From a virus, in IMG/VR virus record IMGVR_UViG_3300005588_000719, positions 1-54,756 of that record: a DNA stretch of 54,756 nucleotides. The stretch is one strand, 5' to 3'. Below, in pieces: positions 1 to 54,756 of this stretch (position 1 is its first letter; every line of letters begins with the position of its first letter). Under the pieces are notes generated by a model. The model worked only from the letters and a program-made list of their open reading frames with translations, was not told where the DNA came from and ran no database searches. The position numbers and the translations under genes were made by a program.

Positions 1-3000
1 CAGCTTTTCTCCCTCTGCTCTTTGACTTATCTCTAATAATCTTCTTTGATGTTCTTCTGCTCTTTTTTCTTTGTCAATCATTTGCTGATTTTCTAAGTCT
101 TTCAATTTTGCGTTGTACTCTGCCTCTGTTAATAGTTCGAATTCTTTTTGGGTTTCTAATGCAGTTTTCTTTTTATTAAAATAGTCGTCTGAATTTTTTT
201 CTAAATTTTGATACTCTCTTTCAGATTGTCTCTCTAAAGATTGATTTCTAAGGTCTGAAATCTTTAAACTGAAATTTTTCTCAGTCTCTAATTCCTTATC
301 TTTTAGGTCTTTTAAAACATTATATTTCTTTTGATGTGCTTCAATTTGTTTATCAATTAATTCTGTATTTAGTTTAGTGATTTTATCATTAATTTTCTTG
401 TTGCTTTCATAGTATTTATCTTGAGTAATAGATAGTTCATTTAAAGAAAGCTCTAATTGTGCAATTTGATTTTTAATTTTTTCTTTTTCTTCCTTAGTTT
501 CTGTTTTACTCAATAGCTCTTTTTGTTTATTGATTTCTTTGATAGTAGAAATAATTTTATTTTCAACCTTTAAAGAATTTTCCTCAATCTTATTTAATTC
601 AATCTCGTAAGTAGCAGTTAAGTTTGAATATAATTCTGGTAAATCATTTGTATTTGCTACTTCTATATCTGCTTCAATCTTAATCCGTTCTTGTTTTAAT
701 TTCAAATCCTCAATACTTCCTAACTCCAATTCAACTTTTGAAGAGATACTACTTACATTATTTTTTTGTTTGGATAATTCTAAGTTTAAATCTTCAATCA
801 TATCTAATACTTCGCTCTTTTCAGTTTTTTTCAAACTAACACCGAATTCAACATTTCCATCTTCATTTTGAACTATCTTGAAAGTTTCAAATAATGCTTT
901 TTTCTGCTTCTCTAAACTTTCATATTTTTCTTTCTGTAATATTAAATCATCTGCGGAATTTTTATTCCTTTTTTCATCAATAATTTTACTCTCTTGGCTG
1001 ATTTCAAACCTTTCTAATCCTATATCTATTAATTTTTTTTCTTTTTCATATACATTTTTCAAAATATCTATTCTTGATTTGGTACTTTTATTACTCTTTT
1101 CTGTACTAAGCCCTAACTCTTTAGCTACTGTTTTTTCAATCTCTGCTTGTGATTTTGATTCTTTTGCTATGGACTTTATAAGTCTTAATTGAGCATTATA
1201 TTCTTTAGTTCCTGCTTTGCCGTCAGCCCTTAATTGTGCAAGAATTTCTTTACCTTTTGTTAAGGCTTCACTTGTGGATTTTTTTGCCGTTTTCCATTGT
1301 TCAGAATAATCCACTACTTCATTCCCTGCTAATACCGTAGCCGTTTTTGCTGAATTAATCATTTTTTCAAGTTCTTTTACTTCTTCTGTTGAATACCCCC
1401 AAGTTTTAGCCATCTCTTCAACATTTTCGGATACAATGCCTATTTCCTGTCCTTTAATTACAGCTTCACCCATTTCAACCTGAGTTTGATTTACCTTTGT
1501 TTTTAACTCTTCATACTTTTTCAATAAAGGTTCTACATCTTCTCCTGCTTTTCTTTGCTTCTTTATCTCCGCATTCATTTTAAATAAATTTTCTTTTGAC
1601 TCTCTGTATGATTCAATTTGATTTCTTAATCCGCTTTGATATTGCTTTTGTTTAGATAATAATTCAGATGAATAAACTCCATCTTGTTTCTTTATAAAAC
1701 TTTCAATTTCATTTGCATTTATTTGATAAACAGATTTTATTTTTCCAGTAGTCTCATCTACTACTGTATCAATTTCAGACATTGACTCTGGTACTTGACT
1801 TGCAATTTTTTCAGCAAGCTCTTCTTTTTCAATTTTAGAAGTTGCGTTTTTATATTTATTGACTAATTCTCCTATTCTATCATTTTCATCCAAATTATTT
1901 TTAATCTTGAAAGACTCTTCGAATATATTTTTCTGTGCTTCATTTAGTTTGATTTCAGCAGTTGCTTTTTTTACTAATGCAATTTGTTCTTTAGTAAATC
2001 CGAATGATTTACCTAAAGAATTTACTTCATCTGTAATAAGTCCCATACTTTGACCTTTTTTTACAGTTTCTGTGATTGCATCTCTTGTTCCTTTTAACTC
2101 TTCTTTCAGTTCATTGTATTCTTGAAGCATAGGTCTTATATCTCCACCTGCTTCTTGTTGCTCTTTCATTGCAATTTCTAATTTTGCTAATTCTTTTTGA
2201 TTAATTTCAAATAGTCCTGCTTGGTCTTTCAACAATTTCATATATTCTTGTTGCCCTGTTCCTAATTGAGTATTTGATAACTCAACCTGTTTTGCAGTAT
2301 AACTCTTAGCTTTTTCAAGAGAAATATCATAAACTGTTGAAATTTCTCCAGTCGCTTCATCAACAACTGTTTTAACTTCTGTAAGAGCTTCAGGAACTTG
2401 ACTTGCTATTTTCTTAGCTAATCTTTGTCTTTCTATTTCTGATGTAGCGTTTTCAAATTTCTCAACTAGTTCATTGATTTTATTTGCTTTGTCTAAATCA
2501 TCAGAAATTTGTAATTGTTCATTAAAAAGTTTGTTTAATCTCCCTTGTGCTAATTTCCCTTCTGCTTCTTTTACTCCATCATCGAAGATATCATTCATTT
2601 CTGACATTGATTCTTTAATTCCACTAATATCTAATGTAAAAAATGATATAATTAATTTTCCAATATTTTTAAAAATATCAACTGCTCTTTTCCCAAATGA
2701 AACTATATATTCTGTTATTGAATCAATAATATCTTTTCCTGCTTCCATTTGAGTAAAGAAATAAATTAATGCAGCAATTACTGCTCCTATACCTAATGTT
2801 GCAGCTGCCCAAAATGTTGTTGCGGATACAGTCATTGCTCCAAACGAAACTGTTCCACTAGCCCCAACAGCTCCTAATGAAGGTATTAATTGTAATATAT
2901 TTGCTTTAGCTAACAACATTACTTTATTAAATAAACTTCCTGCAATAGCACTAGTTTTCAATGCTTGTGGAATTAATGATAATGAAGAAACCAATGGTAA

Positions 3001-4545
3001 AATCTGACCAGAGATATTTAAGGCTCCAGTAAATGTATCTCCTAAAGTAGTAAATGCTGAATTAAAACCTGCTTGGATATTATTTAATAATATTTTATTT
3101 TTTACTTCAATACCTTCAGAAGCAATATCAAATGCTTGGTCTGTTGTTCCAACTGTATCTCTAACAAATTTCCAATCTTTTGCAGCTCCAATTGCATTTT
3201 TTCCAGAAAGTGCCATTACAGCCCCAGCTGCTTCAACTGAACTGAAAACTTGAGTGGCTGATAAACCAAGTCCACCCATTTCATCTCCAATTTTGGCTAA
3301 GGAAACTTGCAACCCTTCTTTCCTTAAAGATTCCAACGAAACTCCGGCTTGCTCCATAATCGGTTTTAATGCAGCACCCGGTTTTGCTAACTCTACAAGT
3401 ACAGCCCTTAATTGTGTAGTTGCTTGAGCAGTCTGAACACCTTGTTTGGTCATTGTAGCAATTGCACCACCGACTTGGTCAAAACTCACTCCAAAAGCAG
3501 AAGCTGTTGGAACTACATTTGACATACTTGTATTTAATTTTTCAATAGATGTAACACCACTATTAACTATGTTGAACATATAGTCAGAATATTTGCCTGC
3601 TTCCGTCACATCTTCGCCGTATGCGTTTAGATTCGCTCCAAGACCAACAACTGCACTATCTATATCAGTTAAGCCTGCTACGGCTAATTTTGAAGCAGTT
3701 TCAATGAAGTTCATACCTTCACCTATATCTGCCATTCCGTCTGTTACTTTTATTGAACCACCAGAAATAGCATTATACAAAGCTCCTGCAATTTTATCAG
3801 CAGAATCTGGAAATGCTTGTGATGTTTTTATAGCTTCATCAGTAAATTCTCTGAAGTTTTTAACTCCTAAAGTTCCAATGTTTCTAATATTTTTATCTAA
3901 TGCTACAAACGGCTCTGTATATTGTTGAACTGTATTACTTACTTGCTGAATTAATTGTAATCCTGCTTGCATTTCTACAAAAGAACCTTTTAAAGATGTA
4001 CCATAAGTTTTTGCACTTGAATTTAGTTTTTCTTGTGAGTCTTTTGCTGATTTTATCACTCCTTGTAATTGTTTTAAGGTTGATACAGTCTTTTTATATT
4101 CTTCTGTATTATCTTTCCCTTTTTCTTTTAATTTGGTTGCTATTTTTAATTGATTTTTAAATGATACTTCGGCATTTTTGCCTATCAATTCAAAGTTCTT
4201 TGCTGAGTTTTTTAATCCTGCAGTAAATTTTTCTGTATCAAAATCAATTTCAGTTTCAAATGAAGCACCTTTTGAAAACTCTTTAGCTTTTTCATTTAGA
4301 AGTTTTAATTTTTGTAATGCTTCAGATGTATCTCCATCTACTTTGAATTTTGCTTCTTTTTTTAATTTAGCAAATTGGCTTTCGAATTGTTTTAATGCTT
4401 TTTTTGTCTCTTCTGTATCAATAATATTAGAAATTTTCTGCACTTTTTTAAGTTCAGATTCAAATTGTTTAATTCCACTCTTTAATTTGTTGTTATCAAA
4501 CTTAGGAGTGAAATTAATACCAAACTCTATTCCAGAAAAATCCAT
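1..4545 (-). CDS. Tail tape measure protein (3' end outside window)
   Basis: This open frame starts with ATG at 4545-4543 and runs without a stop to the window edge, giving at least 1515 residues. Residues about 240-520 resemble the TP901-type tape-measure core (PhageMin_Tail), with a Gly/Ala-rich stretch containing SFDQVGGAIATM. A hydrophobic segment follows (about 2750-2950), then long Lys/Glu-rich coiled coil to the edge. The protein sets tail length and is threaded through the tail tube. The start codon overlaps the stop of the frameshifted chaperone frame (TAATG), the usual gene order. Two related blocks of about 180 residues lie in the middle (about 2485-1950 and 1880-1345). The family call is from length, position and composition; the C-terminus is unseen. 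Confidence 0.9.
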   Translation of the reverse strand, partial: MDFSGIEFGINFTPKFDNNKLKSGIKQFESELKKVQKISNIIDTEETKKALKQFESQFAKLKKEAKFKVDGDTSEALQKLKLLNEKAKEFSKGASFETEIDFDTEKFTAGLKNSAKNFELIGKNAEVSFKNQLKIATKLKEKGKDNTEEYKKTVSTLKQLQGVIKSAKDSQEKLNSSAKTYGTSLKGSFVEMQAGLQLIQQVSNTVQQYTEPFVALDKNIRNIGTLGVKNFREFTDEAIKTSQAFPDSADKIAGALYNAISGGSIKVTDGMADIGEGMNFIETASKLAVAGLTDIDSAVVGLGANLNAYGEDVTEAGKYSDYMFNIVNSGVTSIEKLNTSMSNVVPTASAFGVSFDQVGGAIATMTKQGVQTAQATTQLRAVLVELAKPGAALKPIMEQAGVSLESLRKEGLQVSLAKIGDEMGGLGLSATQVFSSVEAAGAVMALSGKNAIGAAKDWKFVRDTVGTTDQAFDIASEGIEVKNKILLNNIQAGFNSAFTTLGDTFTGALNISGQILPLVSSLSLIPQALKTSAIAGSLFNKVMLLAKANILQLIPSLGAVGASGTVSFGAMTVSATTFWAAATLGIGAVIAALIYFFTQMEAGKDIIDSITEYIVSFGKRAVDIFKNIGKLIISFFTLDISGIKESMSEMNDIFDDGVKEAEGKLAQGRLNKLFNEQLQISDDLDKANKINELVEKFENATSEIERQRLAKKIASQVPEALTEVKTVVDEATGEISTVYDISLEKAKSYTAKQVELSNTQLGTGQQEYMKLLKDQAGLFEINQKELAKLEIAMKEQQEAGGDIRPMLQEYNELKEELKGTRDAITETVKKGQSMGLITDEVNSLGKSFGFTKEQIALVKKATAEIKLNEAQKNIFEESFKIKNNLDENDRIGELVNKYKNATSKIEKEELAEKIASQVPESMSEIDTVVDETTGKIKSVYQINANEIESFIKKQDGVYSSELLSKQKQYQSGLRNQIESYRESKENLFKMNAEIKKQRKAGEDVEPLLKKYEELKTKVNQTQVEMGEAVIKGQEIGIVSENVEEMAKTWGYSTEEVKELEKMINSAKTATVLAGNEVVDYSEQWKTAKKSTSEALTKGKEILAQLRADGKAGTKEYNAQLRLIKSIAKESKSQAEIEKTVAKELGLSTEKSNKSTKSRIDILKNVYEKEKKLIDIGLERFEISQESKIIDEKRNKNSADDLILQKEKYESLEKQKKALFETFKIVQNEDGNVEFGVSLKKTEKSEVLDMIEDLNLELSKQKNNVSSISSKVELELGSIEDLKLKQERIKIEADIEVANTNDLPELYSNLTATYEIELNKIEENSLKVENKIISTIKEINKQKELLSKTETKEEKEKIKNQIAQLELSLNELSITQDKYYESNKKINDKITKLNTELIDKQIEAHQKKYNVLKDLKDKELETEKNFSLKISDLRNQSLERQSEREYQNLEKNSDDYFNKKKTALETQKEFELLTEAEYNAKLKDLENQQMIDKEKRAEEHQRRLLEISQRAEGEKL

Positions 4546-4874
4546 TATGCTTTTTTATGATTGTTGAGAAAATCTATTCTTTGTTCTAATTTGTATTTTA
4601 GAGAGTCAAATACAAACATCCATGATGTATTTTGCATTTGTTCCATTTTTGTTGGGTCTCCTTCGCAAAGATTTATAAGTAATTCTAATCGTATATTATT
4701 TTGTAATCTATAAATCAGTTCGTCTCTTCTGAATAAGGTAACATTTCTTTCATATTCATTGAGTTCGGATTTCCTAAAAACATTTTCATCAAGCTCAATG
4801 TGGTCGGATTGTTCAATGGACTTAATTCTTTTGACCAAACTGATAATAGTTTTTGACTTAAATCCATGAAAGTA
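4545..4874 (-). CDS. Tail assembly chaperone, frameshift extension (gpT-like)
   Basis: This frame is open from a TGA just 5' of the slippery run at 4874-4880 down to TAA at 4547-4545. It has no ATG near its beginning; the first usable start is a TTG at 4838 with no clear ribosome site. It sits in the -1 frame relative to the 181-residue chaperone. A slip at 4874 would join 129 residues of the short form to 109 residues encoded here, giving about 238 residues. It ends on the tape-measure start codon. This is the expected architecture of the long tail chaperone; expression by frameshifting is inferred. Confidence 0.65.
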   Translation of the reverse strand, partial: YFHGFKSKTIISLVKRIKSIEQSDHIELDENVFRKSELNEYERNVTLFRRDELIYRLQNNIRLELLINLCEGDPTKMEQMQNTSWMFVFDSLKYKLEQRIDFLNNHKKA

Positions 4875-5260
4875 AAAAAATCAACGACTACCTCTTTCAT
4901 TAATTTATAATTTTTAATATCAAGATTTTGTAAGAATTTATATGCTTCTATCTCTGTTATGCCCGGTTTAAATGCTTCTATGAAACCATCATTATTTTTC
5001 TTCCTAATTAAATAAGAAGCAATTTTCATCATTGCTTCGGCTCCGCCTGACTCTTGAACACTTGTGAAACTTGTAGCTTTATCTTGGCTTTGTGATATTT
5101 TAAAATCTAAAATTTCTTCAGACATTAAAGCACTAAAAGCAGATACTTTGTCAATAGAATAAATCCATTCTTCATTCTTGCTTTTTAGCACAATAGATTT
5201 AGATGTTTTTGCTTGTTCAGAATTTTCTACATCTTGTAAAACTTGTTTTTCGTTTTCCAT
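4715..5260 (-). CDS. Tail assembly chaperone, short form (gpG-like)
   Basis: A 181-residue protein directly upstream of the tape-measure gene. Its position, size and a second frame overlapping its 3' part match the lambda G / G-T arrangement, in which the short protein and a frameshifted longer form coat the tape measure during tail assembly. Residues 1-129 are shared with the predicted long form; residues 130-181 are unique to the short form. No sequence signature was recognised, so the role is inferred from gene order and the frameshift signal. Confidence 0.65.
   Translation of the reverse strand: MENEKQVLQDVENSEQAKTSKSIVLKSKNEEWIYSIDKVSAFSALMSEEILDFKISQSQDKATSFTSVQESGGAEAMMKIASYLIRKKNNDGFIEAFKPGITEIEAYKFLQNLDIKNYKLMKEVVVDFFTFMDLSQKLLSVWSKELSPLNNPTTLSLMKMFLGNPNSMNMKEMLPYSEETN
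4874..4880 (-). promoter_or_regulatory. Slippery heptamer for -1 frameshift
   Basis: On the minus strand the codons read GAT TTT TTT ACT, so seven Ts form T TTT TTT in the X XXY YYZ register required for a -1 slip. The -1 frame has a TGA immediately before the run and is open from the run to 4548. Poly-T could also act by polymerase slippage. The register match and the open -1 frame are seen directly; function is inferred. Confidence 0.6.
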
Positions 5261-5270
5261 ATTTTTATCC

Positions 5271-5810
5271 TTAAGAATATTTTAAAGCTCCACTTTCTAA
5301 CTCCCTGTTAGTAGCAAAGCCTTTAATTGTAATTTTATAAAACAATCTTTTTTCGTTATTAAATTGATTCCAGACCATTCTCATTTTGTTTTCGCATTTA
5401 ATAAGTAAGCTATCTTTTGCTACACTCATTACTTTATTATTAAATATAATTGTAAGAGTATTCAATTGAGGTGAACTTTGTATTTTTTCTAATAAATCTA
5501 ACCACTTTAAACTTTCTCCGCCCTGATTATCTACATTTCTAAAAACTCCAGGATTTGCTATTGGTATTACTTCCAACTTTAAATTGTAACCGATAATTAT
5601 TTCATTCCCAAAATGATTTTTTTCTATAACTGGTATTGCTTCCCACAAAGAACCATTTTCAACAGAATCTATTAACAAATAATAAGTATCATCTAATTCA
5701 TCAATAATTGATAACTGTACACTATCAATAAATTGAAATGTGATTTGATTTGACCATAAACTTGGGTTTAAGTTTGGGTCTCCTAATTTTGCTATTATAG
5801 TTTCTGACAT
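5271..5810 (-). CDS. Virion protein, possible tail tube protein
   Basis: A 179-residue protein with a mixed beta-rich composition and no motif I recognise. It lies 10 bases upstream of the tail-chaperone gene, the slot usually held by the major tail protein in siphophages. The 322-residue protein at 8956-9924 is a competing candidate for that role. It is tightly packed with its neighbours and so co-expressed with the late operon. Function is unproven. Confidence 0.4.
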   Translation of the reverse strand: MSETIIAKLGDPNLNPSLWSNQITFQFIDSVQLSIIDELDDTYYLLIDSVENGSLWEAIPVIEKNHFGNEIIIGYNLKLEVIPIANPGVFRNVDNQGGESLKWLDLLEKIQSSPQLNTLTIIFNNKVMSVAKDSLLIKCENKMRMVWNQFNNEKRLFYKITIKGFATNRELESGALKYS

Positions 5811-5811
5811 A

Positions 5812-6234
5812 TTATATTAAACTATTTTTCATTTTAAATTCAAAATCTATATTCTCTAAATCAATAATGTTATTCACAAAGTTACTCTCTAGTTTATCTC
5901 TTTCCCATTCAATAGGTATATATTCACTACCAACATTATCTTTAAATATTTTCAAGTTGAAATTAGAACCAAATAGAAACGCTCTCACTAAGTATGATTT
6001 ATTTGTTTTTACTGAACTTACTGGTAACTTCACTTTCCAAGAGAAACGACTATCCAAAATGTGAGAATATTTTACTGACCTAAGCGATGCAACACTTTTC
6101 AAGTTTGTTTCTGGAGTGCAAAAAAGTGATAAAACCTCTATTCCAAACAATTCTACATTAGTTTCAGAATCATTGTCATAATATTTAAAATCAATTTTTA
6201 AATCTTTATATGTTGTATAATCAATAAATGCCAT
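5812..6234 (-). CDS. Unassigned late protein, 140 aa
   Basis: Not recognised. It is a soluble 140-residue protein with many aromatic and charged residues and no signal peptide or membrane segment. It is one base apart from the next gene and two bases from the 905-residue tail protein upstream, so it belongs to the late tail block. A tail or tail-completion role is only inferred from position. Confidence 0.45.
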   Translation of the reverse strand: MAFIDYTTYKDLKIDFKYYDNDSETNVELFGIEVLSLFCTPETNLKSVASLRSVKYSHILDSRFSWKVKLPVSSVKTNKSYLVRAFLFGSNFNLKIFKDNVGSEYIPIEWERDKLESNFVNNIIDLENIDFEFKMKNSLI

Positions 6235-6236
6235 AA

Positions 6237-8954
6237 TTAAGAAATATTCCTTGCTCCTATTCTTAATAAAATATTGTTGTTTTGATTGTTCTGTTTACCA
6301 ACAACTTTTGTTAATTTCATTGTGCCAATAATATCACCAGAAGTTCCTACATTCGCAGGTATTACAGCATTTTCATTTCTTTTTATGGAAAACAATCTAA
6401 TAGTTTGATTATCAATGATTTCAGCCCAAACAAATAATGAAGTATTATAATCATCTTTATCAACTGCTGATATATCCACCTTCAAACTTTCATTTTCAAT
6501 TAATTTTAAACCGTGTGTAATATCTTTATAATAAAGTGTCCCTATTTCGTAACCGTCTTCATTGAATTTTGTCCCAGTAACTATTGTATTATCAATGTCA
6601 TCATTCCAGTTTTCAGTTAGTTCAAAGTCAATAATCACTTCATTTAATAATTCATTAATTACTGGAGGCGGTGTATAAAATCCTGATTGAAATGATCCGT
6701 CATTTTTAATTGAACCATGAAATGGAAATCTATCTTTTAATTGTAATCTTATTGTTGTTTCTGGGTAAGAGAATTTTCTTTTTATCCCAATAACTAAATA
6801 TTCAAATACTTCAGTAGTAGTAATTCCTGTTGCCGGATTAGTTCGGTCTTCTTTGGTTTTAAATTTCGAACCGATTTCTAAATTCTTGAATACTTCAGTC
6901 TCATCTAACGGACTATCTCCATTTATAGATTTTTTGAAACCATTTAAAAAAGGAACTGTTAGGGTATATTCTGTTTGATAATATTCCTCGTCATGTGCCT
7001 TATAGTATTCATTCATCATTTCAGCTATTGACCAAAACCTCGTTCCTTGACCTGTACCATTTTTATCGAGTTCTGGGTTATCTATACTGATTACTGGTTC
7101 GTAATAATCCCTCTCTTTTGAAATACCATTAAGATTTTTGTTTTCAGTCCTTTTCAAATAAATCAAATTATTAGCATACCAACCTAATTTTTCTTCATAA
7201 TCCCAATATTGAGTATCTAAAAATCCACCATCTAATATTCTTGTTGGAAATGATTCATCTGTTGTAGGCAAACCTCTTACAAGCATTGCATTGAAAGGTA
7301 AATATTTTTGGAAACCGTAATGCTTGCCGTTTTGGTCTATTCCTCCATTTCCAGAATAAATATTCCCTGTTCCTGCTTCAAAATAATGCGTATTTGGGTC
7401 TCCGTCACTTTCAGCCCAATCATATATTGTAGCACAATCTCCATATAAGTTTTCAGGTTTGAGCAATGGTAAACCTATTGTTAATAATGTTTTATTAGCC
7501 CCTTTCTCTGAAACAAATTTGTTGCTTTCAGTAGTTTCTGATGGAACAAATTCTCTAAATCTATCTTCAATTAATGATTGTTTAACTGTTGTTATTTCAA
7601 AGCTCGATAAATTATTTTTTACAGTCGGTTTTTCTGCTAAAGCTTGGTTAGTCTGACCATAAAAAGTTTGTTTTTCTTTCCTTAAAAATTTACTTTCTGT
7701 ATTTATTGCAGCCTTTTCAACATCTCTTATCATTACATAGTCTTTAGAAATTATTTGTCTATTAGAAAACTTAATATGTAACTTCCCATCATTGCTATAA
7801 TAAAATCTTGCATATAGTCCAAAGCATGCAGCTATCCAAGTAATAATTGAACTCAAGGTTCCTTTTTGTTGAAATGAATAATTCTCATCTCCTTCTTTTG
7901 GGTCAAAATTTGTCCAACTAATAAAAAAGCTGTCTTCACCACTTCCAAATTTAATGGGTAATGTAGTATTATTTGTTTCCATTTCTGCACCATCCCAATA
8001 CATGTGCTGAGCTTTAACATAATATCCTTTTTGATTTGCTTCTCCATTAGCTTTTTCAATAATTTGGCCTCTTACACCTACTGTATTAAAATTTTGAGTG
8101 CAAGAAGTATTATCTATAACAATATCTAATCCTGTTAATTGTTTTCTTTCAATTACTGAACGACATATCTCTAATAAACAATCTTGAAAATTGCATAAAT
8201 GCAAGTATCTGACTTCTGAAAATTTTCTACCTTCACTATCAGGATAAAGTCCAACAATGCTGTCATCTTCGTAATAATAAAATTCTTGGTCATATAACGA
8301 ATATCCCAATCTATCTTTTACATTTTCATTATACCATTCTATAAAATTAGCATATGCTGTGTTAGTAGTCCAATCACGTCCATACTGACCATCTCCATTA
8401 GTTCCTACTCCGTTACTTAACTCATCACCTCTATTTACAAAAAAATCAATCTGTTCTTTTAACTCAACATCAAATACTTCTGTCGTAAAATCAAATGACT
8501 TTAACTTCCAATTCCTATCAGGATTAATATAATTCCCATAAGCTAAATCATACCATCTAAAATCTTCTGCCGACATTTTTGTATTTATCTGTCCCATAAA
8601 TACAACATTATCAGATTTTAAAGTTGTTCCATTTACTTCAAAAGTTGGTTCTATAAAAACTGCTATATTTCTTTTGTTATTTTTATTTTGACTTTCCAAA
8701 GTAAAATAATAGGCTTTCTTATCTATATCACTTGTTTTTGTTGGTATGTAAAGTAAATCAAAAGAAAATTCATCTTTGGCAAATTCTCCACTCCCAACAT
8801 CTAAATCTACATTAGCTTCTTTCATATCAAAACAATGAACTTCATTACCTTCAGATAAATCAAAAAGTCCTTCAAGAGAATCAGAGACGGCTAAAAGGAA
8901 AGTTACCTTTCCTTTTCCGTCTTCAACCATTGTTTTATATTGATAAAAAGTCAT
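6237..8954 (-). CDS. Large tail-associated virion protein, 905 aa
   Basis: A 905-residue protein rich in Asn, Asp, Tyr and Phe, typical of phage hub, baseplate or fibre proteins. The segment around residues 725-760 (TTIRLQLKDRFPFHG) resembles the strand-rich regions of distal tail and hub proteins; the last 120 residues look like a separate beta domain. Its place before the chaperone and tape-measure genes, rather than after, is unusual for a hub protein. No catalytic motif was seen. The structural class is inferred from size and composition. Confidence 0.5.
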   Translation of the reverse strand: MTFYQYKTMVEDGKGKVTFLLAVSDSLEGLFDLSEGNEVHCFDMKEANVDLDVGSGEFAKDEFSFDLLYIPTKTSDIDKKAYYFTLESQNKNNKRNIAVFIEPTFEVNGTTLKSDNVVFMGQINTKMSAEDFRWYDLAYGNYINPDRNWKLKSFDFTTEVFDVELKEQIDFFVNRGDELSNGVGTNGDGQYGRDWTTNTAYANFIEWYNENVKDRLGYSLYDQEFYYYEDDSIVGLYPDSEGRKFSEVRYLHLCNFQDCLLEICRSVIERKQLTGLDIVIDNTSCTQNFNTVGVRGQIIEKANGEANQKGYYVKAQHMYWDGAEMETNNTTLPIKFGSGEDSFFISWTNFDPKEGDENYSFQQKGTLSSIITWIAACFGLYARFYYSNDGKLHIKFSNRQIISKDYVMIRDVEKAAINTESKFLRKEKQTFYGQTNQALAEKPTVKNNLSSFEITTVKQSLIEDRFREFVPSETTESNKFVSEKGANKTLLTIGLPLLKPENLYGDCATIYDWAESDGDPNTHYFEAGTGNIYSGNGGIDQNGKHYGFQKYLPFNAMLVRGLPTTDESFPTRILDGGFLDTQYWDYEEKLGWYANNLIYLKRTENKNLNGISKERDYYEPVISIDNPELDKNGTGQGTRFWSIAEMMNEYYKAHDEEYYQTEYTLTVPFLNGFKKSINGDSPLDETEVFKNLEIGSKFKTKEDRTNPATGITTTEVFEYLVIGIKRKFSYPETTIRLQLKDRFPFHGSIKNDGSFQSGFYTPPPVINELLNEVIIDFELTENWNDDIDNTIVTGTKFNEDGYEIGTLYYKDITHGLKLIENESLKVDISAVDKDDYNTSLFVWAEIIDNQTIRLFSIKRNENAVIPANVGTSGDIIGTMKLTKVVGKQNNQNNNILLRIGARNIS

Positions 8955-8955
8955 T

Positions 8956-9924
8956 TTATTTTATCACCATTCTTCCTGCAATTAATTTATTGCCGTCTGC
9001 TGTTGTTAATGCAGGTGGAGTAATAGAAGAACCTGTAAAGTTAGTTCCGTCGTTAGCAGATGGTAAAACAATTGCATCAAGTTGTATGGCATCAAAATCA
9101 CTTCCGCTTGCTCCTGAAATTTCTTTTGAATCAAATTGAAGTGAAACGCTTTTAACTTCATATCCGCCTGCTCCTATCGTTACATCTGAAGAAATTTCTC
9201 CTACCATGAAAGCAAAAACAGCTGCATTCGTACTTCCCGTAGCCTTATATTTCTTGTCTCCTGAAAAACCTAAGGGCAAACAAATTAAAAATTTAGAACC
9301 GATAAGTCTTTCTAATTTTTCAGCAAATGCAGCATAATTACTTGAATCCATATCTGCAGAATTAACAGATATTTTAAGTTTTCCTTTTTTTCCGCCTGTA
9401 CTATCACTGCCTCCTGAAACAATCTCACCAGTATCAATTTTCATAACTAAGTTTTCTTTAACTGCTTCAAATACTGTTCCGTCTGCTCTTTCAATCGAGA
9501 TTTTTTCTTCTTCCGATGAAGTCGAACTCTCAGACAATGAAATAGTAACGTCTTGGTCTGTTCCGCAGTTATTAAATAGCATTCTGTTTGTTGAGTCTCC
9601 AGAAGCATAAAATATTGATGTTGAACTTGACTGACAAGTTAAGGAAACAGAGCTTGCTGTAGCTGTTGCACTTGCAGATAAAGTAATTTCAGTTGCAGAA
9701 TCTACTGACTGAATTGTTGTACTGTCAGGAATTCCTGCTCCAGTAATTGACATTCCGGCTTTCAAATTGCCAGTATCATTGATATTTGATACAGTCGCAC
9801 TAGAATCAGTTGTATCTCCTGAAACTATAATGTCGGTATTTGCTGGGATTAATTTACATAACCAAGCTACACCAACTCCACGCATAAGCATGAGTTTTTG
9901 ATAAGCATCTTTTGTCATTGCCAT
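8956..9924 (-). CDS. Putative major tail / virion protein with inserted Ser/Thr-rich repeat
   Basis: A 322-residue protein. Residues about 30-95 hold a Ser/Thr/Ala-rich block of the type LKAGMSITGAGIPDSTTIQS followed by ITLSASATATASSVSLT, a motif common in phage tail and surface proteins. The C-terminal half (EISSDVTIGAGGYEVKSVSL) looks like a compact beta domain of tail-tube type. It lacks a signal peptide. It could be the major tail tube protein with an Ig-like insertion, or another tail protein; the 179-residue gene nearer the chaperones is the alternative. Confidence 0.45.
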   Translation of the reverse strand: MAMTKDAYQKLMLMRGVGVAWLCKLIPANTDIIVSGDTTDSSATVSNINDTGNLKAGMSITGAGIPDSTTIQSVDSATEITLSASATATASSVSLTCQSSSTSIFYASGDSTNRMLFNNCGTDQDVTISLSESSTSSEEEKISIERADGTVFEAVKENLVMKIDTGEIVSGGSDSTGGKKGKLKISVNSADMDSSNYAAFAEKLERLIGSKFLICLPLGFSGDKKYKATGSTNAAVFAFMVGEISSDVTIGAGGYEVKSVSLQFDSKEISGASGSDFDAIQLDAIVLPSANDGTNFTGSSITPPALTTADGNKLIAGRMVIK

Positions 9925-9958
9925 GATGTTATCCTCTTTGTATTATTGAATAAATATT

Positions 9959-10468
9959 TTAAAATAATTTTTTATTTTTTCTTATCTCATAAATTATTGG
10001 AACTCTATATAATTTGTATTTGACAAGTTCCTTGCTATATAAAAGTTCAATTGTAAAACCTTGACTGTTGTATATTTTTAGCTCTGGTTTATTTAGCCCT
10101 TGATATTCCACTATTCCTTTTTTCGCTATTGAAATTTTAATTGTTTCTTTAGGCTTAATTATGGTATCTCCGAAATCAAGATTATTTATTGATACAGAGT
10201 AATTGATTTCTGAATTACTTTCATTTTTCTTTAATATAAATGCTCCTTTTTTTATTTCACTATTTTGGTCTTTCTTGAATATGTTCCAAGTCTCAAATGG
10301 ATTTGGTGTCTCTTCTTGCCAATAAGTTGTATCAAAAGTTACTCTAGTCTTTTCATAAACTATTTCTCCATTTTGATATTCTTTAATAGCTTCTTTAGTG
10401 AAATTTACTAACTCAGTTGTAGAACAAGAGAATAAAAGAATTGTGATTATTATTATGATTTTTTTCAT
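9959..10468 (-). CDS. Lipoprotein of the lysis region, 169 aa
   Basis: The N-terminus MKKIIIIITILLFSC is a short signal peptide ending in a lipobox-like LFSC, so a lipid-anchored envelope protein is predicted. The rest is soluble, with no recognised domain. It lies six bases after the endolysin gene, in the lysis block. Two ideas fit: an outer-membrane spanin partner for the protein at 11795-12250, or an exclusion lipoprotein. It is much longer than a typical Rz1 and not proline-rich, so the spanin idea is weak. Confidence 0.6.
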   Translation of the reverse strand: MKKIIIIITILLFSCSTTELVNFTKEAIKEYQNGEIVYEKTRVTFDTTYWQEETPNPFETWNIFKKDQNSEIKKGAFILKKNESNSEINYSVSINNLDFGDTIIKPKETIKISIAKKGIVEYQGLNKPELKIYNSQGFTIELLYSKELVKYKLYRVPIIYEIRKNKKLF

Positions 10469-10473
10469 TTTGT

Positions 10474-11154
10474 TTACCTAATTTCTTGTATAAAAACTTT
10501 TGCTATTCCTTTGTTCAAAATGCCGATAGAGTCAGCGGAAGCCTTGCTCATATCAATAATTCTATCGTATTTATCAAAACCGCCTTTATCATTAACCCTT
10601 ACAATTACTGACTTTTTATTTTCTGGATTGAATACAATTAATTTTGTTCCAAATTTATATTTGTTACTTGCAACTGTTAGTTTACTTTGAGAAAATATTT
10701 CTCCATTCGCTGTTTTCATACCTTCATATTTATCTGAATAATAGCTTGCAATACCTATTTGAAAATCTTTCAACCTTAAATCTTTATTATTTGAATATGT
10801 CTTTGTAAACCGAGTATAACCAAACCTATTTGTTAATGATAATTTTACATTTCTTTGAATTCGAACAGAATCTCCGCAGTTACCAGAAATCACATCAATT
10901 GTTCTATTTTCTTTATCATATTTCAATATTACTGAAACATGGTTCCCCCCTACCCTATCCTTAATTGCGAACCAACCTTCTTCTAAATCTACATTTCCAG
11001 ATAGCACTTGTTTTATAGTGTAGCTTTCTGAATTTGCATAATCAATTGCCCTCGCTGAGTATGGATTGGGAGCTATATTATTTTCTTTTGCTCTTTGCCC
11101 AATATATGTTCCGCACCAAGGAATAGAGTCTCTTCCATAAATATTTTTATTCAT
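10474..11154 (-). CDS. Endolysin: CHAP/NlpC-P60-like domain plus RlpA-like DPBB domain
   Basis: From ATG at 11154 the product is 226 residues; AAGGAT lies 9 bases upstream. The frame stays open to 11481, but that part overlaps the membrane-protein gene upstream and reads like noise, so the shorter start is preferred. Residues about 12-100 contain SIPWCGTYIGQ and GGNHVSVILKYD, matching the TIGR02594/CHAP-type cysteine peptidase pattern (Cys, then His). Residues about 130-224 carry the RlpA double-psi beta barrel (GIASYYSDKY, MKTANGEIFS, RVNDKGGFD, RIIDMS). The His usually found in the AAH segment of active RlpA lytic transglycosylases is replaced (TVASNKYKFG), so the barrel may bind rather than cut. 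It degrades peptidoglycan at lysis. Confidence 0.75.
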   Translation of the reverse strand: MNKNIYGRDSIPWCGTYIGQRAKENNIAPNPYSARAIDYANSESYTIKQVLSGNVDLEEGWFAIKDRVGGNHVSVILKYDKENRTIDVISGNCGDSVRIQRNVKLSLTNRFGYTRFTKTYSNNKDLRLKDFQIGIASYYSDKYEGMKTANGEIFSQSKLTVASNKYKFGTKLIVFNPENKKSVIVRVNDKGGFDKYDRIIDMSKASADSIGILNKGIAKVFIQEIR

Positions 11155-11239
11155 TTTTGTAATATCCTTGTTATCAGAGTTTGAGCTGTTTATTTCTCCT
11201 ACATCCCCTACATCATTAATTAAAGAATTTATAAAACTA

Positions 11240-11785
11240 TTACTCTTCTTTGTACTCAATAGGTTCAATTGAGTAATTGCTTGTATCTTTGCTTGTGTCT
11301 CCTTCAAAGAGCAAATTAATTTCTGGTTTTTGAATGGTACTCTGATTGTTATTTGTGAACGTGATTGTTCCGGCTCCTGCAATAATTGAAGCAGAGATAA
11401 TGATAGAAGTAGAAATAAGCCAAAGGCTCTTTGCTCTAGGACTATCTTTAAAACCTTTAAAAGTGTTAAATTCTGGTGCATAATATTTGTCCCTTAAAAA
11501 TTGAATTGTATCTGCTGTTGCTACTATTAAAATGATGAATGCGAAAATTGAATAATCAATAAATAATTGATAATTCTTAGTAAGAATATTTAGACTTAAT
11601 CCTATTACCCATATAAAAATCAAATAATTAATCCTTACTCTATCATAATGTTTTTCAGATTTTTCAGGTTCTAATTTTGGTTCTTGCTTTACTAATAAAT
11701 TCACTACCCAGTCTTTGTTTTCCAAGATGAAACTTTTAAATAATTTTAAAATTTGTTCTTTCTCAAATGAATTAAACACTTTCAT
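11240..11785 (-). CDS. Holin-like membrane protein
   Basis: From ATG at 11785 the product is 181 residues, with AGGTG six bases upstream; a GTG at 11794 is possible. Three hydrophobic segments are visible: about residues 50-66, 74-94 and 118-138. They are followed by a polar tail. It lies between a coiled-coil membrane protein and the endolysin, the usual place for a holin. No holin family signature was recognised, so the role is inferred from topology and position. Confidence 0.5.
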   Translation of the reverse strand: MKVFNSFEKEQILKLFKSFILENKDWVVNLLVKQEPKLEPEKSEKHYDRVRINYLIFIWVIGLSLNILTKNYQLFIDYSIFAFIILIVATADTIQFLRDKYYAPEFNTFKGFKDSPRAKSLWLISTSIIISASIIAGAGTITFTNNNQSTIQKPEINLLFEGDTSKDTSNYSIEPIEYKEE

Positions 11786-11794
11786 TTCTTGCAC

Positions 11795-12250
11795 CTATTT
11801 ATTTTCATATTTTGCTAATTTAATTTTCATATCAGTAAGTTCTTTTTCTCTTACCATTCCTACCTTGATACCCTTAACTGTTTCTGTTAGCGTACTTAAA
11901 CCTTGTTCTAAATTGTGAATAGATTTAATCCCTTCTTCACAAAAATTGCGTAATATTTTATTTTCAGTTTCTCTGCTTTCTAAGAATTCTAATCTTCTAT
12001 TGTGCTTGTCTTCTAGAGTATGAATTGATTTCTCAATCTCTTCAATTTTATCATCTCTTTTACCATTAGAACCCTTTTCTACTTCTAATTCTTTCTTTAA
12101 ATTTTTAAAAGAGTTATTCATATCTGCTTGTTCTTTAGCTTCTTTTTTTGTGTTTTTAAGGGTGTGTTTAATCTTATCTTTAAACCATACAATTATGAAT
12201 AGAGACACAGTTACAACTTCATTTTTATATTCTTTTATTATCTCAATCAT
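11795..12250 (-). CDS. Single-pass coiled-coil membrane protein, spanin-like
   Basis: A start at ATG 12250 overlaps the upstream stop as ATGA, a typical coupled start, and gives 151 residues. A transmembrane segment at about residues 10-26 (VVTVSLFIIVWF) is followed by a long Lys/Glu-rich coiled coil to the C-terminus. This is the layout of Rz-type inner-membrane spanins and of some holin accessory proteins (BhlA/XhlA type). It sits at the head of the lysis block. A spanin role is inferred. Confidence 0.5.
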   Translation of the reverse strand: MIEIIKEYKNEVVTVSLFIIVWFKDKIKHTLKNTKKEAKEQADMNNSFKNLKKELEVEKGSNGKRDDKIEEIEKSIHTLEDKHNRRLEFLESRETENKILRNFCEEGIKSIHNLEQGLSTLTETVKGIKVGMVREKELTDMKIKLAKYENK

Positions 12251-12657
12251 ATTAATTCTTTCGATTTTTGGCTGAACCATGAATTAGACTCCATATAATA
12301 ATTTTCTAAAATGATTAATGAACTTGGCATTGTATCAGAAATAGTAATTAATTGTTTTTTCAATAACTTTGTTAATATTGAATTGTATTCATTAATATTA
12401 ATTTCTGGTTCAATGTATTTTAAAAAAGGATATAATTCTGAATTGACATTTCTTTGTATAAAAAATAATTCCTCAGTAATTATTAAAGCACCTTTATTAT
12501 TTTCTGGGTGTAATATCCAACCAATGTTATACTCTTTGTCTTGTAATGACTTAGTAAATAGTGAAAACAAACGGCTTGCTTCAATACATCTATCTTCAGA
12601 AGGTATTCCGTTCTTTTCTTCTAATATTAAATATCCTATGGCGTTTTTAGTATTCAT
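12247..12657 (-). CDS. Unassigned late protein, 136 aa
   Basis: Not recognised. It is a soluble protein of 136 residues with no signal or membrane segment. It is translationally coupled at both ends: a 4-base overlap with the gene upstream and ATGA with the coiled-coil membrane protein downstream. It is a member of the appendage/lysis transition of the late operon. Confidence 0.45.
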   Translation of the reverse strand: MNTKNAIGYLILEEKNGIPSEDRCIEASRLFSLFTKSLQDKEYNIGWILHPENNKGALIITEELFFIQRNVNSELYPFLKYIEPEININEYNSILTKLLKKQLITISDTMPSSLIILENYYMESNSWFSQKSKELI

Positions 12658-13184
12658 GTTGAAATTAAATTCAATTCTTGTTCATTATTTGCTAATTCAA
12701 TACTGTTTCTTTTGTTCTTATACTCAAAAATTATTGATGTTAGTGTTTTTCCATACAAAGAACCAAAACTTATAAATTCTGAATATGTGAAATTTATCTG
12801 AATATTTTGAATAGATGTTAGCTTGATTACTTGCTCTTCTTCCGTTTCACCATTTGCTATATTAAAATCCAATGCACCTTTTAATTGTGCAATATCGGTT
12901 GCTTTATTTTTGCTTAATTCAAATTCATTACCATTAAAAGTAAAGTTGTTAGATAATTGTGTTTTAAACCAATTTTCTAATAATATTCGTTTGTCAGCTT
13001 TAAGTTCATTAAATGATTTTTCTGGAAGAACATACTCATTATTTACAAATACAGCTTGAGGGTATGATTTTTTGAAATTGTAACTTGCCTCATTTATTTC
13101 CTTGAAATCTGGGTACTTGCTTAAATCATAATCATTTGCAAATTTAGTAACTGAATTGTTTTTTATATTTCTGTAATATTTCAT
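12654..13184 (-). CDS. Tail-appendage protein, possibly DUF4376-like
   Basis: A 176-residue protein whose second half (ADKRILLENWF, TDIAQLKGALDF, FTYSEFISFG) has the feel of DUF4376-type phage tail or fibre-assembly proteins: a short helical head, then a segment ending with threonine/serine-started helices. The first residues MKYY are shared with the tail gene at 13835-14266. It is joined one base after the LamG gene. The family assignment is tentative. Confidence 0.4.
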   Translation of the reverse strand: MKYYRNIKNNSVTKFANDYDLSKYPDFKEINEASYNFKKSYPQAVFVNNEYVLPEKSFNELKADKRILLENWFKTQLSNNFTFNGNEFELSKNKATDIAQLKGALDFNIANGETEEEQVIKLTSIQNIQINFTYSEFISFGSLYGKTLTSIIFEYKNKRNSIELANNEQELNLIST

Positions 13185-13835
13185 TTATGCCTCTAATAAT
13201 TGAGAATTTAAACGCCAAATTTGATATTCGGCTTCCGTAACCGCTCTTTGATAAAGTAATACTTCTGTGATTTTATCTGTATAAGTTGGATTGTTATTCC
13301 AATAAGCAATTCTAACAACGGAGTTGCTTACATCATATCTCGTTGTAGTTCCAACAAACAAACCATTCAAATAAATTGATATTACATCTCCTTTGCATGA
13401 TAATGCAAGCGTATTCCATCCAGTTAAAAAACTTCCATTTGTATTGGTACTTCCGCTTCCAGAATCTCCGCTACTTGATATATATAATTTTCCAGAATAA
13501 GTAGGGTTCCAAGATTCTAAAACTGCAATCCCTTTATTATTAGAAGTGTTCCTAATATTAATAATTTGTCGAGTATCTCCTATATGACCTGAATAACTAA
13601 ACCTCACTAATATCGAATAATCAGAGTTCAAGTTTATTAAATTATTTGTGTCATTTTTTATATACTGATTATTTGAAAATGTATATCCTTCATTTGCTCT
13701 TTCATATTCATCAGAGATGAGTGTTGGAGTTCCTACTATTGTAAAATCATTTCCATTACCGGAACAGTCGTTGGCGTTGCCATTCATTAATAATTTTGCA
13801 ACTAATCCTGAAGTATTTAGAGAAACGCCTAACAT
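13185..13835 (-). CDS. LamG/concanavalin-like lectin tail protein
   Basis: ATG at 13835 overlaps the upstream TGA (TGATG) and gives 216 residues. The sequence follows the LamG_3 (concanavalin-type) pattern: DCSGNGNDFTIVG near residue 24, WNTLALSCKGDVISIYLNG with the typical Y(L)NG turn, and a final ITEVLLYQRAVTEAEYQ strand. Such jelly-roll domains bind sugars or sit as structural decorations. A receptor-binding or tail-tip role is inferred from its place among appendage genes. Confidence 0.75.
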   Translation of the reverse strand: MLGVSLNTSGLVAKLLMNGNANDCSGNGNDFTIVGTPTLISDEYERANEGYTFSNNQYIKNDTNNLINLNSDYSILVRFSYSGHIGDTRQIINIRNTSNNKGIAVLESWNPTYSGKLYISSSGDSGSGSTNTNGSFLTGWNTLALSCKGDVISIYLNGLFVGTTTRYDVSNSVVRIAYWNNNPTYTDKITEVLLYQRAVTEAEYQIWRLNSQLLEA

Positions 13836-14266
13836 CAAACAGCCTCAACGATTGCATGAGACCATATTAATTTACTATTCATTTTCACTACTTCTAAACG
13901 TAGAATTTTATTCGGCAAAATAACTATTGGACTTTGACCTGCAATTTCCCCAGATTGAAAAGTAAATTCAAAATTATCCACTCCAACATTTTCTATTGTT
14001 AATTCTTCATTATAACCAACGACTGCATTTAAGAATACATCTGATGTAAGATTTCCTGAAGCTCCATTTCTTTTAATGAATACATGCCGACCATTTGCAA
14101 AGTCTATTTTATTTGTAGTGTTATTAATAGTTGCATTTTCGTCAAATATTTGGACTGTTTCTGGTGTTGCCGGAAAAGTGGAGGGCTTCCCTGTAATATC
14201 TGACCATGTAGAAGAACCACCACCTCCACCGCCACCACTTGAACTTTTATAAGAATAATACTTCAT
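13835..14266 (-). CDS. Tail fibre/appendage protein with Gly linker
   Basis: 143 residues. After MKYYSYKSSS comes a run of seven glycines and then STWSDITGKPSTFP, a motif that recurs at the junction of phage fibre shafts and heads. The remainder is beta-rich. It overlaps the LamG gene by one base, so the two are probably made and assembled together. The motif is seen; the fibre role is inferred. Confidence 0.5.
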   Translation of the reverse strand: MKYYSYKSSSGGGGGGGSSTWSDITGKPSTFPATPETVQIFDENATINNTTNKIDFANGRHVFIKRNGASGNLTSDVFLNAVVGYNEELTIENVGVDNFEFTFQSGEIAGQSPIVILPNKILRLEVVKMNSKLIWSHAIVEAV

Positions 14267-14268
14267 AA

Positions 14269-14706
14269 TTACCTTAATACATTTATTGAATAATTATTTG
14301 TATTTGCAGTTACTTCTATAATATAATACAAGCCCGGAATTATCATATCAACTGCTATTGTTTCGGACTTTGGTGCTTCGCTTGTTCCACCAGAAAGAGA
14401 AAATGATATAGCTCCATTTGGATATTCTTCTAAATTCAATCCTGAATTCGAACTTATTTTTATTGTTCCATCTACGGCACCTTCTGACAATATTTGTATT
14501 CCTATAATACTTTCATTCAAACATTGAACTTTGAATTTTCCAGTTGTATTATATTTATATAATATATCCTTTTTACTATTTGTAATTATACTAATAGGAC
14601 TTTCTACATCTGCGTTTTCAAAGTCGTTATCCGTAAGAATTTTTTCCATTTTTAATGGTTGCCATTTTGGACTTGCTACATTTATTATTTTTGTTGGAAT
14701 TCCCAT
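14269..14706 (-). CDS. Unassigned virion protein, 145 aa
   Basis: Not recognised. It is beta-rich, with Gly/Ser turns and no signal peptide, consistent with a small structural or carbohydrate-binding domain. It is spaced two bases from both neighbours in the appendage block. Confidence 0.45.
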   Translation of the reverse strand: MGIPTKIINVASPKWQPLKMEKILTDNDFENADVESPISIITNSKKDILYKYNTTGKFKVQCLNESIIGIQILSEGAVDGTIKISSNSGLNLEEYPNGAISFSLSGGTSEAPKSETIAVDMIIPGLYYIIEVTANTNNYSINVLR

Positions 14707-14708
14707 AT

Positions 14709-16124
14709 TTATCCTATATCAAATGTTGTTTCTTCTGTACCTAAATATTTAATATTCATATATCCGTGATTAACCTTGTTATTCAATCCAACTGGCATAT
14801 AAACTTTTGCTTTAATATTTCTACCACTACCTTCATCTTCAGCTTTTATAATTCTTGAACCTTGCAAGCTAAAAACTAACATATCATGTATATTAGTCAT
14901 TGGTGTATGAATATTAGAAACATCACAAACAGAATACAAATCACTATTAGATTCGATTGTTAATGTTCTTGCTTGAGTTTGATTCAGATTAGTAGCACCT
15001 GTAATTTCTTTTTCTTCACACGCTACAAAAACATCAACTTTATAATATCCATCAAAAGGTAAATCTGATGAAGTATAAGTGAATGTATCTCCTAATCCAA
15101 TTGTTTCAGGAATATCAAAAGTTTTGAAATATTTTGTTTTACATATCTTAAAAATTTCAGTCTCTAATTCAAATCTATCATGGTTTTGAATTGCTGAATG
15201 TTGTATTTGTGCAGATTGAATATTATTGTGCGAATAAATTGGAGCAACTATTAAATCATCTTCTGTATATGCAATAAATTCAGAATCAACTTCTATATAA
15301 TCACCACTATCATAAGCATTGTGCTTTGCTTCAGAATAAGTCCAAGGGTCTCCTATAAATTTCTTAGACAATAAGAAAACAAACAAACCAGTAGCAGAAT
15401 AATCCCAACTAGCAGAATTATCTAATATATGTTTTGAGAATTTTCCTTTTACTGTTACTTTATAGAAATGTTGCTTATCTGCTTCTAATATTATTTCTTC
15501 ATTCGGGTCATGTGTCTTTAATGGAATACTTGCAGTAGATTTCTTACCCCAAGTTTCCCATAAGTATAAAGAGCAACCGTCTCTATTTAATTTTTCATAA
15601 TTAACTAATTTCCAAACTAAATTTTCGTTTAAAACAAAGGTTGCAGATACAACTTCCTTTATATCTTTTTTGTCTGTTTCGATTTTTTTAGAATTACTTG
15701 GTATAGTAGAGTAATTATTAATCAATGAAAACCAAGAGCCTTTTGTTGAAATTACTGTAAAACAACGACCTTTTATTTTATCAAAATTAATAGTGGTATT
15801 AGAACCTAAACTAACTATCTCTCCTAAGTCTTTGCTTGCATTATTTGAAGCCTCTAATACAATTCTTGCATTTGTTTTTTCATTATGCAGAAATGCACTT
15901 TCTATATTCAGTTTAGTTTTATGTGAAGTTAAATAAGATATTACAACAGTTTCATCTGATGTATTTACTTGTTCCAAACTAAATATTATTTTTCTTTTGA
16001 GTGAATCCCAAGAAACAGACAAACCATCTCCAACATCTAATTGTGAGCGATTTATAGCATGGTTCAAATCTGTACCTTGCGAAATACCTAATTGTGAAAA
16101 TATGTCTATTTTAGTATTATCCAT
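14709..16124 (-). CDS. Unassigned virion/tail-appendage protein, 471 aa
   Basis: A 471-residue soluble protein with alternating beta-strand patterns and no recognised enzyme motif. The N-terminus (LGISQGTDLNHAINRSQLDV) is polar and helical, the rest resembles stacked beta domains. It is embedded between unassigned late genes with spacings of one to two bases. A fibre, baseplate or neck role is inferred only from size and context. Confidence 0.45.
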   Translation of the reverse strand: MDNTKIDIFSQLGISQGTDLNHAINRSQLDVGDGLSVSWDSLKRKIIFSLEQVNTSDETVVISYLTSHKTKLNIESAFLHNEKTNARIVLEASNNASKDLGEIVSLGSNTTINFDKIKGRCFTVISTKGSWFSLINNYSTIPSNSKKIETDKKDIKEVVSATFVLNENLVWKLVNYEKLNRDGCSLYLWETWGKKSTASIPLKTHDPNEEIILEADKQHFYKVTVKGKFSKHILDNSASWDYSATGLFVFLLSKKFIGDPWTYSEAKHNAYDSGDYIEVDSEFIAYTEDDLIVAPIYSHNNIQSAQIQHSAIQNHDRFELETEIFKICKTKYFKTFDIPETIGLGDTFTYTSSDLPFDGYYKVDVFVACEEKEITGATNLNQTQARTLTIESNSDLYSVCDVSNIHTPMTNIHDMLVFSLQGSRIIKAEDEGSGRNIKAKVYMPVGLNNKVNHGYMNIKYLGTEETTFDIG

Positions 16125-16125
16125 T

Positions 16126-16755
16126 CTATAAAATATTTAATATTAGTTCTATGATTTTGGCTCCTAATTCAATCCATTCTTCTTTTGTCATATCATTAAG
16201 TTCATCAATAACATCACTCATTTTTGAATATATAGGTTGAAAAATATTAATCAATGACAGCATTAAATCAGTTGTAATACCATCTTCTGTAAACAATCCT
16301 TTTACAGTTGGAGTTTCTTTAATAAATGTCTCTACTAATTTTACAGAGTTATCAATGCCTCTTTTATTCTCTGTTCTTTCTATATTTACAAATAAACTTG
16401 CAATTAAAAATACGGTGGAGCCAAACCTTTTACCAATTTTAATAATTTCATGTTCTTGCAAATCATTTAACTCTTTTTTAATTCTTTCTTTTTCTAATAT
16501 GATTTTAGAAATCGAGTTGATTGTATTATATCCATGAATAACATCTAACCAATTGACTTTATTATCTCCCAGAGCTTTCTTAACCGAAATAATACTATTG
16601 TCTAAATTATCTAATGCTCTGTATAAAGCAGTTATACCATAGATTGATAATTCTTTTGTATTTAATACTATATCTTCGGCTTTCACAGTTCGTATTTTTG
16701 ATAGTTCAAGTGGTGAATTTTTTAAATTGTTTAATGCAAATAATGTTGAATTCAT
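16126..16755 (-). CDS. Unassigned helical late protein, 209 aa
   Basis: Not recognised. It is predicted mostly alpha-helical with Leu/Ile-rich heptads and no clear membrane segment. It overlaps the gp37-like gene by one base (TAATG-type junction), suggesting coupled translation with the neck proteins. Confidence 0.4.
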   Translation of the reverse strand: MNSTLFALNNLKNSPLELSKIRTVKAEDIVLNTKELSIYGITALYRALDNLDNSIISVKKALGDNKVNWLDVIHGYNTINSISKIILEKERIKKELNDLQEHEIIKIGKRFGSTVFLIASLFVNIERTENKRGIDNSVKLVETFIKETPTVKGLFTEDGITTDLMLSLINIFQPIYSKMSDVIDELNDMTKEEWIELGAKIIELILNIL

Positions 16756-17216
16756 TATCTTATTCCTTTTATTAAAACGTCATTTACTACTAATTTTACT
16801 TTCCAAATGTAAGCTTGCAATTCTCCGTCATATCCTTCTGGTTCAGAGTATGAAAGTGTTACTAATCCAATATTTTCTAATTGAACATTATGTAAAAACT
16901 TTTCTATATAATTTGACAAATTGTTAATTGAATTAATATTTTCACTTCTTCTATATTTAGAGTATAGAGTAATCTCTCCATAATGGTCAACTGCAGTCAT
17001 AACTCCATTTTTCTTCTTATACTGTTTGCTTGCTATGAATACTAATATTTCTGCATCACTCGATAAAGAATATTCAGCAATGTCTTCTGGATATGGAATA
17101 ACATTCAAGTCAGTATTTGCTTTCAAAATATCAATAATTAAATCCTCGATTAATTCATTTTGAGGTTTTTCAATCAATACTTGTTCTTTTTCTTCTGTTG
17201 AATATGTTATGCTCAT
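16755..17216 (-). CDS. Gp37-like (DUF1834) tail-completion protein
   Basis: 153 residues. Its location immediately after the gp36-like gene and its alpha/beta pattern (LIEDLIIDILKANTD at the start, GELQAYIWKVKLVVND near the end) match the Mu gp37 / DUF1834 group of head-tail or tail-completion proteins. The sequence resemblance is weak; gene order carries the call. Confidence 0.5.
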   Translation of the reverse strand: MSITYSTEEKEQVLIEKPQNELIEDLIIDILKANTDLNVIPYPEDIAEYSLSSDAEILVFIASKQYKKKNGVMTAVDHYGEITLYSKYRRSENINSINNLSNYIEKFLHNVQLENIGLVTLSYSEPEGYDGELQAYIWKVKLVVNDVLIKGIR

Positions 17217-17668
17217 GTTTTCCTAAGTGCTTTTAAATTCTCTTTTGTAAAATCAAATGGCTGTTTTGTTACTTTTATCAATGAAGGTGATTCACTTGAA
17301 CTTTCAGTTAATTTAATCTTTCCTGTCATTAATTTGTTTAGTGTTGCCTTGACTTCGTTGTATCTAATATTTAAAGAAGAGTTTTGCTTTATTGCATGAA
17401 CTCTCCTTTGTAATTTCACCATTGTTAAAACAACACAAACATCATTAAGAATAGCAGACTTTTCATAAAGTGGGAAATCATACGAACCTTTTAATTTTGA
17501 TATGATTTCCTCACTTGCTTTTTCAATATATCTATAAACTAAATCTTCATTTAATACTGGTGTTTCTCTTCTATCAGTTGCTTCAATATCCGATAAACGA
17601 GTTATTTCTTTTGTGCCGAACTCATCTTTCAAGTCCGACACTGAACAAAATATTTCCAGAGCTGACAT
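17213..17668 (-). CDS. Gp36-like (DUF1320) head-tail connector
   Basis: 151 residues with the DUF1320 pattern: an opening segment of the form S-DL-FG-E, then a helix with ASEEIISKLKG followed by DFPLY, and a conserved region around LNDVCVVLTMVKLQRR. In Mu-like phages this protein sits at the head-tail junction. It overlaps the gp37-like gene by four bases (ATGA) and follows the decoration protein, the standard order. Confidence 0.75.
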   Translation of the reverse strand: MSALEIFCSVSDLKDEFGTKEITRLSDIEATDRRETPVLNEDLVYRYIEKASEEIISKLKGSYDFPLYEKSAILNDVCVVLTMVKLQRRVHAIKQNSSLNIRYNEVKATLNKLMTGKIKLTESSSESPSLIKVTKQPFDFTKENLKALRKT

Positions 17669-17673
17669 AATTA

Positions 17674-18432
17674 TTATAGATTAACACGGAGAAAATCACC
17701 ACTTGAGACAGTCTCTTCAGCAATTACAGAATTCATTGTAAATAATCCCTCTGGATTTGCTTCTACTTTTGAACCCTCTAATATCTTTATCCCTGAAGCA
17801 TCGCTTGAGTTTTGAGCCCATTGCAAAGCAACTTCCCCTGAAGTCGTACTATTTGTTATTACCGCTTCAATAACAATATCTTTCTTTTGTGTTGTAGTTA
17901 ATGATACAGTTGCAGGAGTTGAAAAGTCAATTTGGGAAGCTCCATCTACAGAAGCTAATACAGTTGCTCCGTCTGGTGTATTTAAGTTCAATTTAATTGA
18001 TTGAGTACCGGCTTTCAAATTCTCTACGGCTAATACAAATCTTGCAGTTACTGTTTCATTTTCTTTTATAGAAAATTTCAAATCAGTATCGTCTGCCAAA
18101 GTATCATCCGAAGCCTTTGTCTCATCGGTTGGCTTAATTACATTGTTTTTCCATTCCGCATTTCCAATTGATATTGCTTCTCCGTCTGCGTTAGAGATTA
18201 CTCTATCTCCTTTTACAATTGCTCCTGCAGATTTTACAATACAAGAACCCAAATTTACAACACTAAATTCATTGCCTAATTCGGCATTATCTTCTGGAAT
18301 ACCTGCAATGTTCCCACCTAATTTTGATAACTTCCCATCATATCCGACAAATCTCCAAGATGTTATTTCATCCCCTGCAATCAAGGTTTTGTGAGATAAT
18401 GGTATGTATGTTTTTGAATGATTATTACTCAT
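17674..18432 (-). CDS. Capsid decoration/cement protein (DUF2190 with extra domain)
   Basis: 252 residues. Residues about 60-90 (GSCIVKSAGAIVKGDRVISN) and the last 25 (VIAEETVSSGDFLRVNL) match the DUF2190 capsid-cement pattern. Between them lies an Ig-like, Thr/Ala-rich insertion of about 110 residues that would project from the capsid. It is placed directly after the major capsid gene. Decoration of the head lattice is the expected role. Confidence 0.65.
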   Translation of the reverse strand: MSNNHSKTYIPLSHKTLIAGDEITSWRFVGYDGKLSKLGGNIAGIPEDNAELGNEFSVVNLGSCIVKSAGAIVKGDRVISNADGEAISIGNAEWKNNVIKPTDETKASDDTLADDTDLKFSIKENETVTARFVLAVENLKAGTQSIKLNLNTPDGATVLASVDGASQIDFSTPATVSLTTTQKKDIVIEAVITNSTTSGEVALQWAQNSSDASGIKILEGSKVEANPEGLFTMNSVIAEETVSSGDFLRVNL

Positions 18433-18445
18433 TTTAGTTTTCCTA

Positions 18446-19438
18446 TTATAATGTTAAACAATTACGAATTAAAGCACCTGCAATCAATTTAGGATTTGAT
18501 GAATTTATATCATCTACGGCTACGTGCTTAATAGCATATTTATGCGTATTCCTAATTAGCGTAGTCTTTCCACCATTCTCATCATATTGGTCAACATAAG
18601 GATATTTATCATGTTCAAAAGTGTATCCATAAGAAACTCTTCTTGAATCTTGAGTTTCACCACCAGCCAATTCTGGAACGTAAGCCATCACTATATCAGA
18701 TTTTCCCCATAAGTAATCAAATTCATTAGTTTCAGCATTCGGAACATATAAAGATCCACCTTCAACAATTTTAGTAATTCCAAATAGTTTTTGCAAATCC
18801 TCAATTGTTGTCAATCTCTTAGTAACTGGGTCTGAAATATAATCCCTAATTTGTTTATTCATTAATAACTGTTCAAGTATCAATGTAGGGATTACACAGA
18901 TATTTGGTTTTTTAACAATGAATTTTTTTACAGCATTTACAGCGTCTCTAAATACATCAATTGGAGTTGATGTATCTTTGTCAAATTTATCTCCTGCACC
19001 AGAAACATCTATTTTCAAATCTGAATGATACAAACTTGACTCAAGAGCTAAATCTGCATACTCTTTTTCTCTTTTAAGAAGTAATTTACCTTGCGTTTGC
19101 TCAGCTGCAATTTCTTCTTCTTTATAAATGTCATTCTCTTCTTCCATTTCCTGAATATCAATTGGATATTCTAAATCTCTTTCTTTCAATCTGAAATCAT
19201 CCAAATCATAAAACTCTTTTGATATTCTATTTGAAGGAGCATTTGCAGCTCTGACAGTTTGGTCTGGCAATCTGAATGCAGATTTACCAAAGATTGGTAT
19301 TTGTCCTTTTACCTTACTAACCTTAACAGTAGGAAAAAGGTTCTCACCAACAAGTTCATTATTTGAATAGCCTTGAGCTAATTCTCTTAGCAAAGGTCTT
19401 TCAATAGCATTCATTTTGTCTATTCTTGACTGTGGCAT
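18446..19438 (-). CDS. Major capsid protein
   Basis: 330 residues. It lies directly after the protease/scaffold gene and before the cement protein. The sequence has the features of HK97-fold capsid proteins of Mu-like phages: an E/L-rich N-terminal segment, YDLDDFRLKERDLEYPID with the following acidic helix, and the DVFRDAVNAVKKFI/IPTLILEQLL region of the P-domain helix. It forms the icosahedral shell. The assignment is firm on context and composition. Confidence 0.85.
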   Translation of the reverse strand: MPQSRIDKMNAIERPLLRELAQGYSNNELVGENLFPTVKVSKVKGQIPIFGKSAFRLPDQTVRAANAPSNRISKEFYDLDDFRLKERDLEYPIDIQEMEEENDIYKEEEIAAEQTQGKLLLKREKEYADLALESSLYHSDLKIDVSGAGDKFDKDTSTPIDVFRDAVNAVKKFIVKKPNICVIPTLILEQLLMNKQIRDYISDPVTKRLTTIEDLQKLFGITKIVEGGSLYVPNAETNEFDYLWGKSDIVMAYVPELAGGETQDSRRVSYGYTFEHDKYPYVDQYDENGGKTTLIRNTHKYAIKHVAVDDINSSNPKLIAGALIRNCLTL

Positions 19439-19448
19439 TTTTCTAACC

Positions 19449-20108
19449 TTATTTATTAATATTTTCTTTTTCTTTAAATTGTTTGTATGCTTCTCTAAAA
19501 CTCAATTTGTTTTCATCTGCGTATTGTTTTACTTTTTGAGTAAATTCATATTCACCTTCTAATCTATTCTCAATAGTTGGCATGTTAGTACCTTCTGTAA
19601 ATTCTTGACCTTCTGATAATCTTGAACCAAATGATTCAGTATATTCTAAAAGCATTTTATTAACAGTCGCTTCTGAATTTGTTCCACCTTTTGAAAATTT
19701 ATAAACTGGAAGCGTATGTGTAGCATTCAACAAGTTAAACAAGGACTCTTTTTGCTTAGGCTCTAAAATTCCTTTTGAAACTAAGGAATTAATATTTTCA
19801 TTAAATCCTGCAATTCTATCTTTTGTTTCAAGCTCTTCAATTCGTTTTTGCATTCTTTCGAATTCAGGATTGTTTGAGTTTGAAAATCCATTTTGATTAA
19901 CAGCACTATTTGAATTAGCTGAAACATCTTCTGGTTTTTCTGTTCCATCTTCTGTTGAAGCAGAAATAATTTTAGCAATGTAATTTTCTTTGACTTCAGA
20001 AAACTTACTTGAGAACTGTGTCGCTACTTCTGGACTAAATGTCTCTTCAGACCATGTAGTAAGTTCTTCTTGCAATTCGGTAAATAGTTGAGCTAATTTC
20101 TCTTCCAT
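19449..20108 (-). CDS. Nested scaffold protein (internal start in protease gene)
   Basis: An in-frame ATG at 20108 inside the protease gene is preceded by GAGGAAGG, ending four bases before the ATG, a very strong ribosome site in a genome where most sites are modest. Translation from it gives 219 residues, exactly the acidic coiled scaffold part. Mu (I/Z) and lambda (C/Nu3) make their scaffolds in this way. The internal site is seen; expression is inferred. Confidence 0.6.
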   Translation of the reverse strand: MEEKLAQLFTELQEELTTWSEETFSPEVATQFSSKFSEVKENYIAKIISASTEDGTEKPEDVSANSNSAVNQNGFSNSNNPEFERMQKRIEELETKDRIAGFNENINSLVSKGILEPKQKESLFNLLNATHTLPVYKFSKGGTNSEATVNKMLLEYTESFGSRLSEGQEFTEGTNMPTIENRLEGEYEFTQKVKQYADENKLSFREAYKQFKEKENINK

Positions 20109-20873
20109 TGAACCTTCCTCATATTGTTTATTTGAAATATTATCTTTTTTATTTTCATATCCATTAGCGCCTTCTAAAGTTTTTATTAGCTGGTCTTTAG
20201 TTAAATCTTTTATAGGGACATTCACAGCGTAATTCCATTTCTCAATATAATTCTTAGAAAAATATTTTTCTGATGGTTTACTCTTAGAGTAGAACCTATC
20301 ATTAGGATAGTAATTGATACTTATACCATGAATATTTAATAACTCAAGAAAATCAGAAAGAGTGATATTTTTTATTGTTGGTATTAACTCTTTCTTAGTA
20401 TCTTTAAATTTACTTTTTGAACTCTTAACCTTATCAGTAAACTCACACTTTTTAAAGTTCATACTTTCAACTGTATCTTCTTTTGAAAGAGTAAAAGGTT
20501 CTAAATCTGTTACAGCTGGGTCTTCTGCCCCTAATACTGCTAAATGTCGGAACGTATCTCCCTCATTAATAGCGATAGAAACTGCATCAAACTCTCCGTT
20601 ACGAACATCTTTTATAAACTCTTCATTTGACGATTGAACCAAAGCGTACATAGTATCATCTATTCTTTTTAATTCTAATACTTCACCAAATTTCGGTTGC
20701 CCTGTTTCTTCATGTCCTTTAATAACTGGAGCTTTCCTTTCTGTTTCCGGTCTCGCATTGTATTCGTCAATAATACTATCTAATATCTCTTCGGTAAAAT
20801 CTCTTGACCTACCTAATGAATCGGTTTGAGTTCCTACTTTAAATACTTCTACCCAATTTTCTACTACTGGCAT
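19449..20873 (-). CDS. Mu gpI-like head protease with scaffold domain
   Basis: 474 residues. Residues 1-135 follow the Mu I / PF10123 type of capsid protease (FKVGTQTDSLGRSRDFTEE, APVIKGHEETGQPKFGEV, FRHLAVLGAEDPAV). Residues 136-250 look like a linker, and from residue 255 onwards an acidic, coiled scaffold region with MQKRIEELETKDR is seen. The protease matures the procapsid; the C-terminal part guides its assembly. It is the first gene of the minus-strand late operon, so its promoter must lie in 20874-21240. Confidence 0.75.
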   Translation of the reverse strand: MPVVENWVEVFKVGTQTDSLGRSRDFTEEILDSIIDEYNARPETERKAPVIKGHEETGQPKFGEVLELKRIDDTMYALVQSSNEEFIKDVRNGEFDAVSIAINEGDTFRHLAVLGAEDPAVTDLEPFTLSKEDTVESMNFKKCEFTDKVKSSKSKFKDTKKELIPTIKNITLSDFLELLNIHGISINYYPNDRFYSKSKPSEKYFSKNYIEKWNYAVNVPIKDLTKDQLIKTLEGANGYENKKDNISNKQYEEGSMEEKLAQLFTELQEELTTWSEETFSPEVATQFSSKFSEVKENYIAKIISASTEDGTEKPEDVSANSNSAVNQNGFSNSNNPEFERMQKRIEELETKDRIAGFNENINSLVSKGILEPKQKESLFNLLNATHTLPVYKFSKGGTNSEATVNKMLLEYTESFGSRLSEGQEFTEGTNMPTIENRLEGEYEFTQKVKQYADENKLSFREAYKQFKEKENINK

Positions 20874-21147
20874 AATAATTTTATTTTAAGTGAAAAAATA
20901 TAATGCAAATATTGATATTAAACAAAGGAACTTCTAAAGCGACTTCCTCCCTTTGTTTTGACTTGGTTTTCATATTCAGTTTTAAAATCTTCTAAAACCC
21001 TTGCTATACCATTACTTTATATTTTAAATAAAAAAATAAAATTGGCTTACCCACTAAAAACCGTTAAAAACTATTTGAAAAAAGAAACTCACACTTTTGC
21101 ATTTTTAGTTTTCTGTTCTCTATTTTGCATTTGAATTAATTCTCAAA
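20874..21147. promoter_or_regulatory. Divergent intergenic region of late and packaging operons
   Basis: This gap separates the minus-strand late operon from the plus-strand tRNA and packaging genes. On the plus strand TTG at 21097-21099 and TATTTTG at 21121-21127, 21 bases apart, approximate a Bacteroidota promoter 20 bases before the tRNA. No good TAnnTTTG box was found for the late operon on the minus strand. An inverted repeat AACAAAGG/CCTTTGTT spans about 20923-20956. A start-less open stretch on the minus strand (20920-21018) reads like the end of a protein and may be a gene remnant. Confidence 0.4.
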
Positions 21148-21220
21148 GCGGAGTTATCATAACAGGTTAATGAGCAATCTATCCAAGATTGATAATAGGG
21201 TTCAAGTCCTTAACTCCGCT
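21148..21220 (+). tRNA. tRNA-Gly (anticodon UCC) with A at position 33
   Basis: A full cloverleaf can be drawn: acceptor GCGGAGT/ACTCCGC (7 bp), D stem TCAT/ATGA with GG in the loop and A14/A21, anticodon stem CAATC/GATTG (5 bp), and T stem TAGGG/CCTTA with loop TTCAAGT. The anticodon loop is TATCCAA, so the anticodon is TCC. G1-C72, C2-G71, G3-C70 and discriminator T73 agree with glycine identity. CCA is not encoded (CTT follows). Position 33, nearly always T, is A here. It lies ahead of the packaging operon and may be co-transcribed. Confidence 0.85.
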
Positions 21221-21241
21221 CTTTCTATTTAGGATAAAAAT

Positions 21242-21976
21242 ATGGCTGACAATCAAAAAAAAGTAAAAGAAATCAATGCTATTTTAAAGAGTTTAGGCTT
21301 ACCAGAAATTGTAATCTTAGATCCAAATTCCTTAATTGCACAGAAAAAGAATGCTCGCTATTTTAAACCAGAGAAATTTCAAACACTAGTAAATAATATT
21401 AAAAACGAGGGTTCATTAAAGTCTGCTCCTTTAGTTTATTATGATGAAGATGTAAAGAAATATAGAATAATAGATGGTTCGCACAGAGTACAAGGGGCAA
21501 AAGACGCAGGTCTAAAAGCAATTATGTGTTTCTTAGACAATCCAAATTCAAACGATGAAAAAATATCAAAACAATTATCTTTTAACGCTTTAACAGGCGA
21601 AGACGATAAATTAATATTAGCTGAGTTATTCAAATCAATCAAAGATATAGAACTTAAATTTGCAACAGGATTAGATGACGAATTACACAAAATAGAATAT
21701 TCATCTCTAAACTTTATGATTGGAGCTTCGAAGCAATTAACAGTTTTATTCTTGCCTGAGGATATTGCAGAATATGATAAAGGAATGGAGAAAATTGCAC
21801 AAGACCTTTCAATCAAACCATCGGACGAAATAAGAACAACAAGTGTTGAATATTGGGACAAATTCGTTCAAGCTATTTTAAAAGTTAAAAAGAATGAAAA
21901 CATCAAATCAAATGGTAGTGCAATATTGCGAATGATTGAACTCGCTAATGAACAGTTGAATAATAAGGACGATTGA
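21242..21976 (+). CDS. ParB/sulfiredoxin-fold domain protein
   Basis: 244 residues. Residues 15-110 match the ParB N-terminal fold: DPNSLIAQKKNARYF, KPEKFQTLVNNIKNEG, then RIIDGSHRVQGAKDAGL, in which GSHR corresponds to the G(E/N)RR phosphate-binding loop. The C-terminal half is helical and not recognised. In phages such proteins often neighbour DNA-modification genes, and the next gene, one base away, is a methyltransferase-like fusion. Whether it binds DNA, hydrolyses CTP or nicks DNA cannot be told from sequence. Confidence 0.7.
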   Translation: MADNQKKVKEINAILKSLGLPEIVILDPNSLIAQKKNARYFKPEKFQTLVNNIKNEGSLKSAPLVYYDEDVKKYRIIDGSHRVQGAKDAGLKAIMCFLDNPNSNDEKISKQLSFNALTGEDDKLILAELFKSIKDIELKFATGLDDELHKIEYSSLNFMIGASKQLTVLFLPEDIAEYDKGMEKIAQDLSIKPSDEIRTTSVEYWDKFVQAILKVKKNENIKSNGSAILRMIELANEQLNNKDD

Positions 21977-21977
21977 A

Positions 21978-23333
21978 ATGTTTTTAGGAACAATCCCAAA
22001 ACTACTCTTAGAATATTTAATTGGTGAAATTAAAAGAATTAAACCAAAACGTATTTTTCTATTATTCTCTGGTAATTTTGGAGTTGAAAAAGCTATATCC
22101 AATATTTGTCCAGATATAGAAATTATTTCTACTGATATTTCATTATACTCAAGAGCAATTGGTTTTGGTTTGATAAATAAAAAATTTCAAGTTGAATATA
22201 GACCAGAGTTATTAGAACAATTTCCATTCTTTAAAGATAAGACTACTCCAATTGATTATGCCGTAGCAGTAATTTTCTTTTTAGAAGTTGCAAATAATTT
22301 AGAAAAAAATCATCACAGATATTATCGAAGTCTAAATAATGAAGCAGTTAATAATACTGAAATGTACTATAATCAAATAAAGAGCAAATTATTGAGTTTT
22401 GCAAGTACGCTTGGAAAATTAGATTTCAGAGGGATTGATGCAATTAAATTGATTGAGGAATGTGGAAAAGGTGATTTTGTATTTTTTGACCCTCCATACT
22501 GGGCGGATGGATATGATAAAATGTTCGAACAATTAGAAAAATACTTTGATTTTGATACACCAGAATTCACAGTTATTGACGAAGAGAAAACCCTTAATTC
22601 TTTAGCCTTATTACATGAAAAAGAGTGCATAGTTTATTACAGATCTATAGATGAACTTCAACTTCCGAATTACAAAATAGTATTTAAACATAATAACAAA
22701 ATTAACTCTTCCCTATTAACATACTCTAATTATAAAGAATCCACAATATCAGTTTCAAGAAAATTTCAATTCCCAACTGAACAGCCTAAATACGAACTTT
22801 TTAAATTCGAAGATGTTATCACTATAAATTCTAAGATTGTATTGAAAGAAATAGAACGAAAACACGCTAATCATTACAGGTTACTCTGGGTAAAAAAAGC
22901 TGATGCAACAAAAGGTGGTATTCCATATTTAATTTTCATAGATGGAAAAGTAATAGGTCTAATTCAAGTTGAAACTTCGCTTGGTTTTAAATATCATGAT
23001 GATATAGCAAGAATATTTGCAGACCCTTGTGTTCCTACAAGCAGATATAAAAGATTGAGCAAGCTAATATTAGCATTATGCTTAACAGAAACTTTTCTTA
23101 AACAATATAACGAAGATACTCTGTGGTATAACACGGGGTTTAAGACGGCAGTATTTACAAACGCCCATACTTCCATGAAATATAGGAACTTATTTAAACT
23201 TACAAATAGAATGCCTTTAAATAACGGCAAATACAAATACAAACTGTTGTATCAAAATAAAAAACTGTTCAAAGACTACAAATCTGCTTTGGCTTACTGG
23301 TTAAAAAAAGACGGTAAAATATTAAATGCTTAA
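21978..23333 (+). CDS. Adenine methyltransferase-like protein fused to Mom-like GNAT domain
   Basis: 451 residues. The N-terminal half has a D12-class N6-adenine methyltransferase layout: FSGNFG at residues 30-35 (AdoMet loop) and DPPYWADGYD at 171-180 (DPPY active site). Residues about 285-451 look like a GNAT-type domain of the Mu Mom kind (PYLIFIDGKVIGLIQVE, PTSRYKRLSKLILALC, FTNAHTSMKYRNLF). Mom adds a carbamoylmethyl-type group to adenine and blocks restriction. The gene is coupled to the ParB-like gene and overlaps the DUF488 gene end by four bases. The MTase motifs are clear, the Mom link is inferred. Confidence 0.65.
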   Translation: MFLGTIPKLLLEYLIGEIKRIKPKRIFLLFSGNFGVEKAISNICPDIEIISTDISLYSRAIGFGLINKKFQVEYRPELLEQFPFFKDKTTPIDYAVAVIFFLEVANNLEKNHHRYYRSLNNEAVNNTEMYYNQIKSKLLSFASTLGKLDFRGIDAIKLIEECGKGDFVFFDPPYWADGYDKMFEQLEKYFDFDTPEFTVIDEEKTLNSLALLHEKECIVYYRSIDELQLPNYKIVFKHNNKINSSLLTYSNYKESTISVSRKFQFPTEQPKYELFKFEDVITINSKIVLKEIERKHANHYRLLWVKKADATKGGIPYLIFIDGKVIGLIQVETSLGFKYHDDIARIFADPCVPTSRYKRLSKLILALCLTETFLKQYNEDTLWYNTGFKTAVFTNAHTSMKYRNLFKLTNRMPLNNGKYKYKLLYQNKKLFKDYKSALAYWLKKDGKILNA

Positions 23334-23713
23334 AACAATGATAATAGTTCTTTCTTCATTTTCGCAAGTTCTTTTATATCTAAATCTAATTCGGCATTTA
23401 ACCATTCTGCAACTAAATGCCTATGACAAAAGTCGTTAGGTTTTTCATAACAAAGTAATACTACATCTTTACCGTCTGAAAGACTTTGCAAGATTGAATA
23501 TATTTCTTTCGCTTCTAATTGCTTCAATTGTTCCTTAAAAGATAAAGTATATTCAAACTCATCTTTTAAAATAAAAGTATGGTACGTTGGAGCAATTGCT
23601 TTTAAGTTTTGCCCTTCAAACCAATAAGGTGGCTTTAAGCAAATTGCAATAGGATTATATTTTGTGGTATCTATATTCTTCAAGTTACCAAAATATGACG
23701 TGAATATTTTCAT
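23330..23713 (-). CDS. DUF488 family protein
   Basis: 127 residues. The segment VVLLCYEKPNDFCHRHLVAEW is the DUF488 hallmark (LLC-E-p--CHR), and the N-terminal PPYWFEGQNLKAIAPTY fits the family. The biochemical role of DUF488 proteins is not established; the conserved Cys/His-Arg suggests a thiol-dependent reaction. It is the only minus-strand gene within the plus-strand packaging block and converges on the methyltransferase gene, so it looks like an independent insertion. Confidence 0.75.
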   Translation of the reverse strand: MKIFTSYFGNLKNIDTTKYNPIAICLKPPYWFEGQNLKAIAPTYHTFILKDEFEYTLSFKEQLKQLEAKEIYSILQSLSDGKDVVLLCYEKPNDFCHRHLVAEWLNAELDLDIKELAKMKKELLSLF

Positions 23714-23793
23714 AAGTTATTCCTTATCAATGTGTTACAATAGTTTAATATAAGATTTTTTTAGATAATATACAAGTAGAAAAATTAAAAAAA

Positions 23794-24252
23794 ATGTCCA
23801 GAACCAAAAAGTATTCAAAGAAAAAATTTGCTGAAGCAATTGTATTGAATGACGGTTATATTTCAGAGATAGCAAAACACTTAGATTGTTCTTGTCAGAC
23901 CGTTAAAAATTACTTAGCAGAATATGAAGATTTGGCAGAGCTTAAAGAATCAATTGATATTAAAGTTCTGGATTTGGCAGAAAGCGTAATAAGAGAATCA
24001 TTGTCAAACGGAGACTTAGAGACTGCAAAATGGGTTCTTTTAAAGAAAGGTGGAAATCGAGGTTACTCAAATAAACCTTTAGTCAATATCAATAATAATT
24101 ATGATAACAAGAAAACAGAAAATAATCTTTATTTGCAACAACAAAATAATCAAAATTTACAGCTTGCATTAAACGAAATGAGTTTAGAAGAAAAGGCGAT
24201 ACTTAAAAAATTTCTCGGTAAAACAAAAGAATTGAATGAAGCAAATTCTTGA
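23794..24252 (+). CDS. Terminase small subunit
   Basis: 152 residues. The N-terminus carries a helix-turn-helix (FAEAIVLNDGYISEIAKHLDCSCQTVKNYL) followed by a helical oligomerisation region and an Asn/Gln-rich tail. It overlaps the large terminase gene by 17 bases. This is the typical form of small terminases, which recognise phage DNA and load the large subunit. The call rests on the HTH and on gene order. Confidence 0.7.
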   Translation: MSRTKKYSKKKFAEAIVLNDGYISEIAKHLDCSCQTVKNYLAEYEDLAELKESIDIKVLDLAESVIRESLSNGDLETAKWVLLKKGGNRGYSNKPLVNINNNYDNKKTENNLYLQQQNNQNLQLALNEMSLEEKAILKKFLGKTKELNEANS

Positions 24253-25768
24253 CATATTACTTACAGACAAACAAGCTGAAATAGAACTTGATAGGTCAAT
24301 GCACCAAGAATCTTATTACCATTTTTTCTTAGATTATTGGAACGTAGTAGAACCAGATATAAAATTAGTAGATAATTGGCATATAAAATATTTGTGTGAG
24401 AAATTACAGGACATATTATTTAAAGTATCTAAGCGAGAAGACAAAGAGAAAGACTTAGTAATAAATATTCCACCCGGAACAACAAAGAGTACAATCGTTT
24501 CAATAATCTTTCCTGTATGGTGTTGGGTAATTAATCCGCAATTAAAGATTATCACAGTATCAGAAGCCCAACCCTTAGCTAATAAATTTAGTGCAAGGTC
24601 AAGAGACTTAATACAATCTGAAAAATTCAAAGAACAATATCCCGAATTTAGGATAAAACAAGATAGGAATAGAATAAATGATTATGCACTAACACAAGGC
24701 GGATATAGATATGCAGTAGGTGTAGGCAGTACGATTATAGGAAATCACGGAGATATAATAATAATAGATGACCCATTATCAGTAGAAAATGCTTTTTCTA
24801 AAATAGCGAGGTTTAGAGCTAATAGATATATAGAACAAACATTGCCAACAAGGGTAACAGATAAGAAAAACTCTGCGTTCATTTTAGTTATGCAAAGATT
24901 ACATCAACAAGACCCAACTTCAATATTTATAGAAAGAGACAATGTAAATCATATCTGTTTACCTGCTGAGTTAAGCGAAGCAGTAAAACCACCAGAATTA
25001 AAAGAACATTATAAAAAGCAAGGTGGATTGTTAGACCCTATACGATTAGATAAAAAAGTTCTTAAAGGTCTTTTTGATACATTGAAATTATACGGATATA
25101 ATGCACAAATAAAGCAAACACCTATTACATTAGAAGGAAACCTGTTTAAGAAAAAATCATTTCGATATTATAACGAAAATGATAAGATGTATATATTGAA
25201 TAAAAAGACTGAAATAGTTAGATATCCTAAAGAAAATTGCCTTGTATTTGCTTCGGTTGATTTGGCAATATCACAAACAGAAACAGCAGATTTTACAGTT
25301 GTACAAATTTGGGCGTTTACTCCTAAGGCAGAATTATTATTAATAGACCAAATAAGAGAAAAGTTTTCTGGAGCTGAACATTTACCTGCATTAAAAAAAG
25401 CAAAAGATTTATATGGAGTTCAATTTTTTGCTATAGAAAATGTACAATTTCAACAATCTTTAGTGGATCAAGTAAACGCTTCTGGAATGACAGCAACGCC
25501 TATACCAGCAAATGGTGATAAAGTAATCCGTTCTTTACCTTTTGTAATGGCAATAGAAAATGAACAATGTTTCTTTCCAGAAAATAAATCATTTATGACT
25601 GAATATGAAGAAGAGCTGTTAGGGTTTCCAGATTCGACACACAAAGACCAAGTTGATGCCGGTTCAATTGCGTTCATAGTAAAAAATAAGGGAATGATTG
25701 GAAGTAATAAGAATTTAATAAGAACAAGTTCAAGATTGAAATCAAATTCATTAATTAAAAAAAGGTAA
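24236..25768 (+). CDS. Terminase large subunit
   Basis: 510 residues. The ATPase domain shows a Walker A-like PPGTTKST at residues 79-86 (lacking the usual Gly before Lys, as in many phage terminases), and Walker B IIIIDDP about residue 180. The C-terminal nuclease domain carries the acidic residues of ASVDLAIS, FAIENVQFQ and HKDQVDAGS. It translocates DNA into the procapsid and cuts it. It is followed at once by the portal gene, as expected. Confidence 0.9.
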   Translation: MKQILDILLTDKQAEIELDRSMHQESYYHFFLDYWNVVEPDIKLVDNWHIKYLCEKLQDILFKVSKREDKEKDLVINIPPGTTKSTIVSIIFPVWCWVINPQLKIITVSEAQPLANKFSARSRDLIQSEKFKEQYPEFRIKQDRNRINDYALTQGGYRYAVGVGSTIIGNHGDIIIIDDPLSVENAFSKIARFRANRYIEQTLPTRVTDKKNSAFILVMQRLHQQDPTSIFIERDNVNHICLPAELSEAVKPPELKEHYKKQGGLLDPIRLDKKVLKGLFDTLKLYGYNAQIKQTPITLEGNLFKKKSFRYYNENDKMYILNKKTEIVRYPKENCLVFASVDLAISQTETADFTVVQIWAFTPKAELLLIDQIREKFSGAEHLPALKKAKDLYGVQFFAIENVQFQQSLVDQVNASGMTATPIPANGDKVIRSLPFVMAIENEQCFFPENKSFMTEYEEELLGFPDSTHKDQVDAGSIAFIVKNKGMIGSNKNLIRTSSRLKSNSLIKKR

Positions 25769-25774
25769 AGTAAA

Positions 25775-27301
25775 ATGTTACGAAATTTATTCAAACGTAA
25801 TATTGGATTAAACAAAGTAGTTAATTCAATAGCAGAGAAACGATTATTGAAATCATTGAAAACTGTTAAAAGTGATTTTGATAGGTTTAAAAATTTAACA
25901 AAGAATAATGATTATTCAGACCAAATATTAAGAGAATTAAACGGAGATTACACGAAGCTGTCTAGGTTACTAGATGATTCTCATGTACATGCAACAGTAC
26001 AAGCAAGAAAATCTGCTTCGTTATCAATGAATTATCAATTATTAATGAATGGAGTTAGACCTGAAATAGCTGAATTTATTAATAAAGTATTTAAAGAATA
26101 TGATATTGCAAATGAAAATGAAAAAATAATAGACTGTATTTTATACGGTTGGGTTCCAATTGAATTAGTATGGAAAATTACATCTGATTATTGGACAATA
26201 ACAGATTATATTCAACATCCTCATTCATGGTTTGAAATTGATAAAGACGGTTTAGTTTACCATAGAACAAAATCATTTAGTAAAGATAAGAAATTAGTTA
26301 GTCCAGATAAGTTAATAATAGTGTCAAACGGAAATACTTCTTTAGGCAAAGCATTACTTTCAAAATGTTATTATCCTGTGAAATTTAAAGATGCTGCATT
26401 TGAGTACTGGATTAAATTTGCGGAAAAATTTGGTTCTCCGTTGTGGCATGCTGAAGTAGGGAATGCAATAGATGACGATACCTTAGATGATATTGAAAGT
26501 GAATTAATTTCTGCAAGAGAAAGCGGAGTATTGATAACAAAAGAACAAATGAAAATTAATTTGATAAATGGAGCAAACCAATCTACAATTAATGTATATA
26601 ATAATTTAATCGGAGTTAGTAATATTGAAATATCTAAAGCAATATTATCACAAACACTAACTACTGAAATAGGTAACGTCGGTTCTTATGCAGCAAGCCA
26701 AACACATTTGCAAATAATGGACTTCCTTGTAAAAAGTGATATAAGAATAATTGAAAAGTTTTGGAACAACATAATCAAATTATTAGTAAAGAAAAACTTT
26801 ATTGTAGAAAACCAAGATACATTGCCTAAATTGGAAATGTTCCCTGAACCTAAGGCAACTATCGAAGAAGCTAATAAAACTTCAATCTTGGCTAATACTG
26901 GCGTAAAATTCAATAAGAAATATTATGAAAATAACTTTCATTTACAGCAAGACGAGTTTGATATAGTCGATGTTGTTCAAAACGCACCACAACAAATAAT
27001 GAATGCTCCTGAAAATGATATTGAATTTAAAGAGAAAGTAAAAATTAATAATGCTTTCGAAGAAATTCAAGATGTAATAGACTCTTGGGACGGCAAAACA
27101 GAAATTAATGATTTAATTGATGACATGATTAACGGAGTTCAAAACCTTATAAAGTCTGGTAAGTCCTTCAAATCAATTCAAAATGAAATAATTAAATATA
27201 TAGATGACGATACTTTAGCAGATACTTTTGCAAGCAAATTAGAAAATCTATATTTTAATACTTTCCTTCATGGTGTTGTAAATGGAGAAAAAAAGATATG
27301 A
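25775..27301 (+). CDS. Portal protein (Mu gp29 / DUF935 family)
   Basis: 508 residues. The order terminase-portal-MuF and the sequence (HVHATVQARKSASLSMNYQL, KFAEKFGSPLWHAEVG, LSQTLTTEIGNVGSYAASQTH) agree with the DUF935 portal family of Mu-like phages. The dodecameric portal forms the DNA channel of the head. AAAGG precedes the ATG. The stop overlaps the next start by four bases (ATGA). Confidence 0.85.
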   Translation: MLRNLFKRNIGLNKVVNSIAEKRLLKSLKTVKSDFDRFKNLTKNNDYSDQILRELNGDYTKLSRLLDDSHVHATVQARKSASLSMNYQLLMNGVRPEIAEFINKVFKEYDIANENEKIIDCILYGWVPIELVWKITSDYWTITDYIQHPHSWFEIDKDGLVYHRTKSFSKDKKLVSPDKLIIVSNGNTSLGKALLSKCYYPVKFKDAAFEYWIKFAEKFGSPLWHAEVGNAIDDDTLDDIESELISARESGVLITKEQMKINLINGANQSTINVYNNLIGVSNIEISKAILSQTLTTEIGNVGSYAASQTHLQIMDFLVKSDIRIIEKFWNNIIKLLVKKNFIVENQDTLPKLEMFPEPKATIEEANKTSILANTGVKFNKKYYENNFHLQQDEFDIVDVVQNAPQQIMNAPENDIEFKEKVKINNAFEEIQDVIDSWDGKTEINDLIDDMINGVQNLIKSGKSFKSIQNEIIKYIDDDTLADTFASKLENLYFNTFLHGVVNGEKKI

Positions 27302-28305
27302 AAAAAGAATTAATTAATTTAGGGTTTTTAAATTATAATGATAATTTGTTTCTAATTCCTTGTAAATTTAAAAATGAAATTCCACAAGATACCTTGCTTT
27401 ATGATATTCACAATAACAAAGTATATTATAATCAATCAAATTATGATAGTTATAATAACGAATATTTACCATTAGGAATAAAAGTATCAAGTTCTGAAAC
27501 AGTCCTTAGTTTTAAAGAGCCTTTTGATTCTAACTTGAAAGATATTTTTGATACACCTCCACCAATGGCATTAGAATATTGGGAAAAGAAAACAGACTTG
27601 AAAATTACTTGGAGTTGGGAAGAGTGGCAATATATAGCCCTTGAAATGCACTCTAGAATGTTTACTGTTGCTAAAGTTGTTCAAGCCGATATATTACAAA
27701 TTATTTATGACGGAGTTCAAAAAGGTATCGATGAAGGTATGACCAAAAAACAAGTTGGGATTTATCTTGAACAAAAATTAGCTGACAATGGTTGGTCTGG
27801 AGAAAAAACTGTAACTGACCCTAAAACTGGAAAAACAAGTAAACTTAAACTGGATAGAAGCAGATTAGAATTTATCTATCAAGAGAATATGACCAGAGCA
27901 TTAACTTCAGGTCGGTATCAAAGACAAAAATCATTAGCTTCAGTATTAAACATTTGGGAATATGAAGTAATCGAAGATAGTAGGACAACAACAATATGTA
28001 ACTCACTTAAAAATATAGTGGCAGAAGCAAGCAATCCAATTTGGAATGCAATCTATCCACCAAATCATTTTGGTTGCAGAGCCTATGTAAATACATATAC
28101 AGAGAAACAAGCTAAGAAGAATAATATAAAACTAAGTTCAAACAAGGATATTAAGGATATGGAAAAACCGGCAAAAGGTTTTGATGTTGAACCTGACGAA
28201 ATATGGAATCCAGATACTTCCAAATATACAAAAGGATTAAAAAAACGTTTAGAAAAATCATTAAAGAAAAACAAATCAAACGGAAGTTTAGATATTCCTA
28301 TCTAA
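27298..28305 (+). CDS. MuF-like head morphogenesis protein
   Basis: 335 residues. The Phage_Mu_F domain lies at about residues 195-275: NMTRALTSGRYQR, EVIEDSRTTTICNSL and PPNHFGCRAYVNTYTE. About 90 residues before it (ending FDTPPPMALEYW) are variable. MuF proteins are minor head proteins that ride with the portal into the capsid. It is the last gene of the plus-strand packaging operon and is followed by a bidirectional terminator. Confidence 0.85.
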   Translation: MKKELINLGFLNYNDNLFLIPCKFKNEIPQDTLLYDIHNNKVYYNQSNYDSYNNEYLPLGIKVSSSETVLSFKEPFDSNLKDIFDTPPPMALEYWEKKTDLKITWSWEEWQYIALEMHSRMFTVAKVVQADILQIIYDGVQKGIDEGMTKKQVGIYLEQKLADNGWSGEKTVTDPKTGKTSKLKLDRSRLEFIYQENMTRALTSGRYQRQKSLASVLNIWEYEVIEDSRTTTICNSLKNIVAEASNPIWNAIYPPNHFGCRAYVNTYTEKQAKKNNIKLSSNKDIKDMEKPAKGFDVEPDEIWNPDTSKYTKGLKKRLEKSLKKNKSNGSLDIPI

Positions 28306-28470
28306 AAAAAAAGAGCATATAATAATATACTCTTTTTAAATTTATGCAACTAACATTGCAAAGGTTCTCCACTTTTAAAGACTGCTGACGACCTTGAAGC
28401 ATTCGTCTTGACTTAAAACGTTTTTTTTGATTGTCTGTTTTGAATAATAATATTATTAATTGCTTATAAA
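28304..28470 (-). ncRNA. Candidate structured small RNA, about 165 nt
   Basis: A promoter at 28477-28507 reads leftward into a gene-free stretch ending in the terminator at 28308-28337. The predicted RNA contains hairpins GACGA/TCGTC (around 28384-28405) and GCAA/TTGC (around 28345-28360) and is less AT-rich than its surroundings. No convincing small ORF was found; the longest ATG frame runs into the MuF gene antisense. Its promoter is nearly the same as that of the cargo operon at 54054-54084, which argues that it is expressed. Target and role are unknown. Confidence 0.5.
28308..28337. terminator. Bidirectional intrinsic terminator
   Basis: Arms AAAAAGAGCATAT (28308-28320) and ATATACTCTTTTT (28325-28337) pair with one mismatch around a 4-base loop. 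The plus-strand RNA ends in five Us, the minus-strand RNA in eight or nine Us. It ends the packaging operon on one strand and the RNA candidate at 28304-28470 on the other. Confidence 0.7.
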
Positions 28471-28476
28471 CATAGT

Positions 28477-28507
28477 ATAATATAAGTATTATTTTTTATA
28501 TATGCAA
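28477..28507 (-). promoter_or_regulatory. Promoter of the small RNA (TTGCATATAT class)
   Basis: On the minus strand TTG at 28507-28505 is followed by CATATATAAAAAA and, after 20 bases in all, by TATATTAT at 28484-28477. The same TTG-CATATATAAAAA-N-TATATTAT arrangement with the same spacing occurs at 54084-54054, and a related one at 42470-42440. Confidence 0.5.
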
Positions 28508-28549
28508 GTGTTAATTTCTTTATTTTCAATGTGTTATAGCGTTTTATTG

Positions 28550-29389
28550 TCAAGTGTTTTTATCGACAGACTGTTCAGAATCTAAACACGCTTTTTTGAA
28601 TTCAGTAGTTAATGCAGGATAAGTCCAATTATTTTTGTAGCTTTTATTGTATTTTGTTATAAATTCTTCCCTATTAATGAAATCTTTTAATTTGTTACTA
28701 ATTTCCTTTTCTATAAGCCCTTTTATTGATATTTCGTTAAACTTTTTATTGTAGAAATAAAAAATATTTTTAGCAAATTCAGCAATTAAAGTTATATGTT
28801 CCTCAGTATACCGGTTGAAATAATACGCAAGATATGGGTAGTTTAGTTGCTGAGGTTTTGTCGATATTTCTAATTCAATTAAATTATTTATTAGAGGCCG
28901 TAAATAATTTATTATGTCTTCATCAGATAAATTATCGCTCAAATCTTCTATATGGTATAATCCACGAGAATATTTTAATAGCTTTTTACGATACTCTCGT
29001 AAAGGATAGCTTTCTGTGTATTGTATTTTTACTGTTTCTCGTAATATAGATATGATATTTTGATTAGAAGTTAGTTTTGTATTTAATTGTGATAGCTTGA
29101 TGTTCTTCACAGCAATTAAATATTTATTGTACCCCAAAAATGATGTTACAGCAATACCTAATGCTCCTAATAGCTTGAAAGGTGTAATTAGTTCTGATAA
29201 AAATAGTTTATTTAATCTAAATAAAGATAAGTTATTATCCAAACTATACTCATTATAAATTACATTTATTCCTTCACATGTAAAATTTAATAATGTTAAA
29301 GATATAATTAGAATAGATGTTATAATTATAGTTTTTAATAACTTTTCAGTAAGTTTCTTTTGTTTCCACCAAAAACTCAATTTTCTCAT
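28550..29389 (-). CDS. Two-TM membrane protein with cytoplasmic domain (moron candidate)
   Basis: 279 residues. Hydrophobic segments at about residues 18-38 (KTIIITSILIISLTLLNF) and 70-88 (LLGALGIAVTSFLGYNKYL) are followed by a helical soluble domain of about 190 residues that I do not recognise. A -7 box CAAATATA (minus TATATTTG) lies at 29419-29426, 30 bases upstream, but its -33 TTG would be too far (25 bases), so the promoter is uncertain. Its position at the end of the early operon suits an exclusion or conversion gene. Function unknown. Confidence 0.5.
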   Translation of the reverse strand: MRKLSFWWKQKKLTEKLLKTIIITSILIISLTLLNFTCEGINVIYNEYSLDNNLSLFRLNKLFLSELITPFKLLGALGIAVTSFLGYNKYLIAVKNIKLSQLNTKLTSNQNIISILRETVKIQYTESYPLREYRKKLLKYSRGLYHIEDLSDNLSDEDIINYLRPLINNLIELEISTKPQQLNYPYLAYYFNRYTEEHITLIAEFAKNIFYFYNKKFNEISIKGLIEKEISNKLKDFINREEFITKYNKSYKNNWTYPALTTEFKKACLDSEQSVDKNT

Positions 29390-29450
29390 AATAACTTTTT
29401 AATTTAGTTAAACAAAAACAAATATAATAAATTCTCGATTAATATTCTAT

Positions 29451-29705
29451 TCAAGAATATTCCAGAACTTTTTCAATATCCAAATCATTAAGAGCCTTTT
29501 CTAAAATATTATCTATTGTTGGAGATAAGTTTAAAATACATTCTCTAATTTCTTTCAGAGCCGGTTTAACAGATTTATATAATAAATATTCATCTGGTTC
29601 AATATTTAGTCCTTTGTTTATTTTTTGTTCTAAGTCAAAATAATATGTTAAATATTTAATATTTGCTGATTGGATTTGAACTATTAAGTTTTGTTTATGT
29701 TTCAT
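29451..29705 (-). CDS. Unassigned early protein, 84 aa
   Basis: Not recognised. It is helical with a charged middle (LEQKINKGLNIEPDEYLLYK) and no membrane segment. It follows the RusA gene by 20 bases on the same strand and is probably the last gene of the replication operon proper. Confidence 0.4.
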   Translation of the reverse strand: MKHKQNLIVQIQSANIKYLTYYFDLEQKINKGLNIEPDEYLLYKSVKPALKEIRECILNLSPTIDNILEKALNDLDIEKVLEYS

Positions 29706-29725
29706 GTTATTTTCCTTGTAATCTA

Positions 29726-30181
29726 TTAAACTAATTTCTGATGCAATATTATTACTTCATTAACTGTTTCTAACTCAATGAATGTTTTGCCCTCAATTCC
29801 GTATATCTTTTTTAAATTTTGGATTTCTGCAATTTGGCTATCGTTTTTAAATACAATACCCTCAAGACTATCAAATAAGCCTTTATTCAAATTATCTGTT
29901 AAGTCTGGTTTTGTGAATTTCCTTAGCTCTATTCTCTTTGTCATTACGGCGTTTCTTTGCCTTGCATTATGGGACTTCAAATAAGGGAACACATAGATTA
30001 ATTTGTTTACTCTTATTGGCTCTGTTATCATATCAAAGCCTTTCGGCAGTTGATTAAGTACTTGAGCTTTTACATTTAATTCATTGTCTTTTATCTTTTT
30101 TGGCTTGTAGAAGTTCCCCTTGCAATGCCTTACAGATTGCTTAGGAAATGGAGTGCCTTTGATAGTTAAGTTAAGTTTCAT
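29726..30181 (-). CDS. rusA: RusA-like Holliday junction resolvase
   Basis: 151 residues. The core KPDLTDNLNKGLFDSLEGIV with FKNDSQIAEIQNLKK carries the spaced catalytic Asp residues and the Lys of the RusA family, and the N-terminal IKGTPFPKQSVR fits the family start. It cuts four-way junctions during phage recombination or before packaging. It lies near the end of the early operon, a common place in phages. Confidence 0.85.
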   Translation of the reverse strand: MKLNLTIKGTPFPKQSVRHCKGNFYKPKKIKDNELNVKAQVLNQLPKGFDMITEPIRVNKLIYVFPYLKSHNARQRNAVMTKRIELRKFTKPDLTDNLNKGLFDSLEGIVFKNDSQIAEIQNLKKIYGIEGKTFIELETVNEVIILHQKLV

Positions 30182-30240
30182 TTTTATTTATCCTTTTACT
30201 ATTATTTCTTTTATTAAATAACTTCCAAACAATCCGATAG

Positions 30241-30438
30241 TTAAACATATTCTACTTTATCAACTACAGATATTTTACCGCACTTTCTACAAGTGGATTT
30301 TTCTCCAATAGCATTCATTGGGTCAATAACTCTACCTGTACATTCGATAAAATTAGGATAATCACAATTATAACACTTAACTTTATAATGGATTATGTTT
30401 ATTCCGGCTTGTAATATTACTTTGTTTTTATTTTTCAT
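30241..30438 (-). CDS. Small zinc-ribbon protein, 65 aa
   Basis: Two CxxC pairs, CYNCDYPN and CRKCGK, spaced about 30 residues apart, are the pattern of a zinc ribbon. No further signature is visible. It sits in the early operon 59 bases before RusA. It may bind DNA, RNA or another protein. Confidence 0.55.
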   Translation of the reverse strand: MKNKNKVILQAGINIIHYKVKCYNCDYPNFIECTGRVIDPMNAIGEKSTCRKCGKISVVDKVEYV

Positions 30439-30494
30439 TTTGCTTTCCTTTTATTTGAGTTACTCTAATTTTTCGAGTAACTGGAATTTTCAGT

Positions 30495-30683
30495 TTAAAA
30501 TATTACTTCTTGACCGTAAGGCTTAATCTGACCTCGACGATATTTATTTATTAACTCTTCTTGCCGTTTACTTTTGGATTCAAACTTTTTACAGTCATCA
30601 ATCAAACTTTCAATTTCTTTTTTATTAGCGTGATTGTGCAATCTTGCTATAAACCGTAGTTTGGCTTCTCTTTCTTTATTCAT
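30495..30683 (-). CDS. Small basic early protein, 62 aa
   Basis: ATG at 30683 overlaps the stop of the pentapeptide gene as ATGA, giving 62 residues; a longer form from 30698 would overlap more. It is helical, Lys/Arg/Glu-rich and not recognised. Confidence 0.4.
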   Translation of the reverse strand: MNKEREAKLRFIARLHNHANKKEIESLIDDCKKFESKSKRQEELINKYRRGQIKPYGQEVIF

Positions 30684-31417
30684 TTTGAACCCCCCCAATC
30701 CGTATTTTCAATTATACCCATAATATGTTTTTTGTTCTTCTTCCACCATTTGCCAGCTCCGCCATCGAGCTTTTCGGCTTCTCTTGGTGTAAGCCCTTTA
30801 AAATATTTGTAATTATCTTGAACGCAACCGATTGCAATAACATCTTTTGTATATGTAACGTGGTATCCTTTAGTTAATATATTACATATATAAGTGCCAT
30901 CACCTATGCACCATCTCAGATTTGTTTTGCTCAAATCAGCAAAGCTCAAATCAGCAAAGCTCAAATTAGCATGTTTCAAATTCGCATATCTCAAATTAGC
31001 TTGTCTCAAATAAGTGCCTCTCAAATTCGCATATCTCAAATTCGCATCGCTCAAATTAGCATTTATCAAATTAGCACGTTTCAAATCAGCATCTCTTAAA
31101 TTAGCATTTTTCAAATCAGTATCGCTCAAATTAGTATCGCTCAAATTAGCACCTCTTAAATCAGCATGTCTCAAATTAGCATGTCTCAAATTAACATGTC
31201 TCAAATAAGCAAAGCTCAAATTAACACCTCTTAAATTCGCATAGCTCAAATAAGCAAAGCTCAAATTAGCACCTCTTAAACTTAAATTCGCATAGTTCAA
31301 ATCAGCATGGCTCAAATCAGCATGTTTGCCTTTATTATTACTTCTTAACCATAATTCATGGTCATCAATAATTTTATCTAACTGTTCTTGTGTGTATTTA
31401 ATTTTATTCATCTTCAA
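30680..31417 (-). CDS. Pentapeptide-repeat protein
   Basis: 245 residues. From about residue 35 to 173 there are some 28 repeats of the A(N/D)LXX type (ANLRGANLSF, ADLKRANLIN and so on), which fold as a right-handed beta helix. The C-terminal 70 residues (ILTKGYHVTYTKDVIAIGC, EAEKLDGGAGKWWKKNKKHI) form a separate domain often found behind phage pentapeptide helices. Such helices can imitate DNA (as in Qnr/MfpA gyrase protection) or serve as binding scaffolds. Its place among replication genes fits either; the role is not determined. Confidence 0.8.
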   Translation of the reverse strand: MKMNKIKYTQEQLDKIIDDHELWLRSNNKGKHADLSHADLNYANLSLRGANLSFAYLSYANLRGVNLSFAYLRHVNLRHANLRHADLRGANLSDTNLSDTDLKNANLRDADLKRANLINANLSDANLRYANLRGTYLRQANLRYANLKHANLSFADLSFADLSKTNLRWCIGDGTYICNILTKGYHVTYTKDVIAIGCVQDNYKYFKGLTPREAEKLDGGAGKWWKKNKKHIMGIIENTDWGGSK

Positions 31418-31613
31418 TATCCTTTAATTCCATTCCAAAATATTTTGCAAATAAACGAAGTCTTTCTACATCCATTAATAACTCATTGTCATATATGTAC
31501 ATATCTAATAAATCATCATACGCTTTTATTCTTACATTCTCCAAATCATCAGATAAATGTTTTTTAAGCTCTTTTAATACTTCTTGTTGTTTTTGGGTTG
31601 GTTTATTCATCAT
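31404..31613 (-). CDS. Unassigned small early protein, 69 aa
   Basis: Not recognised; acidic and helical. It overlaps both the zinc-finger gene upstream (11 bases) and the pentapeptide gene downstream (14 bases), so it is translated in a coupled chain. Confidence 0.4.
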   Translation of the reverse strand: MMNKPTQKQQEVLKELKKHLSDDLENVRIKAYDDLLDMYIYDNELLMDVERLRLFAKYFGMELKDIEDE

Positions 31614-31938
31614 AAAACCTTCTTTGTCTAAAATCCCAATCTTTACAGTCTAATCTCATCAGCTCCGTATTTTTTACCTTTTTGCCTATGTATGAGTTAG
31701 GTCTCATCATTTTAATTGAATGTAGCTCTATCTTGAGCTTATTACAATAATGATTTGACTTAAAGCCCTCATAAAAGAATTGATTTTTATATTCGTAGAA
31801 CTTGCACCTATAACATAAATAATCATTCTTTGGATTCTTGTTACAGTATAATTCGTGCCTTATTGCGAAGCCTTTTATTTTGTAATATTTACCGCAATAC
31901 TCACACTCGTATAAATCTATATTTTTAGATATTTTCAT
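31603..31938 (-). CDS. Zinc-finger early protein, 111 aa
   Basis: The start at ATG 31938 is preferred; an upstream TTG at 31956 would overlap the neighbouring gene. CEYCGKYYKIKGFAIRHELYC has a C2H2-like spacing (C-x2-C-x12-H-x3-C), followed by CYRCKFYEY and a later HYC. A nucleic-acid-binding role is likely but the family was not recognised. Confidence 0.5.
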   Translation of the reverse strand: MKISKNIDLYECEYCGKYYKIKGFAIRHELYCNKNPKNDYLCYRCKFYEYKNQFFYEGFKSNHYCNKLKIELHSIKMMRPNSYIGKKVKNTELMRLDCKDWDFRQRRFYDE

Positions 31939-31939
31939 T

Positions 31940-32194
31940 TCAATAATTCTCTTCAATCACTATTCTAAATCTTTCTATCTGTGATAGATTATTAAGCCTA
32001 ATATCTTTTGCTTTCAATATATCTAACACATTCCTAATTGATGACAAATATATATAATCGTCTTCCTCCTTAAATAAAGAGCTGTATATATCTTCTCCGT
32101 TTAAATCGTGGATTAAATCACACTCACAAACTGGACACATTAATTCTACTTTCACGTAATTATTTACTTCTGGTAGTGTTTTTTCTTCAATCAT
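31940..32194 (-). CDS. Small Cys-pair early protein, 84 aa
   Basis: Contains CPVCECD near residue 20, a single CxxC knuckle, and a helical C-terminal half. AAGGAGTAGGAG before the ATG at 32194 is a strong ribosome site. It lies between the zinc-finger gene and DnaB. Not recognised. Confidence 0.45.
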   Translation of the reverse strand: MIEEKTLPEVNNYVKVELMCPVCECDLIHDLNGEDIYSSLFKEEDDYIYLSSIRNVLDILKAKDIRLNNLSQIERFRIVIEENY

Positions 32195-32294
32195 TTCTCC
32201 TACTCCTTAAATTTTTTTGATATTTTCATTTGTAATCCTTTGTTATTATTGTTAATATCATTTGATTTGCGTTGTCATTTGTTGTAAATCATTG

Positions 32295-33779
32295 TCAAAA
32301 TACGGCTTCTTCTTTTTCATAATAATTCTTAAATCCATTTGGCATTGGAGCTGGTTCAAAGTTGTATTTATTATTAGTATCCGTGTCAAATTCTAATAGT
32401 GAATGAGTTCTATCATTTGATTTACACCAAATCGAACCTACGGTTGAACCTTGCCTATTCTTCTCTAATAATAATTCAGTCATTCCGTCGGAGTTATACT
32501 CTACACCTTTAATATTTACATTGTTGAATTTGTAATATTTAGGGCGGTATAGCATAATAATTGTGTCTGCATCTTCTTCAATTCTTCCACTATCTCTAAG
32601 ATGTGATAAGTTTGGTCTTTTATCTTTGGTCAGCGAAACACTTCTATTTAACTGTACTAATGGAAATACTGGTATATCTAACTCTAATGCCGTTGCTTTC
32701 ATTAATGCAGATATTTTGGCTATTTCTTGCTCTCTATTTTGAGCTTTCCCTGAATATTGCATTAAGCCTATATGATCGATAAACAATGCTTGGATATTAA
32801 GCTCTTTTTTCATTCTCCTTGCGGTCGATACAAATTCACGTGTGGTCATACCCGGTTTAGTTTCTATATATAATTTTGAGCTTGCAAATTTCTTTGCAAA
32901 TTCTTTAATTGTATTTCTTTCATTTGATGTTAAATATTTTCCTACTCTTACTTTTTCTGGTGCAATTCCCTCCTGTAATTGTAATTGTCTCATAAAATTT
33001 TGCTCTTCTGCCATTTCAAGCGAAAATAGACCTACTGGAAGTTTTTTATTAAATGTAAAATCTCTAATAATATCATGTGCAAATTGAGTTTTGCCCATTG
33101 ATGTTGAACCTGCAATTACGATAACATCTCCGCCGTGAGCACCACCAGTATATTTATTTAATTTAGGTATAAAATAACTTATTGAGTGGTATTCTCCGTT
33201 AATCTTCTTCTGCAAATTATCTAAAAAGTTTTTAGCAATATCCTTAGGCGTTTTGTAAGTATTTGAAAATCTGGCTTCTCCTAATTTGAATATCTTTTGT
33301 TCAACCTCATCAATATAATCAAGTATATCAATTTCATCTTTGTAAGCATTGTTTAGCAAATCTCCAGAAGTTGTAATTACTTCACGTCTGATATATTTCT
33401 CTAAAACGATAATTGCATGATGTTCAATATTTGCTGAGGAAATTGTATTTAAAGTTATTTCAGTAAGATAAAATGAACCACCTATTTTTTCTAAATCACC
33501 TTTCTTTTTTAAATATTCAGTTAGTGTCAATAGGTCAATTTCTTTATTCTCATCATACATTTCAACTATTGAACTGTATATTATTTTATGTTTTTCATTA
33601 TAGAAATTATTTTCATTATTTAAAATATCTAAAACTTTGCTGATAGTTCCTTTTGGATTAAGTATCATTCCACCAATTACAGAAATCTCTGCATCTTTTG
33701 AATGAGGGTGTGCTTTATTGCCTTCTTCTTTAATAATTGGTTCATTCAGATAAGGTGGAGGGGTTTGGTCATAAGACAT
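32295..33779 (-). CDS. dnaB: Replicative DNA helicase (DnaB family)
   Basis: 494 residues. The N-terminal domain PHSKDAEISVIGGMIL is typical of DnaB. The RecA-like core has Walker A GSTSMGKT (about residues 225-232), GLFSLEM, Walker B ALFIDHIGLM, and PVFPLVQLNRSV with the DnaB-specific Q-L-NR. The RIEEDADTIIMLYRP segment completes the set. It unwinds phage DNA at the fork. It follows the initiator gene by an 11-base overlap, as in lambda O-P-like modules. Confidence 0.9.
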   Translation of the reverse strand: MSYDQTPPPYLNEPIIKEEGNKAHPHSKDAEISVIGGMILNPKGTISKVLDILNNENNFYNEKHKIIYSSIVEMYDENKEIDLLTLTEYLKKKGDLEKIGGSFYLTEITLNTISSANIEHHAIIVLEKYIRREVITTSGDLLNNAYKDEIDILDYIDEVEQKIFKLGEARFSNTYKTPKDIAKNFLDNLQKKINGEYHSISYFIPKLNKYTGGAHGGDVIVIAGSTSMGKTQFAHDIIRDFTFNKKLPVGLFSLEMAEEQNFMRQLQLQEGIAPEKVRVGKYLTSNERNTIKEFAKKFASSKLYIETKPGMTTREFVSTARRMKKELNIQALFIDHIGLMQYSGKAQNREQEIAKISALMKATALELDIPVFPLVQLNRSVSLTKDKRPNLSHLRDSGRIEEDADTIIMLYRPKYYKFNNVNIKGVEYNSDGMTELLLEKNRQGSTVGSIWCKSNDRTHSLLEFDTDTNNKYNFEPAPMPNGFKNYYEKEEAVF

Positions 33780-34722
33780 TTACAGCCTCCACAACTTGAG
33801 TTTCATCTTTCTTTTTATCCTCTAATTTTGAGACTAAAACATCAAAATACAAGTAACCGTCTTTGTCTTTACGTAATAATTTAGATGCAGAGTTTATCTG
33901 TTTAGCCCAAAATTCATCATTTTTAGCCCATTCACAAACTTTTGCAATTTGCTTAGGTGGTTTATTCTTTTTCTCTACCAAAATAACGTAATCTGTGACC
34001 CAATTCTGAATTTGTTTTTTAGTGGGAGTAAGCCTATCACTGATTATTTTATCCCTAAACCATAAAGAAAATTTTATAGCTTGTTCTAAATTCTTTGAAT
34101 TTTGAACAAAAGGTTTCCAATTAGCCGAAGTAAATATTTTTTTATCGGTTTCAGAAATTTTTAAATTTTCAGGAATATATATATATTTATTAATTACTTT
34201 ATTACTTACTTTCTTTTGTGTACTTTTTTCCGAATTAATCGAGGTTATTTCGGAATTAATAGGGGTTTCTTCCGAATTAACTCCAGTTTCTTCTGAATTA
34301 ACTATGGTTTTTGGGGAATTAACCCTTGAGCTTTTTTTCAACATAAACTCACTTTTTATTTTAATATTTGTTCTTTTCAGTAAGCTCATTGTAGCCAAAT
34401 ACCGTTCTTGAATGCCTGTTGAAGTCAATATTTTATACTTGTCATATAAACATCTGTTAAATAAATCTAAATCTAAAAATGTATCGACGGCTTTTAATAC
34501 TTCTTTTTCAGTCATTCCAAAATATTCAGAAATATCAAACAGATAACATTCGTCGAATTCAATATAATATCCCTCATTATCATAGATTAAGCATAATAAG
34601 AAATCATATATTACTATACCTAATGGACCGTAATTCCTTTTGAGTTTCTTTATCTTTATATCAGAATAAAAATTAGTATCTTTCGAAAAATACTCTAATC
34701 TCTTTTTAAGTGGTCTCGCCAT
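33769..34722 (-). CDS. Replication initiator-like protein (DUF4373) carrying iterons
   Basis: 317 residues. The N-terminal 110 residues (MARPLKKRLEYFSKDTNFYSD, KIKKLKRNYGPLGIVIYDFLL, GYYIEFDE) match the DUF4373 domain found at the start of phage replisome organisers. The middle (about 133-167) holds five 7-residue units of the VNSEETG kind. The C-terminal part is likely the helicase-recruiting region. It is followed by DnaB. It probably binds the origin encoded within its own gene and loads DnaB. Confidence 0.7.
   Translation of the reverse strand: MARPLKKRLEYFSKDTNFYSDIKIKKLKRNYGPLGIVIYDFLLCLIYDNEGYYIEFDECYLFDISEYFGMTEKEVLKAVDTFLDLDLFNRCLYDKYKILTSTGIQERYLATMSLLKRTNIKIKSEFMLKKSSRVNSPKTIVNSEETGVNSEETPINSEITSINSEKSTQKKVSNKVINKYIYIPENLKISETDKKIFTSANWKPFVQNSKNLEQAIKFSLWFRDKIISDRLTPTKKQIQNWVTDYVILVEKKNKPPKQIAKVCEWAKNDEFWAKQINSASKLLRKDKDGYLYFDVLVSKLEDKKKDETQVVEAVNVL
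34137..34322. other. Predicted replication origin: five 21-bp iterons plus AT-rich stretch
   Basis: GAATTAA recurs at 34232, 34253, 34274, 34295 and 34316, exactly 21 bases apart, with partly conserved spacers. Next to it lies an AT-only-like stretch at 34137-34205 containing a run of alternating AT. Both lie inside the initiator gene, as in lambda ori within O. Iterons two helical turns apart would place bound initiator on one face of the DNA. The repeats are directly seen; origin function is inferred. Confidence 0.55.
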
Positions 34723-36113
34723 TATTTTATTAATCCAAATTTACGTTGTTGATGTTTTGCCCAACCTATCTTATACCCTGCAATTCTTTCAAAACTCTTG
34801 CATTCTTCAGCAGTTGGTATTTTATATTTATCTAAGAAACAGTGCCAAGCCCAACCAATTTTAAACTTCTTATACCTTGACACACTGATTAGCTTATGAA
34901 GGTATTTAATCCTAGCATCATTAGCAGTTACTTCTACTAATTCAAAATCTGTAAGATGTTCAGGAAGTTGGTTTCGCTCGAATATTTTCCCTGTTCTTTT
35001 GTCTCTAATTTTATACTGTGGTTTCTCGTTTTTCTTTATTTTCTTTCCTTTTAAAGTCCATTTGCGGTCTTGCTCTGGAAATCCATGCGAAAAAACGTTA
35101 TCAGCATGGTCAAGAATAATGCAAGCCTCTTTACCTTGAGCGGGTCTAAGACCTCTTCCGACCATCTGTAGATACAAACTAAGCGAAGTCGTTGGTTTTG
35201 TTAATTGAACGCATTCAATTTCAGGGACATCAAAGCCCTCTGTTACAATTCCAACATTTGAAAGGATCGTTGTTTTACCAGTAGCAAAATTCTTTAATGT
35301 TTGCTTTCTCTGTTCTTTTGGGGTTGTGCCGTCAATATGTTCAGCCGGATAGCCTGCTTTATTATATAGCTCCACAATTTTCTGAGAATGTTCAACATCA
35401 TTTGCAAATACTACTGTTTTTAATCCTTTTGCTTTAAGCTCCCAAGTTCTAACATAATCTCCAAAAGTGATGTTTTTATTAATAGCTTCTGAAAGCTCTT
35501 TAGCATTAAATTCTCCTGCTGTGAGTTTGATTGTTTTCAAATCAAAGCTTAATGGATTTGCAATAACTTTTGGCTTTACTAAATGTCCTATTTTTATTAA
35601 ATCACTTACTGAAGTTCCTACAACTAAATCATTGAATATATCTTCAAACCCTTCACCGTTCGTTCTGCATGGAGTAGCAGACACCCCTAATAATTGAGCT
35701 GTATTGTAATATTCATAAATCTTTCTGTAAGAATTGGCTGTTGAGTGGTGTGCTTCATCACAGATAATTAAATCTATGTCTTTTGGTAGCATTCTGCCCT
35801 TACTAATTCTACTTGCTAAGGTGGGAACAGATGCAACATGAACCTTAGCATAGTGTTTGTACAAGAAATCTCTTTGTATCACCGAACATTGCATATTAAA
35901 TCTAAATAGCTTATCAATAGTTTGTTCAATTAGCTCTTTTCTGTGAACTAATATCATTACCTTTTTGTTCCACTTTAAATAATCCCTTGTAATATCTACA
36001 AATGTTATAGTTTTCCCTGCTCCAGTTGGTAACTGTAACATGGTTCTGCTATGTTTTTTTAGGGATTTGTAAGTCCAACGCTTAGCTTCTATTTGATAAG
36101 GTCTTAATTGCAT
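34722..36113 (-). CDS. Superfamily 2 DNA helicase (DEAD/DEAH type)
   Basis: 463 residues. Motifs are complete: RPYQIEA (Q-like), Walker A PTGAGKT (residues 29-35), DEAHHS, SATPCR, and in the second RecA lobe TEGFDVPEI and QMVGRGLRP. This is the group of phage helicases related to RecG/UvsW/YprA-type ATPases. A role in branch migration or origin melting is plausible. It overlaps the initiator gene by one base and the DnaA-like gene by 10 bases. Confidence 0.85.
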   Translation of the reverse strand: MQLRPYQIEAKRWTYKSLKKHSRTMLQLPTGAGKTITFVDITRDYLKWNKKVMILVHRKELIEQTIDKLFRFNMQCSVIQRDFLYKHYAKVHVASVPTLASRISKGRMLPKDIDLIICDEAHHSTANSYRKIYEYYNTAQLLGVSATPCRTNGEGFEDIFNDLVVGTSVSDLIKIGHLVKPKVIANPLSFDLKTIKLTAGEFNAKELSEAINKNITFGDYVRTWELKAKGLKTVVFANDVEHSQKIVELYNKAGYPAEHIDGTTPKEQRKQTLKNFATGKTTILSNVGIVTEGFDVPEIECVQLTKPTTSLSLYLQMVGRGLRPAQGKEACIILDHADNVFSHGFPEQDRKWTLKGKKIKKNEKPQYKIRDKRTGKIFERNQLPEHLTDFELVEVTANDARIKYLHKLISVSRYKKFKIGWAWHCFLDKYKIPTAEECKSFERIAGYKIGWAKHQQRKFGLIK

Positions 36114-36481
36114 TGTGATTGAGTTTGAGTTGTTCTTATCGATTGTAAAATTTCATCAAATTTCTTTTGATATGGTTTATTGTATTTAATTAAATCGTCA
36201 TGTGCTTTTAAGCTACTTATTATTGTTGCATGATTACGATTTGATAAATACCTTCCAAGTGCAGATTTACTAAATCTGTGAGTAGAAAAAGATAATTTTA
36301 TAAAGGTATGCCGAGCAAATGGTAAAGGGTCATATCTTCTTTTACTAATCAATTCATCTACATTGATATTATATATTTTACATATATGTTCTGCCATTAA
36401 ATATAATTCTACATTAGGATTTTCCTTGAATAGCTGAATATGTTCTTCATTGCAATCTGATAATATTATATTTTCATTCAT
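36104..36481 (-). CDS. Stand-alone DnaA domain IV-like protein
   Basis: 125 residues. The central part (SKRRYDPLPFARHTFIKLSF, FSKSALGRYLSNRNHATIIS) follows DnaA domain IV, the helix-turn-helix that reads DnaA boxes; NHATI stands where DnaA has DHTTV. No AAA+ domain is present. Such a protein could guide or block host DnaA, or mark the phage origin. It is coupled to the SF2 helicase and initiator genes. Confidence 0.65.
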   Translation of the reverse strand: MNENIILSDCNEEHIQLFKENPNVELYLMAEHICKIYNINVDELISKRRYDPLPFARHTFIKLSFSTHRFSKSALGRYLSNRNHATIISSLKAHDDLIKYNKPYQKKFDEILQSIRTTQTQSQCN

Positions 36482-36510
36482 GTTAATTCTTTTGTAGTGG
36501 TTTAACTTAG

Positions 36511-36586
36511 TGCCGTAGCTGGGGCTTGAACCCAGAAGTTGTAGTTGTTTAATAAATCCTGTCGCTTCTCCAAGCTGTTCTACGGC
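36511..36586 (-). tRNA. tRNA-Leu-like element with broken anticodon arm
   Basis: The 76-base element has acceptor GCCGTAG/CTACGGC (7 bp), discriminator A and a perfect T arm CTGGG-TTCAAGC-CCCAG. The D arm is odd (GCTT-GGAG-AAGC). The 5' side of the anticodon stem and the loop start (CAGGATTTA) resemble tRNA-Leu, but the matching 3' side is missing, and AGAAG in the D arm can pair with CTTCT before the T arm. It lies between two early genes on the coding strand. It is either a decayed tRNA or a tRNA-like structure with another role. Confidence 0.5.
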
Positions 36587-36592
36587 TATTTT

Positions 36593-37045
36593 TTATGAGA
36601 ATATTTCTTCTTCTTCCATTTCATAAATAGTTGATTGGAAGTCTTCTTCTTGCATATCTTCTCTCGCTAATTCTTCACCGCTGAAGTAATCATAATAGAT
36701 TATTACTTTATTTTCGTAATCTTTGACTTTTTTACATGCCTTAGTAAGCAATCTCTTTCCGCCTTTTAACTCATTTGATAATTCAGTTAATTGCTCATGC
36801 TTGACCTTAATTTGAGATGTGTAAGAAGCGTTGGAGCTTTTTTTTGCTGACTCTAATTCATTGATTTCAGAAACCAATTCAGTCATTGCATTGCCCATGT
36901 CGATTTTCTCTTTATCTGAAAATTCTACTTCAACATCTCTTGGTACTGCTCCTGTTGGCATATCTTCATTTTCAACTTGCTCATATTCAGCTTCTTCGAT
37001 TTCATCGATTACTGCTAATTCAGTTGATGTATTTTCTTGTTCCAT
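36593..37045 (-). CDS. Acidic early protein, 150 aa
   Basis: Not recognised. It is strongly acidic at both ends (EEAEYEQVENED; YEMEEEEIFS) with a coiled-coil middle (about residues 50-110). It lies between a terminator-like hairpin and the tRNA-like element. An accessory role for the recombination proteins upstream is possible but not shown. Confidence 0.45.
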   Translation of the reverse strand: MEQENTSTELAVIDEIEEAEYEQVENEDMPTGAVPRDVEVEFSDKEKIDMGNAMTELVSEINELESAKKSSNASYTSQIKVKHEQLTELSNELKGGKRLLTKACKKVKDYENKVIIYYDYFSGEELAREDMQEEDFQSTIYEMEEEEIFS

Positions 37046-37091
37046 TTTTTTATTCCTTTATTGATTAATAATTGGTTAGGGTTTTTTAATT

Positions 37092-37139
37092 AAAAAATAC
37101 AAGCCCGCTTGGGATTTAATTGGGGGGAAAGCGAGCTTG
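37092..37139 (-). terminator. Terminator-like hairpin in the early operon
   Basis: On the minus strand CAAGCTCGCTT (37139-37129) pairs with AAGCGGGCTTG (37110-37100), one G-T wobble, around an 18-base loop with a C run, and is followed by TATTTTTT. It lies just after the nuclease/SMC fusion gene. It may stop or attenuate early transcription, or protect the mRNA. Confidence 0.55.
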
Positions 37140-37151
37140 CACTTGAGGAAC

Positions 37152-39065
37152 TCATGCACTCACAAGTTCATTATCATTAATTACTTTGAAATCTTTATCT
37201 GTTACTTTTGTAACAAACATTTGTAAATCACTTTCTTCAGCTTTTGTTTTAAATTCTAATAATGTTTCGTTATCAAAGACTTCTAATCCATCTACACAGA
37301 TTAACTTTAAATCTCCTACTCTAATCTTTGCTATTTCAATTGCTATATCTACTTTTTTAGCTGTGTTTAATCGGTCAAATGGGACATTGTCAAAGTAAAT
37401 TTCTCCGTCTTTTACTTCTAAGCCGTCAATAGGGAGTTCTTTCAACAAGCTACTTTTATACTCATCTAATTTCTTGAGGGCTTCCGATAATGAAGAGCTA
37501 TCTGCATTTAATAATTCTAACTGCCTTTTATTTTGCTCTACAATTCTTCTCATTGAGTCAAACTCTGCATAACTGTTAAACTTTGCTTCCAAGTTCGCTT
37601 TTTCTGTTAATTTTCCGTTTAAATTCTCGTTGAATTTATCGTTTAAATTTTGGCGTTGGAGTTCATATTTTTTTCTGACATTTTCTATTTCTTCGGCTTC
37701 TTTATTTCTTATTGATTGCAAATAATCATCTTTCTTATTTCTCGCTTCATCTATGCTATTTTCAATCTCCCTTAATTGTTCTTTTAAATCGTCTATTGAT
37801 ATATTCAACGGTATTTCATCAATAGTCATATCCTTAATTGTAGCAGTCTTTTCTTTGATTTGTCTATTAATCAATGTCCTTTCATTAAATATGTTTAAGT
37901 GAGCGTAATCTATTACTTGCAGTCCGTGTTGATTAAAGTCATTAATATTTGCTATTTCCATAGTTCCATTTAAAACATTCTTTAATTCATTTTCTCCTAC
38001 TTTGATTGGCACGGCATCTAACATTAATTGAGTTCGTTCTTTTGGCTTTGCTGTAATAAATTCTATTGGATTTGTTGAAAGAACGTCTGTTAAATCATTT
38101 AAAATTGACTGAGGTTTTTTAATTAATTCTCCTCGATTATCATAAAGTTCTAATTTTGACTTTGAACCTTTGAATGTTCTTTTTAATGATGTACCTTCGT
38201 CAAATACTAATACTACTTCTCCTTGTTCGCTTCCATTCTTTACTATGGTTGCATCTTTGCTACCTTTAATTGCAAGTTTAATTGCTTCAAGGAATGATGT
38301 TTTTCCACTCCCATTTTTCCCCTCGATTGAGTTAAATTTGCCTGCTTCAAAGCTAAATTCACTTATGCCTAAAACATTTTGTATATGTATTTTATTGATT
38401 TTCATTTTGATTTCCGTTTCTTTTATTTTAAAATAATTTTCTAAATTGTTATTATAAATGAAGTGTACTAATTCTTTCAGAACTTCATGGTTTCGACTTA
38501 TCACATCTTCATTTATATATTCTCTAAATGTATGTATATCAATTAATTTTAATTCTCCGGCTGTTTCTTTCATCTCAAATATATTATATTGGAGTGTCTT
38601 TAATCCGAACATCTCAAGGTAAAATCCCCATTGGCAAGATTTTGAATATTTTTCGTAATCGTATAGCCCCCAACAAGTTTTATTTTCAACTATCATTGAG
38701 CCTGCCAATTGGTCAACTCTTCCACTTAGCAATACATCATATCCGTCTATCTTGTACTCTTTTTTAATTGGCACTTCAAAAGGAAATCTATAATCTAATA
38801 CCTCAAATGATGGCATTACATTTTCTGGAGTGAATACTATTCCGTCATGTTCAAATATATTATGTTGCTGATTATATGTTTCTTCAGGAGCTTCTAAGAT
38901 TTTATGATATGCAGAGCCTAATTCCGCAAATTTGCTATGCTTATACTCGCCTTTTATCATATCAATAATATCTTCAGTAGTAAATTTTACTTCTCCTTGA
39001 TAGTTGGGAACATTATATAAATATTCCCTGAATGTATTTATAAATGATACTGATATTTTAATCAT
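37152..39065 (-). CDS. RecB-type nuclease fused to SMC/Rad50-like ATPase
   Basis: 637 residues. Residues 1-215 are a PD-(D/E)XK nuclease of the RecB/PDDEXK_1 kind: GSAYHKILE, LSGRVDQL, IVENKTCW (E-x-K) and QWGFYLEMF. Residues 221-637 start with MKINKIHIQNVLG and carry Walker A GKNGSGKT, a coiled coil (about 435-540) and a C-terminal ATPase half (ICVDGLEVFDNETLLEF) as in RecF/SbcC/Rad50. No zinc hook is visible. In phages these are usually two genes. ATG at 38405 with GGAA upstream could yield the ATPase alone. It adjoins the Sak4-like gene, suggesting an end-processing/recombination unit. Confidence 0.75.
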   Translation of the reverse strand: MIKISVSFINTFREYLYNVPNYQGEVKFTTEDIIDMIKGEYKHSKFAELGSAYHKILEAPEETYNQQHNIFEHDGIVFTPENVMPSFEVLDYRFPFEVPIKKEYKIDGYDVLLSGRVDQLAGSMIVENKTCWGLYDYEKYSKSCQWGFYLEMFGLKTLQYNIFEMKETAGELKLIDIHTFREYINEDVISRNHEVLKELVHFIYNNNLENYFKIKETEIKMKINKIHIQNVLGISEFSFEAGKFNSIEGKNGSGKTSFLEAIKLAIKGSKDATIVKNGSEQGEVVLVFDEGTSLKRTFKGSKSKLELYDNRGELIKKPQSILNDLTDVLSTNPIEFITAKPKERTQLMLDAVPIKVGENELKNVLNGTMEIANINDFNQHGLQVIDYAHLNIFNERTLINRQIKEKTATIKDMTIDEIPLNISIDDLKEQLREIENSIDEARNKKDDYLQSIRNKEAEEIENVRKKYELQRQNLNDKFNENLNGKLTEKANLEAKFNSYAEFDSMRRIVEQNKRQLELLNADSSSLSEALKKLDEYKSSLLKELPIDGLEVKDGEIYFDNVPFDRLNTAKKVDIAIEIAKIRVGDLKLICVDGLEVFDNETLLEFKTKAEESDLQMFVTKVTDKDFKVINDNELVSA

Positions 39066-40081
39066 TAGAATTCAAATGCCTCCGCAGGTTCTTCTACTTC
39101 AAACGGCTTTAACTCTTCGGCTTCTTTTTCTCCTGTCATATTAGAATAATCTGGTTCAGTTTCTACTTTTGGCTCTGGTTCTTTATTTACTGCTTCATAT
39201 ACATTTTTATCTTTGTTATATGTAAACCCTAATTCAATTACTCTTTCTTTGAATATTTGTCTTACTTGAATTTTTACAGCTTGGCTTAGGTCTTTCAATT
39301 CATCAACTAATGAATTACATTCTTCAGGAGTTTCTATTCTATCAATCTTGTTTCTGAACTTTTGTATTAAATCGACTGTTTCTTTTTGCACGTTTGAAAT
39401 ATTACCTAAACTTGCTTTGATTTCTTTTAGTTTTGTTTGGAAGAAATCAGGTTCATCTGTGAAATTTGGTAAAATTATAGTTGGAAAATTCATTGAATTT
39501 TTACCTATAAAATACTCACTTGGATTAAAGTCTAAAGTTCTATTTTTATCTATATTCTGCATATATCCGATAAAGTCTGAATTATCTGCAATTAAGCTGT
39601 AAGATGAACCTGTAATAGCAGGTCTTTTGATGGTCATATCTCCTTCAGTATGCTCTTTCACTTGAGCAATCATAATCAAATCTTTCCCTTGATTACGTAA
39701 AATGTTAGTGAAGTCTTTAAATTCGTTCTTTAATTGTCCGTACATTTGGAGCTTATTTCTTTTGAATTTTGGATTTTTCTCAATTAGATTTACTTCAATA
39801 CTTTCCATACATTTTGAAATCGTATCTACTATAATTACATCATATTTTTTAATCAATTCAATGAAACCTTTTGTATCATTTGATATATCTGTCCATGATG
39901 ATATTTGTACAACATCTTTCCTATATGCTGACCTATGAACACCGTTATCAAAATCTAAGGTTAAACAATTTCCTGATGTATTTGCAAGACTGGTTTTTCC
40001 TGAACTCGGATAACCGTATATTAAACCAAATGTAGTTTCAATATTTATCTTGTCTTCTTTTTTTATTAGATTAAATCCCAT
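39065..40081 (-). CDS. Sak4-like AAA ATPase (single-strand annealing/RecA-core)
   Basis: 338 residues. Walker A GYPSSGKTSLA (about residues 23-33), LTLDFDNGVHR and a Walker B DVIIVDTIS fit the AAA_24/Sak4 group of phage RecA-core proteins that help anneal or pair DNA strands. The C-terminus is acidic (EEPAEAFEF), as in single-strand-binding partners. It overlaps the nuclease fusion by one base. Confidence 0.75.
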   Translation of the reverse strand: MGFNLIKKEDKINIETTFGLIYGYPSSGKTSLANTSGNCLTLDFDNGVHRSAYRKDVVQISSWTDISNDTKGFIELIKKYDVIIVDTISKCMESIEVNLIEKNPKFKRNKLQMYGQLKNEFKDFTNILRNQGKDLIMIAQVKEHTEGDMTIKRPAITGSSYSLIADNSDFIGYMQNIDKNRTLDFNPSEYFIGKNSMNFPTIILPNFTDEPDFFQTKLKEIKASLGNISNVQKETVDLIQKFRNKIDRIETPEECNSLVDELKDLSQAVKIQVRQIFKERVIELGFTYNKDKNVYEAVNKEPEPKVETEPDYSNMTGEKEAEELKPFEVEEPAEAFEF

Positions 40082-40093
40082 TTTATTATCCCT

Positions 40094-40252
40094 TTAAATA
40101 TTTTTAAAAATTTGTATGATTATTAATACCATTAATACTGTGATTATACCGTATTTCTTGAGCAGTTTTGCTAACATGAAATACATTTTATCAATAGTTC
40201 TTGTTCTTGTGAATTTCCCTATTGAAATAGGTTTAAAAGATGTACTATTCAT
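40094..40252 (-). CDS. Small single-TM membrane protein, 52 aa
   Basis: ATG at 40252 overlaps the end of the upstream gene by eight bases. The product is basic at its N-terminus (KFTRTRTIDKM) with a C-terminal transmembrane helix YGIITVLMVLIIIQIF and a short tail. Too short for a 60-residue ORF cut-off. Not recognised; small membrane proteins of early operons often interfere with host envelope functions. Confidence 0.5.
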   Translation of the reverse strand: MNSTSFKPISIGKFTRTRTIDKMYFMLAKLLKKYGIITVLMVLIIIQIFKNI

Positions 40253-40469
40253 TTTTTTCCTCATGTTCTAACTCAAAATTGAATGGATTGTAAATACCCT
40301 TTTTTATTCCTTTATTTTCCAAAGCTTCTATTGTTCCTAAAACAAAGTCCAAATCAGTATTTTTGTTTAATTCTACTGGTCTAAATATAGTTGCAGTTGT
40401 TTCAAAAAAATCTTCTTTTGGCTGAGAAAATCTTTGCTCTTCAGAATTCCATTTATATTTTGCATTCAT
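40245..40469 (-). CDS. Unassigned early protein, 74 aa
   Basis: Not recognised; soluble, polar, no motif. It overlaps the 116-residue gene by one base (TAATG type) and the small membrane protein gene by eight, so translation is coupled. Confidence 0.45.
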   Translation of the reverse strand: MNAKYKWNSEEQRFSQPKEDFFETTATIFRPVELNKNTDLDFVLGTIEALENKGIKKGIYNPFNFELEHEEKNE

Positions 40470-40819
40470 TATACTGCCTCCAAATCAACTCTGTATTTGG
40501 AAGCGTCGATATCATCTCCTTCTTCATTCCAATCACTCAAGAAGTTTAAATCGTCATCCAGATAATTCAATATGAAATTTGCTATATCTTGGTTCTTCAT
40601 ATCATAAGAATATTCACCATTTGTAAATTGTGCTTCTTTCAATGTCTTTATAAAAGCAATATAGATTTCAGTCAAATCCTTTTGAGCTTTTTGTTTTGTT
40701 CTCATAAAAAAATACTGATTAATGTTCGCTTCTTGCTCATATTTCTCTGTATTGCCTTTATAGTCAGTCGCACAAATACTGACTGTTACTTTTCTGATGT
40801 CTCCTAATTTCATTTCCAT
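40469..40819 (-). CDS. Unassigned early protein, 116 aa
   Basis: Not recognised. Mixed alpha/beta, acidic towards the C-terminus (WNEEGDDIDASKYRVDLEAV). Two in-frame starts (residues 1 and 3) are possible. Part of the early operon ahead of the recombination genes. Confidence 0.45.
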   Translation of the reverse strand: MEMKLGDIRKVTVSICATDYKGNTEKYEQEANINQYFFMRTKQKAQKDLTEIYIAFIKTLKEAQFTNGEYSYDMKNQDIANFILNYLDDDLNFLSDWNEEGDDIDASKYRVDLEAV

Positions 40820-40995
40820 TTTACCACCTCTGAACTTTCTAATTCTGCAATTCGTTTGTTAAGTTTATCTATAAGATTGTTTCTCTCAAAAAGCAAATCT
40901 TCTAAAAATGCTTTATTGCTTTGAAGGATTAGTACCTTGCCTTCTAATTCTTTTATTAGAGCTTCGTTTATTTTATTTAATTCGTAGTTACTCAT
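40810..40995 (-). CDS. Small coiled-coil early protein, 61 aa
   Basis: ATG at 40995 overlaps the upstream stop as ATGA and has GGAGGG four bases before it, so it is preferred to an ATG at 41022. The product is a single coiled coil (LLFERNNLIDKLNKRIAELE). Not recognised. Confidence 0.5.
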   Translation of the reverse strand: MSNYELNKINEALIKELEGKVLILQSNKAFLEDLLFERNNLIDKLNKRIAELESSEVVKWK

Positions 40996-41192
40996 CTTAC
41001 CCTCCATAACATATCTGTACAAGTTTGCTGTAATAAGTCTGATAGCTCTTCATCTGTTCGGTCTATCATTCTTTCTATAACATCTTTGCTGATTTCAGTA
41101 TTTCTCTTTTCAAGTTCTGATAAGAGATATACTATTTTGTGAGATAGTCTCGCTATCTCTTCAACTGTTCTTCTTTTTTCTTTGGAAATCAT
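40992..41192 (-). CDS. Small helical early protein, 66 aa (first gene of replication block)
   Basis: ATG at 41192 has AAGGAA seven bases upstream. The frame stays open to 41291, but that extension runs through the first sRNA unit and is rejected. The product is helical and charged (SHKIVYLLSELEKRN). Its start lies beside the first antisense unit, so that unit could affect its expression. Confidence 0.5.
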   Translation of the reverse strand: MISKEKRRTVEEIARLSHKIVYLLSELEKRNTEISKDVIERMIDRTDEELSDLLQQTCTDMLWRVR

Positions 41193-41204
41193 TTTGATTT
41201 TCCT

Positions 41205-41275
41205 TATATTTGTTTGTAAATACATCCAAATTAGAACCCTCAGTAGTCCCTTATCTATGAGGGTTCTTTTTTTTC
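41205..41275 (+). ncRNA. Small RNA unit 1 of tandem array
   Basis: TTG at 41182-41184, 20 bases, then TATATTTG at 41205-41212 form a near-ideal Bacteroidota promoter. About 20 bases on, AGAACCCTCA (41233-41242) pairs perfectly with TGAGGGTTCT (41258-41267), followed by eight Ts. The RNA would be about 55-60 nt. No ORF is present. The DNA lies over the 5' leader of the minus-strand replication genes. Confidence 0.65.
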
Positions 41276-41300
41276 TTTTTGTGTCAATCATTTAATTTTT

Positions 41301-41368
41301 TATATTTGCATAGTTAAAGAATATGAGTCCTGGTCTTTGTGTATTTTAGGCTGGGATTCTTTTTTTTT
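41301..41368 (+). ncRNA. Small RNA unit 2 of tandem array
   Basis: TTG at 41279-41281, 19 bases, TATATTTG at 41301-41308. The arms GAGTCCTGGTC (41325-41335) and GGCTGGGATTC (41349-41359) pair along their whole length through several G-T wobbles, followed by nine Ts. RNA about 55 nt. Only an 8-codon ATG frame exists. The wobble-only differences suggest the stem is maintained as RNA. Confidence 0.65.
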
Positions 41369-41413
41369 ATGTGAATGAACTCTTAATTATTTTGTAAATC
41401 AAAATATTTATTT

Positions 41414-41485
41414 TATATTTGTTAGTGGATAATTAGTTAAGGAACTCTGGTCACCGTGCAAAATGACCGGAGTTCTTTTGCTTTA
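41414..41485 (+). ncRNA. Small RNA unit 3 of tandem array
   Basis: TTG at 41392-41394, 19 bases, TATATTTG at 41414-41421. A 12-bp stem GAACTCTGGTCA (41442-41453) / TGACCGGAGTTC (41464-41475) with a 10-base loop is followed by TTTTGCTTT, a weaker U tract than in the other units. RNA about 55-60 nt. No ORF. Confidence 0.6.
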
Positions 41486-41531
41486 ATAGTAATTGTAATA
41501 TTTATATCTTTGTTTATCATAATAATTTTTC

Positions 41532-41608
41532 TATATTTGCTCATGAACAAGAGAATGTTTTGTTCTTTCTACAACCTTAGCCTACGTAATCCTTGGCTAA
41601 GGTTTTTT
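41532..41608 (+). ncRNA. Small RNA unit 4 of tandem array
   Basis: TTG at 41510-41512, 19 bases, TATATTTG at 41532-41539. A first small hairpin GAACAA/TTGTTC (41545-41565) is followed by AACCTTAGCC (41573-41582) / GGCTAAGGTT (41595-41604) and six Ts. RNA about 65 nt. A 25-codon ATG frame starts at 41543, almost at the transcript start and without a ribosome site, so coding is unlikely. The unit ends next to the stop of the gene at 41607. Confidence 0.65.
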
Positions 41609-41912
41609 AATTTCTACTAAAAAATTTTACTTTATCTTCGTGCGAACCAAATAGCTCTACTACTTTAGCTCTTTTGTTTACTTCAACATTTTTAGGAAAT
41701 GTTTTGTGAGTTAATTGCCTTAATAAATTAAGCAATGATGGAACATATATTTTATTTCTCCTATCTGTATCTATCAACTTATATTTAAGAGCGTCAGCAA
41801 TTACAACTATACTAATATTAGCAATTTGCGCTGCCTTTCTTTGAGATACAAATAACTCTTTGTTTGCTTCAAAGTATGCTTTTTCATAATTATATGTAGA
41901 AGTTTCTGCCAT
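41607..41912 (-). CDS. Small HTH-like DNA-binding protein, 101 aa
   Basis: The segment VSQRKAAQIANISIVVIADAL followed by KIYVPSLLNLLRQL looks like a winged or MerR/excisionase-like helix-turn-helix. It follows two ribbon-helix-helix genes on the leftward early transcript. A control or excision role is plausible; family not recognised with certainty. Confidence 0.5.
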   Translation of the reverse strand: MAETSTYNYEKAYFEANKELFVSQRKAAQIANISIVVIADALKYKLIDTDRRNKIYVPSLLNLLRQLTHKTFPKNVEVNKRAKVVELFGSHEDKVKFFSRN

Positions 41913-41918
41913 CGTTTT

Positions 41919-42098
41919 TTAATTTACTTTTTCTATATTTTGGTCGTAAACTTTGTTGATTATTAATTCTAATACTTTTGTATTATCTGAATTAATTTTT
42001 TTTGCAAGAATATTTAAACGTTCTTTGGTCTCTTTATTTAATCTAAATGATACTGCTTCTTTTTTTGAAGCTTTGTCTAAACTTATATTTACATTCAT
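41919..42098 (-). CDS. Ribbon-helix-helix protein, 59 aa
   Basis: ATG at 42098 to TAA at 41919. The sequence KEAVSFRLNKETKERLNILA then NSDNTKVLELIINKVYD is a classic Arc/MetJ/CopG pattern: one beta strand and two helices. It would dimerise and bind the operators at 42157-42195 just upstream, giving autoregulation. Just under 60 residues, so easy to overlook. Confidence 0.7.
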   Translation of the reverse strand: MNVNISLDKASKKEAVSFRLNKETKERLNILAKKINSDNTKVLELIINKVYDQNIEKVN

Positions 42099-42156
42099 TA
42101 GTGGGCTTTGTTTAGTGGGTGAAAATATATTTTTGTTTGCATTTCTAAAACATTTA

Positions 42157-42195
42157 TGTATATTTGTATATACAAATGTATATTTGTAATATACA
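42157..42195. promoter_or_regulatory. Operator cluster upstream of the ribbon-helix-helix gene
   Basis: ATTTGTATATACAAAT (42162-42177) is a perfect 16-bp palindrome. TGTATATT-TGT-AATATACA (42177-42195) is a second perfect one. The unit TGTATATTTGTA repeats at 42157 and 42177, 20 bases apart, i.e. on one DNA face. A minus-strand -7 box TACATTTG (42180-42173) lies within. This suits cooperative binding of a ribbon-helix-helix repressor. Confidence 0.55.
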
Positions 42196-42226
42196 TTTAT
42201 ATATTTGGTAGAATTTGTAAGAGATT

Positions 42227-42397
42227 TTATTCGGTTATTAACTTGAATTCTTTTTCAGAATTTACAAAGCGAGATAGAGTTATTTCAGCAAATCGTTTTC
42301 TGGTTTGATGAATTTTGTCTGCTTTTTTTGTTAAAAGTTTGTAATCATTTTCTTCCAATTCTACTTGGATTTTATATTTTTTACTTGTCTTACTCAT
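42227..42397 (-). CDS. Ribbon-helix-helix-like protein, 56 aa (first early gene)
   Basis: ATG at 42397 to TAA at 42227. MSKTSKKYKIQVELEENDYK opens with a basic tail and a beta strand, then come two helices (LLTKKADKIHQTRKRFAEI; LSRFVNSEKEF), a ribbon-helix-helix layout. It is the first gene of the leftward early transcript, divergent from the S24 repressor, the slot of lambda Cro/Arc-type proteins. Too short for common cut-offs. Confidence 0.6.
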   Translation of the reverse strand: MSKTSKKYKIQVELEENDYKLLTKKADKIHQTRKRFAEITLSRFVNSEKEFKLITE

Positions 42398-42439
42398 TAT
42401 CTATATATAGTTATAAGATGTTTGCGATACTTTATAAGA

Positions 42440-42470
42440 CAAATATAAGATATTTGTATGATATATGCAA
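42440..42470 (-). promoter_or_regulatory. Leftward early promoter overlapped by repressor operator
   Basis: On the minus strand TTG (42470-42468), 20 bases, TATATTTG (42447-42440) is a near-consensus Bacteroidota promoter for the early genes. The palindrome CAAATATAAGATATTTG (42440-42456) covers its -7 box and is a good candidate repressor site; related TATAAGA units occur at 42412 and 42433. The divergent repressor promoter probably lies on the other side of the same palindrome. Confidence 0.6.
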
Positions 42471-42528
42471 GAATTATTTTATTTTTTTTTACATTAATTT
42501 ACTTCATCGTAACACGAAAGGCTTTTAA

Positions 42529-43149
42529 GTGTCTGAAACTTGGCAAGATAGATTGACTTTGTCCGCTAAAAAAAAATATAACTCTGTACGTAATTTATGT
42601 ATTGAGAATAATATTAGCGATCAATATTTCGTAAGATATATGAGAGACAACTCGCTAACACCTCGTGTTTTAAACACATTAGAAAAAGCAGGAATTAATC
42701 CAGAATACATAAAAAATGGCACACTCCCAATGTTTATTGAGGGAGAAAAACAAAATAAATCTGGAATACCACTTTATGAAATAGGTGCGACAGGTGGAGA
42801 TGTTCACTTGTTCAACGACCATAACGAAAAACCAGTTAGCTATATAAATATGCCTGGATTAGATGGTAAAGCCGCTATTATTGTACACGGCGACTCAATG
42901 CACCCTGTGTATTCTGACGGTGACATAATTACAATCGATGAGCCAAGTAATTTAATTATATATGGAAAAGCACATTTAATTATTTGCGAAAATCAAAGAA
43001 TGATAAAATATCTTTTACCATCAGAGAGTGAAGGTAAGGTTATATGCAAATCTGAGAACCCAGTAGGCAACCCACAGTTTGAAATATTTGAGAAAGATAT
43101 AATTAAGCTGTTCTTGATTAAAAATTGTGTAAAGAAATTTAAGAGTTAA
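42529..43149 (+). CDS. LexA/CI-like S24 repressor
   Basis: 206 residues from a GTG preceded by AAAGG. The N-terminal 65 residues form a DNA-binding domain; residues 80-200 are the S24 peptidase fold with the catalytic Ser in VHGDSMHPVYSDGD and the Lys in RMIKYL. A hinge EIGATGGDV could be the self-cleavage site. It represses lytic genes during lysogeny and would be inactivated after DNA damage through RecA-assisted self-cleavage. It is divergent from the early operon. Pieces similar to its last codons recur downstream. Confidence 0.85.
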   Translation: MSETWQDRLTLSAKKKYNSVRNLCIENNISDQYFVRYMRDNSLTPRVLNTLEKAGINPEYIKNGTLPMFIEGEKQNKSGIPLYEIGATGGDVHLFNDHNEKPVSYINMPGLDGKAAIIVHGDSMHPVYSDGDIITIDEPSNLIIYGKAHLIICENQRMIKYLLPSESEGKVICKSENPVGNPQFEIFEKDIIKLFLIKNCVKKFKS

Positions 43150-43172
43150 TTGTTTAGAATAGGAGACAGGAG

Positions 43173-44570
43173 ATGGAAACACTTATTAAAAATGAGCGTG
43201 GTAGAGAAGCATTATTTTTTACTGAAATCCAACCAACACAAAAAGAATTCGATTCAATTATAAATGCTGAATTATGGAGTGATAGTCCTGCAACTATTAA
43301 AAAGATATATAAAACATTTTATAAAATTGGGCTTCGTTCTGTTAAAATTGATACTATAATCAATAACCTAGAAAAAGAATATCATCTTCTCAGAAAAGAA
43401 ATAAAATCTTCGAATGAATACAAGGAAATGACTGAACCAGAAAAAATAGACTCCTTAAAAAGAGTTATGAAAGAGATGTACGAACGTTTTAATTATAGCA
43501 TTAGACTAACTGGCGGAATATTGTTAGAAGACATTTTTACTAATAAACAAATTGACTTATCTCCAATATTGGAAAAGTATCAATTAGACATATTAAATTT
43601 ATATGTTGATCATATTGATAAAATTGATAAAGCTATTAAAGCACCAGGAAATAATGAATTTAGAACATTGTTTGAAAAAGCACATAAATTAGGATTAGTA
43701 AAAAGAGGAGCAGAAGTAGATCTCGAAATACTTTCAAATGCTATCACTATAAAAGAAGCAAATTTAGCCTTTGCAGATGTTATGGAAAAAAAGATAACCC
43801 GTAAAAGTCAAATAGCGGAACATATTTTAAAATATGAAAATTCTTTTGAGTTATTAAGCCAACATATTGCTATGAACAGTATATTCCAGTTCAAACCTTT
43901 AAAATTAAATGGGGAGTTAATTGACCTTGTTAATTTGAAATATAATCTTAAATGGGTTCGATCATATATTTTTATGTTACAAGATATTTATAGAGAAGGA
44001 GACGATTATTATGACGATTACGGAAAATTCAACAATGAATATTACCAAACATTAGGTTATGATGGTATAATCTCTGAGGAAGATAGACAGAGTGAATTTA
44101 TAGAAACATTTGAATATAGTATAGAAGATATAGAAGAAGTTGATGAAAGAAAAAAAGAAATAGAACCACCAGTATTTACTAAACAAATAAAGTCTATTGA
44201 ATCAGAAAATAAAATTGGTGTAATCAAACTTTTCTTAGGGAAACTATATTCACCACAAATAGATAAATTCATAAGAAATTTAGATGAAAAACATTTTGAA
44301 GAGATTTCAAATTTAAAATTTAAAACCCCACTTGTAACTCTTATCCTATGCTTCTTCTTTTTAGATAGATTTTATTTAGGAGCTTGGAAACTCGGAATTC
44401 TAAAAATCATTACATTTGGTGGGCTATATCTTTGGTACATAGCTGATATATTTTTATTTCATAGTAATACTTGCAAAGCCAATAAAAAAATATTAGAAAA
44501 ATATATATTTGATAATGATTTGACTAAGCAATATTTTGATATAGTAGCTTCTGATTTGAAGTTAGAATAA
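43173..44570 (+). CDS. Large protein with C-terminal TM2 domain
   Basis: 465 residues, AGGAG before the ATG. Residues 1-375 are soluble and helical and not recognised. Residues about 385-435 hold a TM2 domain: two hydrophobic helices joined by DRFYLGAWKLGILK and followed by WYIADIF. It lies 23 bases behind the repressor gene and is probably expressed in the lysogen. A role in superinfection exclusion or host protection is inferred from the slot, not from sequence. A second TM2 protein is encoded at 49117. Confidence 0.6.
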   Translation: METLIKNERGREALFFTEIQPTQKEFDSIINAELWSDSPATIKKIYKTFYKIGLRSVKIDTIINNLEKEYHLLRKEIKSSNEYKEMTEPEKIDSLKRVMKEMYERFNYSIRLTGGILLEDIFTNKQIDLSPILEKYQLDILNLYVDHIDKIDKAIKAPGNNEFRTLFEKAHKLGLVKRGAEVDLEILSNAITIKEANLAFADVMEKKITRKSQIAEHILKYENSFELLSQHIAMNSIFQFKPLKLNGELIDLVNLKYNLKWVRSYIFMLQDIYREGDDYYDDYGKFNNEYYQTLGYDGIISEEDRQSEFIETFEYSIEDIEEVDERKKEIEPPVFTKQIKSIESENKIGVIKLFLGKLYSPQIDKFIRNLDEKHFEEISNLKFKTPLVTLILCFFFLDRFYLGAWKLGILKIITFGGLYLWYIADIFLFHSNTCKANKKILEKYIFDNDLTKQYFDIVASDLKLE

Positions 44571-44574
44571 TATT

Positions 44575-44608
44575 TTAATAGAAACTTGTATAAAAGTTGT
44601 AAAGTATT
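44575..44608 (+). repeat. Copy of repressor-gene 3' end (scar 1)
   Basis: These 34 bases are identical to 46159-46192. In the repressor frame they read LIETCIKVVKY and a TGA, matching the end of the S24 repressor (LIKNCVKKFKS). Weaker similarity extends about 25 bases further in both copies. The repeat sits immediately after the TM2 gene, so it marks the border of a cassette. Confidence 0.6.
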
Positions 44609-44669
44609 GAGTTTTTTATTAAATTGTAACCGCAAGTTTTTAATTTTGTTTGCGAACAAGAGAAAACCT

Positions 44670-45176
44670 ATGAGATATAGAAACCAGATAAATAATATTT
44701 TAATACTTTGTATTTTAGTATTCGGTTGTGAACCAACAGTGGATTCAGATGGATTTACATATTTAGGAAAGTGTAATTACAATGGAGAATTTAGAGTAGA
44801 TGGTCTATATATTGGCGAGTTTCCATACCAATCAGAATATTTCCCCATAGCGTATTACTGGGAGGATGGAACTACAATTAGTATGTCAGTTTCTAAAGAT
44901 AAAATCAACAAACTAGGATCTTTTGAATGCTTTCCTCTCAATAAGCTAACTTATGATAATATAGCTAGCTGGGGAGCTTATATTATCGATGGAAATGAAA
45001 TTAAAAAACAGCAATTCTATAATCGAAATGGAACATATAAAGTTAGTAATTCTACTATTTCTATTATTTCAAAAACTGAACTTAAAGTAATCACTAGTAT
45101 TGGTGATATAATTTATTATAAATTTCATCCATGTACAAATAAACCTGATTCTGCAAATAAGACTTGGAATTATTGA
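44670..45176 (+). CDS. Lipoprotein, 168 aa
   Basis: ATG at 44670 is chosen because it opens a lipoprotein signal: MRYRNQINNILILCILVFGC. The upstream in-frame part is the repressor scar. The mature part contains several Cys and aromatic residues and was not recognised. TAATTTTG at 44641-44648 fits a -7 box, but the nearest TTG is only 14 bases upstream. It is first of two envelope-protein genes lying between the two scars. Confidence 0.55.
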   Translation: MRYRNQINNILILCILVFGCEPTVDSDGFTYLGKCNYNGEFRVDGLYIGEFPYQSEYFPIAYYWEDGTTISMSVSKDKINKLGSFECFPLNKLTYDNIASWGAYIIDGNEIKKQQFYNRNGTYKVSNSTISIISKTELKVITSIGDIIYYKFHPCTNKPDSANKTWNY

Positions 45177-45290
45177 TTAAGGAGCATATTTAGAAAGATA
45201 TTCTGAAACACTTCTTGATAAAGAGCTGTTTGAAGAATATAATTAGTTAGTTATTATATTATAATTTTAGTAATTTATCCGAATAAAAAT
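45177..45290 (+). other. Intergenic stretch with a possible gene-end remnant
   Basis: After the lipoprotein gene, codons at 45181-45246 read AYLERYSETLLDKELFEEYN followed by TAG, without any start. It looks like the last part of a lost gene rather than random sequence. Nothing else was seen before the next gene. Confidence 0.25.
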
Positions 45291-46064
45291 ATGAAAGCAA
45301 TATTATTATTTATATTATTTTTTTACTCTTCATTACTTTCAAAAGATAGTACTAGTGTAAGTATTTCTGAAACATATAAAAATTTTCATAAAATAGATTC
45401 TAACATGATTGTAGAATATGATTCTATGTTTTTTTTACTAGGAACTTTAAGTGATTATATGGGTCGTTTTAATTATTCTGATATGAATGATCAAATTGAT
45501 TCTTATTACCCATTCGAAAAACCAATGGTCGACTATCTTACTAGTTTTATTAATGTAACATTTGATACTAATGTTGATACAACTTTTGCTGAAAGTGGTC
45601 ACAGCGAAATGTATTCAAGTGATGTGGCTGAAGAATTAAATGATTTCTATGAGTTAATAGATGTAGAATACGATGGTGTATCATATAAAAGAGAACAATT
45701 AATTGAAAGTGAGTTTAAAAATTCAAAACATATAAATTCATTTTTATCTGGTATTTATTATAGATATGGAGAAAAAATCGCTCCTTATTTTTATAAATTC
45801 ACATTCTATAACTCTAGTAAATATTCTATTTGTTATAAATTTCTTGATAGAATTGGATGTGATAATATTTATTTGAAATCCTACAACAATTCGATTCCTG
45901 TTGGTAAAGTAATATATTTCAAAGCAACCTTTGAGCTTAAAAAATATTTTGATTTAATTGAAAACGAAAAACAAATCTTATTAGATTCATATTTTGAAAT
46001 TTTTGGAAGAAATAAAAATCGTCATGATTTTGATTTGAAAATTATAAAAGTTATGGATTATTAA
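45291..46064 (+). CDS. Secreted protein, 257 aa
   Basis: An N-terminal signal peptide (MKAILLFILFFYSSLLS) is followed by a soluble, Tyr/Phe/Asp-rich domain not recognised. No lipobox Cys. It lies with the lipoprotein gene between two repressor-tail repeats and may work with it in the envelope. Confidence 0.5.
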   Translation: MKAILLFILFFYSSLLSKDSTSVSISETYKNFHKIDSNMIVEYDSMFFLLGTLSDYMGRFNYSDMNDQIDSYYPFEKPMVDYLTSFINVTFDTNVDTTFAESGHSEMYSSDVAEELNDFYELIDVEYDGVSYKREQLIESEFKNSKHINSFLSGIYYRYGEKIAPYFYKFTFYNSSKYSICYKFLDRIGCDNIYLKSYNNSIPVGKVIYFKATFELKKYFDLIENEKQILLDSYFEIFGRNKNRHDFDLKIIKVMDY

Positions 46065-46095
46065 ATAATAAGATGAGGGAATGGACGTTTAACAT

Positions 46096-46194
46096 TCAGA
46101 AAACAAACTCGGAAATCCAGACTTTGAGTTAAATAAAAGTGATATACTAAAATTATTCTTAATAGAAACTTGTATAAAAGTTGTAAAGTATTAG
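46096..46194 (+). pseudogene. Remnant of a second S24 repressor gene (scar 2)
   Basis: Thirty-two codons ending in TAG read SENKLGNPDFELNKSDILKL and onward to IKVVKY. They align with the repressor C-terminus (SENPVGNPQFEIFEKDIIKL..). The match includes FLI-C-K spacing. An in-frame TAA sits just upstream, so it is a dead fragment of a related but different repressor. Its last 34 bases recur at 44575. Confidence 0.7.
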
Positions 46195-46313
46195 AAAATT
46201 TATTATAATGTAATTATGAAAATGTTATTTTCATTTGAAAAAAATTGAGAAACAACATTTAATTAAAGAATTAAAGGAAATGTAAAATATATATATTTCA
46301 TTCTGAGGAATTT

Positions 46314-47213
46314 TTGTCAGTAAAAAATCTACAATATGATGGAAAAAATAAAAGCGAATTTTATCGTATTAGGGATTCTATTCATAATTTTATAGATATT
46401 ATACTTGACAATTACTGGGATTTTTTATTTTGGATAACTACAATAGTGTTTGGTCTTATAATGGGAGATATACTTATTTTAACTTATGAATGTGAAGACT
46501 ATAAACATGCATCTCTTTTAGTAATTTTTTTAAGTTCTGCTTTTTTAAAATTTAAGCAATATAATAAAAATAAAAGCTTGCGTGAAATACAAGAAGAGAA
46601 TAATGAATTGAATAATGAAATTAATGATTTATCCTATTATAATTATAATTTAATGTTTGAGAATTGGAATGTCTTAAAAACATTGTGCAATGAGAAATTA
46701 AAAAAACTAGTTAATGATTTAAATTATGAGTCTGAGGTAAGAGCAAGTTTATATCTTTATGACGATACAGTTAAAGCATTCCATACACCTGGTCGATATG
46801 CACAAGATCCAGAATTAAATAAACAAGGTAGGTTTCTATATCCCTCTGATGTAGGAATTATTGGAGTTGCTTGGAAAAATAAGGATAACGAATATGAGGA
46901 AAACTTTTCTAACCATAATTATGGGACTAAGCAGTACCTAAAAATTTTAGAGATGAAATATAATTTAAATGTTGAAGATATCAAGGAATTCAGAATGGAG
47001 AGCGTGCATTTCATAACTATAAAAATAAAAAATAATGGTTATAATATTGGGATCATATTATTTGAAAGTGAAAAATCAGGAATAATGCAATTAGATAAAG
47101 TGGAAACTGAATTAGAAAAAGAGAAAAATAATTTATCATTAATATTGTCAATATTAAAAAATAATAGTTCATTTGTGAACACAAATCATAGAGTTATATA
47201 TGAAAAATCTTGA
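46314..47213 (+). CDS. Membrane-anchored GAF-like sensor/effector
   Basis: A TTG start at 46314 has GAGGAA five bases upstream. 299 residues: two hydrophobic helices (about 37-57 and 66-80), a coiled coil (about 83-113) and a C-terminal GAF-like alpha/beta domain (VRASLYLYDDTVKAFHTPGR, PSDVGIIGVAW, FITIKIKNNGYNIGIILFE). It overlaps the Panacea gene by 14 bases. GAF domains bind small ligands; the membrane anchor suggests signal-gated membrane action. The GAF call is by pattern only. Confidence 0.55.
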   Translation: MSVKNLQYDGKNKSEFYRIRDSIHNFIDIILDNYWDFLFWITTIVFGLIMGDILILTYECEDYKHASLLVIFLSSAFLKFKQYNKNKSLREIQEENNELNNEINDLSYYNYNLMFENWNVLKTLCNEKLKKLVNDLNYESEVRASLYLYDDTVKAFHTPGRYAQDPELNKQGRFLYPSDVGIIGVAWKNKDNEYEENFSNHNYGTKQYLKILEMKYNLNVEDIKEFRMESVHFITIKIKNNGYNIGIILFESEKSGIMQLDKVETELEKEKNNLSLILSILKNNSSFVNTNHRVIYEKS

Positions 47214-47697
47214 AAAAACATTGTTAGCATTTTGTCAGTTATTTCCTAACAAACACCTACTGTCTAAAGCAAGATTAACTAAAATGGTTTACCTTGCAGA
47301 TTGGGAATATGCTAAAAAATATAAAAAACAAATTACAGATATACAGTGGTATTTTCATAACTATGGTCCTTTCGTTGATGATGTGTTTGAAGCGGCTTTA
47401 AATTCAAGTTACTTAAATATTATTAATTCAATTAATATGTATGGGGACGAAAAAACTATTATTAATCTTAGCGGTAAACCTTTTAATATACAAATTGAAG
47501 ATAACATTTATAATATTATTGAGGATGTTATTTATAGTACAAAAGATTTAAACTGGAATGAATTTATTGGATATGTGTACGATACGTTTCCAATCAAACA
47601 ACAAGATAGATACATTGATTTAGATTTAATTGAGTTAGCTAACCAATATGAAGAAAGTCTTAAAGATAATTATCCTTTAGATTTATTAGGAATATAA
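47200..47697 (+). CDS. Panacea/SocA-like (DUF4065) antitoxin domain protein
   Basis: 165 residues. LTKMVYLADWEYAKKYKKQI then IQWYFHNYGPFVDDVFEA is the DUF4065 (SocA-like, Panacea) signature. Panacea proteins neutralise many unrelated toxins encoded next to them. Here it is translationally linked upstream to a membrane GAF-like protein and downstream to a 30-residue membrane peptide (TAATG junction). Either neighbour could be its toxin. Confidence 0.75.
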   Translation: MKNLEKTLLAFCQLFPNKHLLSKARLTKMVYLADWEYAKKYKKQITDIQWYFHNYGPFVDDVFEAALNSSYLNIINSINMYGDEKTIINLSGKPFNIQIEDNIYNIIEDVIYSTKDLNWNEFIGYVYDTFPIKQQDRYIDLDLIELANQYEESLKDNYPLDLLGI

Positions 47698-47789
47698 TGA
47701 ATACAAAAAACAATCCCTTCTACCAAAAATGGTGGTTCATTCCAATCTATTTATTATTGGTTGTTGCTATTTATTTTGGAATGGGGTGA
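47697..47789 (+). CDS. 30-residue membrane micropeptide coupled to Panacea gene
   Basis: The ATG overlaps the Panacea stop as TAATG, and the frame ends at TGA 47787-47789. The peptide has a polar start (MNTKNNPFYQKWW) and one transmembrane helix (FIPIYLLLVVAIYFGMG). The junction argues that it is translated. It would suit a membrane-depolarising toxin or a signal peptide-like partner; both are inferences. Confidence 0.5.
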   Translation: MNTKNNPFYQKWWFIPIYLLLVVAIYFGMG

Positions 47790-47791
47790 GT

Positions 47792-48199
47792 TTATTTGTC
47801 TTCTAAGAATTTTAAAATGTTTTCTTGAGTTATTGGGAAAAGATGTTTTATTATATGAACGACCATGATAGAAGTATGTGTGAATACAGCCGTAAAAAAT
47901 ATATTTATTGTCCATTCTTCAAGCTCAATAATTTTTACCCCCATTAAAATAAGTAATATCATCGAAACCCCTATTTCTCCCCCAAATATCCATAATAATT
48001 TAGAACCATATTTCTTTTTTAATTCATTTTCTAATTTATTCTTATCCTTCCATGCGTATATTATATGATATTGTTTATCTTCTTTAAGCATTTGATTACT
48101 TAAGTCTATTTTATCTTTGGGAGTGAGAGTGACGTCATCATTTTCTGATATATCCGACCATGCGTCAATTTCATTACCAAACATATCTTGCATTTTCAT
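47792..48199 (-). CDS. Two-TM membrane protein paired with ImmA/IrrE gene
   Basis: 135 residues. A polar N-terminal half with a basic coiled segment (KDKNKLENELKKKYG) precedes two transmembrane helices (about 70-88 and 97-117). It follows the ImmA/IrrE-like gene on the same strand, 28 bases apart, and converges with the Panacea operon with a two-base gap. It may be the effector of a toxin-antitoxin-type pair. Not recognised by family. Confidence 0.5.
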   Translation of the reverse strand: MKMQDMFGNEIDAWSDISENDDVTLTPKDKIDLSNQMLKEDKQYHIIYAWKDKNKLENELKKKYGSKLLWIFGGEIGVSMILLILMGVKIIELEEWTINIFFTAVFTHTSIMVVHIIKHLFPITQENILKFLEDK

Positions 48200-48227
48200 A
48201 ATACCAAGACCATTACTATAATATTTA

Positions 48228-48743
48228 TCAATCTGTTTCTATTTGTGAAAGTCTTCTGTTTATAATATCGTCACTTAATTCAAAATGTTTTCCTAATTGA
48301 TTACTACCAAGTAGATTTATTGCTTTTTCGACCAATTCTGATGGAACAAGAAACGCATCAGCGAACATATTTGCTTCTGTTTCTTCTCTATATGTATTAT
48401 AATCGTCCTTTTTCAAACCTCTTAGTAAGTCAACCTCAGAGATTAATTTACTTACTTCTTCTTTATCTTTATTATGCAAATAGTATGTACCTAAAAGATG
48501 TGCTAATATATATCTTTTTTGTTCTAATTCTTCTTTGTCGTTTATGTAAAATGAAACAACTTTATTCTTAATTGATAATCCACCAAAAATGTTTGGCTTA
48601 TTAAATGAAACTAAATATACTTTAAAACCTGATAGCTTTGTCAGCGTCATTGGATTAATTGGGATTTTGAACATATAATTATCTTTAAGTAATTTTTCAG
48701 CTAAAATCTCAATTTCTTCTCTTCTTTGTTCTAATTCACTCAT
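48228..48743 (-). CDS. ImmA/IrrE-family protein with degenerate HExxH
   Basis: 171 residues. The overall pattern is ImmA/IrrE (DUF955): KRYILAHLLGTYYLHN where the family has AHELGHYLLH, and ETEANMFADAFLVPSELV with the third-ligand Glu. The catalytic Glu and the second His of HExxH are replaced (HLLGT), so zinc proteolysis is probably lost. Active homologues cleave repressors or act as antitoxin-like partners. It is paired with a two-TM protein, recalling RosmerTA-like systems. Confidence 0.65.
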   Translation of the reverse strand: MSELEQRREEIEILAEKLLKDNYMFKIPINPMTLTKLSGFKVYLVSFNKPNIFGGLSIKNKVVSFYINDKEELEQKRYILAHLLGTYYLHNKDKEEVSKLISEVDLLRGLKKDDYNTYREETEANMFADAFLVPSELVEKAINLLGSNQLGKHFELSDDIINRRLSQIETD

Positions 48744-49116
48744 AATATTTTTTTCCTTTTGAGGCTCTTAAAAAAAACGGACTATACAAAATATTTTCTT
48801 ATTTCTAAGCATTCCGTTATAAACTTTTTTTTAACATTCACATAATACTTCCAAACAAAAATAGAAAATAATTCAATAACACGACTATTCTTTTTCTAAA
48901 TAATTATCACTGGGAACGATATAGTGCGATTTATGACAAGGTTTCTCTATATTCATCGACACTTTTATTATAAACTTATTGCAATATTTTTCAACAGAAT
49001 TGTTTAAATATTGTTGAAAATAATTTGTATATTGGAATTCTGATTTGTCAAGAAAATTATTTAATTAAAGTTTTGAAAGAATAATAAAATATATTTGTTT
49101 AATTTTTATAGGTATT
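48744..49116. promoter_or_regulatory. Divergent intergenic region, 373 bp
   Basis: It separates the ImmA/IrrE pair (minus) from the TM2/nuclease pair (plus). A -7 box TATATTTG lies at 49090-49097, 20 bases before the TM2 gene; a TTG 14 bases upstream is too close for the usual spacing. An inverted repeat TTTTCAACA (48988-48996) / TGTTGAAAA (49012-49020) may be an operator or hairpin. On the minus strand TATTTTTG around 48855 is a weak box. No further ORF was found. Confidence 0.4.
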
Positions 49117-49611
49117 ATGATGAGAGATGCACAGGAAAAATACAAAATTTTATTTATCTTAGCATTGTTCTTTGGAATAATTGGTGCGGATAAATTTTAC
49201 ACTGGTAAATATTTAATAGGAATATTGAAACTTATTACATTAGGCGGATATGGTATTTGGTGGCTAATTGACATTATATTGATTAGTAATAATAAAGAGA
49301 AATGGCTGGATTATTTTTGTTCTTTAGGTCATCCTTATAAAAATCCAACAAGAGAAGAGCAAAGAAGATTACAATTAATGGAAAAATATAAAGACGAAGA
49401 CTTGGTTAATAAAATAATTGCTGGTACTATATCACAAGGGTATTCTTCTGAAATGCTGATAGATACCTTGGGTAAGCCAGTTAAAATTGATGAAAAAGTA
49501 ACTAAGAAAAAAACAACCCATACATATAAGTATGGTCAAATTAATAACAGGTCTTTTAAATTAGCTGTGACCTTAGAAGATGATATAGTCGTAGGTTGGG
49601 ACCAAAAATGA
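49117..49611 (+). CDS. TM2-domain protein with SmpA/OmlA-like tail
   Basis: 164 residues. Residues 10-62 are a TM2 domain: helix, GADKFYTGKYLIGILK linker, second helix with GIWWLIDIILI. Residues about 100-164 (GTISQGYSSEMLIDTLGKP, THTYKYG, FKLAVTLEDDIVVGWDQ) resemble the small beta domain of SmpA/OmlA-type lipoproteins. It is coupled to the nuclease lipoprotein gene by an ATGA overlap, so the two probably act together at the membrane. Confidence 0.65.
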   Translation: MMRDAQEKYKILFILALFFGIIGADKFYTGKYLIGILKLITLGGYGIWWLIDIILISNNKEKWLDYFCSLGHPYKNPTREEQRRLQLMEKYKDEDLVNKIIAGTISQGYSSEMLIDTLGKPVKIDEKVTKKKTTHTYKYGQINNRSFKLAVTLEDDIVVGWDQK

Positions 49612-50462
49612 AAAACCTAATCTCAATTACTATAATAATATTTTCTCTTATTTCTTGCAGTAGCTCTACATCAAACGAAAAGAAAGCCACGCCAATATTA
49701 AAAACTGATACTCTTTCAATAGCTTCATTTAATATTGAAATATTCGGTCAATCCAAAATGGGAAAACCTGAAGCAATGGCTCATATAGTAGATATTTGCA
49801 ATGATTATGATATAGTCGGAATACAAGAAATCCGAAGCAAAGAACAAAATGTAATCCCTACATTAATTGAACTATTAGAACAAGACGGTTCAAATTGGGA
49901 TTTTGTAATTTCTACTCGATTAGGACGGACTTCTTCAAAAGAACAATATGCTTTCGTATATAGAGAAAACATTGTAACATTAGTTGATACTGTTCAATAT
50001 GTTGAAACTGGTGGAGACTCCCTACACAGAGAACCATTTGTTGCTACTTTCCGAAGTTCAGGAAATCACGATATTGTACTTGGTCTTATTCACACAGACC
50101 CAGACGAAATAGATATTGAAATTCCAAAACTAAGTAGAGTATTTGACGAATTAACTTATCACATGGAAATGTCATATTACTTTGACTTTTTCCTGATGGG
50201 AGACTTTAACGCAAGTCCTGACTTCATGGACGATTGGTTTACAACTCAATCATTCGGTATTGCTGAAGGTGTTTTTACCAATGTTGCCGATAATAAAACT
50301 TATGATAATATTATTTATAATAACAATATCAATATTTTAAATTCAGGAGTGTTTAATTTCAAAACCGAATACAACTTATCCAGAGAAGAAGCTGAGGAAG
50401 TTAGCGACCATTATCCAGTTTGGTTTCAGATTGAAGTTGTAAATCAAATTCTTGATGACTAA
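49608..50462 (+). CDS. Secreted DNase I-like (EEP family) lipoprotein
   Basis: ATG at 49608 forms ATGA with the preceding stop and opens the lipoprotein signal MKNLISITIIIFSLISCSSS. The 284-residue product has the endonuclease/exonuclease/phosphatase motifs: ASFNIEIFG, DIVGIQEIR (metal Glu), LMGDFNASPDFMD, and SDHYPVWF (catalytic Asp-His). Located outside the inner membrane, it could degrade incoming phage or plasmid DNA; homologues also cut other phosphodiesters. It is coupled to a TM2 membrane protein. Confidence 0.75.
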   Translation: MKNLISITIIIFSLISCSSSTSNEKKATPILKTDTLSIASFNIEIFGQSKMGKPEAMAHIVDICNDYDIVGIQEIRSKEQNVIPTLIELLEQDGSNWDFVISTRLGRTSSKEQYAFVYRENIVTLVDTVQYVETGGDSLHREPFVATFRSSGNHDIVLGLIHTDPDEIDIEIPKLSRVFDELTYHMEMSYYFDFFLMGDFNASPDFMDDWFTTQSFGIAEGVFTNVADNKTYDNIIYNNNINILNSGVFNFKTEYNLSREEAEEVSDHYPVWFQIEVVNQILDD

Positions 50463-50510
50463 TTGAATATTAAATATTAATTCTTAAAATTATAGAAGAA
50501 ACTTATAATA

Positions 50511-51899
50511 CTAATTTGAGATTAGCTCTCCATTTTGAATAACGTACTTTATGTCTAGGGTATTTTTAATATTCAATAATGGGTTTGAATTTAGAATTAT
50601 AAGATCAGCAATTTTTAATTCCTCAACAGATCCTCTTTCGTTTTCTTCATTCAATGCTAATGCACCGTTATATGTGGCAATTTTGATTACTTCATTTTCT
50701 GAAATGCCTGCTTCGACTAATAACTGCATCTCTTGATGTATGGAATATCCTGGAATCACCCAAGGGTTTGGAGTATCACTTCCTGTTGTTAATATTATTT
50801 TATTATCATAAATCTTTTTACAAAGGGCTAATAATTTCGACCATAAAGTTTGAGCCAAAATAAAATCATTGCTATCCCAATCTTTTACATATGAACCAGT
50901 TTCCCACATATTTACTATCACAGGATGCATTAATCTAATCAAATTATTATGAATATGTAATTTGTTATTACCCCAGAACTTAGTGTGAAATACAATAAGA
51001 GTTGGATCAAATATCACTTTACTTTTACGCATACTATATATCATATTATTAATGAGCTTACCATCTAAATCAATATTTTCTAACCAGTAAAGTCTTCCTT
51101 TCATACTAGGATTATAATTTTGTTGATATTCCTTACTTAAATGATTTACATTCCAATCAGCTGCATGTGTTATAAAATCTATACCCAATTTACTAGCCTC
51201 AGTCCAACTTGTATTTTGAAGATGTCCAATAACTTTAACATTGTGCATATGAGCCTCATCAATTGCTATCTTAATTTGTTTGGGATTTAATGAAGAATAA
51301 ACCTTAATAAAATCAACTCCAGAATTTATTTGTTTCTTTATCTCTTTACGTATTTCGCCTTCTGTACTTGTCTTTATAAAAGGACCACCTGAAAATGTAT
51401 TTAATGCGTAACCTGTACAGAATATTCTTGGTGAAATTATTTTGGAGTTTTTCTTAATTGTTTCTCTTAACTTTATTGACTCAATTGTAGGTCCTGCTAC
51501 ACTTCTTATAGTAGTAACTCCATATTTAATAAAATATTTTAGAGAATGAAAGCTTGCTTCAAAATTGACTTCATCACTATGTCCATTTATTGAATCATAA
51601 TTTAATATAGTTGCATGAGTATGAGTATCATATAAACCTGGAATTACAAATTTGTTAGTACAATCTATTATTTTTGATTTATAATCAAATGAAGAATTAT
51701 CGTTTTCAATTATTTTAAATATTTTATTATTTTGGATAATAATTGATTTATTACTTTGAATAGGTGTACCTTTTCCATCTATAATAGATATATTTTTAAG
51801 TTGTAAATATTCCTTTTCAATATTTTCTTCTTTTATTTCTTTAGTAGAGCATGATAAAGTAAAATATACAATAACAAATATTAGTTTTTTTATTTTCAT
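50511..51899 (-). CDS. Amidohydrolase lipoprotein (imidazolonepropionase-like)
   Basis: 462 residues. Signal MKIKKLIFVIVYFTLSCST ends in a lipobox. The metal site of the amidohydrolase superfamily is complete: DTHTHAT (HxH), FIKVYSS (Lys), VIGHLQ and FITHAAD (His), TTGSDTPN (Asp). The final part AIKYVIQNGELI-like region is the usual composite beta domain. Substrate unknown; relatives act on cyclic amides or peptides. It looks like a host-derived cargo gene. Confidence 0.75.
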   Translation of the reverse strand: MKIKKLIFVIVYFTLSCSTKEIKEENIEKEYLQLKNISIIDGKGTPIQSNKSIIIQNNKIFKIIENDNSSFDYKSKIIDCTNKFVIPGLYDTHTHATILNYDSINGHSDEVNFEASFHSLKYFIKYGVTTIRSVAGPTIESIKLRETIKKNSKIISPRIFCTGYALNTFSGGPFIKTSTEGEIRKEIKKQINSGVDFIKVYSSLNPKQIKIAIDEAHMHNVKVIGHLQNTSWTEASKLGIDFITHAADWNVNHLSKEYQQNYNPSMKGRLYWLENIDLDGKLINNMIYSMRKSKVIFDPTLIVFHTKFWGNNKLHIHNNLIRLMHPVIVNMWETGSYVKDWDSNDFILAQTLWSKLLALCKKIYDNKIILTTGSDTPNPWVIPGYSIHQEMQLLVEAGISENEVIKIATYNGALALNEENERGSVEELKIADLIILNSNPLLNIKNTLDIKYVIQNGELISN

Positions 51900-51979
51900 T
51901 AACTTCTTTTATTCCATATATATTTTAAAATCAACTATATTAACTAGAGCTTTATGTGTTACCTTCCAATCATTAAATA

Positions 51980-52207
51980 TCATTCACCTTTTTCAACAAA
52001 CCTACTTTTAAAATAATACAGCCTACCATCTTCCCAAATATAATCTACATTTTCTTTTAAGGTGGGTTTGACTTTATATACTTTTATAGTACCATCTTTA
52101 GCTTTTTTTTTGCTTACAGTTTCGTTTCTACGTCCTAAAAGGGCTTGCCTTGTAACTCCTAACAACTCTGCAAGTTCTTTTTCTGTTATCAAATCTTCCC
52201 TATTCAT
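51980..52207 (-). CDS. HTH-like protein A, 75 aa
   Basis: ATG at 52207 has GAGGA upstream and overlaps the previous gene by eight bases. The N-terminal LITEKELAELLGVTRQALLG is a helix-turn-helix; the C-terminal part (KDGTIKVYKVKPTLKENVDYIWE) is shared with the gene at 52627-52869, so the two are paralogues. It is last in a minus-strand cargo operon. Confidence 0.55.
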   Translation of the reverse strand: MNREDLITEKELAELLGVTRQALLGRRNETVSKKKAKDGTIKVYKVKPTLKENVDYIWEDGRLYYFKSRFVEKGE

Positions 52208-52550
52208 AATCATCCTCAAAATCGTCATCAAATTCATCATATAGGTCTTCTAAATGTTCATAGTAGGCATCTCCTATCTCACTCATTATCTTAGCCATTT
52301 TATCTGCGAAACTTTGAGACAATTCTACCTTTTCCCAAAATTCATAAACAGAAATTAAATATTCAACACCTTCAAATGAATTTGTCAATGAATGGAATTG
52401 TGTTGAATTTTGATTATTCCTTAACTCCTCTGCCAATTCTTCTGTATATTCATTTACAACCGCAATAAAACGTGGGGACTGAGTATGAATAATGTAATCG
52501 TCTTCAATAGCTTCCGGGTCTATGGAAAATAAATATTTTGGTACACTCAT
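52200..52550 (-). CDS. Acidic unassigned protein, 116 aa
   Basis: Not recognised. Helical and strongly acidic at its end (LYDEFDDDFEDDYE). A -7 box CAAATATA (minus TATATTTG) lies about 40 bases upstream near 52590, with no TTG at good distance. It overlaps the HTH gene downstream. Confidence 0.45.
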   Translation of the reverse strand: MSVPKYLFSIDPEAIEDDYIIHTQSPRFIAVVNEYTEELAEELRNNQNSTQFHSLTNSFEGVEYLISVYEFWEKVELSQSFADKMAKIMSEIGDAYYEHLEDLYDEFDDDFEDDYE

Positions 52551-52626
52551 TTTATTTATAGTTTAAATTAATAAAATTTACTTATTGACAAATATACTAA
52601 ATGTTTCACAAATAGAAATACTCCTT

Positions 52627-52869
52627 CTATTTTTCTTCATAGTCTTTTAAAGTTTTCAATGCTTGCTCTTTGTAATAACACACTCTTCGCTTATCCCAAA
52701 TATAGTCTATATTTTTCTTGAATATTGGCTGATAGATATATTCTTTAATTGTTCCATCTTTCATTTTCTTTTTAGCTTTACGTTCTTTTCTATACATAGT
52801 TAATAGAGTTACTGATTTTCCAGTTAGAGCTGATAACTCTGATTCTGTAATTAATTCTTTTTCTTTCAT
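52627..52869 (-). CDS. HTH-like protein B, 80 aa
   Basis: ATG at 52869 gives MKEKELITESELSALTGKSV, parallel to the paralogue at 51980-52207; a longer form from 52902 would overlap the LRR gene. The C-terminal half (MKDGTIKEYIYQPIFKKNID YIWD) is also shared. Probably a DNA- or protein-binding module encoded next to the LRR protein. Confidence 0.55.
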   Translation of the reverse strand: MKEKELITESELSALTGKSVTLLTMYRKERKAKKKMKDGTIKEYIYQPIFKKNIDYIWDKRRVCYYKEQALKTLKDYEEK

Positions 52870-52874
52870 TTTTA

Positions 52875-53489
52875 TTAATCCCATATCGTAAACATTGAAC
52901 ATTTATTTTCTAATATCTTTAAATTCATAGGTAGAGATTTCAGGTTATTATTAACTATATCAAGTATTTTAAAATTATCTAAGTTTACAATGCTCTCAGG
53001 TATCACTTCTAAATTATTATTTTCTGCTGTAATCATCTCAAGTTTTTTCATTTCTCCTATATCAATAGGAAGCTCCATAATATGATTATCATTAATAACT
53101 AATTCTTCTAAATTCTTTAACTTAGTAATACTATTTGGCAAACTAAATAATTCATTATTGGCAATATTCAATACTACTAAGTTATACAAATCTCCAATGT
53201 TTTCTGGTAAACTTATCAACTTATTATTGTTTATTCCCAATATTTCAAGGTTTGCTAATTTACATATACTATCTGGAAGTTTAGTTAGCATAGTCCCACC
53301 AATATACATTTTTTTTAGATTTGTTAAATCACCAATATTTTCAGGGAGTGATGTTATGTAATTATTTCTTATATCTAATCTTCTTAATAGTTTTAATTCA
53401 CTCAAACTAATCCCTACTAATTCAGCTAAATCTTGAAGAGTTTTTAATTCACTTGTTTTTGTTTCCATTATTAATTCTTTTTCTCTCAT
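52875..53489 (-). CDS. Leucine-rich-repeat protein with HTH-like head
   Basis: 204 residues. From about residue 35 to 190 there are seven LRRs of the LxxLPxxIxxLxNLxxLxI type (for example LISLPENIGDLYNLVVLNI). The head MREKELIMETKTSELKTLQD followed by LAELVGISLSEL resembles the starts of the two HTH paralogues in the same operon. LRRs bind proteins; the operon context suggests a recognition component. Unusual in a phage. Confidence 0.7.
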   Translation of the reverse strand: MREKELIMETKTSELKTLQDLAELVGISLSELKLLRRLDIRNNYITSLPENIGDLTNLKKMYIGGTMLTKLPDSICKLANLEILGINNNKLISLPENIGDLYNLVVLNIANNELFSLPNSITKLKNLEELVINDNHIMELPIDIGEMKKLEMITAENNNLEVIPESIVNLDNFKILDIVNNNLKSLPMNLKILENKCSMFTIWD

Positions 53490-53491
53490 TA

Positions 53492-54007
53492 TTAGTTCTC
53501 CGAAATTTTATTTAATGCCTCTATTAAAAAAGGTATGTCTTCCTTGTTTATCCATGCAGTTTCTTTTGGGTTTGATTGAATTGATAATTCATCATTATAG
53601 GGTGTCACTATTAATCTACTTTTTCTAAATACTGCATTAGTCGTTTTAGAAATATCTTCTTTCAATTTAAAGTCTTTTATATTATTTCCAATGAAATACC
53701 ATTTATAGAAGTTTGTATCAAAATAATCAATTTCAGCACGGCTATTATCATAATGATATAAATTTAAAAAATCATCCACAGCTTTAAAAACTTCTAATCC
53801 CTTTTCTGTTAGTTTTTTATTATTCCGTAAAGAACCAATACTACAAAAAGTATCACCATTCACTACTGGGTTAAATGGTGCTTCCATTAACGAAACATCA
53901 ATTTCTCCTCTTGAAGACCGTATAGAAAATTTACAATCTTTAAATTTATTTTTTAATTCTTTTCTAAGCTCTTTTGCTATTTCTGTTGTTGATGAATATT
54001 TATCCAT
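53492..54007 (-). CDS. LPD29-like domain protein
   Basis: 171 residues. The first 55 residues (STTEIAKELRKELKNKFKDC, KFSIRSSRGEIDVSLMEAP) match the LPD29 (large polyvalent protein-associated) domain, often found in proteins carried by conjugative elements and phages with anti-restriction or DNA-transfer genes. The rest is not recognised. First gene behind the promoter at 54054-54084. Confidence 0.6.
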   Translation of the reverse strand: MDKYSSTTEIAKELRKELKNKFKDCKFSIRSSRGEIDVSLMEAPFNPVVNGDTFCSIGSLRNNKKLTEKGLEVFKAVDDFLNLYHYDNSRAEIDYFDTNFYKWYFIGNNIKDFKLKEDISKTTNAVFRKSRLIVTPYNDELSIQSNPKETAWINKEDIPFLIEALNKISEN

Positions 54008-54053
54008 TATAATAATCCTTTTTTAAATATTTATTTTGTCTTAATTTCTATTT

Positions 54054-54084
54054 ATAATATAATAAATTGTTTTTATATATGCAA
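54054..54084 (-). promoter_or_regulatory. Promoter of the LPD29/LRR/HTH operon (TTGCATATAT class)
   Basis: TTG at 54084-54082 on the minus strand, then CATATATAAAAAC, and TATATTAT at 54061-54054 after 20 bases. Spacing and sequence nearly equal those at 28507-28477. It lies 47 bases before the gene at 54007. Confidence 0.5.
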
Positions 54085-54108
54085 GAGAAATTTATATTTC
54101 TTGAATTT

Positions 54109-54756
54109 TTAACTAATTAACTTATCTACTTCTTTTCTCAAGTATTTAGGCATTCTTTTATATTCTTCTTCTCCGAACAAACCTGTATATCCAAATTTGT
54201 CATGATACTCATTGTAACTTGCACATGAAATCGACTTTTTCCCACTCACTTCGCAAGTAGTTATTGCGAATAATCCTTTTGAGAATGTATTTAATACTTC
54301 TTTATATTTTCTTGCACCAAAATATTCACAACCGAAATGAGTTTTTAAACCTTTATAATCTTTTTTGCTGAGTAATAATTTTAAATTTTTAATGTTTAAA
54401 AGATGGTTTTTAAGCATTCTTTTGCATTTTTCGAAATCACTTTTTATAACGTGCTTAGGCTTTGTTTCTGCGTTCATAAATCCTTGCATGAATTTATAAG
54501 TTTTTGAAGCCTTGTCGTACTTCGCCATTATCCAGTCATATTTATTTGCAATTTGTTCATCTATCCTACAATGAAGCTCTCCTTGGCTTTCAAAATTCCA
54601 ATGATTAGCAACTCTAATAGTATTTGGCTTTGTATATTCCCAAGTTTTATCAGAGTTATTATAATAAGAGCAAGAATAAGGAGATTTGTATTTAATATTT
54701 TTTCTTTTCATTATATCAAATAGTTCGTCTGGAATTGTTCGGTAAGCGTTGCTCAT
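54109..54756 (-). CDS. Unassigned protein, 215 aa (start at window edge)
   Basis: The frame opens with ATG exactly at the last base of the window and ends at TAA near 54109; it may start further upstream outside the window. It is soluble, Lys/Tyr/Asn-rich, with scattered Cys. No domain recognised. Its neighbour carries an LPD29 domain, so it may belong to the same mobile-element gene pool. Confidence 0.5.
   Translation of the reverse strand: MSNAYRTIPDELFDIMKRKNIKYKSPYSCSYYNNSDKTWEYTKPNTIRVANHWNFESQGELHCRIDEQIANKYDWIMAKYDKASKTYKFMQGFMNAETKPKHVIKSDFEKCKRMLKNHLLNIKNLKLLLSKKDYKGLKTHFGCEYFGARKYKEVLNTFSKGLFAITTCEVSGKKSISCASYNEYHDKFGYTGLFGEEEYKRMPKYLRKEVDKLIS

Follow-up and report, generated by a model that had tools for sequence, protein, structure and literature searches.

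Four tandem promoter–hairpin–terminator units, likely an sRNA cluster, opposite the early operon of a virus genome

Four consecutive plus-strand units occupy positions 41182–41608 of the 54,756-base IMG/VR virus record analysed here over its whole length (hereafter, the window), each combining a Bacteroidota-type promoter with its own hairpin and T run. Based on their sequence, the four units likely form a cluster of small RNAs (sRNAs), for which we tentatively favour an antisense action on the early operon that they face.

Results

Anatomy and statistical support of the array

All four units share one design, in which TTG-N19/20-TATATTTG is followed by a short 5' segment, a stem of 10–15 bp, and a T run. 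The TATATTTG element is present in 4/4 unit promoters, and the promoter-to-promoter intervals are 96, 113, and 118 bp (Table 1). The first-pass annotation of this DNA, made from the letters alone, had described four plus-strand promoter-hairpin-T units with promoters of the Bacteroidota type. Our scans confirm this observation, and the promoters match the published Bacteroidota motif, with TTTG at −33 and TAnnTTTG at −7 (PMC7366714).

Scanning both strands of the whole record for TTG-N18-21-TAnnTTTG returned 12 promoter-like sites (9 plus, 3 minus), compared with ~4.4 per strand expected from simulated sequence. Of these sites, 4/12, all in the array, had a hairpin and T run behind them, against an expectation of 0.03 per strand; no other promoter-plus-terminator unit occurs on either strand of the record. 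At a stringent hairpin-T cut-off (≥9 bp, ≥4 G-C, and ≤2 G-U pairs), the entire record contained three sites, all array units, with unit 2 missing the cut because it has too many G-U pairs. RNA folding z-scores for units 1 to 4 were −5.4, −3.6, −4.6, and −5.0, respectively, and none of the shuffled sequences folded equally well. It could be objected that an array predicted from sequence alone is a product of chance or is never transcribed; however, only 0.00125 units per 500 bp would be expected at the local base composition, and the promoter is conserved in a related contig (see below), making this explanation highly improbable. Transcription of the units as predicted, judged from these sequence features, is very probable.

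Table 1 Coordinates of the array units, neighbouring genes, and comparable arrays in other virus contigs
Feature	Position	Strand	Remarks
66-aa early-operon gene	40992–41192	−	start (MISKEKR) kept in relative; 39% identical overall
Unit 1	41182–41275	+	promoter 41182–41212 (spacer 20); predicted start ~41218
Unit 1 terminator	stem 41233–41267	+	10 bp; T run to ~41275
Unit 2	41279–41369	+	promoter 41279–41308 (spacer 19); predicted start ~41314
Unit 2 terminator	stem 41325–41359	+	12 pairs with G-U; then T run
Unit 3	41392–41480	+	promoter 41392–41421 (spacer 19); predicted start ~41427
Unit 3 terminator	stem 41439–41478	+	15 pairs; outermost pairs are A residues with T run
Unit 4	41510–41608	+	promoter 41510–41539 (spacer 19); predicted start ~41545
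Unit 4 hairpins	small 5' hairpin 41545–41565; stem 41573–41604	+	stem 10 bp; then T run
101-aa gene	41607–41912	−	by eye helix-turn-helix-like; matches no family; regulator-side gene nearest the array
59-aa gene	41919–42098	−	weak match to phage repressor family phrog_876
56-aa gene	42227–42397	−	opens the leftward early operon; by eye ribbon-helix-helix-like; relative has a similar small gene
Likely early promoter TTGCATATATCATACAAATATCTTATATTTG	42440–42470	−	promoter scan
S24-type CI-like repressor	42529–43149	+	first plus-strand gene right of array
L213 array	1300–1800		just before terminase block
L238 array	500–900		
L246 array	~5800–6125	−	

The RNA bodies differ among the four units, which are alike only in their promoters and in a GAAYC/GRTTC-like stem base. 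Promoter spacers showed weak likeness (p ~0.04), and comparison of the four loops revealed no shared motif. Stem covariation between units was computed but given no weight, since the arms had been selected for pairing. The common stem base, together with the higher dose that several copies would provide, might suggest decoys for an RNA-binding factor or RNase of the host or of a rival phage. Nevertheless, the loops have no motif in common, and the stem bases may merely reflect terminator ancestry; decoy and guide roles, both put forward in the first-pass annotation, found no support, and we consider decoys as improbable as a chance origin.

Several other candidate functions were rejected. A shared promoter operator, AATCA-N3-TGATT, was exact in unit 1 only, with the other matches near chance. 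Small peptides are not encoded consistently: units 1 and 3 lack an ATG open reading frame (ORF), while units 2 and 4 contain ORFs of 8 and 25 aa, none of them shared. Leftward termination by the array hairpins would have to rely on a weak T-rich side present in unit 1 only. A Type III toxin–antitoxin RNA (ToxI) was dismissed on account of the differing bodies and the lack of a convincing same-strand gene within the following 900 bp. Searches with Rfam covariance models gave no match at the gathering cut-off, the best sub-threshold hit scoring 21 bits, far below the cut-offs.

Genomic context

The record encodes a terminase, portal protein, head maturation protease, and major head protein, along with a Sak4-like annealing protein, a 637-aa exonuclease/ATPase-like protein, a helicase, a DnaB-like helicase, and an S24-type repressor. 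Two leftward genes, encoding 101 aa (stop 41607) and 66 aa (start 41192), bound the spacer that the array fills. The start codon of the latter lies 26 nt from the predicted start of the unit 1 RNA, on the opposite strand, and from 41192 leftwards the order is 66-aa gene, Sak4, exonuclease/ATPase, helicase, and DnaB. At the other end, the T run of unit 4 overlaps the stop codon (41607–41609) of the 101-aa gene, which is the only coding overlap of the four RNAs.

The S24-type repressor places the array near a repressor switch, as originally noted. The accompanying suggestion that the RNAs are antisense to the leader of the early operon was correct as to the operon and incorrect as to the leader: the likely early promoter reads from 42470 to 42440, and three small regulator genes stand between it and the array, which therefore makes the RNAs antisense to an intercistronic spacer. 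Minus-strand TAnnTTTG boxes, searched for across 41150–42500, were absent from the array itself and occurred only at 42447 and 42180. Transcription of the distal early genes must therefore cross the array, unless they use another type of promoter.

Since the nearest plus-strand gene on the right encodes the repressor, the units could also be seen as attenuated establishment promoters, from which antiterminated transcription would travel rightwards, antisense across the regulator genes, to reach the repressor gene (42529) in the manner of lambda pRE. A further plus-strand promoter-like site at 42137 fits such rightward transcription, but it is also better placed for the purpose than the array, where four strong terminators in a row and an antisense path of ~920 bp would have to be overcome, and no antiterminator was recognised. 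We regard this explanation as very unlikely.

The region around that site (42137–42215) contains A-T-rich near-palindromic repeats (TATATACAAATGTATATTTGTAATATACATTTATATA), resembled by TATATACATTTGTATGTACATTTG repeats at 7616–7690 of the related contig L005, and has the appearance of an operator cluster for the lysogeny switch. An ImmA/IrrE-like metallopeptidase (phrog_87, CapP-like) is encoded beside a small gene at 48228–48743 on the minus strand, a locus representing a possible second immunity or induction module; a defence-protein scan of the ten genes to the right of the switch detected only an ImmA/CapP-like peptidase. Elsewhere in the window (21148–23333, plus strand), a tRNA-Gly(TCC) adjoins a ParB-like gene and a phrog_7858 gene with weak methyltransferase matches.

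A single close relative with one unit

One close relative was found, the 17.9-kb contig IMGVR_UViG_3300032254_000175 (L005), with protein identities of 77% for Sak4, 73% for the exonuclease/ATPase, 76% for the helicase, and 63% for the repressor. It looks like a prophage edge, because a long gene at the contig end appears non-phage-like by eye. L005 holds exactly one unit, at the same site as the window's array. The first-pass annotation would have been contradicted by related phages lacking both the promoter spacing and the stems, which is not what we see, because this relative keeps a complete unit in the same place.

A 43-nt block (41171–41213, plus strand) is kept in L005 with one mismatch. 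It takes in the entire unit 1 promoter together with the first few codons of the 66-aa coding sequence, and ends one base past the −7 box. The block's codons of the 66-aa gene carry no synonymous change, even though the protein as a whole is 39% identical to its L005 counterpart, and constraint on the start region of this gene could explain part of the conservation. The RNA body in L005 is unrelated in sequence to that of unit 1 but follows the same design, with an 11-pair stem and a T run preceded by a small 5' hairpin like that of unit 4. We treat the lack of conservation of RNA bodies between two phages with 63–77% protein identity as weak evidence, because ordinary spacers diverge equally.

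No relatives of the record were found among deposited phages by nucleotide search, nor were prophage relatives detected in GTDB genomes by alignment of Sak4 and the helicase. Across 80 loci of distant helicase relatives, promoter-like sites occurred at chance level, with 0 units, which makes these loci uninformative about the array.

Similar arrangements in other viruses

Searching for paired TATATTTG boxes with a −33 TTG yielded at least 119 virus contigs. Among the two-box matches listed, there were at least 17 promoter-hairpin units, whereas shuffled copies contained 3; a hairpin-T lay in the gap of 36 of 124 box pairs, three of these being the window's own. Requiring three boxes at 88–118 bp yielded 61 virus contigs, most of which showed apparent in-register repeats (multiples of three) or terminator-free tandem promoters before a gene. 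True promoter-hairpin arrays were present in three independent, unrelated cases (L213/L224, L238, and L246), each comprising two to four TATATTTG promoters with a short RNA and a hairpin-T behind every one. The architecture thus recurs outside the window. Unlike the window's array, these arrays share the strand of the gene that follows them, and they sit elsewhere in genomes unrelated to it. Among the three-box contigs, the window alone has ≥3 complete units with −33 elements under the rule of our script.

Near-identical promoter triplets at ~90–95 bp, terminator-free and directly upstream of a gene, were observed in two contig families (L228, L232, L237, L248–L250, L258, and L264; L040, L239, L240, L251, and L256). 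In L019 and L060, a promoter precedes a hairpin whose loop (TTAGGCAA..ACAAAC) is conserved and whose stems differ while still pairing, which by sequence is a possible separate phage sRNA family. Of three deposited Bacteroidota phages inspected, Bacteroides phage BS-TP3 (L272) has two single promoter-hairpin-T units, at 18317 (plus) and 16811 (minus), one of which is located between annotated holin and endolysin genes, opposite to both. The other two, Riemerella phage PJN03 and Bacteroides phage p00, have no units.

Possible modes of action

The best single mechanism, in our analysis, would be cis-antisense gating of the distal early genes, a brake similar to OOP and NsiR1 (see Discussion), to which we assign somewhat less than an even chance. 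Transcription of each unit would begin at a separate housekeeping-type Bacteroidota promoter and end at a separate intrinsic terminator, giving a transcript of ~50–65 nt; the evidence for this anatomy is strong, and transcription is predicted from it. By position, each RNA would be fully complementary to the early-mRNA spacer between the regulator genes and the recombination/replication genes. Pairing with that spacer would lower distal early gene expression, either because the mRNA is cut as a duplex or because translation initiation of the 66-aa gene is blocked, probably helped by head-on polymerase encounters at four firing promoters. Stray early transcription would consequently stay silent in the lysogen, while promoter-proximal regulators would remain untouched, and several tandem units would increase the dose. 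All four RNAs and the single RNA of L005 occupy the same spacer and point against the early operon. Further points in favour are that the record has no strong one-directional terminators elsewhere, that no minus-strand TAnnTTTG box interrupts the array, that start regions of the phage pair with the RNAs no better than with shuffled ones, and that NsiR1.1 and OOP provide antisense precedents. Their differing bodies, alongside conserved promoters and hairpin-T elements, are compatible with cis-antisense action, because any sequence complements its own opposite strand. Against such a brake, RNAs made up of terminator stems offer few unpaired bases for pairing, a single antisense RNA normally suffices, so that four need a reason, and there is no coding overlap except for a stop codon, unlike OOP, which lies opposite the cII gene.

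The diversity of bodies and loops would equally suit trans-acting sRNAs with different targets among host mRNAs, using the 5' segment or the loop as a seed, in which case the antisense position would be incidental. Most Northern-validated Bacteroides sRNAs have precisely this pairing of a start site with an intrinsic terminator (PMC7366714), and the single promoter-hairpin RNAs and arrays with this promoter type in other virus contigs are not all opposite genes. On the other hand, no seed is conserved among the units or with L005, and pairing with start regions within the phage was no better for any of the RNAs than for shuffled RNAs. Trans action therefore appears possible, if on balance unlikely. 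In the same host group, Bacteroides seems to be without Hfq and ProQ homologues (PMC7366714).

Alternatively, the RNAs might be by-products of a transcription roadblock, in which promoter-bound polymerases collide with or block the leftward early polymerases and the terminators merely prevent antisense transcription from reaching the regulator genes. Four near-consensus promoters placed 96–118 bp apart in one spacer, each terminated at once, would be well suited to this, as would RNA bodies without sequence conservation. However, short terminated transcripts leave a small collision zone, and the extra 5' hairpin of unit 4 and of the L005 unit is unnecessary for termination, and we deem a pure roadblock distinctly unlikely.

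Discussion

Tandem sRNAs with individual promoters are already known from bacteria, contrary to the initial impression that the layout had no described precedent. NsiR1 of Nostoc sp. PCC 7120 is a ~60-nt RNA whose 12 tandem copies, each under its own promoter, occupy a spacer next to a gene; NsiR1.1 is antisense to the hetF 5' UTR and inhibits translation of the overlapped mRNA (PMC9045159). The likeness lies in tandem RNAs of ~60 nt within a spacer, each with its own (here predicted) promoter. In contrast to the 12 NsiR1 copies, seven of them identical, which are driven by DIF1 promoters on a cyanobacterial chromosome, the phage array has four diverged bodies and sigma-ABfr-type promoters, and faces the spacer of a polycistronic operon. 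The five-copy sRNA LhrC1-5 of Listeria monocytogenes, every copy of which has its own active promoter (PMC4132741), likewise resembles the array in its multiple copies with separate (here predicted) promoters. LhrC RNAs are, however, 111–114 nt long, almost identical, and trans-acting via CU-rich motifs, whereas the phage units are 50–65 nt long and dissimilar. Lambda OOP RNA, an antisense RNA to cII (PMC12197685), offers a phage parallel as a short RNA with its own promoter, opposite early genes beside the repressor switch; it is single-copy and antisense to the cII gene itself, whereas here four units overlap only the stop codon at 41607.

By sequence, the array has the individual promoters and terminators of tandem arrays of the NsiR1/LhrC kind and lacks their similar copies; it shares with OOP a position opposite an early operon near the repressor and lacks overlap with the coding sequence of a regulator. 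Because one defining feature of each fails, we do not consider the array a member of the NsiR1/LhrC or OOP families. Our literature search found no description of such a tandem layout in a phage, and none of an sRNA in a Bacteroidota phage.

A broader and more speculative proposal, which we rate as rather unlikely, is that promoter-hairpin sRNA cassettes form a general and hitherto undescribed class in Bacteroidota phages and multiply tandemly in spacers, the four diverged copies described here acting as a multi-input antisense gate that separates regulator from replication genes within one early operon. Four predicted RNAs by a lysogeny switch, together with a one-copy relative, would make a clean case for studying antisense gating of early genes, and the promoter-hairpin units seen repeatedly in other contigs point to a common type of phage gene that annotation may be missing.
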